Shown piece by piece: positions 1-64,000 of a DNA stretch of 64,000 nucleotides (positions within the stretch are counted from its first letter, which is position 1; each line of letters opens with the position of its first letter). Source of the stretch: Synechococcus sp. Nb3U1 (GTDB lineage: Bacteria > Cyanobacteriota > Cyanobacteriia > Thermostichales > Thermostichaceae). The DNA is taken from positions 1,274,079 through 1,338,078 of the forward strand of contig NZ_JAKFYQ010000001.1 in the NCBI RefSeq assembly GCF_021533835.1, given 5' to 3'. A program made the position numbers and the translations under genes. The notes below the pieces were generated by a model that was not told the DNA's origin, did not search any database, and saw only the letters and a list, made by a program, of their open reading frames with translations.

Positions 1-956
1 TCGCGGGTGGCAAAGTAGGCAGCATGTGGCCCTCCGTACCCGAGTGGGATCCCAAACCGTTGGGTGGAGCCGACCACAATATCTGCCCCCCATTCCCCTG
101 GGGGTTTGAGTAGGGTAAGGCTGAGCAGATCGGCAGCCACCGTCACCAGGATCCCCTGCTGATGAGCCTGCTCCACCAGCTCCCGATAGTCACAAATCTC
201 CCCGTAGGTGGTGGGGTACTGCAACAACAGGCCAAAACTCTCGCCCTCCAACTGGAACTCCCCCGGATCTGCAACACGAATCTGGATCCCCAAGGGCTCG
301 GCCCGCGTCTGCAACACCGCCAACGTTTGCGGATGACAACCCTGTTCCACCCAGAAGATGTGGCTGCCTTTTGCTGCTAGCCCGTAGCTGAGAGTCATGG
401 CTTCTGCCGCCGCCGTCCCCTCATCCAGTAAGGAAGCATTGGCGATCTCCATCCCCGTCAGGTCGATCACCATCGTCTGAAAATTCAACAGCGCTTCCAA
501 GCGTCCCTGGGCGATCTCCGCTTGATAGGGGGTGTATTGGGTGTACCAGCCGGGGTTTTCTAGGATGTTGCGCTGAATCACGGGCGGAGTGAGACAGTTG
601 GAGTAGCCCATGCCCAAAAACGACCGCCATACTTGATTTCGGGCAGCAATCCCCTTCAGCTCCGCCAACACCTGCTGCTCGGTGCGCAGGGATCCCAGCT
701 TTAAGGGCCGAGCACTGCGAATCGCCGCTGGCACCGTCTTCTCGACCAGCTCAGTTAAGGAACTTAAGTCCAACACCTGCAACATCTGCTCGATCTGCTG
801 CCGGTTCGGCCCAATGTGCCGCCCGATAAATTGTTCGGCCTGCTCAAGCAGCCCCAAGTCGGGGGAAGGGAGGGACTGCGGGATCCCCTGTGCAGAAGAT
901 CCATCCCAGCTTGGAAAGTCAAATTGAGTCGGGTGGAGAATAGCAGAGTCAGACAT
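1..956 (-). CDS. gcvP: Glycine dehydrogenase (decarboxylating), P-protein, N-terminal part
   Basis: P-protein of the glycine cleavage system, the PLP enzyme that decarboxylates glycine and passes the aminomethyl group to H-protein; in cyanobacteria it serves photorespiratory glycine turnover. About 318 N-terminal residues are visible on the minus strand from ATG 954-956 ([12 protein letters not shown]). Recognisable family blocks are FIGRHIGPN near the start, [24 protein letters not shown] written in parts as GMGYSN and [35 protein letters not shown], and the [18 protein letters not shown] block at the window edge. The gene runs off the left end, so the PLP lysine region is not seen. It is transcribed away from psbU. 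No partner gcv gene is in the window. Confidence 0.95.
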
Positions 957-1148
957 GATGCAAGGATAGAAGAAGATGCGGCGACAACAACTGTCTCCTG
1001 ATCATAGTTGTTAAAAATTGTTTCTGGAGGGATTCAGATCCGGCCTCAGCCCTCGATTCGGGGTAGGGGGGATGAGACACTAAATGGTCGGAGGATGTTA
1101 TCGCCCAATCAGATGAGAGTTTTGAACCCTGTTCGGAGAAGTGGTGTT

Positions 1149-1517
1149 ATGCGTTTCCTGCTGTCCGCCCTAGTTCGCGTTCTGCTAGTCCTGTGCCTTT
1201 GCTTGACCCCCTTGGGGATCACGGTTGCCGCTCATGCTGCGGAACTACCCGCCGTGAAGCACCTGGATGCCCCGATTGATGTGAACAACACCATCTTGCG
1301 CAACTATCGCCAGCTGCCGGGCTTCTACCCTAACTTGGCCCGGACACTGGTGCAAAATGCGCCCTACGATAGCCTGGAAGATATTCTGCGGATCCCAGGT
1401 CTGACGGAGGAGCAAAAAGCCTTGATCAAGGCCAATGCGGAAAACTTCGTCATCGGCGAGTATCAGGAGGGGGCCAACCAATTGGAAAACCGCATCAACC
1501 AAGGCTACTACGGTTGA
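1149..1517 (+). CDS. psbU: Photosystem II 12 kDa extrinsic protein PsbU
   Basis: Lumenal extrinsic subunit that stabilises the Mn4CaO5 cluster of photosystem II. ATG 1149 is preferred over in-frame upstream starts because GGAG lies 11 bases before it and the protein then opens with a normal signal peptide: MRFLLS, a long hydrophobic stretch, and AHAAE near residue 29. The mature part carries the helix-hairpin-helix-like PsbU fold with [19 protein letters not shown], the [17 protein letters not shown] block and the C-terminal end NRINQGYYG. Length (122 residues with signal) is normal. It is monocistronic and followed by a terminator-like hairpin. Confidence 0.95.
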
Positions 1518-1526
1518 TCCGCAGCC

Positions 1527-1555
1527 AAAAGCCACTGGGGGAATCGGCTTGTTTT
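1527..1555 (+). terminator. Probable terminator of psbU
   Basis: AAAAGCC at 1527-1533 can pair with GGCTT plus the TTTT of the following GTTTT (1546-1555) around a 12-base loop, just after the psbU stop. The stem is short and the T run is interrupted by one G, so this is a plausible but weak intrinsic terminator. Confidence 0.45.
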
Positions 1556-1721
1556 GACGACCTCCTTACCGATTAAGGGGGAAGTGTGGCCTATGACAAC
1601 GTTTGAAACTGTCCACCGAGACCCATCCGAGCCGATTGCCTCATTCCGTTAGCCTTCGATTGAGCTCTAGCTCCTGTTGTCTCGGAGTTCTTGTGCAACT
1701 TCACCTACCCGAATGGGCTAC

Positions 1722-2807
1722 ATGAAACTGCCACGGGTGCTGATCTGTGGCTATTATGGCTACGGCAACGGTGGCGATGAAGCGTTGCTGTTGGCCCTGA
1801 TTCAGGAGCTCCAGCAGTTGCCCAACCCCGTGCAGCCGGTGGTGCTCTCTCGTCAGCCAGCCCAAACGGCAGCTAGCTACCCGGTATTGGCTTGCCCTCG
1901 CTTTAACGGGTTGGCTTTACAGCGTTGTTTACGGGAAGCCGAGGCTTTTGTTTGGGGTGGGGGTAGCCTCTTACAGGACCGCACCAGTTGGCGTAGCCCT
2001 CTCTACTACCTGGGGGTGATGGGCTTAGCTCAGCAACTGCGGCAGAAAACCTTCGCTTGGGCCCAAGGGATCGGCCCGTTGGATCGAGCTTGGATTCGCA
2101 ATTTGGCACGGCGCTCCTTGGCGGGCTGTACAGCTATTAGTGTGCGGGATAGGATCGCCTCAGACTTACTGGAACATTGGGGGATCCCTCACCAAGTTGC
2201 CCCGGATCCGGTTTGGGGGCTGAAGTCGAAAACCTTACCCGAGTGGGAGGCATGGCCACAGCCCCGCATTGCCGTGGTCCTGCGTCAGCACCCTCAACTG
2301 ACTCCGGCCCGCATCGAATCTCTGGGCCAGGGGTTGATGCAACTGCAGGTTTCTACTGGGGCTTATCTTCTCTTCATTCCCTTGCAACTGGCCCCTCAGG
2401 GATCCCCAGAGTTGGGGGCGGATTATCGCTTGGCTCAGGATTTGCAACAGCGAATGCCTGGCCATAGTCAGATCTTGGACATTCGGGATCCCTGTCTGCT
2501 CAAGGGGAGTTTTCAAGGGGCGCGGCTGGCGATCACAATGCGCTACCACGGGTTAGTAATGGCAGCTGCAGAGGGCTGTCGTTGCTTTGGTCTTAGCTAC
2601 GATCCAAAGGTGAAAACCCTGTTGCAAGACCTGGGGATGCCCGGCTGGGATTTGCAGGAGATCCCGACCGATCCAGAAACTCTTCACCAGGCTTGGCTGA
2701 CCTGCTACGAAAATGGGCCGGCTCTGAGCTCTGCAGAGATTGAAACGTGGGTGCAACGGTCGGCTCAACACGGCGAATGGCTCCGACAGCAGTTGAGTTG
2801 GGAGTAG
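1722..2807 (+). CDS. csaB: Polysaccharide pyruvyl transferase family protein, CsaB-like
   Basis: Member of the CsaB family, which adds pyruvate ketal groups to cell-wall-linked polysaccharide in bacteria that anchor S-layer proteins; close homologues are general in cyanobacteria. The protein opens with LPRVLICGYYGYGNGGDEALL, the typical N-terminal nucleotide-sugar-like motif, and carries FVWGGGSLLQD, WAQGIGPL, SVRD and a C-terminal MRYHGLVMAA block. ATG 1722 gives a start right before this motif; ATG 1713 (MGYMKLP) is an alternative and a TTG further up is unlikely. About 361 residues, cytoplasmic, no signal peptide. It is 67 bases upstream of the CPBP protease gene and may be cotranscribed with it. 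Confidence 0.85.
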   Translation: MKLPRVLICGYYGYGNGGDEALLLALIQELQQLPNPVQPVVLSRQPAQTAASYPVLACPRFNGLALQRCLREAEAFVWGGGSLLQDRTSWRSPLYYLGVMGLAQQLRQKTFAWAQGIGPLDRAWIRNLARRSLAGCTAISVRDRIASDLLEHWGIPHQVAPDPVWGLKSKTLPEWEAWPQPRIAVVLRQHPQLTPARIESLGQGLMQLQVSTGAYLLFIPLQLAPQGSPELGADYRLAQDLQQRMPGHSQILDIRDPCLLKGSFQGARLAITMRYHGLVMAAAEGCRCFGLSYDPKVKTLLQDLGMPGWDLQEIPTDPETLHQAWLTCYENGPALSSAEIETWVQRSAQHGEWLRQQLSWE

Positions 2808-2874
2808 CCTTGTTTGGATCCCTTCAGAGAGCCGCTTTACCCTGAAAGAAGGCAAAGTTCAGAGAACTTATCGC

Positions 2875-3459
2875 ATGACCTCGCAAATTCATCCTCTCAC
2901 CCGCGAACAAGTTCTGAGCGCGATGGTAGCCACCAGTGGATGCCTAGCACTCCTAGCCGGTCTGTGGAGTTGGCTGGGATCCGTACCCATCCCATTTTTT
3001 TGGGATCCGCTGGCGCTGCTCTGGGGTGTGGGGTTAGGCTTTGGCGTGGTGCTGATGAGCGAGATAGTTTACCGCCTCTGGCCTGACTATCGCCAGGCTG
3101 CCCGCACCTACTTGCAGTTAATTGTAGATCCTTTGCAGTGGGGGGACGTATTTTGGCTGGGCCTGTTGCCGGGCTGGAGCGAGGAATGGTTGTTCCGGGG
3201 CGTTTTGGTTTCGGTGTGGGTTGCTGGCCCCTTGGGTTGGGCGGGCGGGATCCTCTGCAGCAGTCTTTTGTTCGGACTATTGCATTTGCTGGAATGGCGG
3301 GGGTGGCCTTATGCCCTCTGGGCTAGTGGGGTTGGGATCCTGCTGGGGGTAGGGTTGTGGCTGTCAGGAAACTTGTTGGTCACCATTGTTGCTCATATCC
3401 TGACCAACTGGTCTGCCGCTCTGTGGTGGAAATATCGTCAATACACCTCTGAACGGTAG
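2875..3459 (+). CDS. CPBP family intramembrane metalloprotease
   Basis: Membrane protein of the CPBP (CAAX protease and bacteriocin-processing, Rce1/Abi-like) family. About 194 residues with several hydrophobic segments (roughly 16-36, 44-66, 95-130, 140-185). The family motifs are visible: EEWLFRG (paired glutamates and arginine) near residue 100, FGLLHLLEW with the second histidine, and a third conserved block TIVAHILTNW near the C-terminus. The substrate is unknown. It sits between csaB and an alpha/beta hydrolase in the same direction, with 51 bases to the next likely start. Confidence 0.85.
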   Translation: MTSQIHPLTREQVLSAMVATSGCLALLAGLWSWLGSVPIPFFWDPLALLWGVGLGFGVVLMSEIVYRLWPDYRQAARTYLQLIVDPLQWGDVFWLGLLPGWSEEWLFRGVLVSVWVAGPLGWAGGILCSSLLFGLLHLLEWRGWPYALWASGVGILLGVGLWLSGNLLVTIVAHILTNWSAALWWKYRQYTSER

Positions 3460-3510
3460 GCTGCCTTCCACCGCTTCTGCTTTGCCCTTTTGGGAGGAGT
3501 GATAGAGTTC

Positions 3511-4368
3511 ATGCCGTCCCGTCCTTGGCTGCGTCAACTGCTGTGGGGATCCTTCTCCTGGATTAGAGTCGGACGCTCCCTAATCTTGATCGGGTTAGTG
3601 GTGTATGGCTACCTGATCTGGTTGGGATGGTTCTGGTCGGAACGGATGATCTTTCTGCCCCGGCCCTCTAGTTACCAAGATGGGGAGCAAATTCTCAAGC
3701 TGACCACCCGCGACGGTGTGTCGATTTCTGCAGTGTATCTGCTCAATCCCGCTGCCACTTATACCCTGCTCTACAGCCACGGCAATGCGGAAGATTTGGG
3801 CGATATTTTCCCCCGCATGCTCAGCCTGCAGCGACAGGGGTTTGGAGTTTTGGCCTACGACTATCGCGGCTATGGCACCAGCGAAGGGACTCCTTCCGAA
3901 GCAGGGGTCTACCTGGATATTGAAGCAGCCTATGCCTACTTGATTCGGCAAGGGATCCCACCGGAGCAGATCCTCGTCTACGGGCGCTCGGTCGGGGGTG
4001 GGCCATCGGTTTATTTGGCGGCCCAAAAGCCCGTTGGGGGGGTGATCCTGGAATCTACTTTTGTGACAACCTTTCGGGTGTTGACGCGCATTCCATTGCT
4101 GCCCTTCGACCGCTTTGATAATTTGAGTCGGATTCCCAAGATCGAATGTCCCCTCCTGATTTTGCACGGCACCGACGATGGCCTGATCCCCTTCTGGCAT
4201 GCCCAAACCCTCTACCGAGCAGCACGGGATCCGAAACGCCTCATCCCCATTGAGGGGGCCAACCACAACGATCTGCTGCAGGTGGCCGGGGATGACTACT
4301 ACAGCATCTTGCACCAATTTGTAGACGAGCTCGTGGATCCCTATCGAAAAGCTACTCCACTGAGATAG
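3511..4368 (+). CDS. Membrane-anchored alpha/beta hydrolase (BEM46-like)
   Basis: Serine hydrolase with one N-terminal membrane helix (about residues 18-42), anchoring the enzyme to a membrane. The catalytic set is visible: YSHGNAEDLGD oxyanion region, nucleophile in GRSVGGGPSV, acid in ILHGTDDGLIP and histidine in GANHNDLL. This matches the BEM46/DUF-type serine hydrolases common in cyanobacteria; the substrate is unknown. ATG 3511 is preceded by GGGAGGAG 11 bases upstream, so the upstream TTG is not needed. Length is about 285 residues. Confidence 0.87.
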   Translation: MPSRPWLRQLLWGSFSWIRVGRSLILIGLVVYGYLIWLGWFWSERMIFLPRPSSYQDGEQILKLTTRDGVSISAVYLLNPAATYTLLYSHGNAEDLGDIFPRMLSLQRQGFGVLAYDYRGYGTSEGTPSEAGVYLDIEAAYAYLIRQGIPPEQILVYGRSVGGGPSVYLAAQKPVGGVILESTFVTTFRVLTRIPLLPFDRFDNLSRIPKIECPLLILHGTDDGLIPFWHAQTLYRAARDPKRLIPIEGANHNDLLQVAGDDYYSILHQFVDELVDPYRKATPLR

Positions 4369-4575
4369 CAACTAGGTAGCGATTAACACAATGGTATAAT
4401 GGTTCTATTTTGCCTGTTTACCGGAGGCAAAAGGGATCCCGGTTAGATCCTTTGGGGATGCTGGTTCTGCAGAAGCGGCTGCTATCGATGCACAGCAAGC
4501 AACGTTTTTGTCCTGTATTCCTGAGCGCCTCCTGGGATTTCTCCCTTGTTTTGTCGATCTCAAGCGGTGTTCAAG

Positions 4576-5664
4576 ATGATCTCCTTGCAGGATATTTTCG
4601 GGGTTGAGCTGCTGGGCAACCCCTTGTGGAACTACCTCCTGGTCTTGTTCATCTTTGCGGCCGGGGTCTTTGTCATTCGTACGCTATTGCGGGGCTTGGT
4701 TTTGCAAACCTTGGCGGGCTGGCTCTCCAAGTTAAACGGGATCCCGCTCGATACCCCCGTTCGTTTGGTGGAGCGCTACTTGATCCCGCTGCTCTATCTG
4801 GGCTTGGTTTACGTCTGTTTGAGCAGCCTGAACTTGGCCACCGTCCTGCGCCAGACCCTGGATATTCTGGCCACCATCATTGCTACCTATTTTGGTATTA
4901 ACCTCCTGAGTGCCAGCGTCGAATATGGCCTGCGCATTTACCTAACTAGCAAAAAAGGCGATGCCACCACCGAGCAAAGTCTGTTGTTGCTCTCCCCGAT
5001 GATTCGAGTGGTGTTTAGCCTGATCGGGGTGTTGTTTTTGCTGGACAACCTGGGTTTTGATGTGGCGGCACTGGTGGCCAGCTTAGGCATTGGGGGCATA
5101 GCCATTGCCTTGGCAGCCCAAGGGGTTTTGCAGGATCTGTTCAGCTACTTCTCAATTTTGATGGATCGGCCCTTCGAGATCGGCGACTTTGTCATTTTAG
5201 GCGACTTTATGGGATCTGTCGAATACATCGGCATCAAAACCACCCGCCTACGCAGCCTCAGTGGTGAACAGATCATTATAGCCAATACCGACATGACGGG
5301 ATCCCGAATTCGCAACTACAAACGCATGCAACGACGACGAGTGGTGTTTGGCTTTAGCGTCGCCTATAAAACTCCCTCCGAAAAGCTGCAGGAGATCCCG
5401 CAACTGGTGAAACAGATCATCGATGCCGAGGCCAACGCCCAGTTTGATCGCGCCCACTTTGCCGCCTACGGAGATTTCAGCCTTAACTACGAGGTGGTCT
5501 ACTATGTGCTCAGCCCCGACTTTAACCTCTATATGGATGTGCAGGAACGCATCAACCTCGCCCTGAAGCAAGCCTTCCAGGAACGGGGCATTGAATTTGC
5601 TTACCCAACTCAGTTACTTTACTTGAATCTCCAGCAGCAGGCTGCTCTCCCCAACGCTACTTAA
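4576..5664 (+). CDS. Small-conductance mechanosensitive channel, MscS family
   Basis: Inner-membrane channel that releases solutes on osmotic downshift, or one of the related channels that are numerous in cyanobacteria. The first 200 residues hold about four membrane helices; the pore helix and following beta domain are clear in VAALVASLGIGGIAIALAA, QDLFSYFSILMDRPFEIGD and the loop that ends with RSLSGEQIIIANTD. The C-terminal cytoplasmic alpha/beta part follows to residue 362. ATG 4576 is chosen because the protein begins directly before the first helix; a TTG at 4546 is in frame. The 207-base gap before it holds a good -10 hexamer, TATAAT at 4395-4400, without a clear -35. Confidence 0.88.
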   Translation: MISLQDIFGVELLGNPLWNYLLVLFIFAAGVFVIRTLLRGLVLQTLAGWLSKLNGIPLDTPVRLVERYLIPLLYLGLVYVCLSSLNLATVLRQTLDILATIIATYFGINLLSASVEYGLRIYLTSKKGDATTEQSLLLLSPMIRVVFSLIGVLFLLDNLGFDVAALVASLGIGGIAIALAAQGVLQDLFSYFSILMDRPFEIGDFVILGDFMGSVEYIGIKTTRLRSLSGEQIIIANTDMTGSRIRNYKRMQRRRVVFGFSVAYKTPSEKLQEIPQLVKQIIDAEANAQFDRAHFAAYGDFSLNYEVVYYVLSPDFNLYMDVQERINLALKQAFQERGIEFAYPTQLLYLNLQQQAALPNAT

Positions 5665-5810
5665 TCGCTACTTGAGATCAGTTAAGCCCCATGCCTCCGA
5701 TCCAAGTGGGGATTTCTGAAGAAAATGATAGATAAAAATCTATTGGTTTAACATGATATTTCGGCATTATTCAATGGTAATCTGCCGATAGTGCTTATGG
5801 ATTTCTGGGC

Positions 5811-7517
5811 ATGTTGAGCCAAGCGAAAGAACAACAGTCTGATGGCGGGAAATTTTTGTATTGGCGTCGGCGTCTGAGCTTGGACAACTGGCGCGGGGAT
5901 CTCTTTGGCGGGCTGACAACCGCAATTGTCTCGCTGCCGATGGCTCTGGCCTTCGGGGTAGCATCTGGGGCGGGGCCGGTGGCGGGGCTGTATGGGGCAG
6001 TGTGTGTTGGCTTTTTTGCGGCCCTGTTTGGCGGCACCCCCACCCTAATCTCGGAGCCCACCGGGCCGATGACGGTGATGATGACGGCGGTGATCGCCAA
6101 TGTGATGGCTCGCTATCCGGATCAGGGGTTAGGGCTGGCCTTCACGGTGGTGATGCTGGGGGGGCTGTTTCAACTGTTGTTTGGGGCTCTAAAGCTGGGG
6201 AAATACATCACCCTCATGCCCTACAGCGTTATCTCCGGCTTCATGTCGGGGATCGGCTGGATCATGATTTTGTTGCAGATCCCGCCCATTTTGGGCCATG
6301 TCAATCGGGGAGGGGTGATCGGGGCGGTGCAGAACCTGCCGGAGTATCTGCTCAACCTCAAGGGGCCGGAACTGGGGTTGGGGCTACTGACGATCGGGAT
6401 CCTCTTTTTTTACCCCAAGCCTTGGCGACGAGTCGTGCCGCCGCAGTTGGTGGCCCTGTTGGTGGGAACCCTAGTTGCCAGCCTGTTCATGGCCGATCTG
6501 GATTTGCGCCGGATTGGCCCCATTCCCACCAGTTTGCCGCAGTTGCAATGGCCGCGGTTGCCCCTATCTTCTTTTGCCAGCTTGGTTCTAGATGGGGTAG
6601 TGCTGGGGATGCTGGGCTGCATCGACACCTTGCTGACGGCAGTGATTGCCGATAACCTGACCCGCACCCGCCACGACTCGGATCAAGAGCTGATTGGGCA
6701 AGGGATCGCCAATATCGTCTCCGGTTTGCTGGGGGGGTTGCCGGGAGCTGGAGCAACCATGGGTACGGTGGTGAATATCCAGTCTGGCGGACGTACCCCT
6801 TTGTCTGGTATGACCCGAGCCGGGATCCTGTTGATGGTGGTGTTGTTTGCGGCTCCCCTCACCCAAGGGATCCCGATGGCGGTGTTGGCGGGGATTGCCC
6901 TCAAGGTGGGGGTGGATATTCTCGATTGGAGCTTCCTGAAGCGGGCCCATCGGCTTTCCCTCAAGGGGGCGGCGATCATGTACGGGGTGATGTTCATGAC
7001 GGTGTTCGTGGACTTGATCGCAGCGGTGGGTGTAGGGGTATTTGTAGCCAATTTGCTCACCATTCAACGCCTGAGCGAAATCCACTCGGAAGAGGTGAAG
7101 GCTATTACCGATGCGGATGATGCGGTTGAGCTCACTCCGCAGGAGAAAACGTTGCTGCGGCAGGCCCAGGGTCAGGTGCTGCTCTTTTACCTGAGTGGGC
7201 CGATGATCTTCGGGGTTTCACAAGCCATTTCCCGGCAACATCAAGCGGTCGCCTCCTGTCAGGCCTTGGTGCTGGATTTGTCGGATGTGCCGATGCTGGG
7301 TGTATCAGCAACGCTATCGTTGGAAAATGCCATCCGAGATGCCCTGGATCAGCGTAAGCAGGTGTGGATCGTCGGAGCCAAGGGACGAATCCGGCAGCGT
7401 TTGGAAAACTTGCACCTGCCCATTTCGGCAGAGCGGTTTGTGGACAGCCGTGAGTTGGCTCTCGCGGAGGCGGTCACGCAGTTGGGGTTACAGCTGCAGC
7501 CTAGTCCATTGGTTTGA
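5811..7517 (+). CDS. bicA: SulP-family sodium-dependent bicarbonate transporter, BicA type
   Basis: Inorganic-carbon transporter of the CO2-concentrating mechanism in the plasma membrane. The 568-residue length and sequence follow BicA closely: NWRGDLFGGLTTAIVSLPMALAFG near the start, GGTPTLISEPTGPMTVMMTAV, LKLGKYITLMPYSVISGFMSG, LGMLGCIDTLLTAVIAD, GQGIANIVSGLLGGLPGAGATMGT and VDILDWSFLKRAH. The last ~120 residues form a STAS domain with LLFYLSGPMIFGV and LSDVPMLGVSA. Assignment to BicA rather than a sulfate SulP rests on this block-for-block similarity as I remember the family; transport itself is inferred. A CmpR-like regulator lies about 2.6 kb downstream. Confidence 0.9.
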   Translation: MLSQAKEQQSDGGKFLYWRRRLSLDNWRGDLFGGLTTAIVSLPMALAFGVASGAGPVAGLYGAVCVGFFAALFGGTPTLISEPTGPMTVMMTAVIANVMARYPDQGLGLAFTVVMLGGLFQLLFGALKLGKYITLMPYSVISGFMSGIGWIMILLQIPPILGHVNRGGVIGAVQNLPEYLLNLKGPELGLGLLTIGILFFYPKPWRRVVPPQLVALLVGTLVASLFMADLDLRRIGPIPTSLPQLQWPRLPLSSFASLVLDGVVLGMLGCIDTLLTAVIADNLTRTRHDSDQELIGQGIANIVSGLLGGLPGAGATMGTVVNIQSGGRTPLSGMTRAGILLMVVLFAAPLTQGIPMAVLAGIALKVGVDILDWSFLKRAHRLSLKGAAIMYGVMFMTVFVDLIAAVGVGVFVANLLTIQRLSEIHSEEVKAITDADDAVELTPQEKTLLRQAQGQVLLFYLSGPMIFGVSQAISRQHQAVASCQALVLDLSDVPMLGVSATLSLENAIRDALDQRKQVWIVGAKGRIRQRLENLHLPISAERFVDSRELALAEAVTQLGLQLQPSPLV

Positions 7518-7591
7518 GCGGGAGCTTCGGATGGATTTGGTAGGGGTTCCCTGGGTGAGGGTCTTTGAATTTTGAATAAATTTAAATAAAG

Positions 7592-10201
7592 ATGAATGAA
7601 GAGCCGCAGGCAATCCGGATCCCGTCGGGGCTGTTGGCCCTGCTGGCTGGGCTGCCTTTGCTCCTGCTGGTGATTTGGAATGTGACCGATCCGATCCCCC
7701 CCGCTTGGGATGAGGCTCAACATCTGTTGCAGGCACAAGCCTTTGGTGCTCATTTGCAGCGCTTTCGCTGGGATCCCCTCTGGTGGGATCAATTTTTGCA
7801 CTTGAACCAGCGCTACCCGCCGTTGACCTATTGGTTGGGGATCCCGTTGGCAGTATGGCATCCCTTCAGTCGGGCGGATGGGCAGTTGCTCAACCTGCTG
7901 GCGTTGGGGATCCTGGCTGGAGTGACGCAGCGAATCGGCTGGCGGGCCTATTCCTCGAGGGGGATCGGTTGGCTGGGGGCAGGGTTGCTGCTCCTGTATC
8001 CGGGGATCACCTCTCTAGCCCACGTGTATATGTTGGAGCTGGTGCTGGTGTTGACCGTGACACTGGCCTTTTGGGCAATGCTCAGTTACTGGCAGGATCC
8101 TTCCTGGAAGGCGGGGGTAGGGGTAGGGGCGGCGGTGGCGGCGGTGCTGTTGACGAAGTGGACGGGGGTGTTGTTTTTGGTACTCCCCTTGGGGGCGTTG
8201 GTGGGTCGAGCTTTGCTGAGGGGGCGAAAGGGGAAAGGGTGGCATAGAGGGTGCGTCAGGCTCCGGCCCACAGGGATCCCTTTGGCAGAAATGGGACTGG
8301 GTATGGGGGTAACGCTGCTGCTCTGCTGGCCTTGGTACGGAGCCAATTGGCTGTTTGTGCTCAGCAATGGGTTTGGCTATACCAGCACCGCCCACTACTA
8401 CATCACCTGTGCCGCCGGATCCCTGTGTTGGTGGACAAGTTACCTGCGCCTGTTGCCACAACAGATGGGCCCGGTTTTATGTGGGTTACCGCTGTTGACG
8501 CTGTGGCCTTGGGGATGGAATCCCTCTCTGGGGGTGAGAGCATTGAGCAGTTCTGTAAAAGCTTTCTTCAGGGCTGCTGCCTTAGGATCTCCCTCAGGAG
8601 CCAAACGCCATGCGCCAAGGCACCGCTGGCGCCATCAGGGGGTGGCGGCGCTATGGGCCACCTATGGGTCGGGCTACTTGCTTTACACACTGGTGGATAT
8701 TAAAGATGTTCGCTTCACCTTACCTCTGTTGCCTCTACTGGCGGTGCTCTCGGCGGGCGGGATCCAGCAGGCTGGGCAATGGTTACAGGAGCGCTCACAC
8801 GCTTCACCCCTGTGCCAGCGTCTGCATCGAGCCTGGCCTTGGTTTGGGCTGGGGTTGGGATCCCTGGCTTTGTGGAGCTTTGGGCAACCCTTGACGCCGG
8901 GGGTTGCTCCCTTGTGGACGGGGATACAGATGCAATGGCAGGGGCAGCACCCCGAGCAAGAGCTGACGGATTGGATCAGGTCTTTGGTGCAGCCGGGGCT
9001 AACCACTACCCTGGGGGTTCTTCCTAATACAGAACTCATCTCCCCTGAAACCCTCACCTATCTGGCCAGTCTGCACAACTGGCCCCTGACTTTTCGCGCT
9101 GCCGGACAAACCCCTTGGCCAGAGCTGGAGCTGTCGTTGCTGGATGGGTTTGTCGATGCTGAAGGAGAGATGGGGATCATCGGCCCCTACGGCCCGGCCA
9201 AAGCCCAAATTCGCCATAGCCTGAACCAGAGCCCGGAGTGGCGTGCCGAGCCGCTTGTGCATCTCCCCTCTGTGGGTAACGTGCGAACCTATCTTTCCAG
9301 ATTGGAACGGGTGAAGCTCCAGGATCTGCCCGACGGGGCGGTGGAGGTGGAACTGAAGCAGATCCTCCCCCGGCTCGATTTGGGGATCCCGGCTTGGCAA
9401 TTGCACTGGCAAGGCTCAGCAAGGGATTTGGCGCAAACGCTGGTGTGGGCAGAACTGGAGGATGAAGAAGGGCAAGTTTTGGCTGAAGGAGCTTGGGTGC
9501 TGGGGCAAACTCGTCTGCAACCGAACCAAGTGGGCACTTGGGCTGTGAATGAGATTTTCACCTTGCCCACAGAAGCCTCTGGGAATGGGACTTTGCACCT
9601 CACCTGGCAACCGCCGCAAGGGATCTGGCAACATCGGAGCCAGCCTTGGCCGGGAGGAATCCAGGGCACATTGACCAAGGGATCCCAATGGTTACGGGAT
9701 CCCCTCATTCCGCTGCGATCGGCTGCTGATGCGGCTGCCCATGGCAATTTGGAGGGGTTATCCCTCTACCTGAATGCCTGGACAACCCTGCAGTACCCGA
9801 CTTTTCTGACGGATCCCGATCGCGCCCTGACCGGCAAGTTGTTGCAGGGAGAATGGCAACGGGCCACCCAGCGAGGGGATTTAGCCCGGCAAATTCAAAG
9901 CCACTACCAACAGGGGTTGATGCTGGTGGCGCTCCTACAACCAGACTCCGCCCAGGCTCACTTTCAACAGATTGTAGAGTTGGATCCTGAGGATAATTGG
10001 GCACGGGCTTATCTGGCGTTTTTGCGGGTGCTCTTTACCCATAAGGTTGAGGGCTGGGCAGGATTACAAGCGGAATTGGTGTATTTGGTGCAGCCATTGT
10101 GTCAAGCAGGAGATCCGGAGCTGACCTTAGCTTGGGTTTGCTCTCTTTTGCCATCGTTCGCATCAGCAGCGCCTTGGCGCGGTACATCCAGCTCCATCTG
10201 A
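7592..10201 (+). CDS. Large membrane glycosyltransferase, ArnT/GT39-like, with C-terminal TPR-like tail
   Basis: An 869-residue membrane protein. The N-terminal half has about ten hydrophobic helices and the first periplasmic loop begins with PPAWDEAQHLLQA, the acidic DE motif position of GT39/GT-C glycosyltransferases that use polyprenyl-linked sugar donors. The C-terminal 400 residues are soluble; near residues 780-830 (LVALLQPDSAQAHFQQIVELDPEDNWARAYLAF) there is a TPR-like repeat. Acceptor and sugar are unknown. It starts 74 bases after bicA and may be cotranscribed. Its last 100 bases overlap the convergent LysR gene. The 3' end lies in a 15-base tandem duplication, whose first copy supplies the stop codon. 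Confidence 0.8.
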   Translation: MNEEPQAIRIPSGLLALLAGLPLLLLVIWNVTDPIPPAWDEAQHLLQAQAFGAHLQRFRWDPLWWDQFLHLNQRYPPLTYWLGIPLAVWHPFSRADGQLLNLLALGILAGVTQRIGWRAYSSRGIGWLGAGLLLLYPGITSLAHVYMLELVLVLTVTLAFWAMLSYWQDPSWKAGVGVGAAVAAVLLTKWTGVLFLVLPLGALVGRALLRGRKGKGWHRGCVRLRPTGIPLAEMGLGMGVTLLLCWPWYGANWLFVLSNGFGYTSTAHYYITCAAGSLCWWTSYLRLLPQQMGPVLCGLPLLTLWPWGWNPSLGVRALSSSVKAFFRAAALGSPSGAKRHAPRHRWRHQGVAALWATYGSGYLLYTLVDIKDVRFTLPLLPLLAVLSAGGIQQAGQWLQERSHASPLCQRLHRAWPWFGLGLGSLALWSFGQPLTPGVAPLWTGIQMQWQGQHPEQELTDWIRSLVQPGLTTTLGVLPNTELISPETLTYLASLHNWPLTFRAAGQTPWPELELSLLDGFVDAEGEMGIIGPYGPAKAQIRHSLNQSPEWRAEPLVHLPSVGNVRTYLSRLERVKLQDLPDGAVEVELKQILPRLDLGIPAWQLHWQGSARDLAQTLVWAELEDEEGQVLAEGAWVLGQTRLQPNQVGTWAVNEIFTLPTEASGNGTLHLTWQPPQGIWQHRSQPWPGGIQGTLTKGSQWLRDPLIPLRSAADAAAHGNLEGLSLYLNAWTTLQYPTFLTDPDRALTGKLLQGEWQRATQRGDLARQIQSHYQQGLMLVALLQPDSAQAHFQQIVELDPEDNWARAYLAFLRVLFTHKVEGWAGLQAELVYLVQPLCQAGDPELTLAWVCSLLPSFASAAPWRGTSSSI

Positions 10202-11103
10202 GAAATTTCCATCTGAGAAACTTCGGACAGGAGAAAATCGGCGAAGGCCCCGGCAACTACAGAAAGACGTTTTGAGCGCAGGTAAACCAAATACCAGGAG
10301 CCGTAGATGGGAAACTCCTCCACATCCAAAATCGCCAAATGATGTTGCCAACCGCCCAGGGCCAACACATGCTGAGACAAAACGGAAATGCCTAGCCCGC
10401 CGACAATGCCTTGGCGAATCGCTTCGCTGCTACCCAATTCCATCCGGATATTTAGCGTCAGGTTGTGCTTGTCAAACAGCCGCTGCACCGCCATTCGAGT
10501 GCCAGATCCGGGTTCGCGGGCTAAAAAAGGCTCTTGGGCGATGCGTTCTAAGGGGATCCTCTTCTCTCCCACCAGAGGATGATGAATCGGGGCCATCACC
10601 ATCAACGGATTTTCTAGAAATGGGCGAGCCACAACATCAAGATCTTCCGGCGGCATCCCCATGACGTAGAGGTCGTCCATGTTGTGGGCGATGCGATCCA
10701 GAACCTGCTGACGATTAATCACCTTGAGGGCCACATCGATGCCGGGGTACTGCTGGCAAAAAGGCCCTAACAAACGTGGAATAAAGTATTTGGCGGTGGT
10801 GACAACCCCGATGCTGAGGCGCCCTTGTTTCAGGCCCTTTAGATCCGCAAGGGTCATCTCAAATTGATCCAGCTGCTCAAAAATCTTGCCACAGGTTTGG
10901 TGTAAGGCCTGTCCGGCCTCGGTCAAGTAGAGCCGCTTGCCCACCTGTTCAAACAAAGGCAGCCCTACTGCCTTACTCAGTTGCTTGATCTGCATAGAGA
11001 TAGTGGGCTGGGTCAGATACAGCTCTTCGGCAGCACGGGTAAAGCTGAGATGACGGGCAGCCACCTCAAAGATTTGCAGTTGATGCAGGGTGATGGCCTT
11101 CAT
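10102..11103 (-). CDS. cmpR: LysR-family transcriptional regulator, CmpR/CcmR-like
   Basis: DNA-binding regulator, 333 residues: N-terminal winged HTH (residues 1-60, LHQLQIFEVAARHLSFTRAAEEL, TQPTISMQIKQLSKAVG) and a C-terminal LysR effector domain. The run LFEQVGKRLYLTEAG, the LKGLKQG block and TTAKYFIPRLLGPFCQ match the cyanobacterial CmpR subgroup, which controls inorganic-carbon uptake genes and senses photorespiratory metabolites. Target genes are not shown here; bicA is nearby. The last ~35 residues (from about SQMEISQMELD) go past the usual family end and are encoded in the overlap with the convergent glycosyltransferase gene. A dyad lies 37-54 bases upstream of its start. Confidence 0.75.
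   Translation of the reverse strand: MKAITLHQLQIFEVAARHLSFTRAAEELYLTQPTISMQIKQLSKAVGLPLFEQVGKRLYLTEAGQALHQTCGKIFEQLDQFEMTLADLKGLKQGRLSIGVVTTAKYFIPRLLGPFCQQYPGIDVALKVINRQQVLDRIAHNMDDLYVMGMPPEDLDVVARPFLENPLMVMAPIHHPLVGEKRIPLERIAQEPFLAREPGSGTRMAVQRLFDKHNLTLNIRMELGSSEAIRQGIVGGLGISVLSQHVLALGGWQHHLAILDVEEFPIYGSWYLVYLRSKRLSVVAGAFADFLLSEVSQMEISQMELDVPRQGAADANDGKREQTQAKVSSGSPA
10193..10222. repeat. 15-base tandem duplication in convergent gene overlap
   Basis: TCCATCTGAGAAATT (10193-10207) is followed directly by TCCATCTGAGAAACT (10208-10222), one mismatch. On the plus strand the first copy contains the stop codon of the GT39-like gene; on the minus strand the two copies encode a repeated SQMEI/SQMEL-type pentapeptide in the regulator tail. 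Confidence 0.85.
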
Positions 11104-11139
11104 TAGGAATCAGGAAATACCTAAGTTTTACTCATTTAT

Positions 11140-11157
11140 CATAGACTGAAATCTATG
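11140..11157. promoter_or_regulatory. Dyad upstream of the cmpR-like gene, possible operator
   Basis: CATAGA at 11140-11145 is mirrored by TCTATG at 11152-11157 with a 6-base spacer, 37-54 bases before the regulator's start codon. LysR regulators often bind a dyad near their own promoter, so autoregulation is plausible, but the spacing does not match the textbook T-N11-A motif exactly. Confidence 0.35.
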
Positions 11158-11354
11158 TCTTGATCCATGCTTCACGCCTTGGGGCATCAAAGAAGATACA
11201 TAGAATTATAGTTATATAGTTATTTAATTATTTATCTTGATGTCTCTTAGGTTCCAGTCTCAGGATCCCCCGGTGCATAGGCCAGCCTTATTTAGGTCTT
11301 GGCAACATTCCCCAGATTTTCACAAAGGCAGGCTAGGGTAAGAAAGTCTGGCTA

Positions 11355-11471
11355 TACAGCCTTTTCCAGCGTTACCTGATACAGACCTGATAAGCAGATT
11401 CAGGTCAATCCCTTGCTCCGTAAGGTTTTTTGCCTAGCTCAAGGGCCTGTGTGAAGTCGGAAAAGGCTGTA
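11355..11471 (+). mobile_element. MITE-like inverted-repeat element, copy 1 (117 bp)
   Basis: A non-coding element bounded by a perfect 13-base terminal inverted repeat, TACAGCCTTTTCC at the left and GGAAAAGGCTGTA at the right. Both ends begin or finish with TA, as expected if a transposase of the IS630/Tc1 type inserted it at a TA target; that family assignment is inference. It is the longest of three copies in the window and lies 59 bases upstream of the yccF start. Confidence 0.8.
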
Positions 11472-11530
11472 GGAGGGCTATTTCTTCACCCAAGTCCAGC
11501 TGTCTGTTCTCGATAGGGGAGGGTTTAACC

Positions 11531-11899
11531 ATGAGCTTAATTGGCAACATCATCTGGTTGATCTTCGGGGGCTTTCTAACGGCTCTGGGTTATATCTTGG
11601 GGGGATTAAGTCTTTGCCTGACGATCATTGGCATTCCTTTTGGTTGGCAGAGTATCAAGCTGGGATTCGCGGTGCTCACCCCCTTCGGTCGAGAGGTGGT
11701 GGAGTATCCCGATGCCAATAGCCCGTTGCTGCTGATCTTCAACGTGATCTGGCTGTTGCTGTTCGGCTGGCCCTTGGTGCTGAACCATCTATTTTGGGCC
11801 TTGATTTTGGCAGTCACCATTATCGGGATCCCGTTTGCCAAGCAGCATATGAAGTTGATCATCCTGTCGTTGTTGCCCTTTGGTCGGGATCTCCGCTGA
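11531..11899 (+). CDS. YccF domain membrane protein
   Basis: A 122-residue inner-membrane protein with the duplicated YccF domain: each half has a hydrophobic helix pair ending in TIIGIPFGWQSIKLG or TIIGIPFAKQHMKL followed by LTPFGRE or LLPFGRD. Function of the family is not established. A good ribosome site (GGGGAGGG, 11517-11524) precedes ATG 11531. The upstream region contains the first MITE-like element. Confidence 0.88.
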   Translation: MSLIGNIIWLIFGGFLTALGYILGGLSLCLTIIGIPFGWQSIKLGFAVLTPFGREVVEYPDANSPLLLIFNVIWLLLFGWPLVLNHLFWALILAVTIIGIPFAKQHMKLIILSLLPFGRDLR

Positions 11900-12109
11900 G
11901 GAATTGTGTGGACTTGTTTGTGGATTTATTGAAGAGTGTTTCTAAAACATTCAATCTGCTCGAACTTCCCTGGCAAAGCCGCAAGAATTGGACTGAGAGG
12001 AGTTGACTGTGATCTGAATCACCCTCAGCTAGGGGATCCCATCACCGACGGTTTGAGCGGGGAGCGAGAGACTAAAACCATTGCAGGACGTTGCAGGAGG
12101 AGGAAGGCC

Positions 12110-12247
12110 ATGCGTATCATCTGGATCGCAGTGGTGGCCAGTATGTTGGGGTTGTTGGCGGTAATGCCCTTTGCCCAGTCGGATCCCCAGGAAGAATGGC
12201 TGGGAGAACAATGTGCCGCAGATGGGCCGGTCATTTGTCTGGACTAA
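12110..12247 (+). CDS. Small secreted or membrane peptide, 45 residues
   Basis: A short gene supported by a very strong ribosome site, AGGAGGAGG at 12096-12104, six bases before ATG 12110. The product starts MRIIWIAVVASMLGLLAVMPFAQSD, a signal peptide or single membrane helix, followed by about 20 acidic residues with two cysteines (GEQC and PVICLD), which could form a disulfide outside the cytoplasm. I do not recognise a family. It ends 38 bases before the convergent RHH gene. Confidence 0.55.
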   Translation: MRIIWIAVVASMLGLLAVMPFAQSDPQEEWLGEQCAADGPVICLD

Positions 12248-12284
12248 AGCTTTTCATGTTCAGAATTTTATTGGCCCATGAGGG

Positions 12285-12584
12285 CTACTGCGAGCGCAGC
12301 CACTGGGTTAGCAATGCCTCAATCAGCTCTGAGAGATCTTGATCCGATTCCAACAGAATTCGTTTGACGGCGCGGTGGGTGTCTTTGGGAATATACGCGG
12401 TAAGTTTGATGTACTCAGAGCTGTTGGGCTTGGGGGGGCGAAGAGGTTCGGGAGGCTCCGGTGGCTCGGGGGCAAGAGTGTTGTTGTCGGGAATTTTATA
12501 GGCTTGGGCGCTTAACTTTTTCGGGGCAGGACGAGAAGGGATCCCTTCCGGTTGTATATCCAAGAGGCGCTCAAACTTGCTCAT
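12285..12584 (-). CDS. Ribbon-helix-helix-like protein, putative ParA partner (ParG-like)
   Basis: A 99-residue protein with a Pro-rich, probably disordered N-terminal half (PEPPEPPEPLRPPKP) and a C-terminal segment YIKLTAYIPKDTHRAVKRIL followed by SDQDLSELIEALLTQWL, which has the strand-helix-helix pattern of RHH DNA-binding proteins. Its start overlaps the stop of the upstream ParA gene by four bases (ATGA), so the two are translationally coupled. A small ParA plus a small RHH partner is the arrangement of type Ib partition systems such as ParF/ParG; the RHH assignment is by eye. Confidence 0.7.
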   Translation of the reverse strand: MSKFERLLDIQPEGIPSRPAPKKLSAQAYKIPDNNTLAPEPPEPPEPLRPPKPNSSEYIKLTAYIPKDTHRAVKRILLESDQDLSELIEALLTQWLRSQ

Positions 12585-13204
12585 GACAGGATCTCCCCAC
12601 CCACAGCGACATAATCTGACCAGGCTTGCTTAGCTCTAGCTTCTGGGATCTCGTTAATACAAACCCCCTCGAGGGCAGCCCGTTGAAAGGCCACCGTGCG
12701 GCGGATGGAATTTTGGTAGAGGGGGATCCCAGCCTGTTTCAAAAAACTGCGGGCCTCGGCCCCATCCCGGTTGGGCCAGGGAGGAATCAGGGTGAGCAAA
12801 ACCCGGTAGTGCTTTGCCCCTAAGCGCTGGAGCGCATCGGTGGTCAGCATCAGGGCATCCAAGGCCAAGGCATCGGGGGAACAGGGCAAGACCAACAGGT
12901 CACATCGCTGGGCCAGGGCGCGCAACTGTTCGGGGGTAGGGCGGGCTGGGGTATCGATCACCGTATGGTGGAAACCCGTGGGTGTCGGTGTGGTGGAGTC
13001 CCCAGCCAGCACTTTGATGGGAAAGTGGGATCCCCGTTCCGCCCAGCGAGAGGCCGAGCGATTCCGATCCGCATCGATCAGCAACGTCATTTGTGGCGTG
13101 CCGGACTCTGGCGCACCTTTTTCCTGCTGGAGGTAGAGGGCCAAATGCACCGCCGTGGTGGTTTTGCCCACACCCCCTTTAAATCCTAAGACCGCAATAT
13201 TCAT
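12581..13204 (-). CDS. ParA family ATPase, small type Ib (ParF-like)
   Basis: A 207-residue ParA/MinD-type ATPase without an N-terminal HTH. The deviant Walker A motif FKGGVGKTTTAVHL has the signature lysine, followed by LLIDADRNRSASRWAERG (Walker A') and VIDTPARPTPEQL (Walker B region). ATG 13202-13204 (MNIAVLGFKGG) is chosen over a GTG at 13216 because it places the P-loop at the usual distance. It is the first gene of a two-gene unit with the RHH protein. Possible roles are replicon partition or positioning of a cell component; on a chromosome without a visible replication gene this stays open. Confidence 0.85.
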   Translation of the reverse strand: MNIAVLGFKGGVGKTTTAVHLALYLQQEKGAPESGTPQMTLLIDADRNRSASRWAERGSHFPIKVLAGDSTTPTPTGFHHTVIDTPARPTPEQLRALAQRCDLLVLPCSPDALALDALMLTTDALQRLGAKHYRVLLTLIPPWPNRDGAEARSFLKQAGIPLYQNSIRRTVAFQRAALEGVCINEIPEARAKQAWSDYVAVGGEILS

Positions 13205-13515
13205 CGGGCCACACACACTCCCACCCCGGTTTTACTGCCCAATTGCACGGGCGGCAAGGGGGAAGGGGTTACCCATTGCCGTGCCGCAGACTACGGGTTC
13301 TGGCTAGAACGGTGCCGCCTAGAAGCGCATGAAGTTTCCCCAGAGCCGTAATCGACAGAATCTGCAAATGAGGTATTGTAATGCTTGCCTCAGCACTACG
13401 CTTGTGGATCGCCCCCAGTGAAGTGGCATCCTTTGTCTACAGGTTTCGTCCTATCCCTAGCTGTATGCTCTAGCCCTATCCTAAAAACCCCCTCCCTTTT
13501 TTGGAGAAGCCAGCC
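13205..13515. other. Intergenic region upstream of divergent parA and protease genes
   Basis: A 311-base gap. I see no gene and no clean tandem iterons that would mark a parS site. An imperfect direct repeat around 13450-13482 (CCTATCCCTAGC and CTCTAGCCCTATCC) is the only local structure. Promoters for both flanking genes should lie here. Confidence 0.5.
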
Positions 13516-14796
13516 ATGCCCTACCGATCCGGGTCACTTCCCTCCCTAAGCTCTGCTCACTCTTGGAACCTGCCTTTGGGGCTCTGTCTTGCCCTAACCT
13601 TGAGCGCCTGCGGCGGCGGCGGCTCCAGTCGCTCCCTCCCCCCTGCCCCTGTTCTCTCTACCGGACGCATTGAGGGATCCCATTTTGATGACTTGAACGG
13701 CAATGGTCTACGGGATCCGGGAGAGCCGGGGCTACCGGGCATTACCACCTTCCTGGACTTGAATGGCAATGGCCGCCTCGATGCGGGAGAACCAAGTGCA
13801 ACCAGTGATGCCAGCGGCAATTTCCGCTTTTTTGACCTCCCCCCTGGCACCTATCGCGTCACCGCCATCTTGCCGCCGGGGCGGGTCTTTACCACACCGC
13901 GCTCTGGCTTAGGGCTAGAGCAAATTATTGGGGGCACCAACGCTCCCGCGGGGGCCTTTCCTTGGATGGTGGCCTTGGTGTTTGCAGATCGACAGGATCC
14001 GTTTCAGGGGCAGTTTTGTGGGGGATCCCTGATTACACCGGAATGGGTGCTCACAGCGGCCCATTGTTTCTTTAACAATCAAGGTCAGCAGGTGGTGAAC
14101 ACCCAAAATCTGGATCTGTTACTGGGCACCAACCGCCTAGAAGTTGGAGCCGGCCAGCGCATTCGTGCTGCTCAAATTGTCATCAACCCTGGCTACAACC
14201 CCCAACTGGGAGAACCAGGGGGCAACGATATCGCCCTAGTACGCCTGTCTCAGCCTATTTCCTTGGCTACCCTGCCTCTGGTGCAGCCGAACCAAACCAA
14301 CCTAACAGCCCCCGGCACTGCCGCCACCATCATCGGCTGGGGAGCTACCTCTCGCCCTGCCGGTCAGGAACCCAGCGGTTTTCCCAGAGATTTGCAGCAA
14401 GCCACCGTTCCCATTGTGTCCAATGCAGAGTGCAACGCGCCACAATCCTACGATGGCACCATCCTTGACAGCATGTTGTGTGCCGGCTTTCCTCAAGGGG
14501 GAGTGGATTCTTGCCAGGCAGATAGCGGTGGTCCTTTGATCGTGCCTAGTGGTGATGGCTTTGCCCTGGCGGGGATCACCAGCTTTGGGGTCGGTTGTGC
14601 TCAGCCCAATTTCTTTGGGGTGTATACTCGTGTGTCCAGTTTCTCGGGTTTTGTACAGTCGGTGATTGGCAGCACACCCACCCCAAGCCCAACTCCAACA
14701 GTTACTCCTACCCCTGGGGCAACCGCTTCATTCACTGTGAATTTAATCGGGGGTGAGGTGGTTTCGGGTCTCAACTTTGGCAGTCGAGCCCAGTAA
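13516..14796 (+). CDS. Lipoprotein trypsin-like serine protease with split SdrD/Cna-B-like domain
   Basis: A 426-residue exported protease. The signal ends in a lipobox, LTLSAC with Cys32, so the protein is probably a lipoprotein. Residues 48-130 resemble an SdrD_B/Cna-B-like beta domain with two acidic calcium-binding-like loops ([13 protein letters not shown] and [12 protein letters not shown]) and [15 protein letters not shown]. Residues 137-382 are an S1 protease: [10 protein letters not shown], His183 in LTAAHC, Asp238 in NDIALVRL, Ser337 in DSGGP, plus paired cysteines. After a Thr-Pro linker (386-401), [22 protein letters not shown] looks like the missing last strands of the same beta domain, so the protease appears to be inserted into it. 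ATG 13516 has GGAG upstream. The substrate is unknown. Confidence 0.88.
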
Positions 14797-14894
14797 ATCC
14801 GGGCAATAGCACAGGGATGGTTTATTATAAGAATCCCGGTTTTTCTTCAATACATCTTCAATACAATAAATTCGACGGAGGAGATGGATCCTTT

Positions 14895-15080
14895 ATGACC
14901 CAGGTGACGATTGGCGAAAACGAAGGTATCGAGTCTGCACTACGCCGATTCAAGCGTCAGGTTTCTAAGGCAGGCATCTTACGGGATCTGCGCAACCATC
15001 GGCATTTTGAAACCAACTTGGAAAAACGCAAGCGCAAAGCGGTGGCTGTCCGACGGAACCGCCGCAAAACTATGGCTTAA
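14895..15080 (+). CDS. rpsU: 30S ribosomal protein S21
   Basis: Small basic ribosomal protein that helps mRNA pairing with 16S rRNA during initiation. The 61 residues match bS21: [36 protein letters not shown] and an Arg/Lys-rich C-terminus. GGAGGAG starts about 18 bases before ATG 14895, somewhat distant. The TTG/ATG codons further up are in frame but would give an atypical N-terminus. It faces the TonB-family gene convergently with a 14-base gap. Confidence 0.95.
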
Positions 15081-15094
15081 GAGCGGCTACAGCC

Positions 15095-16552
15095 TCAAAG
15101 TTTAGCGCTGGGATCCTGAATGGGGCTAGCCTCCAGGGATCCGCTTAGCACATCAATTTCTAGCATTAACTCTTCTCCAGCGTAAATCTCAGGCAGCGGG
15201 GCAAAAGGTGCTGAGCGTTGAATGGCGCTGAGCACGGCTGCATCCAAAAGGGGATCTTCCGAGGGGGTTTTCAGGCGCAGTTCCCGCAGGGATCCCTCTC
15301 GATCTAGGCGAAGTTGTACCACCGTCAAGTAGGAGCCAGCAGCTCGCTGTACCATCCAGTGTTGGCGAACTTTCTCTTGCAGCTGTGCTAGGTAGGTTCC
15401 CCAGTCTAAATCGGCGACAACATCTAAGCTGGGTGGGCCTGATTCTTCGGCTTTGGGGTTTAGGGATCCCTGGTTTTGGGATTGGAAAAGGCTTTCTGGG
15501 GCAGGCAAAAGCGTGCTGAGGGATTCCTTTTGCTCGTTTTGCCAAGTGGCATCCTGTGCTGGTGGGGTGGGTCGGGGCTCTGCCTGTGCCAGCAGATGCG
15601 GTTGGGGGAGAGACTCTAGGGGGGAGGCTGCTTCTGAGGGGGAGAGGCTTGCGTCAGGTTGAGAAACCACTGGCGAGTTCGGGGGAACTACGGGTGGATC
15701 TGGGAATGTGGCAGGTTTACCAACGTCGGCTGGGGTTGAGAGCAGGCTGTGCAAATGTTGTTGATACTCCTGCAGAGGTTCTCGTTGTTGGGAAGATAGG
15801 GACAGTGTATCCAGCCATCTTTCTGTCAGTTGTAGGGCCTCCACCCAATCGTGATCAGCCACGGCATCCTCTAAGGCGGATTCAAACTGTTGCTGGTGCT
15901 GAGGCGTGAGGGGGCGTGGAGGTGAGGGGACTTCGGGGATATCTGCGGGTGGAGGGAGGAGGGGCTGCCCTCGATGGGTCAAAGACTGGGCCGAAACTTC
16001 AGGAAGAACGGCTGATGAAGAGGAGCTTGTCTCAACTTCAAAATCAAACCAGTCTCTGGGGCTGGCCACTTGCGAGTGCCGTACCGATAGGTAGGGATCC
16101 CGTAGGTCAGAGATTCCCGATGCACGGGCAGAGATAGGGGCCATAAAATCCGGTTCTGGGGGAGGCTCAGCTTCCACCTCTACCCACTGAAAAGAAATGA
16201 TCTCCACCTCCTCTGGGATCCCCGGCTGCCAGCCCATAAGCCCGATGGGGAGAAGATGCAACCCCGCCGAAAGGAGATTGGCCAAGCCCAAGCGCCAGGG
16301 CAGAGAACGGCGTTCTTGTTGTCGTTTTTCCTCGGAGCGGCTCTGTTGGGGAGAGTCGCTGAGATGGTCGTCCCCTGCCTGCCCCATTTGCTGTGGGGGT
16401 GAACCTATATCGGTGGTGCCTTCTAGAGCAAAAAGTCTGGGAAATCTTTTGGGATCCTCCTCCCATTCGTTTGGGATCCCGGCCTTGGCCATGTCTTGGT
16501 CTTGATCAGCAGAGTGGGATCCCTCTAACCCTGGTTGATCCTCTGTTTGCAC
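15095..16552 (-). CDS. TonB-family protein with N-terminal membrane helix
   Basis: About 485 residues. After an ~80-residue charged cytoplasmic tail comes one membrane helix (WRLGLANLLSAGLHLLPIGLMGW), then a long Pro/Ser/Gln-rich periplasmic spacer, and a C-terminal TonB-like domain: YLAQLQEKVRQHWMVQ, TVVQLRLDREGSLRELRL, PLLDAAVLSAIQRSAPFAPLP. TonB-type proteins transmit proton-motive force to outer-membrane transporters, but no ExbB/ExbD or receptor is in the window and the usual XP-repeat spacer is not regular, so the partner is unknown. GTG 16550-16552 is preferred over GTG 16568-16570 because AGGAGGAG lies 7 bases before it, inside the longer reading. Confidence 0.78.
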   Translation of the reverse strand: MQTEDQPGLEGSHSADQDQDMAKAGIPNEWEEDPKRFPRLFALEGTTDIGSPPQQMGQAGDDHLSDSPQQSRSEEKRQQERRSLPWRLGLANLLSAGLHLLPIGLMGWQPGIPEEVEIISFQWVEVEAEPPPEPDFMAPISARASGISDLRDPYLSVRHSQVASPRDWFDFEVETSSSSSAVLPEVSAQSLTHRGQPLLPPPADIPEVPSPPRPLTPQHQQQFESALEDAVADHDWVEALQLTERWLDTLSLSSQQREPLQEYQQHLHSLLSTPADVGKPATFPDPPVVPPNSPVVSQPDASLSPSEAASPLESLPQPHLLAQAEPRPTPPAQDATWQNEQKESLSTLLPAPESLFQSQNQGSLNPKAEESGPPSLDVVADLDWGTYLAQLQEKVRQHWMVQRAAGSYLTVVQLRLDREGSLRELRLKTPSEDPLLDAAVLSAIQRSAPFAPLPEIYAGEELMLEIDVLSGSLEASPIQDPSAKL

Positions 16553-16854
16553 TGTGCCACTCCTCCTCACAACCCCATCCCAACAGGTTTCTGTCGGTTA
16601 GGCAGCCTCACACTCCTGTGGGGCCAGAGCGTGGCCCCCCCTTGATCAATAGCTCATCCCTGCGCAAAAGGGCAGTTGTCTGGAGAGAAATCCTCACATT
16701 GCGGTGCGGGAAAGCTGTGTTGGTGAATACGGATTTCCGTTGTTCCAATGACTACTATCTTTGCTGAGGGCAACTGTTTGGGCCACTTAGGCTCACGAAA
16801 AGCTTGCCCAGTTTATAAAAACATTCATCGATTCCCTACTGGTGGAGTTGGTTC
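16553..16854. other. Intergenic region between divergent TonB-family and Rieske genes
   Basis: A 302-base gap without a gene I can support. TTTATAAAA at about 16812-16820 is a possible -10 region for the Rieske gene, 35-40 bases upstream of its ATG, but no convincing -35 precedes it. Confidence 0.4.
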
Positions 16855-17868
16855 ATGCTTGTTACTCAGCAACCCGTCCTGAAGCGGTTTTGGTACCCTG
16901 TAATCCCGATATCGGCCCTAGAAGCTGGCCCACAAGCTTTTACGTTGCTGCAGACTCCACTGGTGCTCTGGCTGGACGAGTCAGGGCAACCTTGCGCTGT
17001 TTTGGATCGCTGCTGCCACCGCTCCGCTCAACTCTCCAAGGGGATTGTCTGCAATGGCCATATCCGCTGCCCTTATCACGGTTGGGAGTTCGAGGGTTCA
17101 GGAACCTGTGTGAAGGTGCCACAACTTACCGAAGATTTCATTCCGCGTACCTACAAGGTGGAAGGGTTTTGCTGTCAGGAGCGCTACGGCTATGTTTGGG
17201 TAGCCCTGGCGGATCCGCTAACAGATATCCCCGAAATTCCTGAGGTGGCGGATCCCCAGTTTCGCCAAATTCACCAATTTTACGAAGTTTGGAAATGTGC
17301 CGGCCTACGTCTGATGGAAAACTCCTTCGACAATGCCCACCCTCACTTTGTTCATCAAAACAGCTTTGGGGTCATTTCCGAGCCTGTACCGCCCGAGCTC
17401 GATAGCTTTGAAGAGCTGGAATATGGTCTGCAGGCGACCTCGGTTTTGCCGGTATTCAATAGCGATATCCAGAAGCAGAACTTAAAAACGACAGAGGATC
17501 GAACAGTGCGCATCCTGGAAAGCACTTGGTTTATGCCCTTCAACCGCAAACTTAAGATCTCCTATCCCAACGGCCTTATTCACATCATCTTTACAGGGGC
17601 TACTCCCATTGATGACCAGACTTCACAGGTGGTGCAGTTCTGTGTGCGCAACGATGCCGAGGCGGAGGTGAGTGCCGAGAGCATCATCGCCTTCGATCGC
17701 CAAGTCACGCTTGAGGATCAACTGATTTTGGAGGGAACCGACTATGATGTTCCTCTCGATATCAAAGTGGAACAGCACATGTTCACCGACAAGCCTGGTA
17801 TCGTCATGCGTCACAAGCTAGCCGCCCTATTGAAGGCTCACGGCGAGGCTGAAGTGCGGAGGGGTTAA
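16855..17868 (+). CDS. Rieske non-haem iron oxygenase, alpha subunit-like
   Basis: A 337-residue ring-hydroxylating-type oxygenase. The Rieske cluster ligands are visible as C53-x-H55 and C72-x2-H75 (RCCHRSAQ and RCPYHGWEF). The mononuclear iron motif D-x2-H-x4-H is in ENSFDNAHPHFVHQ. The C-terminal domain resembles the PaO/Tic55/vanillate-demethylase-like group found in cyanobacteria; substrate could be a chlorophyll breakdown product, a carotenoid or another aromatic, and cannot be chosen from the sequence. No reductase or ferredoxin partner is adjacent. Confidence 0.85.
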   Translation: MLVTQQPVLKRFWYPVIPISALEAGPQAFTLLQTPLVLWLDESGQPCAVLDRCCHRSAQLSKGIVCNGHIRCPYHGWEFEGSGTCVKVPQLTEDFIPRTYKVEGFCCQERYGYVWVALADPLTDIPEIPEVADPQFRQIHQFYEVWKCAGLRLMENSFDNAHPHFVHQNSFGVISEPVPPELDSFEELEYGLQATSVLPVFNSDIQKQNLKTTEDRTVRILESTWFMPFNRKLKISYPNGLIHIIFTGATPIDDQTSQVVQFCVRNDAEAEVSAESIIAFDRQVTLEDQLILEGTDYDVPLDIKVEQHMFTDKPGIVMRHKLAALLKAHGEAEVRRG

Positions 17869-18040
17869 GGTGGGTTGAGATCCGGATGCCGTAGGAGATT
17901 TGGTCAAAGAGGGATATGAGAAAGAAGCTGCCAATCCTGACAATTCAGCTACATTGCCCGATGGCACACGAGTGGAAGATCTAGAAGAAAGTAGGGGCGC
18001 TTGGGCTATGCTTTGAATATTCACCCGCCTGCGACACGGC

Positions 18041-19276
18041 ATGGACAACACCCCGGCCAAACCTGATGGGAATCTCAAAACCCCTGAGCTGATTATTCGT
18101 CCCGCCCAACTAGGGGATCTAGAGGCGGTGGAAGAGATCTTTGCCGAAGCTTTCGATGAAGAGTACGGTAGCCGCTCAGTCGATATCCGTCGGCAAGTGC
18201 GTCGGTTGCGCCAGTGGTATGGGCCACTGAAGACTCTTAGCCTGTTTCCCAATCGGTTTCAGCACATGTTTACAGTACATGTGGCGGAGCTAGAGGGGAA
18301 AATTCAGGGGGTCATCCAGGTTTCTCCGTTTAATCATTCCCGCAGCACCTGGCGGGTAGATCACATTGCGGTGGCCAGCTCTGCTCAACGGCAAGGGGTG
18401 GGATCCCGGCTGCTCAAGCACTGTATGGAACACTTCCGCGAGGCCCATACCTGGATCCTGGAGGTGAACATCCATAATAAGGGGGCAATGGCTCTCTACC
18501 GACGCAATGGTTTCCAACCCCTGGCCCAGATTACCTATTGGTCGATCCCCGTCGAGATCCTCACGGCCTTGAGTCAGCATGAGCCTAAGCTGCCCAATTT
18601 GGTGCCGGTGACCAATCGGGATGCCTACGCCATCTATCAGTTGGATACGGGATCCATGCCTGCCAATGTCCGTCAGGTGTACGACCGCGAGGTGAGCGAT
18701 TTTCGCACCAACCCCCTGGATTGGGCTTTGGAGCGAGCCAAACGCTCCATCAGCCAGACGGAACGGGTGGAAGTGTGTGTCTACGAGCCGGAGCGCAAAA
18801 CCGCCATCGGTTACTTCAATCTGAAGCTGGATCGCACCGGGCAGCAACCCCATGTGGCCAAACTGACGGTTCACCCCGCCTACACCTGGCTCTACCCCGA
18901 GTTAATGGCCAAAATGGCCCAACTCACTCAGGAGCTTCCACCTCAATCTCTGGCCTTGGCCTCCACCGATTACCAGCCGGAGCGGGAGGAGTTTTTGCTC
19001 AAGCTCGGGGCCCAGGATTTAGAGCGAACCCTGCTTATGTCCCGTTCGGTGTGGCATAAAATCCGCGAGAGCCGCTTCAGTTGGGATAATGCCTATATCA
19101 ACGCGATGCTACGCGGGTTACAGGTGAAACAACCGGTACCGGAACGGTTTGAGGGGCCTGGAGAAGGCTGGCTGGAGCACTACTTCCATCCCCTTCACCG
19201 GCCAGAGGCGGATCCCCACTCGGATCAGAACCTTTCTTCCGAGCCTCCCCCACCCCCTAGTCAAAACCCCAGCTAG
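18041..19276 (+). CDS. GNAT family N-acetyltransferase, two-domain
   Basis: A 411-residue protein with a clear GNAT acetyl-CoA fold in residues 15-170: IIRPAQLGDLEAVEEIF, WRVDHIAVASSAQRQGVGSRLL (Q-x-x-G-x-G pyrophosphate loop) and LEVNIHNKGAMALYRRNGF. The second half repeats the size of a GNAT domain but without a clean acetyl-CoA loop, so it may be a degenerate tandem domain. The substrate is unknown. The stop is 5 bases before the next gene, so the pair is very likely an operon. Confidence 0.85.
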   Translation: MDNTPAKPDGNLKTPELIIRPAQLGDLEAVEEIFAEAFDEEYGSRSVDIRRQVRRLRQWYGPLKTLSLFPNRFQHMFTVHVAELEGKIQGVIQVSPFNHSRSTWRVDHIAVASSAQRQGVGSRLLKHCMEHFREAHTWILEVNIHNKGAMALYRRNGFQPLAQITYWSIPVEILTALSQHEPKLPNLVPVTNRDAYAIYQLDTGSMPANVRQVYDREVSDFRTNPLDWALERAKRSISQTERVEVCVYEPERKTAIGYFNLKLDRTGQQPHVAKLTVHPAYTWLYPELMAKMAQLTQELPPQSLALASTDYQPEREEFLLKLGAQDLERTLLMSRSVWHKIRESRFSWDNAYINAMLRGLQVKQPVPERFEGPGEGWLEHYFHPLHRPEADPHSDQNLSSEPPPPPSQNPS

Positions 19277-19281
19277 CACTT

Positions 19282-19899
19282 GTGAAGAATTCGAAGGACA
19301 ACTCAGCTGTGGAGACTTCTTGGCGAGCTCTGCTCCAAGCGGCGCTACACCGCAACCGTAGTGATCCCGGTGCGCGATATCTACAATTGGCTACAGTGGA
19401 TCCCCGAGGGCATCCGCGCAACCGTACGGTGGTTTTCAGAGGGTTTTTGGAGCAAAGCGACTGCATTCAGTTGGCGGTGGATGGTCGTAGTGAGAAGATC
19501 CGACAGATTGCCCACTGCCCCCACGCCCAGATCTGCTGGTACTTTGGCAAAACCCGCGAACAATTTCGCATTGCTGGTACTCTTCAGGCTATCACCGCCG
19601 ATCACCCGGATCCCCAAGCCCTAGATCAGCGGCAACACCTGTGGCAACAGATATCTGAGAAAGGTCGGCTGCTGTGGTTTTGGCCGGAACCTAAGGCCCA
19701 CCTTGCGCCGTCAGAGACTTTCTTGCAGGAGTTGTCACCGGACAAGGCGGCTATGCCTCCGGATACCTTTGTGGTTTTGTGGCTGGATCCAACGGAGGTA
19801 GATCATTTGCAACTGAAAGGGGATCCGATCTATCCCCAGTTGCGGACGGTATATGAGCGCAGCCCCCACGGGTGGCAATATCGGGTAGTCAATCCTTAA
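19282..19899 (+). CDS. PPOX-type FMN-binding flavoprotein (Npun_F5749/Alr4036-like)
   Basis: A 205-residue relative of pyridoxamine 5'-phosphate oxidase. Family features are LQLATVDPRGHPRNRTVVFRGF near the start, SEKIRQIAHCPHAQICWYF, EQFRIAGTLQAI and the C-terminal WQYRVVNP. This matches the cyanobacterial Alr4036-type FMN-binding group rather than PdxH itself; activity is unproven. It begins with GTG 19282, immediately after the GNAT gene. Confidence 0.85.
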   Translation: MKNSKDNSAVETSWRALLQAALHRNRSDPGARYLQLATVDPRGHPRNRTVVFRGFLEQSDCIQLAVDGRSEKIRQIAHCPHAQICWYFGKTREQFRIAGTLQAITADHPDPQALDQRQHLWQQISEKGRLLWFWPEPKAHLAPSETFLQELSPDKAAMPPDTFVVLWLDPTEVDHLQLKGDPIYPQLRTVYERSPHGWQYRVVNP

Positions 19900-19948
19900 A
19901 AAGGCTCCTTTGAAGGGATCCCAATCTATTCCCGGTTACTCCTGAAAC

Positions 19949-19982
19949 AGCCTCTTGTGAATAATAGGCTTCCCTTTTTTTT
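19949..19982 (+). terminator. Probable terminator after the GNAT-PPOX operon
   Basis: AGCCT at 19949-19953 pairs with AGGCT at 19966-19970, and a run of eight T follows at 19975-19982. The stem is only five pairs, but the position, 50 bases after the PPOX stop, is right. Confidence 0.45.
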
Positions 19983-20212
19983 CCATGACCCGCTGCCAGA
20001 ATAGACGTGTTAACGTAGCTGAACGATCGCCTTGCAGCACGCTAGATGCTCACTCTACCCGTGGTGGGGTTGTGGCTGGCAGGCTTCTTCTAACCCGACA
20101 CATAGCACTCTTGGTCGCAGTGGCCCCAATGTCCCCCTTGATCCGCTCATTTTCTGCTTTCGTCGCCGAATCTGTTGCCTCTCTTTGTGTTGTGAGTTCT
20201 GGTGGGCCACCG

Positions 20213-20725
20213 ATGGACATGGCTTTGAGAGGTAAGCTGCGTCAGGGATTCCTGTTTTGGGTTGTGGCCTTGCTTTGGATGGGCGCTCCCTTTCAGAATT
20301 TGAGGGCGCAAACTTTGGGGGAGCCTGTTCCAGAATTGCTAGAAGATCCCCTTGAGGGAGATGTTGCTCCTGGTTTGGAGCCTTCGGTGCCCTCGCAGGG
20401 GACGACCACCTCCGCCCGTACAGGATCCTTTCGCGTCGGCAATCGCACCCCCTATCCGATTCGGTTAGTGATCTTGATGCGCGGTGGCGAACGGCTGATC
20501 AACCCAGAAACGGCCCACTGGGATTTTGCCCCTGGAGAGGGCGGTAGCGAAGGATTGGTGCTCAGTTTGGGGGAAGAGCCGCTGCAAATTAGCCCTGGCG
20601 ACATTGTGGTGGCCTTTACCTTGGATGGTACCCGCCGTTACTGGGGTCCGAATGTGGTGGGAGAATCTCTGGCCCCGTTCTGGAATGGGGAGAGCAGTTC
20701 GTGGTCGATGATTCTGCAGCCTTGA
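20213..20725 (+). CDS. Secreted hypothetical protein
   Basis: About 170 residues. The N-terminus MDMALRGKLRQGFLFWVVALLWMGAPFQNLRAQ is a typical signal peptide with a likely cleavage after RAQ. The mature part has an acidic Pro-rich stretch and then an FRVGNRTPYPIRLVILMRG beta-rich domain. I do not recognise a named family; similar short exported proteins occur in cyanobacteria. The frame stays open upstream to 19985 (with a possible ATG at 20129), but the signal peptide favours 20213 or 20219. The next gene starts inside its last 25 bases. Confidence 0.65.
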   Translation: MDMALRGKLRQGFLFWVVALLWMGAPFQNLRAQTLGEPVPELLEDPLEGDVAPGLEPSVPSQGTTTSARTGSFRVGNRTPYPIRLVILMRGGERLINPETAHWDFAPGEGGSEGLVLSLGEEPLQISPGDIVVAFTLDGTRRYWGPNVVGESLAPFWNGESSSWSMILQP

Positions 20726-21888
20726 TCGATTCTGCACAGCGGATCCCTTTCGCGCCAGCGGAACGAAGTTCTCTGATCTACCGTCGGTTTGGGCGCACTG
20801 AGCAGCAGATCTCCGTTTTCTCTCTGGGCAGTATGCGCTTGGTGAATGTGCCCCCTGCCCAGGCTCAGGCCACGGTTGAGGCTGCCATCGCAGCCGGGAT
20901 CAACCACATCGAAACCGCTCAAGCCTATGGTCATGCGGAAGCGTTTCTGGGGGAGCTCCTACGGGCATTGCCTATTCCACGCCACCAGTTGATTCTGACC
21001 AGTAAACTCACCCCCACAGCTCAGTTGCAGGAGCAGCTTCAGGGATCCCTGCGTCGCCTACGGGTGGAGTACCTGGATCAATTTGCCTTTCATGGCATCA
21101 ACCTGCCGGAACATCTGGAGTGGGTGTTGCGGGAGGGGTTGCCAATTCTGCGACAGGCCCAGAAGGAGGGCTGGGTAAGGCACATCGGCTTTTCCACCCA
21201 TGGATCTTTGGAGTTAATTCTGACGGCGATCCAGACGGGATGCTTTGACTTTGTCAATTTGCACTATCACTTTTTCCAACAGCGCAATCAGCCAGTACTG
21301 GAGGCAGCTACCCAGCAGGATATGGGAGTTTTCATCATTTCTCCTGCCGATAAAGGCGGAATGCTCTATCACCCGCCGCAACGCTTACAAGAATGCTGCC
21401 AGCCCTTCAGCCCGTTGGAGTTTGCCTACCGTTTTTTGCTAGCGGATCCCCGCATTCAGACCCTTAGTTTGGGTATTACCCACCCAGAGGAGTTGCAAAC
21501 GGCCTTGACCGCTCTAGAAAATCCAGAGGGTTGGTTGCAGGAGGGCGCAGCGATTCAAGAACGGTTACGACAGGCCGAACTCGAACGCCTCGCAGCCACT
21601 CGCTGTGCCCAGTGCTATGCCTGCCTACCCTGTCCGGAAGGGATCCACATTCCCGAGGTGTTGCGCCTGCGAAACTTGGCGCTCTCTCATGATATGAAAG
21701 AATTCGGCCAGTACCGTTACAACATGTTTGGCCAGGCTGGACATTGGTTCCCTGGGGTAACAGGGGATCACTGTACCGAGTGTGGGGACTGTCTACCCCG
21801 CTGCCCGGAACAGTTGCGGATCCCGGATTTGTTGATGGAAACTCACCAGCTACTGCACCGCGCCCCGATTCGTCGGTTATGGGAGTGA
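20701..21888 (+). CDS. Aldo/keto reductase with C-terminal ferredoxin-like domain
   Basis: A 395-residue protein. Residues 25-300 form an aldo/keto reductase barrel (YRRFGRTEQQISVFSLGSMRL, GINHIETAQAYG, LTSKLTP, VEYLDQFAFHGIN, RHIGFSTHG). The C-terminal 100 residues carry two four-cysteine motifs, CAQCYACLPCPEGIHIPE and CTECGDCLPRCPEQLRIP, the arrangement of Fe-S aldo/keto reductases common in anaerobes and cyanobacteria. Start GTG 20701 overlaps the upstream gene by 25 bases; no ATG occurs before the barrel. The electron donor and substrate are unknown. Confidence 0.88.
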   Translation: MVDDSAALIDSAQRIPFAPAERSSLIYRRFGRTEQQISVFSLGSMRLVNVPPAQAQATVEAAIAAGINHIETAQAYGHAEAFLGELLRALPIPRHQLILTSKLTPTAQLQEQLQGSLRRLRVEYLDQFAFHGINLPEHLEWVLREGLPILRQAQKEGWVRHIGFSTHGSLELILTAIQTGCFDFVNLHYHFFQQRNQPVLEAATQQDMGVFIISPADKGGMLYHPPQRLQECCQPFSPLEFAYRFLLADPRIQTLSLGITHPEELQTALTALENPEGWLQEGAAIQERLRQAELERLAATRCAQCYACLPCPEGIHIPEVLRLRNLALSHDMKEFGQYRYNMFGQAGHWFPGVTGDHCTECGDCLPRCPEQLRIPDLLMETHQLLHRAPIRRLWE

Positions 21889-21928
21889 GGGAAATTCTTG
21901 TTTTCTGATCGCAGTTGGGATTTTGCCC

Positions 21929-22516
21929 ATGTCTTTTTCAATCCCTTTGTACTGGGATCGCCTGACCGACGGGATCCCGGCTGCCCTTGCGGCTGACCTG
22001 ATCCTAGTTTCGGATGGACATGCTCTGCTGGCGCTGGAGTTTTCCCCTTTCGAAAGACGCCTACGGGAACAGATGGAAAAACGCTTCCGTGAGGTGGATT
22101 GGATCCCTAGGGCGAACCTACAGGGGGTTAGGGAGGCGGTACGGGCCTACTTTGCTGGGGAATGGGATCCCATCCAGGCGTTGCCCGTGAACCCGGGCGG
22201 TACCCCCTTTCAGCAGCAGGTGTGGCAGATGTTGCGGGGGATCCCGGTTGGAGAAACCCGCACCTACGGTGAGCTGGCCGCTCAACTGGGCCACCCCCAT
22301 GGGGCACGAGCGGTGGGCATGGCCAATGCCCGTAACCCAATCGCCATTGTCATCCCCTGTCATCGTGTTATCGGCGCAGGGGCGGATCTAAGGGGGTATG
22401 CTGGCGGGTTGGAGCGCAAACGCTGGCTCTTGGCCCACGAAGCGAATCAAGCTCCCGTCTGTGTTGAGCTGAGAACAGGAACAGACACGCCTGTCCAGTT
22501 GAGTTTGATTGGTTGA
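21929..22516 (+). CDS. ogt: Methylated-DNA-protein-cysteine methyltransferase
   Basis: DNA-repair protein that removes O6-alkyl groups from guanine to its own cysteine. The active-site motif IVIPCHRVIG is intact, preceded by GTPFQQQVWQMLRGIPVGETRTYGELAAQLG (winged-helix recognition region) and followed by LRGYAGGLERKRWLLAHE. Length 195 residues is normal. ATG 21929 is used in place of an in-frame TTG two codons earlier. It lies 40 bases after the aldo/keto reductase and 24 bases before the transporter gene. Confidence 0.92.
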   Translation: MSFSIPLYWDRLTDGIPAALAADLILVSDGHALLALEFSPFERRLREQMEKRFREVDWIPRANLQGVREAVRAYFAGEWDPIQALPVNPGGTPFQQQVWQMLRGIPVGETRTYGELAAQLGHPHGARAVGMANARNPIAIVIPCHRVIGAGADLRGYAGGLERKRWLLAHEANQAPVCVELRTGTDTPVQLSLIG

Positions 22517-22540
22517 TTTTTTGGATTGGGATCCCTGCCC

Positions 22541-23401
22541 ATGCAATTGAAAGATGTTTTACGTTTGCTCCTCCTGTCGGCCATTTGGGGATTTTCCTTC
22601 ATTTTTATGCGGGTCATTGCGCCCGTGTTGGGGCCAGTGGTGACCGCGGAGCTGCGGGTGATGTTGGCGGGGATCGTCCTGAGCCTTTATCTTGGGTTGA
22701 TTCGCTTCCCGGTGGGATGGAAAGAGCATTGGCGGCAATACCTGATGATCGGGTCGATCAATTCTGCCTTGCCGTTTTTGCTGTTTTCTTTTGCAGCACA
22801 ACACATTCCCGCCGCATATTCGATCATCTTCAATGCCAGCGCACCGCTATTTGGGGCGATTTTTGGGGTGATTTGGCTGGAGGAATCCTTCAATTTCAGC
22901 AAAGGTTTGGGGTTACTTTTGGGGTTGGCGGGGGTGGCTTTGGTCAGTCGGGCTGGTCTCAGCACAGAATTTTCCCAGTGGTTTGGGTGGGCGATGGCAG
23001 CTTGCTTGGGGGCCGCGATGTGTTATGGGTTGGCCGGGGTTTACTTGAAACGCTATGCCCAACACATTAAACCGATGGGAATTGCAGCCGGCAGCCAAAT
23101 TGCAGCAGGGCTGGTGCTGTTGCCTTTGGTGCCTTTCGCTCCCCCTACAGGGCCTTTTACAGCCATGATTGGATTGAATGTCTTGGGGTTGTCATTGCTC
23201 TGTAGTGCCGTGGCCTATTTGTTTTATTTTCAGTTGATAGCCGATATTGGCCCCACCAAAGCCCTGACCGTTACCTTCTTGGTGCCTGTGTTCGGCTTGC
23301 TGTGGGGATCCCTGTTTTTGGGGGAAGCGGTAACAGTTTCGATGCTGATGGGCTGTGGGTTGGTGCTGCTGGGAACGATGCTTGTCCTGCGCAGATTCTA
23401 G
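22541..23401 (+). CDS. EamA/DMT superfamily transporter
   Basis: A 286-residue membrane protein with about ten hydrophobic helices in two repeats of the EamA domain (LLLSAIWGFSFIFMRVIAP opens the first, WAMAACLGAAMCYGLAGVYLKRY the second, TVTFLVPVFGLLWGSLFLGE near the end). This family exports metabolites or drugs; the substrate is unknown. ATG 22541 is favoured over the GTG/TTG five codons earlier. Confidence 0.88.
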   Translation: MQLKDVLRLLLLSAIWGFSFIFMRVIAPVLGPVVTAELRVMLAGIVLSLYLGLIRFPVGWKEHWRQYLMIGSINSALPFLLFSFAAQHIPAAYSIIFNASAPLFGAIFGVIWLEESFNFSKGLGLLLGLAGVALVSRAGLSTEFSQWFGWAMAACLGAAMCYGLAGVYLKRYAQHIKPMGIAAGSQIAAGLVLLPLVPFAPPTGPFTAMIGLNVLGLSLLCSAVAYLFYFQLIADIGPTKALTVTFLVPVFGLLWGSLFLGEAVTVSMLMGCGLVLLGTMLVLRRF

Positions 23402-23590
23402 GGTTGCTCAGCAGGAGAAGATCCTCGAAGATCCTCAGCACTATAAAAAAGTTCAAAGCAAACATCAAGATAATTAAGACAAACCGAAACTTCTGAGAAG
23501 GTTCACCCTAGACCAAATCTCTCTAGGCTAATGCGGAAATCGTGGGGTATCTTTCAGTCAAGTTCACATCCCAACATAAAAAGCAATCAT

Positions 23591-23697
23591 TACAGCCTTT
23601 TCCAGGGTTACCTGATACAGCAAATTCAGGTCAATCCTTTGCTCCATAAGGTTTTTTACCTAGCTCAAGAGTCTGTGTAAAGTTGGGAAAGGCTGTA
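23591..23697 (+). mobile_element. MITE-like inverted-repeat element, copy 2 (107 bp)
   Basis: Same element and orientation as the copy at 11355-11471. The left end is the same 13-mer TACAGCCTTTTCC; the right end GGGAAAGGCTGTA has one mismatch. It lacks 10 bases after GATACAG. It lies 106 bases before the cnfR start codon, so it sits in or next to the promoter of that gene. Confidence 0.8.
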
Positions 23698-23707
23698 GGG
23701 ATGAGTT

Positions 23708-23736
23708 CCTTCGAGTAGTTGTAGTAGCTCTGAAGG
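23708..23736 (+). promoter_or_regulatory. Leader hairpin upstream of cnfR
   Basis: CCTTC plus GAG (23708-23715) can pair with CTC plus GAAGG (23728-23736, one bulged T), with possible extra TA pairs around the loop. It lies 67 bases before the ATG and directly after the MITE-like element. It has no T run, so it is not an intrinsic terminator; a role in the mRNA leader is a guess. Confidence 0.35.
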
Positions 23737-23803
23737 AGCAGGGTTTGTTTTTGAATCTACGGTTTTCTGCTTACAAAAAAGTAGCTATGAGGTCTTTGAT
23801 ACT

Positions 23804-25462
23804 ATGGCTTACCAAATTTCGGGTGAGTGTATAGGTTGCAATATCTGCATAACCAGTTGCCCTAATCAAGCCATTAGCAACCAAGACGGAGAGTACTGGA
23901 TCAATCCTCTTTTGTGCAATAACTGTGAAGGATTTTTCCCGGAACCTCAGTGTCTGAGCTTATGTCCTGATTCGGCCCCCCGGCCTTATGAGGCAATGAA
24001 AGGGCGTAATCGCACGATTGTGGCACGCATTCGCAGCAGCCCCCCTCTGTTTTTGAACGGTCGGAACCAGGCTTTTGCCTCGTCGATTGTCGTGTGGGAA
24101 ACCTGCAATTTTCTATCTCAGTTTCAATCTTTGCCCCTAGAGCAACGGGAGAACCACCAGGTTTGCTACCACAAATCCGTTGGCCACAACCAGGGATCCC
24201 TGACCCTATGCGGAGAGCGGATCCCGGAGGGATCCACAACAGATGTGCGGGCTGCCTGTTTACATCTGATCTTTTCTGCTTATGCCACAGAGCTGGAGAT
24301 GCCCTGGAAGGAGTCGTTTGTCTGTACGGATCAGCAATTGGAGTCTTATTTGGGCTGGGATAAACGCAAAGATTTGAGCAAAATCGCCCGTCTCAATCTG
24401 TTGATGAACTGGGTAGAGCAAGTCTGCCAAATCAAGGCCACCATCGATTGGCCTAGCCAGGGCAGGGTGAAGGGGTTTTCAGTACCCTCGGGATCCCTGT
24501 GGACGCTCCAGAAGATGCAACGCCACTTTCAAAAAGATGAGCAGGGCTGCAACCATCTGGTGGGCCTGACCTGGGTGATCCAGCCCGGCGAATGGACGCG
24601 GTATTTTTTGAATCGGCAGGGGTGCCGGCGGCGGGAAGCCTTTTATCAGTATGGCAGTTTGCCCTTATCCCTGTTGCAAGCGGTGATGAGCTATTGGCAA
24701 CACCACGAAGGAGCGGTGCGCCTGCTGCTATGGCTGCTATTTAAGGTGCGGATGGGGCGGCAACAACGTCTGACGGTGCCCACCTTGATGCGGGTGGCCT
24801 ATGGGGAAGAGCGACTGCAAGAGGCCCATCTCAACCTGCAGGAGCGCAAACGGCTGGTACGCACCTTTGAGAGCGATCTGGAAATTCTCAGCCACTACGG
24901 TCTCAAGCCGGAGTTTGACCCGCTCACCTATCCGGCCAACCTGCAACCCCTGTGGGCCCGATTGTCAGCGGTGCCCGAGGATGCCAACGAGGCGCTGGAC
25001 TTTTGGATTGAGGATGCTAACAATGGCGGAGCCTTGACGGCCATCGGGCCGCGAGGCAAATGGGGGCTCCTGATGCAGGCCCGGATCCAGCGGTTTCACC
25101 TGCCTCCTGACTGGCATGCTCAAACTGTTCAAGCCACCCAGTCCTCAGCTAGCGGATCGGGATCCCGGCGCCGCCGCAAGAAGGTCAAATCTACCCCAGT
25201 AGCAACGGCATCTGAAGGCCCAAGAACCCCCCCTGAAACCTCTGAAAAAACAGCCTTCGGTTCTGACAAGCCTCTGAGTGGAGCCGATATCTCGGCGGCC
25301 CGGCGACAACGGGGCATCAGCCAGCGGGAGTTGGCCCAACGGCTGGGACGCAGCCAAAGCTGGGTTCGGGATGTGGAAAACGAGCGCTTTCAGATTGGCT
25401 CTAGCGATCACAAACGCCTTCTCAAGGCCCTGCACTCGGATCCCGAACAGCAGCAAGCCTGA
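23804..25462 (+). CDS. cnfR: PatB/CnfR-type ferredoxin-HTH activator of nitrogen fixation
   Basis: A 552-residue regulator with the rare architecture of PatB (heterocystous cyanobacteria) and CnfR (Leptolyngbya): an N-terminal bacterial-type ferredoxin domain and a C-terminal HTH. Cysteines C9, C12, C15, C19 and C38, C41, C50, C54 can hold two 4Fe-4S clusters, presumably the oxygen sensor. The middle 350 residues are the family's uncharacterised part. A basic linker (SRRRRKKVK) leads to an Xre-like HTH near residues 495-545 (AARRQRGISQRELAQRLGRSQSWVRDVE). In known species CnfR turns on nif genes at low oxygen. The neighbouring molybdate genes fit that role. The nif targets are outside the window. 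Confidence 0.85.
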   Translation: MAYQISGECIGCNICITSCPNQAISNQDGEYWINPLLCNNCEGFFPEPQCLSLCPDSAPRPYEAMKGRNRTIVARIRSSPPLFLNGRNQAFASSIVVWETCNFLSQFQSLPLEQRENHQVCYHKSVGHNQGSLTLCGERIPEGSTTDVRAACLHLIFSAYATELEMPWKESFVCTDQQLESYLGWDKRKDLSKIARLNLLMNWVEQVCQIKATIDWPSQGRVKGFSVPSGSLWTLQKMQRHFQKDEQGCNHLVGLTWVIQPGEWTRYFLNRQGCRRREAFYQYGSLPLSLLQAVMSYWQHHEGAVRLLLWLLFKVRMGRQQRLTVPTLMRVAYGEERLQEAHLNLQERKRLVRTFESDLEILSHYGLKPEFDPLTYPANLQPLWARLSAVPEDANEALDFWIEDANNGGALTAIGPRGKWGLLMQARIQRFHLPPDWHAQTVQATQSSASGSGSRRRRKKVKSTPVATASEGPRTPPETSEKTAFGSDKPLSGADISAARRQRGISQRELAQRLGRSQSWVRDVENERFQIGSSDHKRLLKALHSDPEQQQA

Positions 25463-25472
25463 GCCGGTTCTC

Positions 25473-25682
25473 TTACTCCACAGCGATGATCACATCAGAG
25501 GCTTTGATGGCGGCATAGGCTTCTTTGCCAACTTCTATACCTAAGCGTTCGGCGGATGGCTTAGAAATAATAGCTGTAACCTCTAGTCCCGGTGCAATCT
25601 CCAGAACAATTTCAGCACTCACCATGCCCACAGTCACACTTTTTACAGTCCCCTTAAATATATTTCGGGTGCTTATTTGCAT
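25473..25682 (-). CDS. mop: Molybdenum-pterin-binding (Mop/TOBE) protein
   Basis: A 69-residue single TOBE domain: MQISTRNIFKGTVKSVTVGMVSAEIVLEIAPGLEVTAIISKPSAERLGIEVGKEAYAAIKAS in parts (NIFKGTVKSV, AEIVLEIAPG, ISKPSAERLGI, AYAAIKASDVI). Mop proteins bind molybdate and store or buffer it. ATG 25680-25682 is chosen because GGAG lies 9 bases upstream and the domain starts there; the frame is open for another 27 codons. It is convergent with cnfR (10-base gap) and divergent from modA, so it shares the 353-base modA control region. Confidence 0.9.
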   Translation of the reverse strand: MQISTRNIFKGTVKSVTVGMVSAEIVLEIAPGLEVTAIISKPSAERLGIEVGKEAYAAIKASDVIIAVE

Positions 25683-26035
25683 GATCCTTGTCTCCATTTG
25701 AGCGGTAGTGATCATTGACGAAATAGACAAAAAATCAAGATTGTGCAGTACCTCCCTCAACACATCCGATCTGGTGCGCTGAGTCTGAGGACAGAAGCAG
25801 TCTCAATGTTGTTGCTCAACATCGTTCAACTTCAGAGGCCTGAAAGATGATCCAACCTCGACTTTTCCTTGGCATTGTATCCCTCAATCCTTTTCTTTGT
25901 GTTCGGAACATTACCAAAAAATCCAGTGTTTATAACCTTGATCCAAGGTTTGGCAAGTTAGAATGCCAAAAAAGTTGGTGTGTTCTTGTATTTTGAGTGC
26001 CCTTGTTGGCCAAAGTAACCTGCTGTGAAGCTGCT
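25683..26035. other. Divergent control region between mop and modA
   Basis: A 353-base region without a gene. Apart from the two dyads at 25934-25970, I see nothing that I can name. It should hold the promoters of both mop and modA. Confidence 0.55.
25934..25970. promoter_or_regulatory. Two adjoining dyads upstream of modA, possible operator
   Basis: AACCTTG (25934-25940) and CAAGGTT (25944-25950) form a perfect 7-base dyad with a 3-base spacer. Right beside it TTTGGCA (25949-25955) and TGCCAAA (25964-25970) form a second perfect 7-base dyad with an 8-base spacer. They end 65 bases before the modA start. A molybdate- or nif-dependent regulator could bind here; no known cyanobacterial motif is claimed. 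Confidence 0.45.
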
Positions 26036-26797
26036 ATGAAACGAAGAGCTGCGCTATTGCTTGCCGGGATCCTGGCCGTTGTGGCCCCTATCCTTGGCTT
26101 GGATCCCGTCTTAGCCCAATCCCAATCCATTTTGGTGGGTGCTGCGGTCAGCCTGCAGCCAGCTCTAACCGAGATTGACGCGCTGTTTAGGGCTGCTCAT
26201 CCCGACATCAAGGTTGAGTACAACTTCGCCAATTCCGGCTCTATCCAACAACAGGTGGAGCAGGGGGCACCTGTGGATGTGGTGTTTTTTGCAGCCGCTT
26301 CCTTTATGAACTCACTTGAGGATGGCAACTTGTTGGTGAAGGGATCCCGGCAGGATATTCTCACTAACTGCATGGCCTTAATTGTGCCCGCCGATTCTGA
26401 CAGTACCCTTGAGGATTTTGCCGGGCTGACAGCAGTCGAGATCCAGATTCTCTCTATCGGAGATTTACAGGCGATGCCCGCCGGACGGTATGCCGAAGAA
26501 ATCCTCACCGAAGTGGGGGTGTTTGAGGAGCTGCGACCCAAGATGGTCTTTGCCAGTACGGTACGGGAAATCCTGACTGCCGTGGAGCAGGGCAACGCCG
26601 ATGCCGGGATCCTGTTTACATCCGATGCGCAATTGTCGGATCAGGTGCGGGTGGTGGCCACAGCAGATCCGGTGACACCGATCGTCTATCCGGCAGCTTT
26701 GGTGCGCGATACTCCCGCCGCTCGGGCCTATCTGGAGTTTTTGACCACAGAGGAGGCTGAGGCGGTGTTCCTGGAGTATGGTTTTATCCGCCTGTGA
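26036..26797 (+). CDS. modA: Molybdate ABC transporter substrate-binding protein
   Basis: Periplasmic molybdate-binding protein, 253 residues. Signal peptide MKRRAALLLAGILAVVAPILGLDPVLAQ, then ILVGAAVSLQPALTEIDALF, VEYNFANSGSIQQQVEQGAPVDVVFFAA, the ModA pattern around the two oxyanion-binding serines, and GNADAGILFTSDA and VYPAALV further on. It is 6 bases upstream of modBC and clearly in one operon with it. Molybdate uptake would serve nitrogenase and nitrate reductase. Confidence 0.93.
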   Translation: MKRRAALLLAGILAVVAPILGLDPVLAQSQSILVGAAVSLQPALTEIDALFRAAHPDIKVEYNFANSGSIQQQVEQGAPVDVVFFAAASFMNSLEDGNLLVKGSRQDILTNCMALIVPADSDSTLEDFAGLTAVEIQILSIGDLQAMPAGRYAEEILTEVGVFEELRPKMVFASTVREILTAVEQGNADAGILFTSDAQLSDQVRVVATADPVTPIVYPAALVRDTPAARAYLEFLTTEEAEAVFLEYGFIRL

Positions 26798-26803
26798 GCC
26801 CGA

Positions 26804-28609
26804 ATGAGTGACTACGATTTGTCCCCATTGTGGATCTCGCTGCGGATTGCCGGGCTGGCCACGGGTATCACCTTTGTGTTGGGGACGCTGGCGGCCTATG
26901 GGATGCTGCACTACCGGGGTCGCTGGCGCTCTCTGATTGAGGCGGTCTTGCTTGCTCCGCTGGTGCTGCCGTCGACGGTGGTGGGGTTTGCGTTGCTGCT
27001 GCTGCTTGGGCGGCGAACGATCTTGGGGCAACTCTTGGCTTCGCTGGATCTGTCGGTGATCTTCGCCTGGTATGCCGGGGTGATCACGGCGGTGGTGGTG
27101 GCCCTGCCCTTGATGTACCGCACGGCCTTGGGATCCTTCCAGCAGATCGACCCGACGCTCTTGGCGGCAGCCCGTACCCTGGGGGCAAGCAGGGCCAGGG
27201 TTTTTGGGCGGGTGTTGCTCCCTTTGGCCTGGCCGGGGATCCTGGCCGGGGTCACCCTCAGTTTTGCCCGGGCACTGGGGGAGTTTGGGGCCACTTTGAT
27301 GCTGGCAGGCAACATTCCGGGCCGCACGCAAACCCTGTCCATGGCGATCTTCTTCGCGGTGCAGGCGGGGGATATGCGGGGGGCAGCGGTCGGCTCGGCT
27401 CTGATCCTGATGCTATCGCTGGGGGTGGTGACGGGGGTGAATCTCTGGTTCCAACGGCAGCCCCTGCAAAGGAACCCGTCCCGAAGGTTCTCTCTACGGG
27501 TTGTGGCGGAACCCTCGACACCTGCCCGCAGGGATCCGGATTCTCTGGCTCCGTGCCTCTGGGTGGATATCCACAAAAGGCTGCCCCACTTCGAATTGCG
27601 GGCCCATCTGACCAGCCAAGGCCAACCCTTGGGCCTGTTAGGGGCCTCTGGCTCCGGTAAAAGTCTGCTGTTGCGCTGCATTGCTGGCATTGAAACCCCT
27701 GATGCTGGGCGCATCCTACTTAACAACCGGGTGTTGTTCGATGCTGACCGAGGGATCCGGCTGCCCAGTGCCCAGCGACGGGTAGGGGTCATCTTCCAAA
27801 ACTATGCCCTGTTTCCCCATCTCACGGTCGGGCAGAATATTGCCTTTGGGATCCCTGCTGGGTTGAGCGAGGCAGACAAACAGGAGCGGATCCAGACTCA
27901 GCTCAAGTCCATCCAGCTCAAAGGGTGGGAAAACCGTTACCCCAGCCAGCTATCGGGGGGACAACAACAGCGGGTGGCTCTGGCCCGCGCCCTTGCTTCC
28001 GATCCGGAGATTTTGCTGCTGGATGAGCCTTTTTCAGCGTTGGATACCCATCTGCGTAGCCATCTCGAACACCAGATGAGCGATCTGTTGGCCAACTACA
28101 AGGGGGTGACGATTTTGGTCACCCACAATATGGAGGAAGCCTTTCGGCTGTGCGGGGAGCTGGCGGTGCTAGAACAGGGACAGATTGTGGCCCAAGCCGA
28201 TAAGCGGCGCTTGTTTGAGGCTCCCCCCTGTCTCAGCGTCGCTCAACTAACCGGATGCAAAAATATCTCGTCAGCGCGGCCCCTCGGCCCCCAACGCATG
28301 GCGGCTTTGGATTGGGGCTGTGAGCTACAGGTACCGGGATCCTCGTCAGGAGCGCATATCGCCATTCGTGCCCATCACCTCGCCTTGAAGCGGGATGGAT
28401 CTCTTCCCAATACCTTTCCGGCCTGGTTGGTGAAATGGAGTGAAATCCCCCACCGCTTTACCCTCTTTTTCAAGCTCAACAGCCCGCCCTCTCATAGCCA
28501 GGACTATCACCTGCAAGCAGAAGTCTTGCGAGAGCATTGGCAGGAGATGCAAACTTGGGGCTCCCCGTGGTGGCTCCAGTTGGATCCGCAGAAGTTAATA
28601 GTCTTTTGA
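26804..28609 (+). CDS. modBC: Fused molybdate ABC transporter permease and ATPase
   Basis: A 601-residue fusion. Residues 1-225 are the ModB permease with five or six membrane helices and the EAA loop (AARTLGASRARVFGRVLLPLAWPGIL). After a basic linker, residues 245-500 are the ModC ATPase: Walker A GASGSGKSLLL, Q-loop VIFQNYALFPHL, signature LSGGQQQRVALARAL, Walker B ILLLDEPFSALD and the H-loop VTHNMEEAF. The C-terminal ~100 residues look like a shortened TOBE-type regulatory part. ModBC fusions are known in cyanobacteria. The gene lies directly behind modA. Confidence 0.93.
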   Translation: MSDYDLSPLWISLRIAGLATGITFVLGTLAAYGMLHYRGRWRSLIEAVLLAPLVLPSTVVGFALLLLLGRRTILGQLLASLDLSVIFAWYAGVITAVVVALPLMYRTALGSFQQIDPTLLAAARTLGASRARVFGRVLLPLAWPGILAGVTLSFARALGEFGATLMLAGNIPGRTQTLSMAIFFAVQAGDMRGAAVGSALILMLSLGVVTGVNLWFQRQPLQRNPSRRFSLRVVAEPSTPARRDPDSLAPCLWVDIHKRLPHFELRAHLTSQGQPLGLLGASGSGKSLLLRCIAGIETPDAGRILLNNRVLFDADRGIRLPSAQRRVGVIFQNYALFPHLTVGQNIAFGIPAGLSEADKQERIQTQLKSIQLKGWENRYPSQLSGGQQQRVALARALASDPEILLLDEPFSALDTHLRSHLEHQMSDLLANYKGVTILVTHNMEEAFRLCGELAVLEQGQIVAQADKRRLFEAPPCLSVAQLTGCKNISSARPLGPQRMAALDWGCELQVPGSSSGAHIAIRAHHLALKRDGSLPNTFPAWLVKWSEIPHRFTLFFKLNSPPSHSQDYHLQAEVLREHWQEMQTWGSPWWLQLDPQKLIVF

Positions 28610-28768
28610 AAGTAATTTGAAAGAGTCTTTGGGTTTGCGGCGGTTTGGACAAGTGAGCCATCGGGATCCCTTCTGCTGGATTGGACAGAGGTGCTCCCGG
28701 TTAGGGCTGCCGAGCCTAGGGGGTAGATTCCGCCTATGCATCAGAGGACAGTTTTTCTGGGAGAACTG

Positions 28769-28797
28769 TTGACGCTGTAAAGAAACATCACAATAAT
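28769..28797 (+). promoter_or_regulatory. Sigma-70 type promoter of the 34-residue membrane protein
   Basis: TTGACG at 28769-28774 and AATAAT at 28792-28797 with a 17-base spacer match the housekeeping promoter pattern closely (one mismatch in each hexamer). The predicted start would leave a leader of about 30 bases before ATG 28833. Confidence 0.6.
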
Positions 28798-28832
28798 TGG
28801 GATAGATAAACAAATCTTTTAGGGATGTATTG

Positions 28833-28937
28833 ATGGATCTGCTGCAATTTGGCCCGATGGGCTGGGTTTATATGGCGATCTTTGCTTCGTTGATCTGGTG
28901 CATTTGGGGTCGCTCTGAAGACGACATCATGTTCTGA
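28833..28937 (+). CDS. Single-helix membrane protein, 34 residues, PetN-like?
   Basis: Too short for a standard gene call, but it has a good promoter, a ribosome site (AGGGA, 7 bases before ATG) and a coherent product: MDLLQFGPMGWVYMAIF, a membrane helix ending in SLIWCIWGRS, and an acidic tail SEDDIMF. The pattern MD-x-L...GW...helix...WGR resembles PetN, the ~29-residue cytochrome b6f subunit, but the tail is unusual and identity is low. It could be another small thylakoid subunit. It stands alone between modBC and pgi. Confidence 0.5.
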   Translation: MDLLQFGPMGWVYMAIFASLIWCIWGRSEDDIMF

Positions 28938-29094
28938 ACGGGTTCAGCTATTCTCCTCATCCAACCCTCATGCTCATCTGAGAGGACTTTCATGTCCCTG
29001 TCCTATGATGGGTTGAGCTGGGGCGTTGGTTGCTCTGGTAAGCTCGTTACGACCTAACGGGCAACTGGCGATAACTGGGTAGAGGAGGGATCCG

Positions 29095-30693
29095 ATGGAC
29101 AGCGCCCAAATCTGGCACCGCTACTGTGACTGGCTCTACTACCACCCTGGCCTAGAGTTTTATTTGGATATCAGTCGGATTCGCTTTACTCCGGAGCAAG
29201 CGGGAGCCCTGCAACCTCGTTTTGCTCAGGCTTTTGCGGCCATGCGGGCTTTAGAAGCGGGGGCAATCGCCAACCCGGATGAAAATCGGCAGGTGGGCCA
29301 CTACTGGCTACGGGCTCCTGAGCTGGCCCCAACGGCTGAACTCACCCAAGCTATTCAGGGTTGCATCGAGCAGATCGAAACTTTTACCGAAAAGATCCAT
29401 CACGGCATGATTCCAGCCACGGGTGGGGGGCGTTTTACGGAGCTGTTGTGTGTTGGTATTGGTGGATCCGCTCTGGGGCCGCAATTTGTAGCGGAGGCTT
29501 TGGCTCCCCAGCAGCCTCCCCTCAATATTCACTTTATTGACAATACGGATCCCGATGGTATCGACCGCGTTCTGGCCCGGCTGGTGGGCAAGCTCGGGCA
29601 AACTTTGGTGATCATCACCTCCAAATCCGGCGGCACACCTGAACCTCGCAATGGTTTGGTGGAGGTGGAGCAAGCCTACCGAAAGGCCGGGATCCCTTTT
29701 GCTGCGCATACTGTAGCCATTACCAGCCCCGGTAGCAAGCTGGAAGCCCAGGCACGACAAGGGGGATGGCTGGAGGTTTTCCCCATCTTCGACTGGGTGG
29801 GGGGGCGCACCTCCGAAACATCGGCAGTGGGGCTATTACCAGCAGCATTGCAAGGGATTGATATTCGCGCCCTCTTAACGGGAGCAGCCACCATGGACGA
29901 GGCCACCCGGGTGCCGGAGGTGAAACAGAATCCTGCCGCTCTGTTGGCTTTGGCTTGGTACATTGCCGGTCAGGGGCAGGGGCGCAAAGATATGGTGGTC
30001 TTGCCCTACAAAGATCGCCTGTTGCTGTTTAGCCGTTATTTGCAGCAGTTGGTGATGGAGTCCTTGGGCAAGTCCCATGATTTGAAGGGTAACCGCGTTG
30101 AGCAGGGCATCGCCGTCTACGGCAACAAGGGCAGCACCGACCAACATGCCTACGTGCAGCAGCTGCGGGATGGCATCAACAACTTCTTCGTCACCTTCAT
30201 CGAGGTTCTCCAGGATCGCGATGAAGGGATCCCTTCGCCGTTTGTGGAGCCACAGGTGACCAGTGGCGATTACCTGAGTGGTTTATTGCAGGGGACTCGC
30301 CAAGCCCTTTACGAGAATGGCCGTGACTCGATTACTGTCACCATTCCGCGGGTGGATGCTCGCTCGGTAGGGGGGTTGATCGCACTGTACGAGCGGGCAG
30401 TTGGCCTTTATGCCTCTTTGATCAACATCAATGCCTACCATCAACCAGGGGTGGAGGCGGGTAAAAAAGCGGCCAGCGCGGTGCTGGAACTCCAGCGACA
30501 GGTCATTGAGGTGGTGCGGATTCATGCCGGATCCCTGACTTTGGTGCAGTTGGCAGAAAAAGTGGGATCCCAGGAGCGCATCGAAACCCTCTATTTCATC
30601 CTGCGGCACCTACATGCCAACGGGCGTGAGATTCAATTGATTGGGGATCCCGCCCGCCCGCTGGAGCTGGAAATTCAGGTGCGGCCCGCCTAA
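29095..30693 (+). CDS. pgi: Glucose-6-phosphate isomerase
   Basis: Interconverts glucose 6-phosphate and fructose 6-phosphate in glycolysis and the oxidative pentose phosphate pathway. 532 residues as in cyanobacterial Pgi. Blocks seen: [68 protein letters not shown]-type sugar-phosphate site ([10 protein letters not shown]), [27 protein letters not shown], and [24 protein letters not shown] precedes ATG 29095. The opcA gene follows at 118 bases, pointing to oxidative pentose phosphate metabolism. Confidence 0.96.
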
Positions 30694-30811
30694 GCCCTTT
30701 GTTTTAATGAGAACTTTCTTGAGTCTACCAATCTGTACCTGACCTTAAGCCCTTCTGCCAACCCAGCCCGGTTGCCTAGAATCGAGCAAGAGCCAACTCC
30801 AGGAGGAGACC

Positions 30812-31948
30812 ATGGATCAATCCGCCGCTGTCCTGCCGCTACAAGCCCCTAAAGATGTCTCCATCGAAGATATCGAGCAGGAACTGAATAAGATCTGGTC
30901 TTCTAAAGGAGATAGTGTTGCTGCTCGTGCTGCCACCTTTACTCTGGTGGTGTACGAATCCTTAGACGATGCGCTGCTGTTGCCCTCTCCCACCGTGGAG
31001 GCGATTGCCACCCAAAACCCCTGCCGAGTTATTGATTTGCGTTCCAAACGAGAGGGATCCGCAGATGACACCATCGAATCGCAAGTGGCGGCCTATTGCC
31101 CGGTTACCCGCGAACAGCGCAGCTCTTTGGTGTGTTGCGAATACATCACTCTGAAAGCGCCGGAATCGGCCTTTGTGCGGGCCTGTAGTACGGTTGCCTC
31201 ACTGTTGATCCCCAGTTTGCCGACGTTTCTGTGGTGGCAAGGGGATCTGGATTTGAATAGCCTGCTGTTTCAAAAATTAGTTTCCCTGAGCAACCGTGTC
31301 ATCGTCGATTCGCGGGGCTTCGTCAACCCGGAAGAGGACTTAGGGGAAATGCACCTGCTCACCACCGAAGGCCGCCAGTGTGGCGATTTGAATTGGAAGC
31401 GTCTCAGCTCTTGGCAGGAACTCACCGCCCAAGCCTTCGACCCTCCGGATCGGCGGGAATCCTTACAATCGGTGGATCGGGTAACCCTCGACTACAAAGC
31501 GGGCAATCCCTGTCAAGCTTTCCTTTTCCTGGGCTGGTTGGCCAGTCGCCTCGGGTGGACTCCCGCAGAACGGGTGCAAACCCAAGAACACGATTATCTA
31601 ATCGACCGCATTCGCTTCCAGACCCAGGCCGGTGGCGAGGTGATGGCGGAACTGGCGGCGGTGCCCTTGGCTTCAGAAATGACTCAGCCGGGCGATCTGA
31701 TCGGGATGCGCCTCACTTCTTCTGATATTCATGCAGATGCCTGTACGGTGCTGTGTTCGGAAACCACAGGGTGTATGCGGATGGAGGCTATGGGTGGAGC
31801 CCAGAGCTGCGTCATTCGCCAGGTAGCCCCAATTGAGCACGATAATCTTGATACGCTCTTGGCAGCTGAGTTACAGCGGCTTGGTGCCGACCACCTCTAC
31901 GAAGAAACGCTGGTGGTGGTGGATCAGATCCTGAAGTTGAAGCATTGA
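30812..31948 (+). CDS. opcA: Glucose-6-phosphate dehydrogenase assembly protein OpcA
   Basis: Allosteric partner needed for activity of glucose-6-phosphate dehydrogenase (Zwf) in cyanobacteria. 378 residues with family blocks DVSIEDIEQELNKIWSS, ARAATFTLVVYE, CRVIDLRS, SLVCCEYI, LLIPSLPTFLWWQGDL and RVIVDSRGF. An ideal ribosome site AGGAGGAG lies 5 bases before ATG 30812. The usual zwf neighbour is missing here; pgi is upstream. Confidence 0.93.
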   Translation: MDQSAAVLPLQAPKDVSIEDIEQELNKIWSSKGDSVAARAATFTLVVYESLDDALLLPSPTVEAIATQNPCRVIDLRSKREGSADDTIESQVAAYCPVTREQRSSLVCCEYITLKAPESAFVRACSTVASLLIPSLPTFLWWQGDLDLNSLLFQKLVSLSNRVIVDSRGFVNPEEDLGEMHLLTTEGRQCGDLNWKRLSSWQELTAQAFDPPDRRESLQSVDRVTLDYKAGNPCQAFLFLGWLASRLGWTPAERVQTQEHDYLIDRIRFQTQAGGEVMAELAAVPLASEMTQPGDLIGMRLTSSDIHADACTVLCSETTGCMRMEAMGGAQSCVIRQVAPIEHDNLDTLLAAELQRLGADHLYEETLVVVDQILKLKH

Positions 31949-32091
31949 TCGGCAAGTTTGGATAGATCAGGAATAAGCCTCCCTCCATTGCTGGAAAGAA
32001 GCTCCCTGCTGAGCTGGATATCAGCCTGACCGCAGTCAGGACAACGCTTTTAACGCTCAATCACGACAGCAGATGAAACCCCGGAGCAGGC

Positions 32092-32400
32092 TCAACGCAA
32101 CCCCAGTGCAGCGGCAAACACGCTGTGGCCAACGAGGGCTTCCACCGCAATGCTGATGACAAACCCCAACATCGCCAAACGTCCGTTCCAGCGTTCCGCC
32201 TTTTCGGTCCAGCCAACTTCCCACTCGGGCGGGGTTTCGCTGTCCTGGCCATACTGCGGCACGTACTGTGGGCGACCGGCACCTTCCCAACCGGCGGGGC
32301 GCTTGGAATTGAAGAAGGCCATCGACCCAACCGCGACGGCAGCCACCAGTCCGGCCACCATCACACCAACGTAGAGAAGCAGGGGATTGTCAGTCATCAT
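32092..32400 (-). CDS. High-light-inducible (Hlip/SCP) protein with extra N-terminal helix
   Basis: A 102-residue relative of the one-helix chlorophyll-binding Hlips, which protect photosystem assembly under strong light. The C-terminal 40 residues carry the chlorophyll-binding helix, WTEKAERWNGRLAMLGFVIS, with the ExxNGR motif. Unlike ordinary Hlips it has a second hydrophobic helix at residues 7-29 (LLLYVGVMVAGLVAAVAVGSM) and a loop between. Two adjacent ATG codons (32400 and 32397) are possible starts. It follows the shorter hli gene at 77 bases in the same direction. Confidence 0.88.
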   Translation of the reverse strand: MMTDNPLLLYVGVMVAGLVAAVAVGSMAFFNSKRPAGWEGAGRPQYVPQYGQDSETPPEWEVGWTEKAERWNGRLAMLGFVISIAVEALVGHSVFAAALGLR

Positions 32401-32477
32401 CGACCCAAGAGAGTGAGCGTGGACAGTTTCGGGCTTTCCTAAACAGAGGTAAAGCTCTATTTAGAATTATTGCAGAA

Positions 32478-32696
32478 TTATTGCAGACCCAGCCACTGCG
32501 CGAGAGTGCTGGCGAAAACACTGTGGCCCAAGGCCGCTTCCATACCAATGCTGATCACCAAGCCCAGCATGGCCAAGCGTCCATTCCAGCGTTCCGCTTG
32601 CTCAGTCCAGCCCGGGATCCAATCGTTGGTGGTGTCGTAGTACTGAGCGACGGCAGCGGAGTCCATGCGAGAAGGAATTCTAGGAGATGCCTGCAT
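32478..32696 (-). CDS. High-light-inducible protein, one-helix type
   Basis: A 72-residue Hlip with a short N-terminal tail and one chlorophyll-binding helix, WTEQAERWNGRLAMLGLVIS, holding the ExxNGR motif, and an end VFASTLAQWLGLQ. Located in thylakoids, probably as a dimer or with the next gene's product. ATG 32694-32696 is used; the TTG two codons upstream is not needed. An HLR1-like site and a -10 element lie just upstream. The stop codon region contains a short direct repeat (GAATTATTGCA twice, about 32463-32485). Confidence 0.9.
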   Translation of the reverse strand: MQASPRIPSRMDSAAVAQYYDTTNDWIPGWTEQAERWNGRLAMLGLVISIGMEAALGHSVFASTLAQWLGLQ

Positions 32697-32716
32697 TGTC
32701 AATACCTCTATCGCTT

Positions 32717-32734
32717 TATGTAATTAAACTTAAC
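32717..32734 (-). promoter_or_regulatory. HLR1-like site upstream of the hli pair
   Basis: On the minus strand GTTAAGTT, two bases, then ATTACATA resembles the HLR1 pattern (two KTTACAWW repeats two bases apart) bound by RpaB in cyanobacteria; there are three mismatches over the 16 specified positions. It lies 21-38 bases before the hli start. A TATAAT on the same strand at 32745-32740 could be the -10 box, which would put the site near +1, a repressing position. Confidence 0.35.
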
Positions 32735-32869
32735 ACAAGATTATAATTCGTGACAAGTGCTGCTCTTGGGTGGGGGATCCCTTAGCTCAGGGCAGGCGGA
32801 GTTGTTTGGATCTCAGGTGTTGATCCAGAGCGATGTCATACTGAGGGAAATGGGCTTTTTGCGTGGACT

Positions 32870-34144
32870 ATGGCCGTATCTCCTCTTTCTCCTCCCAAGG
32901 CTGATGTTGCTGACCTGGCTACCCAAGTGCGGTCAGATTTTCCGATTTTGCAGCGCCAAGTACACGGCCATCCGCTGATCTACTTCGACAACGCAGCTAC
33001 CTCCCAAAAGCCCCTCGCAGTTTTGCAAGCAATGGAGCACTACTACCAGCATTGCAATGCCAATGTGCATCGCGGGGTACATACCCTCAGTAATGAAGCC
33101 ACCGATGCCTATGAAGGGGCACGGGAAAAGATTGCCCGTTTTTTGAATGCTCCTTCCCCACAGCAAATTATTTACACTCGTAATGCCAGCGAAGCTATCA
33201 ACTTGGTGGCCTACAGTTGGGGCTTGAGTAGTCTCAGCCCTGGGGATGAGATCATCCTCTCGGTGATGGAGCACCATAGCAATTTAATCCCGTGGCAGTT
33301 GGTGGCCCAAAAAACCGGGGCCGTGCTCAAGTTTATTCAGCTTACTCCTGAGGGGGAGTTAGATCTGGAGCACTACCAGTCTTTGCTCAGTGATCGCACC
33401 CGTCTGGTGGCGGTGGTTCAGGTCTCGAATATGCTGGGATCCCTAAACCCGGTGCAAGAGGTAATTGGGTGGGCCCATCGCTACGGAGCCAAGGTGCTGC
33501 TGGATGCCTGTCAGAGCGTGCCTCATTTGCCGGTGGATGTACAGGCGTTGAACTGCGACTGGTTAGCCTTTTCTGGGCATAAAATGTGTGGCCCCACCGG
33601 GATTGGCGTGCTCTATGGCAAGCGGAATCTGTTGCGGGCAATGCCGCCCTTTTTGGGTGGAGGGGAGATGATCGCCGATGTGTATCTGGATCACGCCACC
33701 TATGCCGATATCCCCCACAAGTTTGAGGCCGGTACTCCGGCGATTGCTCAGGCTGTGGGGTTGGGCGCGGCAGTTGATTATTTGAGCGAGATTGGCTTAG
33801 AGCGTGTTCATGCCCATGAGCAAAGATTAATCGCCCGCCTGCTCGAAGGGATCCAGCGCATACCAGGGATTACGGTCTATGGCCCCACCGATCTAACGCG
33901 ACGGGCGGGTTTGGTCAGTTTTTCAGCCGAGGCGATTCACCCTCACGATTTGTCCACTTTGTTAGATGACCACGGCATCGCCATCCGGGCCGGACACCAC
34001 TGCACACAACCCCTGCATCGCTATTTGCGGGTGCAATCAACGGCACGGGCCAGCGTTTACTTCTACAACACGGCAGCGGAGGTGGATCGCTTCCTAGAGG
34101 TGTTGGCGGAGGCGGTGGAGTTCTTTAGCGTGGCTTTAAGTTGA
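32870..34144 (+). CDS. sufS: Cysteine desulfurase SufS
   Basis: PLP enzyme that takes sulfur from cysteine for Fe-S cluster assembly by the SUF system. 424 residues with YFDNAATSQKP, NVHRGVHTLSNEATDAYEGAR, VMEHHSNLIPW, DACQSVPHLPVD, the PLP lysine in AFSGHKMCGPTGIGVLYG, and the catalytic cysteine in RAGHHCTQPLH. The usual sufBCD genes are not adjacent here. Confidence 0.95.
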   Translation: MAVSPLSPPKADVADLATQVRSDFPILQRQVHGHPLIYFDNAATSQKPLAVLQAMEHYYQHCNANVHRGVHTLSNEATDAYEGAREKIARFLNAPSPQQIIYTRNASEAINLVAYSWGLSSLSPGDEIILSVMEHHSNLIPWQLVAQKTGAVLKFIQLTPEGELDLEHYQSLLSDRTRLVAVVQVSNMLGSLNPVQEVIGWAHRYGAKVLLDACQSVPHLPVDVQALNCDWLAFSGHKMCGPTGIGVLYGKRNLLRAMPPFLGGGEMIADVYLDHATYADIPHKFEAGTPAIAQAVGLGAAVDYLSEIGLERVHAHEQRLIARLLEGIQRIPGITVYGPTDLTRRAGLVSFSAEAIHPHDLSTLLDDHGIAIRAGHHCTQPLHRYLRVQSTARASVYFYNTAAEVDRFLEVLAEAVEFFSVALS

Positions 34145-34267
34145 GGATCTGTTTGTGAAGTTGAAACAGGTCTCTAGTCTCTGTTAAAGCAGCGCGGCTA
34201 AGTCTGACATCTGCTAAGGTGCATGGGGGTTGGGTTTCTCCTGCACAAGCTTCGTGAGGTGATGTTC

Positions 34268-34456
34268 ATGTCTCCTGTGCTGTTGAAAGCGATTGGGTAC
34301 GCCTGTGGGATCTCACTGGGGATCCTAGCGTTGGCGGGCTTGGTGAATTTCTTGGTGAATTTGTTTATACGGCGCTTGGGTCAGCAGTCTCAATCTGAAT
34401 CTTTTGAAGATCAATCCTCTCCAGATGGGGCAACTGAGGGATCCCAGTCTGTATGA
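34268..34456 (+). CDS. Small single-helix membrane protein upstream of acylphosphatase
   Basis: About 62 residues: MSPVLLKAIGYACG, a hydrophobic helix to LVNLFIRRLG, then an acidic/Ser-rich tail. Start 34268 is taken because GAGGTG lies about 7 bases upstream; 34262 and 34223 are in-frame alternatives. The stop overlaps the next gene's ATG (ATGA), so it is translationally coupled to the acylphosphatase. I do not recognise a family. Confidence 0.6.
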   Translation: MSPVLLKAIGYACGISLGILALAGLVNFLVNLFIRRLGQQSQSESFEDQSSPDGATEGSQSV

Positions 34457-34737
34457 GTGGCAAGGTACGTGTTCACGTCTGGGTGCGGGGACGGGTACAG
34501 GGGGTAGGGTTCCGTGCCTACACTGAGGCGATGGCCCGCAATGCAGGAGTGCAGGGGTGGGTGCGTAATTTGCGGGATGGGCGAGTAGAGGCAGTTTTTG
34601 AGGGATCCCCTGCTGCGGTGGAGACGATGGTAGCCTGGTGTGGGCAGGGTAGTCCTGGTTCTAGAGTGGAGTCTGTAGAGCGATATTCGGAACCCGCTGA
34701 GGATCTGGTAGGCTTCCAGATTCGTCCTACATTTTGA
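34453..34737 (+). CDS. acyP: Acylphosphatase
   Basis: Small enzyme that hydrolyses acyl phosphates. 94 residues with the catalytic arginine in VQGVGFRAYTEAMA and the catalytic asparagine in GWVRNLRDGRVEAVFEG. It starts inside the stop of the upstream small gene and ends 17 bases before the third MITE-like element. Confidence 0.93.
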   Translation: MSGKVRVHVWVRGRVQGVGFRAYTEAMARNAGVQGWVRNLRDGRVEAVFEGSPAAVETMVAWCGQGSPGSRVESVERYSEPAEDLVGFQIRPTF

Positions 34738-35141
34738 GGGCAAAGAAATAATTTTACAGCCTTTTCCGACTTCACGCAGGCCCTTGAGCTAGACAAAAAA
34801 CCTTATGTATCAGATAACGCTGGAAAAGGCTGTATTGAGATTCAAGACCGACTTCTACTGGAGATCCACTGGAGATCCACTATGGATCCCTGCGATGAAG
34901 TTCTGATATGTGTTAGAACCAGCCGAGCAGGCAATTCAGTTTACGGATAGACTTGTACCGAGCAGACCGGATTCAGATGAGTCAGATGAGATATTAATGC
35001 TTGCAGTTGTCTGATGCCTACTTTGATGTCAAAACGGGATCTTTCTGTTTGGGTGACACACATCAAAAAACTCCTGAACTAGAAGTAGAGCCTACGTCAG
35101 ATCCCTGGCAGAATGCTGGAAGCGCTTCCCTTGAGGATCCA
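34738..35141. other. Intergenic region upstream of mmsA
   Basis: A 404-base gap that holds the third MITE-like element and an 11-base tandem repeat, ACTGGAGATCC at 34857-34867 and 34868-34878 with a degenerate third unit to 34889. From TTG 35001 the mmsA frame is open (47 codons), but the text before ATG 35142 does not resemble the enzyme family and is probably leader. Confidence 0.6.
34755..34834 (-). mobile_element. MITE-like inverted-repeat element, copy 3 (80 bp, inverted, internally deleted)
   Basis: Read on the minus strand it matches the 11355-11471 copy from end to end, except for a missing block of about 37 bases after GATACA. Both 13-base ends are perfect (TACAGCCTTTTCC and its complement) and both finish in TA. 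The pairing ends make a strong hairpin just after the acylphosphatase gene. Confidence 0.8.
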
Positions 35142-36635
35142 ATGGCCAAGTTTTTGCATCATTTCATCGCGGGTCAGCCTGTGGTTGGTCAAAGTGGACG
35201 TTATGGGGATGTGTTTAATCCTGCCACAGGGGAGGTGATGGCACGGGTACCTTTTGCCTCTGAAGCTGAGACAATGAGGGCTATTGAGGTGGCGGCGGCA
35301 GCTTTTCCCCATTGGGCAGGGATCCCTGCACAGCGGCGGGCCAGGGTTTTGTTTCGCTTCAAAACCTTGCTGGAAGAAAACTTAGATGCTTTGGCTGAGT
35401 GCATCACTTCAGAGCATGGCAAAACACTTGCAGACGCACGGGCCGCTACCCAGCGAGGACTGGAGGTGGTGGAGTTTGCCTGCGGGATCCCCCATTTATT
35501 GAAGGGGGAATTTTCTGAGCAGGTGGGCACAGGGGTAGATTGTTACTCTCTACGACAGCCGTTAGGGGTTTGTGTAGGGATCACGCCCTTTAACTTTCCG
35601 GCAATGGTGCCGATGTGGATGTTTCCGATAGCGCTGGCCTGCGGTAATGGGTTTGTGCTGAAGCCTTCAGAAAAGGATCCCTCGGCGGCATTATTGTTGG
35701 CAGAGTTGTTACAACAGTCGGGCTTGCCGGATGGGGTGTTCAACGTAGTGAATGGGGATAAAGAAGCGGTGGATACGTTGCTGACTCACCCAGAGGTGAA
35801 GGCCATCAGTTTTGTCGGTTCTACCCCGGTAGCACGTTATGTCTACAGCACCGCCTCGGCCTATGGCAAACGGGTACAGGCTCTGGGGGGCGCTAAAAAT
35901 CACCTGGTCATCCTGCCGGATGCGGATTTGGAGATGGCGGTTAAGGGGTTGATCAGTGCCGCTTATGGTTCTGCCGGGGAGCGCTGCATGGCTATTTCGG
36001 TAGCAGTGGTGGTGGGATCCATTGCCGAACCCCTATTGGAAAAGTTGATCCCAGAGATTCAAGCTCTGAAGATAGGCCCAGGTACTGACCCGGATGTAGA
36101 AATGGGGCCTTTGGTGACAGCAGCCCACCGAGAAAGAGTGTTGAACTATATCCAAATTGGGGAGCAAGAAGGAGCGAAATTACGGGTAGATGGGCGTGAT
36201 ATTCAAGTCCCAGGATATGAAAAGGGGTTCTTTTTGGGAGGGTGCCTTTTCGATGAGGTCACCCCCGATATGCGCATTTATCAGGAAGAGATTTTCGGGC
36301 CAGTTTTGTGTGTGGTACGGGTGCCAAATTTGGATAGCGCTATCCACCTCATCAATGCTCATCCATTTGGCAATGGAGTAGCTATCTTTACCCGCAGTGG
36401 CGAAGCTGCACGTCGATTTACCCATCACATTCAGGTGGGTATGGTTGGGGTCAATGTGCCGATCCCGGTACCGATGGCTTTTCACAGTTTTGGTGGCTGG
36501 AAAGATTCGTTACTGGGATCCCTGCATGTGCATGGGCCCGAGGGAGTCCGATTCTACACACGGTTAAAAACAGTGACCAGCCGTTGGCCAACAGATTCTG
36601 CTTCTACAGGATTGGCGATGCCCCTCTTATCGTAG
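35142..36635 (+). CDS. mmsA: CoA-acylating methylmalonate-semialdehyde dehydrogenase
   Basis: NAD-dependent aldehyde dehydrogenase that makes acyl-CoA from methylmalonate or malonate semialdehyde, in valine or beta-alanine breakdown. The 497-residue length is normal for MmsA. Features: [68 protein letters not shown], the catalytic cysteine in [11 protein letters not shown], and [25 protein letters not shown] 35142 gives that length. No other gene of the pathway is nearby, so its physiological role here is open. Confidence 0.92.
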
Positions 36636-36689
36636 TGGGATCCCAGAGCTGTTGCGGGGCTACCGCCGTAACTGCTGTTGCAGAGTTGT

Positions 36690-36713
36690 GAGCGCGCAGC
36701 TTTGACTGCGCTC
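36690..36713 (+). terminator. Stem-loop after mmsA
   Basis: GAGCGCGCAG at 36690-36699 pairs with CTGCGCTC at 36706-36713 with one bulged base. It is 55 bases after the mmsA stop. No T run follows, so termination is uncertain. Confidence 0.3.
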
Positions 36714-36877
36714 AGGCAATACATTGACAGAGCAGGGTTAGGACGATTACCCGAAAGACTGTACCTTGACAGCAACCTGCTAACGCGAGGTTAGAGAGTG
36801 CGGCAAATTTTGTGCAAATTGGGGGAGCTCTGCTCAGAGGGATCCCTTGGGCTGGATGAGTTGAGGGGAAAGGAAGC

Positions 36878-38263
36878 ATGACCGAACCCCTGCAAACAGA
36901 GTTGCTACTGGCGGAAATTCGCAGTCTTTTGCCCTTTCCCTGGACATGGCTGCCGGAGCAGGCCTATTGGGTAGGGGGATCCCTGCGGGATGCTTGCCTG
37001 GGCCAGATGCAGATCTCTAAAAAAGGTTCTGAAACAGGATTCCTGCCTGAAGAGGATCAGTCGGTTGACCTGGATTTGGTGCTCAACGCTGATTCACAAG
37101 GTGGGGCGCACCATCCGGTGGAGTGGGCGGCGGGGGTGGCGCGGCGGTTGGGGGCGGGGTTTGTGGTGCTGGATGCAGAACGACAAATTGCCCGCATCGT
37201 GTTGCCGCAACTGACGCTAGATGTAGCACAGCAAGTGGGTTCGACCCCGGAATCCGATCTGTGGCAGCGGGATTTCACCTGCAACGCGCTGGCTTTGGAT
37301 CTGCATAGGGGGCAGCTTCTGGATCCTACAGGCGGGCAGAGGGATATTCGCCAAGGCCGAATTCGCATGGTGCGCCCGGAAAATCTCAGTGCCGATCCGG
37401 TGCGGTTGTTGCGGGCTTACCGACAGGCGGCCCAACTGGGGTTTGGGCTGGATCTGAGTACCCAAGAGGCGATTCGGGAACGGGCCCACCTTCTGGTGGA
37501 TGTGGCGGCAGAACGGGTGCGCTCAGAGGTGGTGGCCCTGCTGGAGGCCGGGATCCCCGGTTTGGATTACCTGCGGGCGGCTGTGGCAGTGGGGTTACTC
37601 GGCTACTGGTTGCCCAAATTGCAGCCTGAGAGTGAGGGGTTGCTTCAGGCCCGAAGGGTGTGGCAGTGGGCCCGGCAGTGGAAAGGGCAATATCCCCGCA
37701 CGCTGGCGGAGTTAGCCCAACCCTTGGCGGATCGGCGCTCCCGGCTGTTGGTGGTGGTGTTGGCGGCTCTGTTGTGGGATCCCTCTATTCCGGCGGATCT
37801 TCCGGTGGAGGGGGGCCAAAATCCGGCATTTAAGGCCATAGAAGCAGAGCTAGAGAAGCTGCGCTTCAGTCGGGCGGAACTGCGGACGGTGCAAAGGCTA
37901 CACCATCTCCTGCCCCAGTTCCATGCTTTGCTCACGGGATCCCCTACCCCCGTAGAACTCTGGCGGCTCTATCAACAGGCGGGATCCCTGTTTGGCGGCT
38001 TGGCCCTGTTGGCTGTGGCAACGGGAGGCGATGGGCAAAAATTGGAACCCTGGCTCACTCGCTATGAAGACCCAGGGGATCCCTTGGCCCATCTGGTGCC
38101 TTTGCTGGATGGCAGCGAGGTGTTGCACAGTTTGGGGGCCAAACCTGGCCCTTGGGTAGGCCAACTCCTACAAGCTCTGCAAGAGGCCCAAGCCCGTGGC
38201 CAGGTTCAAACCCGTGCCGAGGCCCTTACGTTTGCTCACAAGTGGAAAAAGAATTCAAATTAA
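36878..38263 (+). CDS. CCA tRNA nucleotidyltransferase / poly(A) polymerase family protein
   Basis: A class II nucleotidyltransferase of 461 residues. The head domain has YWVGGSLRDACLG and the metal-binding SVDLDLVLN pair of aspartates, then ERQIARIVLPQ, RDFTCNALALDL, GGQRDIRQGRIRMVRPENLSADPVRLLRAYRQAAQLGF. It either adds or repairs the CCA end of tRNA, or is one of the paired A- and CC-adding enzymes or poly(A) polymerases that some cyanobacteria have; sequence by eye cannot choose. It is convergent with the sphR-like gene (15-base gap). Confidence 0.88.
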   Translation: MTEPLQTELLLAEIRSLLPFPWTWLPEQAYWVGGSLRDACLGQMQISKKGSETGFLPEEDQSVDLDLVLNADSQGGAHHPVEWAAGVARRLGAGFVVLDAERQIARIVLPQLTLDVAQQVGSTPESDLWQRDFTCNALALDLHRGQLLDPTGGQRDIRQGRIRMVRPENLSADPVRLLRAYRQAAQLGFGLDLSTQEAIRERAHLLVDVAAERVRSEVVALLEAGIPGLDYLRAAVAVGLLGYWLPKLQPESEGLLQARRVWQWARQWKGQYPRTLAELAQPLADRRSRLLVVVLAALLWDPSIPADLPVEGGQNPAFKAIEAELEKLRFSRAELRTVQRLHHLLPQFHALLTGSPTPVELWRLYQQAGSLFGGLALLAVATGGDGQKLEPWLTRYEDPGDPLAHLVPLLDGSEVLHSLGAKPGPWVGQLLQALQEAQARGQVQTRAEALTFAHKWKKNSN

Positions 38264-38278
38264 ACAGCTATTCAATAG

Positions 38279-39025
38279 CTAGCCGAAGCGGTAGCCGAAG
38301 CCGCGCACCGTTACCAAGTATTCAGGGCTACTGGGATCCAGCTCCAATTTTTCCCGCAACCAGCGAATGTGGACATCCACCGTTTTGCTGTCGCCCATAA
38401 AGTCGGATCCCCAAATGCGCTCGAGCAACTGTTCTCGCGTCCAAACGCGGCGAGGGTTGCCCATAAACAGCTCTAGCAGGCGAAATTCCTTGGGGGAAAA
38501 GTTCACCTCAATGCCCCGCACCAGCACCCGGCACTCTTGAGTAAACATGCACAGTTCCCCATGCCGCAGCACAGTAGCATCGCTCACCTGAGATTGCTGC
38601 TGCCGTCGCAACACCGAGCGACAGCGGGCGATCAACTCGCGCATCCCAAAGGGCTTGGTCAGGTAGTCATCGGCTCCTAGCTCCAAACCCACCACTCGAT
38701 CGGTTTCGCTGCTTTTGGCAGTCAACATCAAAATTGGGATAGTATTGCCTTCCCGTCGCAACAGCCGACACAGATCCAGTCCGTTCAAGCTGGGCAACAT
38801 CAAATCCAAAATCACCAAGTCCAGACGTTCTGAGGTATGCACCAGCTCCAACGCTTGCCGTCCGTCAGTCGCCTGCAAAACGCGGTACCCTTGTTCTTCC
38901 AGGGCAATGGCAATGGTTTCCCGAATGGCATCCTCGTCATCCACCACCAAGAGGGTCTCCGCAAGGGGAGAGGCTTCCTTAACTTGGGGAAGTGGACTGG
39001 TGAGCGTCAGAAGGGTCGCTTGCAT
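38279..39025 (-). CDS. sphR: OmpR-family response regulator, SphR/PhoB-like
   Basis: A 248-residue response regulator: receiver domain with acidic pocket LVVDDED, phospho-acceptor Asp in LVILDLMLPSLNG, Thr/Lys pair LMLTAKS and YLTKPFGMREL, then a winged-helix DNA-binding domain ending TVDVHIRWLREKLELDPSSPEYLVTVRGFGYRFG. The pattern FGMRELIARCRSVLRRQ and the GDSKTVDVHIRW block fit cyanobacterial SphR, the phosphate-starvation regulator; a related orphan regulator is possible since no histidine kinase is adjacent. ATG 39023-39025 is used; the reading is open 18 codons more. Confidence 0.75.
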   Translation of the reverse strand: MQATLLTLTSPLPQVKEASPLAETLLVVDDEDAIRETIAIALEEQGYRVLQATDGRQALELVHTSERLDLVILDLMLPSLNGLDLCRLLRREGNTIPILMLTAKSSETDRVVGLELGADDYLTKPFGMRELIARCRSVLRRQQQSQVSDATVLRHGELCMFTQECRVLVRGIEVNFSPKEFRLLELFMGNPRRVWTREQLLERIWGSDFMGDSKTVDVHIRWLREKLELDPSSPEYLVTVRGFGYRFG

Positions 39026-39353
39026 AATCGGCCTCACAGAGGACAGAGAAAGAAGGGCAGATGCCACCACCTTCAACAACAGCCCCCCGATAGGATATCA
39101 AACTTCTGCAATGGCAAGATTGGGGGAACAAGCCATGAACGGGTGAAGGGATCCCTGCTGTTTCCCCTGACGGCATTTGTAGCTGCAAGGATTCCGGTCG
39201 CATCAGCATGCCAGAAGTACTGGGTGGCGTTTTAGCATGATTTAAGATCAAGCTGGCTCTGGATGCCGTTATTGGTTGTACCCGCTGCACTGCAACTGTT
39301 CTTCAAGGCACTAGAACCTGTTTTTTACTGGATTTTTCTACTGGATTTTGCCC
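39026..39353. other. Intergenic region between divergent sphR-like and ubiA genes
   Basis: A 328-base gap with no gene I can support. Just before ubiA a short direct repeat, TACTGGATTTT, occurs twice (about 39327-39348). I did not find a clear Pho box. Confidence 0.45.
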
Positions 39354-40256
39354 ATGTCTGCCTCTCCTCCTGCACCTTGGGCCACTGGCGCAGCGATTCT
39401 CAGGCTGCTGCGCTGGCATAAACCGGCGGGGCGACTGATTTTGATGATCCCAGCTCTGTGGGGAGCCTTTCTGGCGGGACGTGGGATCCCCCCTTGGCCG
39501 CTGGTGGGGATTATCATTCTGGGCACCTTGGCCACCAGTGGCGCTGGCTGTGTGATCAACGACCTCTGGGATCGCAATTTGGATCCCTTGGTGGAGCGCA
39601 CCCGCAATCGCCCTCTGGCCAGCCGGGAATTGACCGTCGGTGTGGGGATCCTGATGCTGCTGGTGAGTTTGGTCTGTGCGGCAGGGCTGGCGCTTTTTCT
39701 CAACCCGGTTAGTTTTGCCCTCTGTGTAGCGGCGGTGCCGGTGATTTTGCTCTATCCCGGGGCGAAGCGGGTGTTTCCGGTGCCGCAGTTGGTGTTGGCC
39801 TTGGCTTGGGGCTTTGCGGTGCTGATCAGTTGGACTGCTGTGAGCGGGCAGGAGCCGGATACTCCCCTCTGGGAAATGGGTTTGGCTTGGCTATGGCTGG
39901 CGACGGTGCTCTGGACGCTGGGGTTTGATACGGTCTATGCTCTGTCGGATCGAGAGGATGACGAACGGGCCGGGATCCATTCCAGCGCACGTTTTTTTGG
40001 GCGGCTGACCCCGACGGCGGTGGGGCTGTTTTTCTTGGGCACCTCTATTGCCCTATTGGGGGTGGGGATGAGCATGGGGCTCCACGGGGTTTACTTCGCC
40101 AGTTGGGTGATCGCCACCTCTATGTGGGGCCGACAAACCTGGCAACTGCATCAGGTGGATGCACCTCCAACCTTGTACCCTGCCATCTTCGGTCAGAATG
40201 TGGTGCAGGGATTTATTTTGCTAGCAGGCATGATCGGTGGATCCCTGTTGGCTTGA
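39354..40256 (+). CDS. ubiA: 4-hydroxybenzoate polyprenyltransferase (UbiA family)
   Basis: Membrane prenyltransferase that joins a solanesyl-type chain to 4-hydroxybenzoate for plastoquinone synthesis in cyanobacteria. 300 residues, about eight helices. Both Mg-diphosphate motifs are visible: NDLWDRNLDPLVERTRNRPLAS and DTVYALSDREDDERAGIHSSA. ATG 39354 is preferred over the TTG two codons upstream. It is followed by the YdcF-like gene at 54 bases. Confidence 0.92.
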   Translation: MSASPPAPWATGAAILRLLRWHKPAGRLILMIPALWGAFLAGRGIPPWPLVGIIILGTLATSGAGCVINDLWDRNLDPLVERTRNRPLASRELTVGVGILMLLVSLVCAAGLALFLNPVSFALCVAAVPVILLYPGAKRVFPVPQLVLALAWGFAVLISWTAVSGQEPDTPLWEMGLAWLWLATVLWTLGFDTVYALSDREDDERAGIHSSARFFGRLTPTAVGLFFLGTSIALLGVGMSMGLHGVYFASWVIATSMWGRQTWQLHQVDAPPTLYPAIFGQNVVQGFILLAGMIGGSLLA

Positions 40257-40310
40257 TGTTGATGGTCGACTGAATTTCTGGATAGGTGGTGTAGCAAGGG
40301 AGGGATCCCG

Positions 40311-41162
40311 ATGTTCGACCTCTTCCACTGTGAACGGGAGCCGTTGCCCTGGTTGGGGGTAAAGGCCAATCTCAGCCAAATGCTGACTCAGCCCCTGTGG
40401 ATGGTGCCGTTGCTGTTGGGTTTGGGTTTGGCGGTGGTTTGGCTGGTGCCGGCCTCCCGTCGTCGCCTTGGGTTTATTCTCAGTAGCTTGCCCTTATGGC
40501 TCTACCTGTTTTTGCTCACCCCTGCGGGCAGTGGCTTACTTACCTGGGGACTGACCACTTGGATCCCGCAAGATGCGCTAGCTCCTGCCGATGCAATTGT
40601 GGTGTTGGGGCGGGGTGGGGCCTTGGCCAATGCCCGGGTTCAGGATGCTTACCACCTTTGGCAAGCTGGCTGGGCACCGCGTATTTTTGTCAGTGGCGCT
40701 GGGGATGCAGGGCCGATGGGTAGGGCACTGTTGGCGTTGGGGGTTCCCAGAAGCGATGTCAATGGAGAAGACTGCTCTCAAACGACGGAAGAAAATGCTC
40801 AATTCAGTTTGGCGCTACTAGAGCCAGCTCAGGTGCAATCGATTCTTCTGATCACCGATGACATTCATATGTTGCGTTCTGAGCTCACCTTTCGCAGCTT
40901 TGGCATCCGGGTGATTCCCGTCATTAGTGAAACCTACGAGTCGCGGGGTTTCCCGTTGCCTGCCCTGCGTGAGTATCTGGGGTTGCTTAGCTATGGTCTC
41001 AAAGGCCGATTTTTCGCTCGTCCTATTCCAGATCCGCAAACCTTGGGCTTTGGCTGGGAAGGGATCCCAGTTTCTCAGCAACCCTCTAGTCTGACAGCAG
41101 GAATTAACCCAATGCCAGAAGCGCACTATACAATTGCTGTACCTGAGGAACTGAGCTCCTGA
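40311..41162 (+). CDS. YdcF/ElyC family (DUF218) membrane protein
   Basis: A 283-residue protein with two N-terminal helices (residues 28-46 and 54-72) and a DUF218 domain: PADAIVVLGRGGALANARVQDAYHLWQAG, RIFVSGAGDAG, ENAQFSLALL and LLITDDIHMLRSELTFRSFGI. The Escherichia ElyC/SanA relatives act in envelope integrity and handling of polyprenyl carriers; the same role here is inference. The stop shares one base with the next start (TGATG), so it is coupled to the LpxB-like gene. Confidence 0.87.
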   Translation: MFDLFHCEREPLPWLGVKANLSQMLTQPLWMVPLLLGLGLAVVWLVPASRRRLGFILSSLPLWLYLFLLTPAGSGLLTWGLTTWIPQDALAPADAIVVLGRGGALANARVQDAYHLWQAGWAPRIFVSGAGDAGPMGRALLALGVPRSDVNGEDCSQTTEENAQFSLALLEPAQVQSILLITDDIHMLRSELTFRSFGIRVIPVISETYESRGFPLPALREYLGLLSYGLKGRFFARPIPDPQTLGFGWEGIPVSQQPSSLTAGINPMPEAHYTIAVPEELSS

Positions 41163-42624
41163 TGGCTTTATTGAGCGGTGGCGCGCCTCCCTACGACATC
41201 CTCATCCTCTCAAACGGCCCCGGAGAGCTGACCACCTGGGTACGTCCAGTGGTGATGGAATTGCGTCAGCAACTGCCTCAAGCCCGTATCTCGCTGGTGC
41301 TCTCCCCCTGTCCCCACGCATCTGGGCAGGAGGTGAGGATGGCGCAAGAGTTTATCAAGATCGATCGGGTACAGGATCCCGATTTTTTTCTGGCTTTTTT
41401 GCTCACCGGCCAAACGGAAGAAGCCTGGGATTGGGCCAAGCGGGGAGTGGTACTCTTCCTGGGTGGGGATCAGTTTTTTGCGGTCTGCATCGCCCAGCGC
41501 CTGCGCTATCGCTTGGTGGTGTACGCCGAGCATCAGCCCCGTTGGCAACCTTGGGTGCATGCCTTTGCCCTGCGCACTGAGGAGAGCAAACGACGTTACG
41601 ACGGCGGGCGACTGTTGGGTCACCGTTGGGCCGACAAAATGTACGTCGTCGGGGATTTGATGGCAGATGGCGTGGCCAGTGCCACCTACTTGTTGGGGGT
41701 GCCGGTTTCCGGTTGGCCCAGTGGCGGATCCCTCTCCACCCAGCCCCCTGCTGCTGCCTCTAAGCCGACGGCGGGGTTCTCCTCGCTCACGCAAATTCCT
41801 GCTCTGATCGAAGATGTGCCTTCTGAGGGAACCCTTCCGGAGCCGGTGCCGAATCGCTTTACCGAAGAAGCTTTGCTGCCACAGGGTTGGCAACGCCTGA
41901 GCGATGGGGGTCGCACTCACTATCAGGTGGGATTATTACCTGGGTCCAAACCCGCTAAGCTCTCCTTGGGGGTGCCGCTGGTTCTGGCGGTGGCCGATGA
42001 GTTGCGCCAACACCTGCCCAATATCCGCTTCGTGATTCCGGTGGCTCCTGGACAAACCCCCCAGTCTTTGGCGGGCTATGCGCATCCCAAGTTCAATCCC
42101 GATATAGCCTTGGTGTATGGAACATCGGGTGCTCTGGAGCAAACCAACTTGGGGGCACAATTCATCACCCCCTTTGGCAGCACCGTGCAGCTGTGGACGA
42201 CGTTCCCCGCCTATTCGGTTTTGGCCAACTGCGATCTCTGCCTGACGACAATTGGCGCCAACACTGCTGAGCTGGCCCGGTTGGGGGTGCCGATGGTGGT
42301 GGTGATCCCCACCAATAAACTGGAGGCGATGCGTGCCTGGGATGGGATCCTCGGCCTATTGGTTCATTTGCCCGGCATTGGCGCTTGGCTAGCCCGTCGG
42401 GTCAATCGTGTGGCTCTGCACTGGCTGGGTCGCTTGGCTTGGCCCAATATCTGGGCGGGACGGGAGGTGGTGCCGGAGTTGCGCGGCCATTTGCGCCCGG
42501 TGGAGGTGGCTGAGCAAATGCGGGTTTTGTTGGAGGACCCGCAGCGGCGTCGGCAAATGCAGACGGAATTGCAACAATTGGGGGGAAGGCCGGGAGCGGC
42601 CCAGGCGATTGTGCAGTTGGTGGC

Positions 42625-42646
<22 letters not shown>
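41162..42646 (+). CDS. Lipid-A-disaccharide synthase-related glycosyltransferase
   Basis: A 494-residue protein of the cyanobacterial LpxB-related group. N-terminus PPYDILILSNGPGELTTWVRPVVMELRQ, the GT-B-like nucleotide-sugar part VGLLPGSKPAKLSLGVPL, and TIGANTAELARLGVPMVVVIPTNK, as in GT19 relatives. A variable insertion, roughly residues 185-240, is Pro/Ser/Thr-rich. It is coupled to the upstream YdcF-like gene, which supports a joint envelope-lipid or glycan function; the true substrate is unknown. Its 3' end overlaps convergent ruvX by 22 bases. Confidence 0.85.
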
Positions 42647-44419
<1,773 letters not shown>

Positions 44420-44573
44420 TCCGGAACTTAATGGAGTTGGTTTGTGGACGCAGTTCTGAGATGAAGTTTGGGATCTTGGGCTTTGGATTGGCCTGAGATC
44501 CCGAATATTGGGGCCTTGGGCAAGGCCTATTCCCACAGCATCTCCCTCAACTTTGGGTTAAGACGGGATCCCT

Positions 44574-45776
44574 TTAGCCTCGTTGCGATTGTGACCAAAC
44601 GCGGGTGGGCAGGCCCCAAATGTAGATGAAGCCTTCGGCGGCCTTGTGATCAAACTGATCCCCTTCCCCATAGGTGGCCAGTTCAGCGTTGTAGAGGGAG
44701 CAGCGGGACTGGCGACCGACACACACCGCTTGTCCTTTATGGAGGCGCATCCGCACGACACCGGTAACGGTTTTTTGGGTGGCACGGATAAATCCGTCTA
44801 GAGCATCCCGCAGTGGAGAATACCAGAGGCCGTTGTACACCAGTTGGCTGTAGGTGGTTTCGATGCCGTATTTATAGTGGGTGACATCGCGGGTCAAAGT
44901 CAGGCTTTCCAACTCACGGTGGGCCTGGATGAGCACCAGCAGAGCGGGGCACTCGTAGATCTCACGGGATTTAATCCCGACAAGGCGATTTTCCACCATG
45001 TCGATGCGCCCAACGCCGTTGGCTCCCGCCAAAAAGTTCAACTGCTCAAACAGCATCTTCGGATCTAGCCGCTCACCATCCAATCCCACCGGGATCCCTT
45101 GCTCAAACTCGATCTCTACGTAGGTGGGATCCGGCGGCGTATCTTGCACCGGTTTGGTCAGGGCATAGACCTCTTCTGGCGGCTCCAGGTTAGCATCCTC
45201 TAGGATCCCAGCTTCAGCACTGCGGCCCAGAATATTCAAATCGATGCTGTAGGGGCTGGACTTTTTCACGGGAGAAGGGATCCCGAAGCGCTCCCCATAG
45301 GCGATGGTTTCCTCTCGCGTCATGCCCCATTCGCGGGCCGGGGCCAACACCTTCAGGGTGGGGTTGAGGGCGGTAATGGCCAGATCGAAGCGCACCTGGT
45401 CGTTGCCTTTGCCGGTGCAGCCATGAGCCACCGCATCAGCTCCCACCTCCTCAGCGACTTCTACCAAGAGTTTGGCGATCAAGGGTCGAGCCAGCGAGGT
45501 GGAGAGGGGATAGCGATTTTCGTAGAGGGCATTGGCTTGAATGGCCGGGAAAGCATAGTCGGTGATCAGCTCCTGAATGGCATCACGCACCAGCGATTGT
45601 TCGGCCCCGGCAGTCAGGGCTTTGGCTTGAATGGCATCCAGTTCTGCCCCTTGCCCCAGATCCACTGCCAAGGTCACCACTGATTCCACCCCCCATTCGT
45701 GAATCAGATAGGGGATACAGACCGAGGTATCCACCCCACCCGAATAGGCCAACACCACCTTCTTCGCCCGTCCCAT
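44574..45776 (-). CDS. argG: Argininosuccinate synthase
   Basis: Joins citrulline and aspartate with ATP in arginine synthesis. 400 residues with the N-terminal ATP loop [52 protein letters not shown]-type region as [40 protein letters not shown], and [23 protein letters not shown]. It stands alone; a 154-base gap separates it from ahcY (convergent). Confidence 0.97.
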
Positions 45777-46018
45777 GCTGCTGCGGATCCCTAGTTGAAA
45801 AGTTGCTAGCTCATTATGCCCTGTGGCTTGGATCTTGACCTACGCAGTCGGCACTCGTACCAGCATCTCGGAGCGCTACCGAGCATGCCAGGGTGGAAGG
45901 AGCTAAAAGGGACACAGGATCCTTTTCCTCAGCTATTCTCAAAGGGATTTCTCCTGCTGGTGTCAAAAAGGTATCCGGCGGGGAAGGATCCGGGGTGTGA
46001 GGCAAAACTGAGGTGAGC

Positions 46019-47995
46019 ATGGCTGGCAAAGGAACTGCTCCAGTGCGGCTGGGGCGTGGGCAAAAAAGAACTCCGTCCCGCTTACGCGAATGGGTTCCGC
46101 TGTGGGTGGGAGTGCTCTCATTGCTGAGTTTCTTGGGGGGAATGGGGTTGGCGGGCATGTCCCGTCAGGAGGTTAGCTCCTCATCCTCGGATTCCCCAGT
46201 CCAGTCGAGTTCTGCAGCGCCGGAGCTACCCCGCTTCACAGCACAGGGTTGGCCGCTGCTGGATCCCAAACCTCAGCCGGATCAGGTGTGGGACTGTGAA
46301 TTGGTGGTGATAGGGGGATCCCTGGGGGGGGTGGCAGCAGCCAGTCACGCTATGCGGGCTGGGATCCAAACTTGCCTGATCGAACTGACCCCGTGGCTGG
46401 GTGGGCAGATCACCTCTCAGGGGGTATCAGCCATCGATGAATCGCTACCGATGCGGCAGCGGGGCAATTTCTCCAGCCATTGGCTGCAGTTCAAAGCCCT
46501 CTTAGAAAGCCAGCCAGTCCATTTGCCCGCCTGGACGGGGATCCCGGCGGGGACGCGCGTGGCGGATATCAACAGTTGCTGGGTGGGAGGCTTGTGTTTT
46601 CCGCCTAAGGCCGGGGTAAAGGCGGTAGAAACCTGGCTAGAACAGGCGGCCCAAAACGCCCCCAACAGTCGCTGGGCTACCCAGACGGCTTTTAAGGGGG
46701 CCACCTTTAGCCCCGATGGCTCCCGGATTGAGAGCATCTACGCCGTGCAACGGCAGCCCCGAGATCCAGATTTTGTGCCCCCCGGTCGGCTGTGGCGGGA
46801 GTTGGCCAGTTGGTATGGCTGGGGGGAAACGGAGGTTTTTGCCAAACGGTCGGTGCGCCTACAGGCTCCGCCAGGACGGGAATTGTTCGTTATCGATGCT
46901 ACGGATACCGGGGAACTGGTGGGGTGGGCCGGGATCCCCTATCGCGTCGGTTCCGAGAGCCGTGAGTTGCTGGGTGAGCCCAACGGAGCCCCGGCGACCA
47001 ATCCTGAATGTACCCAAGCTTTTACCTTTCCGTTTGTGATGGCCATTCACGACGATGGTGGCCGTTCAAAAGCTGAGTTGGCACAACTGCAACCGGGCTA
47101 TTCCCGGGCAGAGCACCGACGGGAGTTCGACATGGAAGGGTTTCCCACCTTCAGTGGCCAGAGCTTTTTTAACTACCGCCGCATTGTCAGTAAGGGGCGC
47201 ACGGATCCCTTTTACGGCACCCCCGTTCCCGGAGATTTGACGATGGTGAACTGGAACCGTGGCAACGACTGGGGGATCATGAACCCGCCCTTGATCTTGA
47301 CCGAAGAGCGCCTACAGGAATCTGGCCAACGGCACAACTGGTTGGGGGGGCTGGATGTCTCGGCGATCAAAGATGGAGAGAACCATGCCCTTCTATTTGC
47401 CGAATGGCTGATGGAAACCCAACCGCGTGCGGGCTATCCCCTGTCGTTGCTGTTTGGGGAGGAGTCGTTGATGGGCACCCGTTCTGGCCTCAGCCTCTAC
47501 CCCTACATCCGCGAAGGGCGGCGCATCCTCGGACGGGCTGCCTATGGTCAGTCGGAATTCATGATGCTAGAGCAGGATATTCGCATCGGCACGACGGGGG
47601 GAAGAGATTTCACGCCGACGGTGGTAGGGGTGACTCACTATGCCATCGATATCCACGGCTGTCGCTATCGCAATTGGGAGCCCTCTCTGTCCGCCAGCTC
47701 GGCTCCAATCAACGAGTTTTCTGTCCATCCGATTCGCATTCCCCTAGAAGCGTTGATTCCGCAACGGCTAGACAACCTGCTGATTGGCGGCAAGGGGATC
47801 GCAGTCAGTCACATCGTCAATGCTGCCACCCGAGTTCACTACGGCGAATGGATCATTGGCTCGGCGGCAGGGTTAACAGCAGCTTGGCTGGGCAGCCAGG
47901 AGCCCAGTTTGACTCCAGCCCAGATTGTGCCGCGAGGGAAAATGGCGGAATTGCAAAGTTATTTGGTTTTGCGGGGTCAACGGTTGCAGTGGTGA
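46019..47995 (+). CDS. Membrane-anchored FAD-dependent oxidoreductase
   Basis: A 658-residue flavoprotein with one N-terminal membrane helix (about residues 28-48), so the rest is probably outside the cytoplasm. The dinucleotide-binding motif is LVVIGGSLGGVAAASHAMRAGIQTCLIE; LTPWLGGQITSQGVSAIDE, FVIDATDTGELVGWAGIPY and NLLIGGKGIAVSHIVNAATRVHYGEWIIGSAAG follow, as in the FAD-dependent oxidoreductase family PF12831-like proteins. Substrate unknown. ATG 46019 is preferred to GTG 46013, since a GAGGTGA ribosome site directly precedes it. Confidence 0.82.
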   Translation: MAGKGTAPVRLGRGQKRTPSRLREWVPLWVGVLSLLSFLGGMGLAGMSRQEVSSSSSDSPVQSSSAAPELPRFTAQGWPLLDPKPQPDQVWDCELVVIGGSLGGVAAASHAMRAGIQTCLIELTPWLGGQITSQGVSAIDESLPMRQRGNFSSHWLQFKALLESQPVHLPAWTGIPAGTRVADINSCWVGGLCFPPKAGVKAVETWLEQAAQNAPNSRWATQTAFKGATFSPDGSRIESIYAVQRQPRDPDFVPPGRLWRELASWYGWGETEVFAKRSVRLQAPPGRELFVIDATDTGELVGWAGIPYRVGSESRELLGEPNGAPATNPECTQAFTFPFVMAIHDDGGRSKAELAQLQPGYSRAEHRREFDMEGFPTFSGQSFFNYRRIVSKGRTDPFYGTPVPGDLTMVNWNRGNDWGIMNPPLILTEERLQESGQRHNWLGGLDVSAIKDGENHALLFAEWLMETQPRAGYPLSLLFGEESLMGTRSGLSLYPYIREGRRILGRAAYGQSEFMMLEQDIRIGTTGGRDFTPTVVGVTHYAIDIHGCRYRNWEPSLSASSAPINEFSVHPIRIPLEALIPQRLDNLLIGGKGIAVSHIVNAATRVHYGEWIIGSAAGLTAAWLGSQEPSLTPAQIVPRGKMAELQSYLVLRGQRLQW

Positions 47996-48010
47996 TCGGC
48001 TCTACAGCGG

Positions 48011-49003
48011 TCACCCCAAAGATAGGGAAAGACAATGGAGCATCAACAGCACCCCCGTCATTCCGCCTCCCCAGATCAGCAAAATCTGTCGCAGGATCCC
48101 TAAGCTTTCCAGCACCACTTGAGGGGATAAAGATCGGGTCGGGATCCCTAATTTGGGCTTTTCTTTTCGGATCCCTCGATAAAAATTGGTTCCGCCCAGT
48201 TGGATCCCTAACCTCCAGGCAAAGGCTGCCTCGCTCCATCCCGAATTGGGACTGGGATCCGCCCGCGCATCCTGGCGACAACGCTGCCAAAATCCCCAGG
48301 GATCCCGACTCAGCAGAGCTAAAGTCAGTACCGTCAGGCGGCAGGGCAACCCAGTCAGTCCATCTTCACATCGCGCCGATACCCTGCCCAGGTGAGTAAA
48401 GGGAGCATGGCGATAGCCCACCATCGAATCTAGGGTGCTGACGGCTTTATAGGCCAGAGCTAAAGGTGCCCCGCCCAGGAAAGCGTAAAACAAGGGTGCC
48501 GTTGCCCCATCGGGGGTATTTTCCGCCACCGTTTCGATCACCGCCCGTAGGATCTCCGGTTCCGATAGGTTTTCAGTATCGCGCCCCACGTAGCGGCTGA
48601 GCTGTTGCCGAGCCTGTTGGAGATCTCCCCTTTGCAAGGGATCCAACACCTCCAAAGCCGCAAATCGCAGGCTTCGCCCCCCCAAACAACTGGCCATGAG
48701 AATAATCTGAGCAAGGATCCCAGCCCAAGGATGAATCCAATGGCCTACCGAAATCAGTCCCCAGCCCGCCCCATAGGATCCCATCACCAAAACCAGAGTG
48801 AGTCCAGCCCCCCCCCAACCCTGAGCTTGGGCAGTTCGACAGTGTTTGAGGATGCACCGTTGCCCAACCGTGATCGCTGCCCCCATCACCCGCACGGGGT
48901 GAGGCCATCCCCAGGGATCCGCCAGCCCATAGTCCAACCCTAGGGAAGCGGCCAGCACAACAAAGGCCGTCTGTTGGGCCGGGAAAAGTAGTTCAGACCA
49001 CAA
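48011..49003 (-). CDS. cbiB: Adenosylcobinamide-phosphate synthase CbiB/CobD
   Basis: Membrane enzyme that adds aminopropanol phosphate to cobyric acid in B12 synthesis. About 330 residues with helices. Family blocks: GLDYGLADPWGWPHPVRVMGAAI, DTENLSEPEILRAVIETVAENTPDGATAPLFYAFLGGAPLALAYKAVSTLDSMVGYRHAP in parts, and EAAFAWRLGIQLGGTNFY. I choose TTG 49001-49003, with AGGAG 7 bases upstream; it overlaps the end of the Rrf2 gene by 11 bases. The open reading goes 52 codons higher but that part is inside the Rrf2 gene and unlike CbiB. Convergent with the FAD oxidoreductase. Confidence 0.88.
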   Translation of the reverse strand: MWSELLFPAQQTAFVVLAASLGLDYGLADPWGWPHPVRVMGAAITVGQRCILKHCRTAQAQGWGGAGLTLVLVMGSYGAGWGLISVGHWIHPWAGILAQIILMASCLGGRSLRFAALEVLDPLQRGDLQQARQQLSRYVGRDTENLSEPEILRAVIETVAENTPDGATAPLFYAFLGGAPLALAYKAVSTLDSMVGYRHAPFTHLGRVSARCEDGLTGLPCRLTVLTLALLSRDPWGFWQRCRQDARADPSPNSGWSEAAFAWRLGIQLGGTNFYRGIRKEKPKLGIPTRSLSPQVVLESLGILRQILLIWGGGMTGVLLMLHCLSLSLG

Positions 49004-49472
49004 ACCCGCTCTCCTGATCTTGGGCTGCCTGCCAACTGCGGGCATCGAAGTACAGATCTTCCAAAGTGGTTTCCTCCAAAACCTGTTGCACCCGCCGTGC
49101 AATCCGCTCCCACAACGCTTCTGTAACCCAGTCCAGCCGTTCCAAAGCCTTGTCTTCACCTCTTGCAGAGGACTTTCCCACCCCGTCGGAACCGTCTTCA
49201 GTCACGGGCTCCAGTGATTCTCCCACTGCTGTCAAAATGGCACTCAATGGGATCCGTCGCGGCACTCGCGCCAACTGATACCCCCCTTGCGCCCCCCGTT
49301 GGGAACGCACCAAGCCGGCCTGACGTAGCTCAATGAGCAACTTTTCCAGATAGGGAGCTGGGATCTGTTGCCGCTCGGCGATGGCCCGTACCGAAGCCGT
49401 TTGCCCCGAACCGAGCATGGCCAGATCCAGCAATGCTCTGATGCTGTAGGTGGCCCGTGTGGTCAAGCGCAC
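48993..49472 (-). CDS. Rrf2 family transcriptional regulator without Fe-S cysteines
   Basis: A 159-residue winged-helix regulator: RLTTRATYSIRALLDLAMLG, ASVRAIAERQQIPAPYLEKLLIELRQAGLVRSQRGAQGGYQLAR, then a dimer helix. The loop where IscR-like members carry three cluster cysteines (here EPVTEDGSDGVGKSSARGED) has none, so it cannot bind an IscR-type cluster and may sense by other means. GTG 49470-49472 is used, with GGAG 9 bases upstream. It overlaps cbiB and is probably cotranscribed. Confidence 0.83.
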   Translation of the reverse strand: MRLTTRATYSIRALLDLAMLGSGQTASVRAIAERQQIPAPYLEKLLIELRQAGLVRSQRGAQGGYQLARVPRRIPLSAILTAVGESLEPVTEDGSDGVGKSSARGEDKALERLDWVTEALWERIARRVQQVLEETTLEDLYFDARSWQAAQDQESGFVV

Positions 49473-49756
49473 CGGGATCCCGCTCCACAAACGATATCAA
49501 CTCCACAATCCTGCCACAGGGATCCCCCATAGAAGAGGGGGAACGGGATGGGATTCAGAACCCCTTAGATTTAGGGAAACCTCTAGCCAACCCCCCTCAA
49601 GGTTGAAAAGCGTTCGCAAATTCTTGTATCAACTAATACACAGCTCTGCAGGATAATCTTGGAAAATAGGGCTGAATCGTAGTCTGTGCTACGCTAAGCT
49701 GCTGCGGTTTCTTCTTTTTCAGCATTGACGAGGCAGACAGCAGGTGTTGCTGGCCT

Positions 49757-51775
49757 ATGGGTGAGACTTCGAATACTTGGCCCGGTGAGGATCCCGGTGT
49801 CTACGACTCGCTAGCACGAAACGATCTGTGGAACCCGCAGGTGCTGTATCGGGGCCGTCCGATGCAGGAGCGGGGCCGGGCCATGCTGCGTACCCTGTTT
49901 GAAAGTGTTAGCGATGGGCTGTTTATTCTAGAGCGTTCCCCAGAAGGAGAAAGTCAGGGGACATCCCAGCCGCGCTACCGATTTCTGGTCTGCAACCCTG
50001 CCTTTCAGAGGATGTTTTTTCTCCTTTCCAGGCCGATCGACGGGGAGGATCTACTATCTTGTCTAAGCGCTTCCACAGCCTCCCAAATTCAATTGCATAC
50101 TCAACACTGTGTCAAACATCGCAGGCGGGTCAGCTTTGAAATGAGCTTAGTGGATCCCGCCAGTGTCACCCCAGACCAAGAGCAAACCCATGTTTTAATT
50201 GTTACCCTCTCACCCGTACTGGAGGGAGAAAAGCCGATTCGCCAAATTGTCGGCTCCTGCCAGGACATCACAGAGCGTAAACAGGTGGAGTGGACATTGC
50301 AACGCAGTCAAGAGCGGTTATTAGAGCAAAATCGAGCTCTGATGGCTTTGACCCGACACAAGGCCCTCAACCAAGGGGATCTCCAGGCGGCCCTGCGGGA
50401 GATCTGCACCACCGCCGCCCATACATTGCGGGTAGAACGAGTGGGGGTTTGGCTCTACACACCGGAACGCTTGAGCATTCGCTGTGTCAATCAATTTGAG
50501 ATCAGCCAGGACAACCCCGAGGGATCCCATACTCAAGGGGAAGAGATCTGGGCCAGAGACTATCCCCGCTATTTTCAGGCCCTAGAGCAAGAGCGCACTA
50601 TCGCCGCTGACCAAGTGGCTACCGACCCGCGTACCATCGAGTTTCGCAACTCCTACCTGACGGGAATAGGGGTGGTGTCGATGTTGGATGCCCCCATTCA
50701 CCTAGAAGGACAGATGGTGGGTATTCTCTGTCATGGCCATGTCGGCTTTCCCCGCCATTGGACCCTAGAAGAACAAAACTTCGCCGGATCCCTGGCGGAT
50801 TTGGTATCCCTGGCTCTAGAGATCTCAGAGCGGCGGCAAACGGAAGAAGCCCTGCGTCGCGCCGAAGAACGCTATCGCAACTTTTTTGAGAACGCAGTTG
50901 AAGGGATCTTCTTCACCGATGCGGCAGGCCGTTATCTTTCTGCCAACCCGATGCTGGCCCAAATCTGTGGCTACGACTCCCCGGAAGAATTGATGCAGGA
51001 AGTCAACAACGTCGGCACTCAGCTTTATGTGGATCCCAGTCAACGAGAAGAATTTGTGCGTCTGTTGCATGAACAGGGATCCGTGCGCGGCTTTGAATAT
51101 CAAGTTCGGCGGCGGGATGGATCGATCATTTGGGTACGGGAAAATGCCCGTTTGGTGAAAGATTGCGAAGGGAATGTTCTGGGCTATGAAGGTATCTCCG
51201 AAGACATCACCGCCCAGAAGCAAAACCTGGCCCACATCGAGTTTCGCGCTCATCATGATACTCTTACGGGTTTGGTTAATCGAGAATACTTCGGCGATCA
51301 ACTACAGCAAGCCCTGAAGCAATACCGCAATGAAATGCTGGCTCTCCTTTTTGTGGATTTGGACTGCTTCAAAGACATCAACGATACCTTTGGTCATGAA
51401 GTGGGAGATGCCCTGTTGCGGGGGGTCGCACAGCGCCTGACGGAGTGCGTTCGCTCGGGGGATATCGTTGCCCGCTGGGGTGGGGATGAGTTCACTCTGT
51501 TGCTGCCCCAAATTGGCAACCCTGTGGTAGCCATGCGTTTGGCTCAGCGTATTCTCGATGCCTTTCAGAGCCCGTTCTCCTGCCAAAGCCATACCATTGC
51601 TGTTACCTGCAGTATTGGCATGGCCCTCTATCCACAGGATGGGGTGGAGGCGCGTACTCTGCTACACCATGCCGATTTGGCCCTCTACCAGGTGAAGGAA
51701 AATGGCCGCAATGGCTTCCAACTCTATAGCTCGAACAACGGGATCCCGGCAGCAGTTCGCAACACAATCCTGTAA
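49757..51775 (+). CDS. Diguanylate cyclase with PAS-GAF-PAS sensor modules
   Basis: A 672-residue signalling protein that should make cyclic di-GMP. Order by eye: PAS-like (about 42-175, ending GSCQDITERKQVE), GAF (about 200-355), PAS/PAC (375-490, YRNFFENAVEGIFFTDAAGRYL and VLGYEGISEDITAQKQ), GGDEF (500-660). The active site RWGGDEF is intact and RSGD lies five residues before it, the place of the product-inhibition (RxxD) site. No EAL domain. The GAF has no obvious bilin cysteine. No membrane helix, so it is cytoplasmic. The stimulus is unknown. Confidence 0.88.
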   Translation: MGETSNTWPGEDPGVYDSLARNDLWNPQVLYRGRPMQERGRAMLRTLFESVSDGLFILERSPEGESQGTSQPRYRFLVCNPAFQRMFFLLSRPIDGEDLLSCLSASTASQIQLHTQHCVKHRRRVSFEMSLVDPASVTPDQEQTHVLIVTLSPVLEGEKPIRQIVGSCQDITERKQVEWTLQRSQERLLEQNRALMALTRHKALNQGDLQAALREICTTAAHTLRVERVGVWLYTPERLSIRCVNQFEISQDNPEGSHTQGEEIWARDYPRYFQALEQERTIAADQVATDPRTIEFRNSYLTGIGVVSMLDAPIHLEGQMVGILCHGHVGFPRHWTLEEQNFAGSLADLVSLALEISERRQTEEALRRAEERYRNFFENAVEGIFFTDAAGRYLSANPMLAQICGYDSPEELMQEVNNVGTQLYVDPSQREEFVRLLHEQGSVRGFEYQVRRRDGSIIWVRENARLVKDCEGNVLGYEGISEDITAQKQNLAHIEFRAHHDTLTGLVNREYFGDQLQQALKQYRNEMLALLFVDLDCFKDINDTFGHEVGDALLRGVAQRLTECVRSGDIVARWGGDEFTLLLPQIGNPVVAMRLAQRILDAFQSPFSCQSHTIAVTCSIGMALYPQDGVEARTLLHHADLALYQVKENGRNGFQLYSSNNGIPAAVRNTIL

Positions 51776-51811
51776 GCTGGTTGGGTCAGAGGCCCTTTTG
51801 GTTCGTCATTC

Positions 51812-53536
51812 GTGCATCCGGGTCGTAGTTATCGTCGCCTCATTCCCTTTATCCAGCCCCACCTGTGGATGCTGCTGTTGGGGTTGACCTGCACCCTTGG
51901 CTTTGTGCTAACCATGCCTGCCCTTGCCTACTTAATTGAGTGGGTAGCGCGGTCAATTGGGGCGGGAGATCTGGGGCAACTGCGCCTACTGGCTTTGATT
52001 GGGGTGGTGTTTTTCTTGGTGCGTGGCGCGTTTCAGTATGGCCAAGATGCCCTGATGGCGCGGGCTTCTCTACAAATGGTTTTGGAACTACGGCAAGGGG
52101 TTTATGCCCACCTACAGGCTTTGGATTTGGACTACTTTTCTGGTAGTCGCACCGGCGACCTGGTCTATCGCCTCACCGCGGATCTGGATCGGGTAGGGGA
52201 AGTGGTACAGCGGTTTTTTCATCGCTTTATCCCCAGTGTGCTCACCATTGTGGCGGTGGTGGGGTATCTGTTTTATCTCAACGGCATCCTCACCCTGACG
52301 ACGCTGTTGATGGCACCCCTGATGGGAATTTTAATCAGTTGGTTTGGGGATCGCCTCTTGTTCCGCTCCCGCCTCAACCAAGAGAGTATGTCGGATTTAG
52401 CTACCCTCTTAACGGAGGTATTTGCCGGAATTGGCCTGATTCGCGCCTTTGCTGCGGAGGAATACGAGATTCGTCGCTTCAGTACCATTGCCGAAAGCAA
52501 CCGTCTAGCCCGGTTTCAAACTGAGCAGGTAAAGGCAATTCAAGACCCGGTGGTGGGATTCCTCTACGCCATGAGTGTGTTGGGAGTGTTTTGGATTGGC
52601 GGTTGGCAAATTAGCCAGGGCAACCTGACCGGCAGTCAATTTCTCGGTTTTATTGCCGGGGTCGCCATGTTGATCGACCCGATTGTGCATATCACCAACA
52701 ACTACAGTGAGCTGAAGCAGGGAGAAGCTTCGGTGGAGCGGATTTTCGAGCTACTGGATATTCGCTCCCAAGTGTGCGATCTACCCGAATCCAAACCTTT
52801 GCCCCCAATTCAGGGGTGGGTGGAGTTCGATCAGGTTTCTTTTCGCTACAAACCCGATCAGCCGGTGCTGAAACAGCTCAGCTTTAAGGTCTCTCCCGGT
52901 GAGATTGTGGCTTTAGTGGGATCCTCCGGGGCTGGGAAATCCACCTTAGTCGGCCTTATTCCCCGTTTTTACGATCCGCAGCAGGGTTGTATCCGCATCG
53001 ACGGCATCGACATCCGCACCGTTACGCTACAAAGTCTGCGCCGCCAGATCGGCATTGTCCCCCAGGAGATCACCCTGTTCTCCGGAACCATTGCCAGCAA
53101 CATCGCCTACGGACAAGAACACTTCGACCTAGAGGCCGTGCGTCAGGCAGCCCAAGTGGCCAATATCCACACCTTTATCGAGAGCCTGCCGGATGGCTAT
53201 GCCACCCTGGTCGGAGAACGGGGGGTAACCCTCTCGGGAGGGCAGCGGCAACGGCTGGCGATTGCACGGGCAGTCTTGCTCAACCCAAAAATCTTGATTC
53301 TGGATGAAGCTACCTCAGCCTTGGACAACGAGTCGGAAGCTCTGGTGCAGGAGGCTTTGCAACGGCTGATGCAACGCTGCACAGTGTTTGTTATTGCCCA
53401 CCGCCTCTCGACGGTGCGTACCGCCCATCGCATTTTTGTTTTGGAACAGGGGCAGCTTTTGGAGCAGGGCAACCATGGGGAGTTACTAGGTAAAGGAGGC
53501 CGTTATGCTCAGTTTCATCTGCGCCAGTTTCAGTAA
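51812..53536 (+). CDS. ABC exporter, half-transporter of MsbA/multidrug type
   Basis: A 574-residue half ABC exporter. Residues 1-310 hold six helices with FSGSRTGDLVYRLTADLDRVGEV; the ATPase has Walker A VGSSGAGKSTLVGLIPRF, Q-loop GIVPQEITLFSGTIASNIAYG, signature VTLSGGQRQRLAIARA, Walker B ILILDEATSALD and H-loop FVIAHRLSTV. Start is GTG 51812, 36 bases after the cyclase gene; no strong ribosome site. Substrate unknown; lipid or peptide export is possible. Confidence 0.9.
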   Translation: MHPGRSYRRLIPFIQPHLWMLLLGLTCTLGFVLTMPALAYLIEWVARSIGAGDLGQLRLLALIGVVFFLVRGAFQYGQDALMARASLQMVLELRQGVYAHLQALDLDYFSGSRTGDLVYRLTADLDRVGEVVQRFFHRFIPSVLTIVAVVGYLFYLNGILTLTTLLMAPLMGILISWFGDRLLFRSRLNQESMSDLATLLTEVFAGIGLIRAFAAEEYEIRRFSTIAESNRLARFQTEQVKAIQDPVVGFLYAMSVLGVFWIGGWQISQGNLTGSQFLGFIAGVAMLIDPIVHITNNYSELKQGEASVERIFELLDIRSQVCDLPESKPLPPIQGWVEFDQVSFRYKPDQPVLKQLSFKVSPGEIVALVGSSGAGKSTLVGLIPRFYDPQQGCIRIDGIDIRTVTLQSLRRQIGIVPQEITLFSGTIASNIAYGQEHFDLEAVRQAAQVANIHTFIESLPDGYATLVGERGVTLSGGQRQRLAIARAVLLNPKILILDEATSALDNESEALVQEALQRLMQRCTVFVIAHRLSTVRTAHRIFVLEQGQLLEQGNHGELLGKGGRYAQFHLRQFQ

Positions 53537-53549
53537 AAGTTTCAGTAAA

Positions 53550-54464
53550 CTAGTAACCCCACTCTTTCCGAAAGGGGGCATAAAACTCAGGATCCTGCGG
53601 CGTACCCCCCGGGATCCCGCACAGAGCTGCGGCAAACCTCACCGCCCGTTCCAACAGGGAAACCTCGGGCCACCCTTGCAGTAACCCCAGAATCACCACT
53701 GCGCTGAAGGCATCTCCCGCCCCGACGGTATCCACCATTTGAGGCACGGGTACTGGATCAGCCCGCTGGAGATGGGTGGAGGTGATCAGCATCGCTCCTG
53801 CTGCTCCCAGGGTGAGGAATACACTTTTTAAGTTCAGGCTCTCCCGCAAGGTCTTAGCCTGGGCGAACGGATCTTCGGCAGGGATCCCTTCTAGCCGAGC
53901 CACTTGAGCCAATTCCTCTTGGTTGAGTTTCAGCCAATCACAGCTGCGGATCATTTCCCGAATTCGATCTGAGTTCCACCAGGGATCCCGCAAATTCAGA
54001 TCAAGAAAGACTGGGCAATTCAGCGTTTGAATGAAGGCTTGAATCTGTGGGTGGGCAGCTTCCGTACGGGCTGCCAAGCTGCCTCGGTAAAGCAAGCTGG
54101 GTTTTAGGGCACACAGTTGTCCCGCATCCAGGCGAATGTGGTCATAGGCTTGGTTGGCCAGGATCTTGTAAGCAGGGATCCCTTGCGCATCCAGCTCCAC
54201 GTGAACCGCGCCGGTGGGATGGGTTGGATCCCATTGCAGGGCTACGCTGCTTAACCCCTGACGGTGCATGGCCGCCAACACCTGCTCTCCGGCAGCATCT
54301 TGACCGACACGACTGAGGAAAATCGGCTCAGATCCCAAGCCTTTGAGATTCCAAGCCACATTAAAGGGTGCGCCCCCCAGTACCGCTTGGTTGGGAAACT
54401 GATCAAAAAGAACTTCCCCCAGAATCAGGGGTGGGCCAGCGAGAGGTCTAACGGGATCTGTCAT
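53550..54464 (-). CDS. PfkB family sugar kinase (fructokinase-like)
   Basis: A 304-residue ribokinase-fold kinase. The substrate loop VLGGAPFNVAWNLKGLG and the ATP/catalytic motif MVDTVGAGDAFSAVVILGLL are clear, with LKLNQEEL in the middle. This pattern suits fructokinase-like carbohydrate kinases; the sugar is not certain. ATG 54462-54464 (MTDPVRPLAGPPLILGEVLFDQ) gives a standard start; the frame is open higher. It follows the M48 gene by 16 bases, so the two are probably cotranscribed. Confidence 0.87.
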   Translation of the reverse strand: MTDPVRPLAGPPLILGEVLFDQFPNQAVLGGAPFNVAWNLKGLGSEPIFLSRVGQDAAGEQVLAAMHRQGLSSVALQWDPTHPTGAVHVELDAQGIPAYKILANQAYDHIRLDAGQLCALKPSLLYRGSLAARTEAAHPQIQAFIQTLNCPVFLDLNLRDPWWNSDRIREMIRSCDWLKLNQEELAQVARLEGIPAEDPFAQAKTLRESLNLKSVFLTLGAAGAMLITSTHLQRADPVPVPQMVDTVGAGDAFSAVVILGLLQGWPEVSLLERAVRFAAALCGIPGGTPQDPEFYAPFRKEWGY

Positions 54465-54480
54465 GAAGATGGGGGCCAAC

Positions 54481-55314
54481 TCAGCCGTGCAACTCCAAGA
54501 TTTGCTGATAGGTATTACTGCGAAACCAACGATCGATCTCTCGTGCCCGTAGCACCGGCAGCGGATGAGTACGCCCAACATTTTGCATCTGCTTCAGTTC
54601 CGCCTGCCAGAGATCATCATCTAGCTCATCATAGGTTCGTGCCTGCTCTAAAAATGCATCAACATTCAGTTTTGCCCCCAATTGTGGGGATCCCCCACAT
54701 AGTTTCATCAACACCGAAACCACCGTCTTGGCTTCTTGGGCCACCAACACAGCCGCCCGGTCACAGGTAAATTCAGCACAGCGCACCCAGTGCATTAGCT
54801 GGTCTTGCAACGCCTGGTAAAATAATCCTCCAAAGGGGATCAAACTGGTGGAAAGCATCAGAATATTGGCCATCGTCAAATAAACACCGTGGTTACATTT
54901 CAGGTGGCCTAACTCATGGGCTAGAACGGCCTGGATCTCAAGCGGCTCGAGCAAATCTAACAGCGAGCTGTGTAAAACGATAAAAGGCTTCTTCCCCTGC
55001 ATGGCAAAGGTGTAAGCATTGGGCACAGGGTTTTGCCGCACGTACAGCTGAGGAACTTCCAAATCCAAAATGCGACAGGCTTGTACCAGGAGTTGGTAAA
55101 TTTCCGGCAACTGATGTTCGTTAATTTGAATGCTGGAGGCGATGTTATCCAGATAAAACACCTGTTCAGCGGTCGAACCCAGCAGATTTTGGATCAGCAA
55201 GCCCAGTCCCGGCACCTGTTGCAGGGAACGGGTCGCTTTCAGATCGACGGGATGACGAAATTGATCTGCCCGGAGGCCCAGCAAGATATGAGGTTCTCGT
55301 TGAATTGGCAGCAT
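54481..55314 (-). CDS. M48 family zinc metallopeptidase, HtpX-like
   Basis: A 277-residue protease with the zinc site AVLAHELGHLKCNHGVYL (HExxH) and the distal glutamate in CAEFTCDRAAVL. A hydrophobic segment follows the active helix (MANILMLSTSLIPFGGLFYQ). Such M48 members turn over membrane proteins. ATG 55312-55314 (MLPIQREPHILLGLRADQF) is used; the reading is open upward into the next gene. It lies between a secreted protein gene (23 bases upstream) and the PfkB kinase. Confidence 0.88.
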   Translation of the reverse strand: MLPIQREPHILLGLRADQFRHPVDLKATRSLQQVPGLGLLIQNLLGSTAEQVFYLDNIASSIQINEHQLPEIYQLLVQACRILDLEVPQLYVRQNPVPNAYTFAMQGKKPFIVLHSSLLDLLEPLEIQAVLAHELGHLKCNHGVYLTMANILMLSTSLIPFGGLFYQALQDQLMHWVRCAEFTCDRAAVLVAQEAKTVVSVLMKLCGGSPQLGAKLNVDAFLEQARTYDELDDDLWQAELKQMQNVGRTHPLPVLRAREIDRWFRSNTYQQILELHG

Positions 55315-55337
55315 AGGAAGTGGAAAAACGCTGAGGA

Positions 55338-56006
55338 CTACAACTCGTAGGGCACAAACTGACGGTAGCGATTCAACAAAAACAGCCGCTCCGGCGGGGG
55401 ATCCGGCAGAACCGGCTTGTAAGTAAACCCAAAGGGATCCTCTCCAACCGGGATCTCCCAATAGACAATTCGATCCTGAATGCGGCTGCCATCGGTAATA
55501 AAGCGACCCAAATCCACAGCAGTTTGATCAGCGCGGTTGTAGAGCTGTCCTCTCCAGCTGAGCTGCTGGGGTAAGCCTAAGCCCCAAAAAAGTTGCCGTT
55601 GGTTCTGGTTTAACACCGTTTGCAGGCGATCCCCCCAAACCCGCGCCAAATCGACAGATTGAGGGGTGGAGTGGGCCTCCGCATCAGTAGGGGTAACTTC
55701 TAGCAGCAGCAGCCCATTCAAAAAGATATAGGTCGATTGGGGTTGTGGATCGGAGGAGGGAGTTGCTGGAGGTTCTGGGCTTGCGGTTTCTAGGCTGACC
55801 TGCAACTGAGGACTGGTGGCTTGTGAAAGGATCTCCTGAAATCGTTGCTCCAGCGAACGTAAACGGGAGGGGGCATCGGGGGTACGCAGCGTCAGAATAG
55901 GTTCATTCACCACCCGAAACTCGCTTTGGCCCCAGACAACGGCACCCAAGCCACTCCATATCAACCCACTCAGGATGAGGATCCCGGCCCATTTCCTCAC
56001 AGCCAT
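55338..56006 (-). CDS. Secreted hypothetical protein
   Basis: About 222 residues. MAVRKWAGILILSGLIWSGLGAVVWGQS is a signal peptide; the mature part has a helical piece (SRLRSLEQRFQEIL), a Pro/Ser-rich linker, then a domain ending FRIYWEIP-like VYWEIPVGEDPFGFTYKPV and NRYRQFVPYEL. I do not recognise a named family. It could be tied to the M48 protease that follows 23 bases later in the same direction. ATG 56004-56006 is chosen for the signal peptide. Confidence 0.65.
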   Translation of the reverse strand: MAVRKWAGILILSGLIWSGLGAVVWGQSEFRVVNEPILTLRTPDAPSRLRSLEQRFQEILSQATSPQLQVSLETASPEPPATPSSDPQPQSTYIFLNGLLLLEVTPTDAEAHSTPQSVDLARVWGDRLQTVLNQNQRQLFWGLGLPQQLSWRGQLYNRADQTAVDLGRFITDGSRIQDRIVYWEIPVGEDPFGFTYKPVLPDPPPERLFLLNRYRQFVPYEL

Positions 56007-56144
56007 AGCCTCGAAGCTCTCCAGCCACCGCAACGTGCCATTGACAAACTCTGACCTCTATCGGTCGGGTACTTCTCAATCTTAGCCGTTACCCTGGTAG
56101 CATCTGTGGCGTTCACAGGACTTGTTGTCTTTTTTGAGGTCATC

Positions 56145-58946
56145 ATGCGGATCCCTACTTCCACCTATCGCATCCAGTTCCATGCTGGGTTTGACTTCGA
56201 GGCAGCACGGCAAATTGTCCCCTACCTGAAAGCTTTGGGCATTTCTGACCTCTATGCCTCTCCCATTTTTCAGGCGCGTAAGGGTAGTACCCATGGTTAC
56301 GATGTGGTGGATCCTGGCCAGATCAATCTAGAGTTGGGCGGCAGTGAAAAATTTGAGGAACTATGGGAGACCCTGAGCCAGCAGCAGATGGGCTGGGTGC
56401 AAGATATTGTACCTAACCACATGGCTTATGACGGCCAAAACCCTATGTTGATGGATGTCTTAGAAAGTGGTACCAACTCGGATTTTATCGACTATTTCGA
56501 TGTAAATTGGAACCATTCCTATTTGGGGATCCAAGGCAGAATATTGGCACCTTTTTTGGGAGATTTTTACGATAAATGTCTGGAATCCGGACAAATTCAG
56601 CTTCGTTACGATGCCGACGGTTTGAGTATCAATTACTATGCGTTACGCTTCCCCCTGAATATCGATACCTACGCAGATGTATTTACTTATAATTTGGGCA
56701 AACTACGAAGAAAGCTAGGACGAAGTCATCCCGATTACATCAAACTGCTCGGTATTCTCTTTAGCCTTCGCTTCATTCCCTCTAAGGAAGATTTGTTAGA
56801 ACGTACCGATCAAATAAACTTTGCAAAACATTCCCTCTGGGAACTCTATAATTCCAGTCAGCCTGTACAAAATTTCTTTGATGAGAACATCGAAATTTTC
56901 AATGGTAAGCCAGGGGATCCCTCGAGCTTTGATCTATTAGATAACCTCTTAGCTCGACAAAACTTTCGCATTTCTTTTTGGAAAGTAGGGGCCGAAGAAA
57001 TCAACTACCGTCGCTTTTTTACCATTAACGAACTGATTTCTCTGCGTATAGAAGATCGAGAGGTATTTCGCAAAACTCACCAGATGATCCTTAAGCTCGT
57101 CGAACAGGGGCGCTTTACCGGCCTACGCATCGATCACATCGACGGTCTATTTGATCCAGAAGAATATCTCCAGCGACTACGGGAGCGTTGCCCGGAAACT
57201 TATATTGTGGTGGAGAAAATTTTGGAGTCGGAAGAATCTCTACCCAAGCAATGGCCCATTCAAGGTACCACCGGCTACGACTTTTTAATTAAACTGAATG
57301 GCCTCTTTTGTCAGACTAACAATGCCGAGGCTTTCGACTCACTGTATAGCCAATTCACCCGCTTACAGCAGCCGCCAGAACAGGTAATTGAAGAGAAAAA
57401 ACGCCTAATCATCGAGCGTAATCTTTCGGGCGATATGGACAACCTTGCTTTCTTGCTTAAGCAAATCACTAGTCATCACCGCTATGCCAATGACTTTACC
57501 CTTTACAGCTTGCGGCGAGCCTTGGTGGAAGTTTTGGTATGTTTTCCAGTCTATCGAGTCTATATCCGTGATGGGATCCTTGCTCCAGAAGGTCAACAAA
57601 TCATTCGACAAGCAATAGATCAAGCCAAAGAGAATTTGCCCATCTTAGTGAATGAACTGAACTTTATTCAGCGCTTTCTCTGCCTAGAGTTTCTGGACAA
57701 TTTATCAGAACAAGAAAAAAACGAACAGATTTACTTTGCCATGCGCCTTCAACAGTTAGCTGGTCCTCTCATGGCTAAGGGGGTAGAGGATACCGCCTTT
57801 TATGTGTATAACCGCTTGTTGTCTCTCAACGAAGTAGGCGGGGATCCCTGTCGATTTGGTCTTTCGGTACAGGAGTTCCATCGCTTTAACCAAGAACGAG
57901 CAGACCATTGGCCCCTAGCAATGAATGCCTCTGCTACCCATGACACTAAGCGTGGCGAAGATACTCGAGCTCGTCTTAACGTCCTTTCCGAAATTCCAGC
58001 GGAATGGGAGAAGAATATTAAACTCTGGCATGAACTCAATGCCAACTACAAAGTTCGCAATAAGAAGGCCAAGCGTTCAGAACTGCCGGATCGCAACGAT
58101 GAATACTTCCTGTATCAAACCCTGCTGGGTTCCTATCCCTTTCAGCCGGAAGAATTGCCTCAATTTGTGCAGCGTGTCAAAGATTATCTGATTAAGGCAG
58201 TCCGAGAAGCCAAGGTGCATACCGCTTGGCTCCGACCCGATACTGACTATGAAGAAGCCACCACCACCTTCATCGATCAAATTTTGCAATCCCCTAATCC
58301 TTTTTTAGAATCTTTTTTGACCTTCCAACGCAAAATCGCTCACTTTGGCATCTTTAATTCCCTTTCTCAAACCCTTGTTAAACTTACTAGTCCAGGGATC
58401 CCAGATATTTATCAGGGCACAGAACTCTGGGATTTAAGCATGGTGGATCCCGATAATCGCCGACCTGTTGATTTTTCTCGCCGCCTAGCCTACCTTGAAG
58501 AAATTCAGCGACGCGCTAAGCAAGAACCTCAACGATTAATAGAAGACTTACTGTTGCATCGAAGCGATGGACGCATTAAATTATTTTTGCTTCATCATAT
58601 TCTGAAAATACGTCAGGAGAATCCGCAACTATTTCATGAAGGTGCTTATACCCCATTACAGGTAAGTGGATCCCGACGGGAGCATGTGGTAGCGTTCGCC
58701 CGCCATCAGGGCAAGCAGGTATTAATTACAGTGGTGCCACGTTTGTTAACACAATTGATTGACGAAACACAGGATCCATTTGGGGAAGATATTTGGAAAG
58801 ATACCTGCATTCACCTGCCCCGCTGGAAAAAAGTCGAATGGATAAATGGATTTAGTGAAGAAGGGATTCCTGCCGGAGAAACTCTATCTATTGGAGGGAT
58901 TTTAAAGTCTTTCCCAGTGGCCATATTATGTGGTCAGTCCCGTTAG
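56145..58946 (+). CDS. treY: Malto-oligosyltrehalose synthase
   Basis: Converts the reducing end of malto-oligosaccharides to trehalose (TreY, GH13). 933 residues with IPTSTYRIQFHAGFDFEAAR, DLYASPIFQARKGSTHGYDVVDP, VQDIVPNHMAYDG, the catalytic region FTGLRIDHIDGLFDPEEYL and YIVVEKILESEESLP, and SATHDTKRGEDTRARLNVLSE near 600. The partner TreZ that releases trehalose is not in the window. ATG 56145 starts at the family's N-terminal motif. The gene is visibly less GC-rich than those to its left. Confidence 0.93.
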   Translation: MRIPTSTYRIQFHAGFDFEAARQIVPYLKALGISDLYASPIFQARKGSTHGYDVVDPGQINLELGGSEKFEELWETLSQQQMGWVQDIVPNHMAYDGQNPMLMDVLESGTNSDFIDYFDVNWNHSYLGIQGRILAPFLGDFYDKCLESGQIQLRYDADGLSINYYALRFPLNIDTYADVFTYNLGKLRRKLGRSHPDYIKLLGILFSLRFIPSKEDLLERTDQINFAKHSLWELYNSSQPVQNFFDENIEIFNGKPGDPSSFDLLDNLLARQNFRISFWKVGAEEINYRRFFTINELISLRIEDREVFRKTHQMILKLVEQGRFTGLRIDHIDGLFDPEEYLQRLRERCPETYIVVEKILESEESLPKQWPIQGTTGYDFLIKLNGLFCQTNNAEAFDSLYSQFTRLQQPPEQVIEEKKRLIIERNLSGDMDNLAFLLKQITSHHRYANDFTLYSLRRALVEVLVCFPVYRVYIRDGILAPEGQQIIRQAIDQAKENLPILVNELNFIQRFLCLEFLDNLSEQEKNEQIYFAMRLQQLAGPLMAKGVEDTAFYVYNRLLSLNEVGGDPCRFGLSVQEFHRFNQERADHWPLAMNASATHDTKRGEDTRARLNVLSEIPAEWEKNIKLWHELNANYKVRNKKAKRSELPDRNDEYFLYQTLLGSYPFQPEELPQFVQRVKDYLIKAVREAKVHTAWLRPDTDYEEATTTFIDQILQSPNPFLESFLTFQRKIAHFGIFNSLSQTLVKLTSPGIPDIYQGTELWDLSMVDPDNRRPVDFSRRLAYLEEIQRRAKQEPQRLIEDLLLHRSDGRIKLFLLHHILKIRQENPQLFHEGAYTPLQVSGSRREHVVAFARHQGKQVLITVVPRLLTQLIDETQDPFGEDIWKDTCIHLPRWKKVEWINGFSEEGIPAGETLSIGGILKSFPVAILCGQSR

Positions 58947-59049
58947 TCATTAAAGATTTAGGGGATTGTTAGACTGACTCTATATTTTCTGCGATGTTTC
59001 TTCAACCAAAAACAACATAAAGCAACAATGTATTGTATTCCAAAAAAGG

Positions 59050-59943
59050 CTATCTATGCTCTTTATCAACTGTAGGAGCGGCAAGCGCTGCATGTGTATC
59101 ATACCATCCTGGGACAGGTGCTTTAGTCATACATTGAAGTGCCCGCCGAGTCAATCCTCTAAACAAAAAAGAACCAGGAAAGTTCCAGGAATTTAATTTA
59201 CCCGAGTCCCCCAGAAGCTTGTATCCCAGTGATATAATCCTGTATTGCGCGAGAATTTCCTCTTTTGTCTTCCAGCGATGTGGAAGTTCATCTCCAAAAA
59301 GGCCGGATGAACCTTCTTCAAAAATATGTTCCACACACTCGCCTATCCATTTTTGAGTGCGTGGAATTGAAGATTGTTCCACTGCCTGAAAGGAAAGATA
59401 GCCCAGATCTGACAACATCTCAATCTCTGCTTTAATCTGCAGAAAAGAAGTTTTAGAAGACTCAAGCGAAATATAGTCTGGAACTACTTGAAACTCTTTA
59501 AGTACTTCGACACAAACTGTGTCACAACCTTCGATATCAATTTTCATATAGTGGGGCATTCCATACTTTTGAATAACGCTCATTAGGTTTACAATAGGAA
59601 CCTCAATAACTGTACTCGTTGTTCCTCGATAGATATTGCGTTCTACCCAATCTTTGCACACTGTACCCCAAACTGAAAGAGAATCATTCTTGTAAAATTT
59701 AACAGTTTCCTGTCCTGAGATAACATATTTTGATCCCACTATTGCTCCGCCAATAATAATTAATCTTTCATTCTTTAGAAAAGGCTCGAAACGTCGTTCG
59801 CAAAATGCAATCATATCAGGATTAGCTTCGAAGCTAATGACTCGAAACCCCTTCTTCAAATAAAAGTCAGTATCTTCTCCTTTGTGCATTCCGATATCGA
59901 AGATCAAGTCATCAATCTTCGGAATCTCTAATCGAGTTCCCAT
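59050..59943 (-). CDS. FkbM family methyltransferase
   Basis: About 297 residues. SAM-binding part DDLIFDIGMHKGEDTDFYLKKGFRVISFEANPDMIAFCE and the MKIDIEGCDTVCVEVL block are typical of FkbM O-methyltransferases, common in surface-polysaccharide loci. ATG 59941-59943 is preferred because AGGAG lies 6 bases before it; ATG 59995-59997 has none. It is the last of at least five leftward genes in an AT-rich cluster and probably methylates a sugar or lipid head group made there. Confidence 0.85.
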   Translation of the reverse strand: MGTRLEIPKIDDLIFDIGMHKGEDTDFYLKKGFRVISFEANPDMIAFCERRFEPFLKNERLIIIGGAIVGSKYVISGQETVKFYKNDSLSVWGTVCKDWVERNIYRGTTSTVIEVPIVNLMSVIQKYGMPHYMKIDIEGCDTVCVEVLKEFQVVPDYISLESSKTSFLQIKAEIEMLSDLGYLSFQAVEQSSIPRTQKWIGECVEHIFEEGSSGLFGDELPHRWKTKEEILAQYRIISLGYKLLGDSGKLNSWNFPGSFLFRGLTRRALQCMTKAPVPGWYDTHAALAAPTVDKEHR

Positions 59944-60035
59944 TTTAATCTCCTGGTTGGACAAGCCCAAAAGCAAATGCGAAGATATTGCCTCCATCTG
60001 TCACAATTCTTTAAGATAAAAACTATCTAAATCAC

Positions 60036-61334
60036 TTAAGAATAAAATATAAAATTCTCACTTTTTCTGAAAAGAAGCTTGAGAGATCTCCAAAGTCCTA
60101 GCCATATTCCAACGAACTCAAGCAAGATAAGTGAACTGGGAATTTCTTTGTTTCGAATAAAGCTTTTTAGGAGTCGACATAAGTGCCAATTCCATACCAA
60201 ATGAATCCATTGTTGTAAAATTGCCCAACGTTCTTCAGGATAAATTACAGCACAATACATACAATAAAATGTCGATCCAATTCCATAACTAAGCATTTGC
60301 TTTTTTAATTTATCCATTTGTTTCCGATGACGATGCCAGACCAGGGCTCTTGGTTCGTAAACCAAAGCATACCTACGCTTGAGCACTCTGAAAAACATCT
60401 CTAGATCCTCTCCTCCTTGTCCAGGAGACCCAGCACCTAATGCAAGCGGAAATCCTCCTTCCTGAATAAAAAAACGATGGCGAAATGCCATATTTGCCCC
60501 AGCTCCCCACTTCGCAGTTAAAAACCATGTGTCTGCTATCGGTTTTTCGGGAGAAGTGTGTACTTGAATCCATGCTCGCTGAAACCCTCTCCCAAATCCA
60601 TTTCGCCTTTCGAATAAGATTTGTGCTTCTGTTTCCAGTTCATAAGGAGCGATTAATCCTGTAACCGCCATCACATCCGGATGTAGTTGGAACACCCGAG
60701 ACAATTCATGTACCCAATTCTTATCGACCACAACATCATCATCTGTAAAAGCAAGAATATCTGTGTCAGTCTCGCGAATAGCGCGATTACGAGCTGATGA
60801 AAGGCCAGGCTGAGGTTCTTGAATATAACGGATTTGTGGATACTGATCCCGCACTAAGTTTTCAGTTTTATTATCACTGGGAGCATTATCAACAACCAAA
60901 ATTTCTAGCGAAGGGTAATCTAGCTTTAGTAAAGATCTTAAACATTGATTTAGGTCTTGCGGACGATCGCGGGTACAAATAGCCACGGTTACACTTGGCC
61001 AGTGCTCCTGGTTTTGGAGGTCAATACTTTCATGTTCATGTTTTTGAATGGCATTTTCTACCTGGAATGGCTCAGACTCGCTAGACTGCTTACCAGAAGC
61101 CGAAATGAATAACAGTTGCTCTAGCTCATTAGGATTTAAATCAGGATGTTGAAGCAATGCATTCCATATTTCGGCTGGTGAACACTTTCCCTCATTGACA
61201 GGAATCTCTAGGTAGGTGAGTGGGATCCCTTGATGGCGTACCAGCGCTTGTACTGAACCGTATTTTTCTAGGTTTAGCAGCTCTGGCAGATGTTGACTCA
61301 GTTCTATTTCGATCACCTTTATTGGTTGAAGCAT
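60036..61334 (-). CDS. GT2 family glycosyltransferase
   Basis: 432 residues. An N-terminal ~110-residue extension is followed by a GT-A domain: SVTVAICTRDRPQDLNQCLRSLLKLDYPSLEILVVDNAPSDN, the metal-binding DDD in ILAFTDDDVVVDKNWV, GAGSPGQGGEDLEMFFRVL and LVWHRHR. A C-terminal hydrophobic part may sit in the membrane. AGGA lies close before ATG 61334. Sugar and acceptor are unknown. It is 53 bases downstream of the next GT2 gene. Confidence 0.9.
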   Translation of the reverse strand: MLQPIKVIEIELSQHLPELLNLEKYGSVQALVRHQGIPLTYLEIPVNEGKCSPAEIWNALLQHPDLNPNELEQLLFISASGKQSSESEPFQVENAIQKHEHESIDLQNQEHWPSVTVAICTRDRPQDLNQCLRSLLKLDYPSLEILVVDNAPSDNKTENLVRDQYPQIRYIQEPQPGLSSARNRAIRETDTDILAFTDDDVVVDKNWVHELSRVFQLHPDVMAVTGLIAPYELETEAQILFERRNGFGRGFQRAWIQVHTSPEKPIADTWFLTAKWGAGANMAFRHRFFIQEGGFPLALGAGSPGQGGEDLEMFFRVLKRRYALVYEPRALVWHRHRKQMDKLKKQMLSYGIGSTFYCMYCAVIYPEERWAILQQWIHLVWNWHLCRLLKSFIRNKEIPSSLILLEFVGIWLGLWRSLKLLFRKSENFIFYS

Positions 61335-61387
61335 AAAATCCTACTCTTCCTGTTCATTGTCACCAGACTGTCTATTTAAGATCACAA

Positions 61388-62359
61388 CTAAAATGGCATG
61401 TGTGAAGGGATAAAATGGGCGATAATTTTTTCAGCATGATTGGGAGGAAATGAAAGGCAAACAAGACTACGTAAAGTCATCTTTACCAGTGGTTTCCACT
61501 TTTTAAGGAGTACAGGCTGATAATAGTAGGAAGTAAACAAAAATCGCAGCGCAGATAAGACTCTCTGCCTATCGAGGGCGGAAGGAACACCTTGAAGCGC
61601 CTTGTATGCCAAATACTTGTAAAGGTTAGCTAAACTTTTTACTTTTAGAGATTGTAGTTGTTTTGGGGCTTGAGCAAACGCCTTGTCAATTACGCGCCTT
61701 GCATGCTGCTCCATCCGCAATACTTTAGCTGATTTAGAAGTCTCACTGCGACGATAAAGTACTTGGGGTTCAGCTACCAGTACGAATTCATAGTGCTGCG
61801 CCAACCGCAGCCACATATCCCAGTCATCTGCATTGAGTAACGATTCATCGAAGCCACCTACAGTCTCAAAAGCAAAACGTCTAATCAAGGGGTTTGACCC
61901 ATTTTGTAACAGATTGATTTGAAGCAGTTCAGGCAATATATAACCTGCAGCCTGAGTGCGTATACCTTCTTGAACCAAATTACCCTCGGCATCAATATTA
62001 TCCGTCCAACTATAAGCTACAGCCGCCTTCTTGTGGATCTGTAGGGCTTCATACTGAGCTGCTAACTTGTTGCTAGTCCAGAGATCGTCCGCGTCAATAA
62101 AACTAAGATATTCACCTTGTGCGTGACAAATCCCTCGATTGCGGCTTGCTGAAACACCCCCGTTTGGGTAACTAAAGACATAAATACGACTGTCTTCTTT
62201 CGCTAGTCGCTGCGCAATAGCAACAGTTTCATCATCTGAACCATCGTCGATGACTAGAATTTCTATGTCTACAAAATTCTGATTCATCACAGAACGCAAA
62301 GTTGTCTCCAAAGTTGGGGCTGCATTAAAAGCTGGAATGATGACAGAAATTAAAGGCAT
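61388..62359 (-). CDS. GT2 family glycosyltransferase
   Basis: 323 residues. Starts PLISVIIPAFNAAPTLETTLRSVMNQ, has VDDGSDDETVAIAQRL, the metal motif in YLSFIDADDLW and the GGFDESLLNADDWDMWLRLAQHYE block, as in glycosyltransferases of capsular and O-antigen clusters. ATG 62357-62359 has AGGAG about 9 bases before it, so the TTG six codons higher is not needed. Linked with the preceding SGNH-like gene (37 bases). Confidence 0.9.
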   Translation of the reverse strand: MPLISVIIPAFNAAPTLETTLRSVMNQNFVDIEILVIDDGSDDETVAIAQRLAKEDSRIYVFSYPNGGVSASRNRGICHAQGEYLSFIDADDLWTSNKLAAQYEALQIHKKAAVAYSWTDNIDAEGNLVQEGIRTQAAGYILPELLQINLLQNGSNPLIRRFAFETVGGFDESLLNADDWDMWLRLAQHYEFVLVAEPQVLYRRSETSKSAKVLRMEQHARRVIDKAFAQAPKQLQSLKVKSLANLYKYLAYKALQGVPSALDRQRVLSALRFLFTSYYYQPVLLKKWKPLVKMTLRSLVCLSFPPNHAEKIIAHFIPSHMPF

Positions 62360-62396
62360 TACTTTTCTCCTGAGCAACCTTGTGTACCTCTGATAG

Positions 62397-63620
62397 TTAA
62401 GGATGCAATAAAGGTTCTTCTGATACAGTCTTAGCTTGCGTGAGGGTAGCTAGATTTAGAGGATATACTTCTTCAGTATATCGAGTTTCTTCATGACGTT
62501 TAATATCAGCAACTACACGAGCTAAATCTGGCTGTTTTTCATGCCATATAGAACGCTCATTAGCTATAGCTTCTAAATGGAAAGACAGCATCTCAGGAAT
62601 CAAATATCGCCCAAAATCTGAAGGAACTGTTTCAAGCTGACGATTAAATATCCTATTTAATACTAGCTGCCCTACTGCCGGTGTGTAATGAGAGCTATCG
62701 GTATAATAAATCATACCAGGATCAATTACTTCGCTAGTGACACTGTTATAGCCTGAGAAATCCCATACTGGGTGTAGTGAAACGATATCTCTTTTCCAGT
62801 CTTCGAACAAAGGCCATAGGCCCAGATTATAAATAGATTCCCACTCTGTAGCATGCGCAGGGGAAATAAATAATTTCAACTGAATTTCTCGATTGGCGCA
62901 AGTTTCTATGATTGCTTTCAGGTGGGCTAAAGAGTTCTTATAGCTACTAAATCCTTTGTAGACTCCATCCTGGTACTGACGCTGAGCCTTAGCAATAGTA
63001 TCAAAGAACACCCTTAAATCAACTTCTCTTGGTCTCCGAACCATCATTCCATTTACCCGTATTGATCCCGGTGGGTTAGGATTTTGATTGCGTACCAGAG
63101 TTTCCCAGCTAGCACCCAAAGCATCTAATGAGAGAGTTATATCCAGCAAATCCGATCCGATGATCCCAACATGGCCTAGTCTCTGCTCTCTAAAATCTGG
63201 TTGAGGGGTTCGCAGATCGTTGAACATTTGGAAGTCAAGTCCAATAACCACCTGTTCCAATTCAGGTTGAATAGTTAAAGCATGCTCTAAATAGCGACGT
63301 AACTCGTAAATATTAGGTGCTGTTAGTCCCAGATTGTATGCTGGCTGAATCAATGCTGGATGGGAAGGATCAAGACCAATATCGGTGCGAGAGGAACCCA
63401 ACAAAATACTTTTCGGTCGGATCCTGGCTATATCAACAGCCTTAAATAATCTACTGTTATTCAGTGTTTTGGGCTTGATGGCATTAATACCAGCTATCGA
63501 TGGGGAGCCAATGACGCCCAAAGGATCAATAACCAGGTTAAATAAGCTTGTTGTGCACATTGCTGAAAATGACAGCGCTATGAAGATTTTATTGAAGTTG
63601 CTAAAGCTGTATTGACCCAT
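62397..63620 (-). CDS. SGNH/AlgJ-like acetyltransferase-associated protein
   Basis: 407 residues with one N-terminal membrane helix (NKIFIALSFSAMCTTSLFNLVI). The segment RPKSILLGSSRTDIGLDPSHPAL has a GxS-type nucleophile and YYTDSSHYTPAVGQLVLNRIF a D-x2-H pair, as in SGNH-like AlgJ/AlgX/DHHW proteins that work with MBOAT acyltransferases to acetylate exported polysaccharides. The assignment is by these motifs. It lies 55 bases downstream of the MBOAT gene, which strengthens the call. Confidence 0.72.
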   Translation of the reverse strand: MGQYSFSNFNKIFIALSFSAMCTTSLFNLVIDPLGVIGSPSIAGINAIKPKTLNNSRLFKAVDIARIRPKSILLGSSRTDIGLDPSHPALIQPAYNLGLTAPNIYELRRYLEHALTIQPELEQVVIGLDFQMFNDLRTPQPDFREQRLGHVGIIGSDLLDITLSLDALGASWETLVRNQNPNPPGSIRVNGMMVRRPREVDLRVFFDTIAKAQRQYQDGVYKGFSSYKNSLAHLKAIIETCANREIQLKLFISPAHATEWESIYNLGLWPLFEDWKRDIVSLHPVWDFSGYNSVTSEVIDPGMIYYTDSSHYTPAVGQLVLNRIFNRQLETVPSDFGRYLIPEMLSFHLEAIANERSIWHEKQPDLARVVADIKRHEETRYTEEVYPLNLATLTQAKTVSEEPLLHP

Positions 63621-63675
63621 AACTACTCCTACATAAATTCACCTTTTAGTTAGTCCAAAATCAGCCAAAATTAAC

Positions 63676-64000
63676 TCAGAACTGAAAGTAAAGAAACTCC
63701 GTGACTCGACTCATTGACAACAAAGTCAGCACAGACAAACAACTGAGAAATAAACCCCACCACCACCGTGGTCTAAACCGCTGAACTAGCTCCTGTGTAT
63801 TAGGCAAAAATACAACCCACAAGGTCAAGATGGCTAGAACGATGAGACTCTCCTGACCACCCGGAAAATAATCCAAGCTAGGAAGATCGTTAAATCGGAC
63901 ACCAAACTTTTCTAGATCGCCTAATGACCCACGGTACTTCCCAGGTAACAGCACCCCCTCTACACCTGTCATGACCCATAGAATATGACCTGCATCTGTA
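63676..64000 (-). CDS. MBOAT-family O-acyltransferase (AlgI-like), C-terminal part
   Basis: Only the last ~107 residues are seen; the gene runs past the right end of the window (in frame up to 64000: TDAGHILWVM...). The end LIVLAILTLWVVFLPNTQELVQRF, WWWGLFLSCLSVLTLLSMSRVTEFLYFQF is the typical last helices of AlgI/DltB-like MBOAT proteins. These membrane enzymes pass acetyl groups across the membrane for polysaccharide O-acetylation. The active-site histidine is outside the window. Confidence 0.75.
   Translation of the reverse strand, partial: TDAGHILWVMTGVEGVLLPGKYRGSLGDLEKFGVRFNDLPSLDYFPGGQESLIVLAILTLWVVFLPNTQELVQRFRPRWWWGLFLSCLSVLTLLSMSRVTEFLYFQF

Follow-up and report, generated by a model that had tools for sequence, protein, structure and literature searches.

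A single gene of Synechococcus sp. Nb3U1 encodes a trypsin-like protease flanked by what look like two pieces of an SdrD_B domain. This raises the question of whether the enzyme is nested within one domain and, if so, how it might be activated and held at the cell. We examined the gene within a stretch of 64,000 nucleotides (the window), to which all coordinates given without a locus label refer.

Gene layout and the protease domain

The gene is a 426-aa ORF on the + strand, running from an ATG at 13516 to 14796, and encodes a predicted lipoprotein containing a nested SdrD_B/S1 protease. Pfam matches, a GGAG ribosome site at 13503-13506 upstream of the ATG, and orthologues in every genus genome searched (6/6, the other five at 74-88% identity) support the call. 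Two further genera of the family carry the gene at 44-48% identity (L036 in G006 and L040 in G007). No operon partner that would explain the function was seen around the gene; the downstream neighbor reads as ribosomal protein S21, both in the window and in L003.

As read from the sequence, residues 1-31 (13516-13608) are a signal peptide with the lipobox LSA/C at its end, and Cys32 (13609-13611) is the predicted lipidation site. This residue is invariant among five aligned family members from three genera, and from the lipobox the protein is predicted to be a lipoprotein.

The nested S1 domain spans residues 137-386 (13924-14673) and matches Pfam Trypsin (PF00089) at 1.4e-56 over profile positions 1-217 of 220. 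In a structure comparison, this part aligned with TMPRSS11D over 227 residues (Z 33.3, rmsd 1.7), while the Foldseek and VIA lists were full of trypsins and uninformative on the host domain. The catalytic triad of His183 (14062-14064), Asp238 (14227-14229), and Ser337 (14524-14526), counted from the ATG at 13516, is invariant in the aligned nested family, and by profile and triad the inserted domain is classified as an S1A trypsin-like peptidase. The ORF and alignment agree with the original prediction in its coordinates, its three catalytic residues, and its placing of the protease start at Ile137. That start, Ile137-Ile-Gly-Gly, is of the zymogen type, and both it (as [IV][IV]GG) and Asp336, which precedes the catalytic Ser, are kept throughout the aligned nested family. 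Asp331 occupies specificity position 189.

Gly193 is usual in the oxyanion hole of S1A peptidases and is not required for membership. The window protein has Ala335 (14518-14520) at this position, as do L003, L007, and L009 with their own Ala, while L010, L011, L036, and L040 have Gly. The Ala may lower protease activity.

The cysteines of the mature chain are the six that make up the three standard S1 disulfides plus the lipobox Cys; outside the mature chain, cysteines occur only in the signal peptide. Conserved Cys residues are absent between Cys32 and Cys168, and the pattern of a disulfide-tethered two-chain S1 protease is not present. The protein therefore both resembles and departs from the animal membrane-tethered S1A proteases enteropeptidase, TMPRSS11D, and hepsin: the triad, the [IV][IV]GG start, the Asp at position 189, and the three standard disulfides are shared, but the window protein lacks the Cys for a propeptide-protease disulfide, the proposed tether being the shared host domain, and the Gly193 of the animal members is replaced by Ala in its subgroup.

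Evidence for a split host domain

The first part of the host domain, residues 49-131 (13660-13908), corresponds to SdrD_B strands A-F, as supported by Pfam, our own profiles, pLDDT, and a low within-genus pN/pS of 0.11. The Pfam SdrD_B (PF17210) match of 2.1e-11 covers profile positions 8-78 of 112 and scores 44.5 bits, above the gathering cut-off of 29.7. Two DxNxNG..D..GE calcium-type loops (13- and 12-residue motifs) lie in this part, and the host domain may depend on calcium. The shortened Pfam match was rejected as proof of a split, as an uninterrupted cyanobacterial domain was likewise matched to position 78 only.

The second part, residues 403-426 (14722-14793), supplies the last strands. 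Pfam fails to detect this tail, but a profile made from five unbroken repeats in another cyanobacterium (G056) gave two hits in every intact family member, one over positions 1 to about 80 and a second, at the C-terminus, over about 74-99. With a tail profile drawn from 26 uninterrupted non-family domains, the window tail scored 14.2 bits, and none of 20,000 shuffles scored as high. The same was true of the tails of L007, L011, L036, and L040 (0/20,000 each), and 3/20,000 and 31/20,000 shuffles did as well as the tails of L003 and L009. An earlier tail profile built from too few sequences was non-discriminating (108/3,000 shuffles as high for the window). When the N-terminal part and the tail were joined, they matched positions 3-98 of 99 in a profile of 78 uninterrupted domains, at 96.4 bits against 86.5 without the tail (+9.9 bits), and 0/300 shuffled tails were as good. 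The full SdrD_B strand set is reached only by this joining, across an interruption of 271 residues. The tail is nevertheless short and single members score modestly, as L009 does (31/20,000), which counts against the split.

Conservation points in the same direction. The N-terminal part and the tail co-occur in eight intact nested genes from three genera, and all seven protease relatives without the N-terminal part (L004, L005, L037, L039, L041, L042, and L043) end without the tail. A ninth nested copy, L038 (G006:C224:1500-3600), loses its reading frame within the protease, downstream of the catalytic Ser; the N-terminal part is present, the tail GKYLITIGAGESVINVDFG lies in a different frame, and the copy is a pseudogene unless the assembly is in error. 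The genome that carries it, G006 (L036-L044), has 16 trypsin-like matches compared with one in the window's genome, an S1 expansion with various C-terminal domains. The nested proteases cluster together with 68% bootstrap support, and a single origin is likely. Beyond the family, no more nested trypsins were found in 386 cyanobacterial genomes searched, and the viral contigs searched contained trypsins and few SdrD_B domains.

Within the genus, pN/pS rises from 0.11 in the N-terminal part to 0.19 in the protease, 0.24 in the tail, 0.34 in the junction, and 0.39 in the linker (387-404). The tail is under purifying selection (0.24 vs 0.39 in the linker). The Thr/Pro linker that had been described between protease and tail is present at residues 387-402 (14674-14721) but is dispensable, since L036 and L040 keep the tail without it.

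An AlphaFold model from a 54-row alignment had a mean pLDDT of 79.6, with about 80-94 in the N-terminal part of the host, about 85-98 in most of the protease, and values below 50 in the junction (130-137) and linker (389-399). The tail was modeled as two strands (403-410 and 415-425) at pLDDT 62-71, with 2 of the 54 rows covering it and the SdrD_B rows trimmed ahead of their own last strands to keep them from guiding it. The row set was chosen by testing random row subsets for correct alignment. A first 58-row alignment had been discarded for placing SdrD_B pieces on the protease, and a model from 4 rows only reached a pLDDT of 46. On the sequence evidence, the tail would dock onto the N-terminal part and so close the host domain.

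Taken over several independent sequence directions and conservation across three genera, it is very probable that the domain is split by the nested protease. The original prediction of a protease inside an SdrD_B-like domain is thus borne out by profiles, shuffles, and conservation. Its proposal that C-terminal strands complete the domain also holds, although the 21-residue stretch given for them corresponds to residues 405-425 and not 403-425. The window domain agrees with SdrD B domains (PF17210, CnaB-like fold) in its N-terminal score above gathering, its calcium-type loops, and its last strands, which come from the tail, but differs from ordinary ones in that a whole enzyme separates strand F from the last strand.

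Other inserts in the same loop

It had been suggested that the same split be sought in other proteins, and it was found in 14 other cyanobacterial genomes. They hold 16 non-family split SdrD_B domains, and in every one the break follows strand F and precedes the last strand. Proteins whose tails a loose pattern had misplaced in the automatic survey, among them L288 and the window gene, both counted as uninterrupted at first, were left out of the final comparison. The real tail beat all 300 shuffled tails in 13 of the 16, two propeller hosts were weaker (2/300 and 3/300), and the carbonic anhydrase host was weak (20/300); these tails were picked by profile or pattern, so that the scores lean upwards.

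Subtilase (S8) inserts were confirmed by Pfam in five genomes, nested in the F-G loop at L274:6096-7703 (+), L287:6174-7820 (+), L261:4171-6066 (-), L281:6105-8018 (+), and L292:6147-7628 (+). Some of these hosts have a Calx-beta or Fervidolysin-type prodomain inside the insert. An alpha-type carbonic anhydrase (PF00194, 7.4e-38) occupies the loop at L279:4859-6049 (-), where the tail match is weak; the C-terminus of this protein is a PEP-CTERM-like segment. At L047:2-3637 (+), two successive SdrD_B domains are each split by a lactonase-type beta-propeller of about 330 residues, and a similar insert lies at L275:1501-2766 (+). Further inserts had no Pfam match. By this survey, the window gene is one case of a recurrent pattern. 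The subtilase, carbonic anhydrase, and propeller proteins (L261, L274, L279, L281, L287, L292, and L047) share the F-G loop insert and the host fold with the window gene, but carry unrelated inserts, and several keep the Lys, Glu, and Asn of an isopeptide bond.

In CnaB-like domains, such a bond links the adjacent first and last strands, as in the SdrD_B example Lys159/Glu218/Asn248 given in a published survey (PMC12617251). The corresponding positions in the window host, Lys of the first strand, Glu of strand F, and Asn of the last strand, are His56, Ala117, and Ser423, which sets it apart from isopeptide-forming SdrD_B domains, and all three residues are missing in the tabulated members of the nested trypsin family. 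Among 78 uninterrupted cyanobacterial domains (L261-L320), Lys, Glu, and Asn are nearly all-or-none, with 64 having all, 11 none, and 3 a mixture (Lys-Asn association p = 5e-11, uncorrected for relatedness). This pattern appears to be an isopeptide-bond signature in cyanobacterial SdrD_B domains. Six split domains outside the trypsin family, subtilase hosts among them, keep all three residues, and covalent isopeptide closure across the insert is possible in those six. In the split domains alone, Lys-Asn covariation across the insert was not significant (p = 0.09 overall, 1.0 outside the family).

There are two other ways to read the tail. It could be an unrelated C-terminal hairpin that resembles the last SdrD_B strands by chance, leaving the N-terminal part as a self-sufficient half domain. 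A tail of only about 20 residues that Pfam misses leaves room for this, but we hold it to be highly improbable: 0/20,000 shuffles matched the tail in five members, profile positions continue exactly in all intact members, tail and N-terminal part co-occur, and the same split surrounds unrelated domains elsewhere. The tail could also complete the SdrD_B part of a neighboring molecule by strand swapping and so build surface chains or dimers. The tail-profile and joined-domain evidence fits this too, and a flexible linker of 16 residues would permit it, but L036 and L040 are nearly without a linker and nothing in this analysis points to oligomers, so that we consider swapping improbable.

Insertion into these folds is itself familiar. 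In PMC12617251, CnaA/CnaB-like folds of adhesins are described as accommodating inserted domains, most often isopeptide or adhesion ones (CnaB, vWFA, and the thioester domain). Both there and in the window protein, a loop of a CnaB-like fold takes up a further domain, but the insert here is an enzyme and its host is part of a cyanobacterial lipoprotein. The open-access papers searched yielded no account of an enzyme nested within an SdrD_B or CnaB domain, and the enzyme as insert is apparently the new element.

Proposed activation and tethering, and their meaning

The account that we favor for the window protein, and consider probable as a whole, combines intramolecular insertion into the F-G loop, an activating cut, and two chains held together by the host domain. 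The product would be a surface or periplasmic lipoprotein with its trypsin-type protease inserted in the loop that connects strand F to the last strand. Strands A-F and G would fold into one calcium-loop beta-sandwich near the membrane, where the lipid anchor would keep the host domain while the protease sits in the F-G loop, secured at its two ends.

The protease would start out as a zymogen. Cutting the exposed junction (residues 130-136, 13903-13923, leading up to the predicted activation site; pLDDT < 50) just before Ile137 would switch it on, with the new N-terminus inserting beside Asp336 as in other S1 enzymes. Cleavage at this bond is probable, given that the zymogen-type start is conserved and the Asp ahead of the catalytic Ser invariant. 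Control by cleavage of the host domain had been predicted, and these residues speak for the cut itself, but not for damage to the host: the Ile137 bond lies in the disordered junction past strand F, where cleavage would release the N-terminus of the protease and spare the host domain.

Less favorable to this account is the P1 residue before Ile137: the window protein and L007 have Gln and not the Arg of L003/L008 and L009-L011, L036 has Leu, and L040 has Ala. As P1 is not conserved, autoactivation cannot be general. With their trypsin-like Asp189, some orthologues could cleave their own junction or one another's; the Gln of the window protein implies that another protease would be needed there.

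After the cut, a lipid-anchored N-terminal chain and the protease chain would be joined non-covalently through the shared host domain. Many animal S1 proteases are tethered to their propeptides by a disulfide, and the shared host domain would stand in for that bond. We give even chances to such a clamp retaining both chains.

The nesting might instead be purely mechanical, a rigid calcium-stiffened SdrD_B stalk that grips the protease at both ends and so protects it from heat and proteolysis, while regulated cleavage and a two-chain form would not exist. The poorly conserved junction (pN/pS 0.34) and variable P1 would agree with this, as would the use of the F-G loop for carbonic anhydrase and beta-propellers, which need no N-terminal activation. 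On the other side, the [IV][IV]GG start and the activation-pocket Asp are kept in the aligned nested members, as they should be if the enzyme requires a free N-terminus, and we regard a merely mechanical role as rather unlikely.

More tentatively, and with somewhat more doubt than belief, the F-G loop of SdrD_B may serve cyanobacterial surface proteins as a general insertion cassette that takes up proteases of the S1 and S8 families, carbonic anhydrase, and propellers. The host would re-close, in several lines through a Lys-Asn isopeptide, and a protease could be cut free yet stay locked to the cell. The recurrence suggests a general way to display, and perhaps control, enzymes at the cell surface. 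If the favored account is true, a zymogen clamped by its re-assembled host after the activating cut would represent a tethering principle unlike the disulfide of animal S1 proteases. The repeated use of this loop for unrelated enzymes marks it as a site that naturally tolerates insertions, one that could be tested and copied to display enzymes. It also means that in many cyanobacterial SdrD_B proteins the true boundaries of the domain escape automated annotation.
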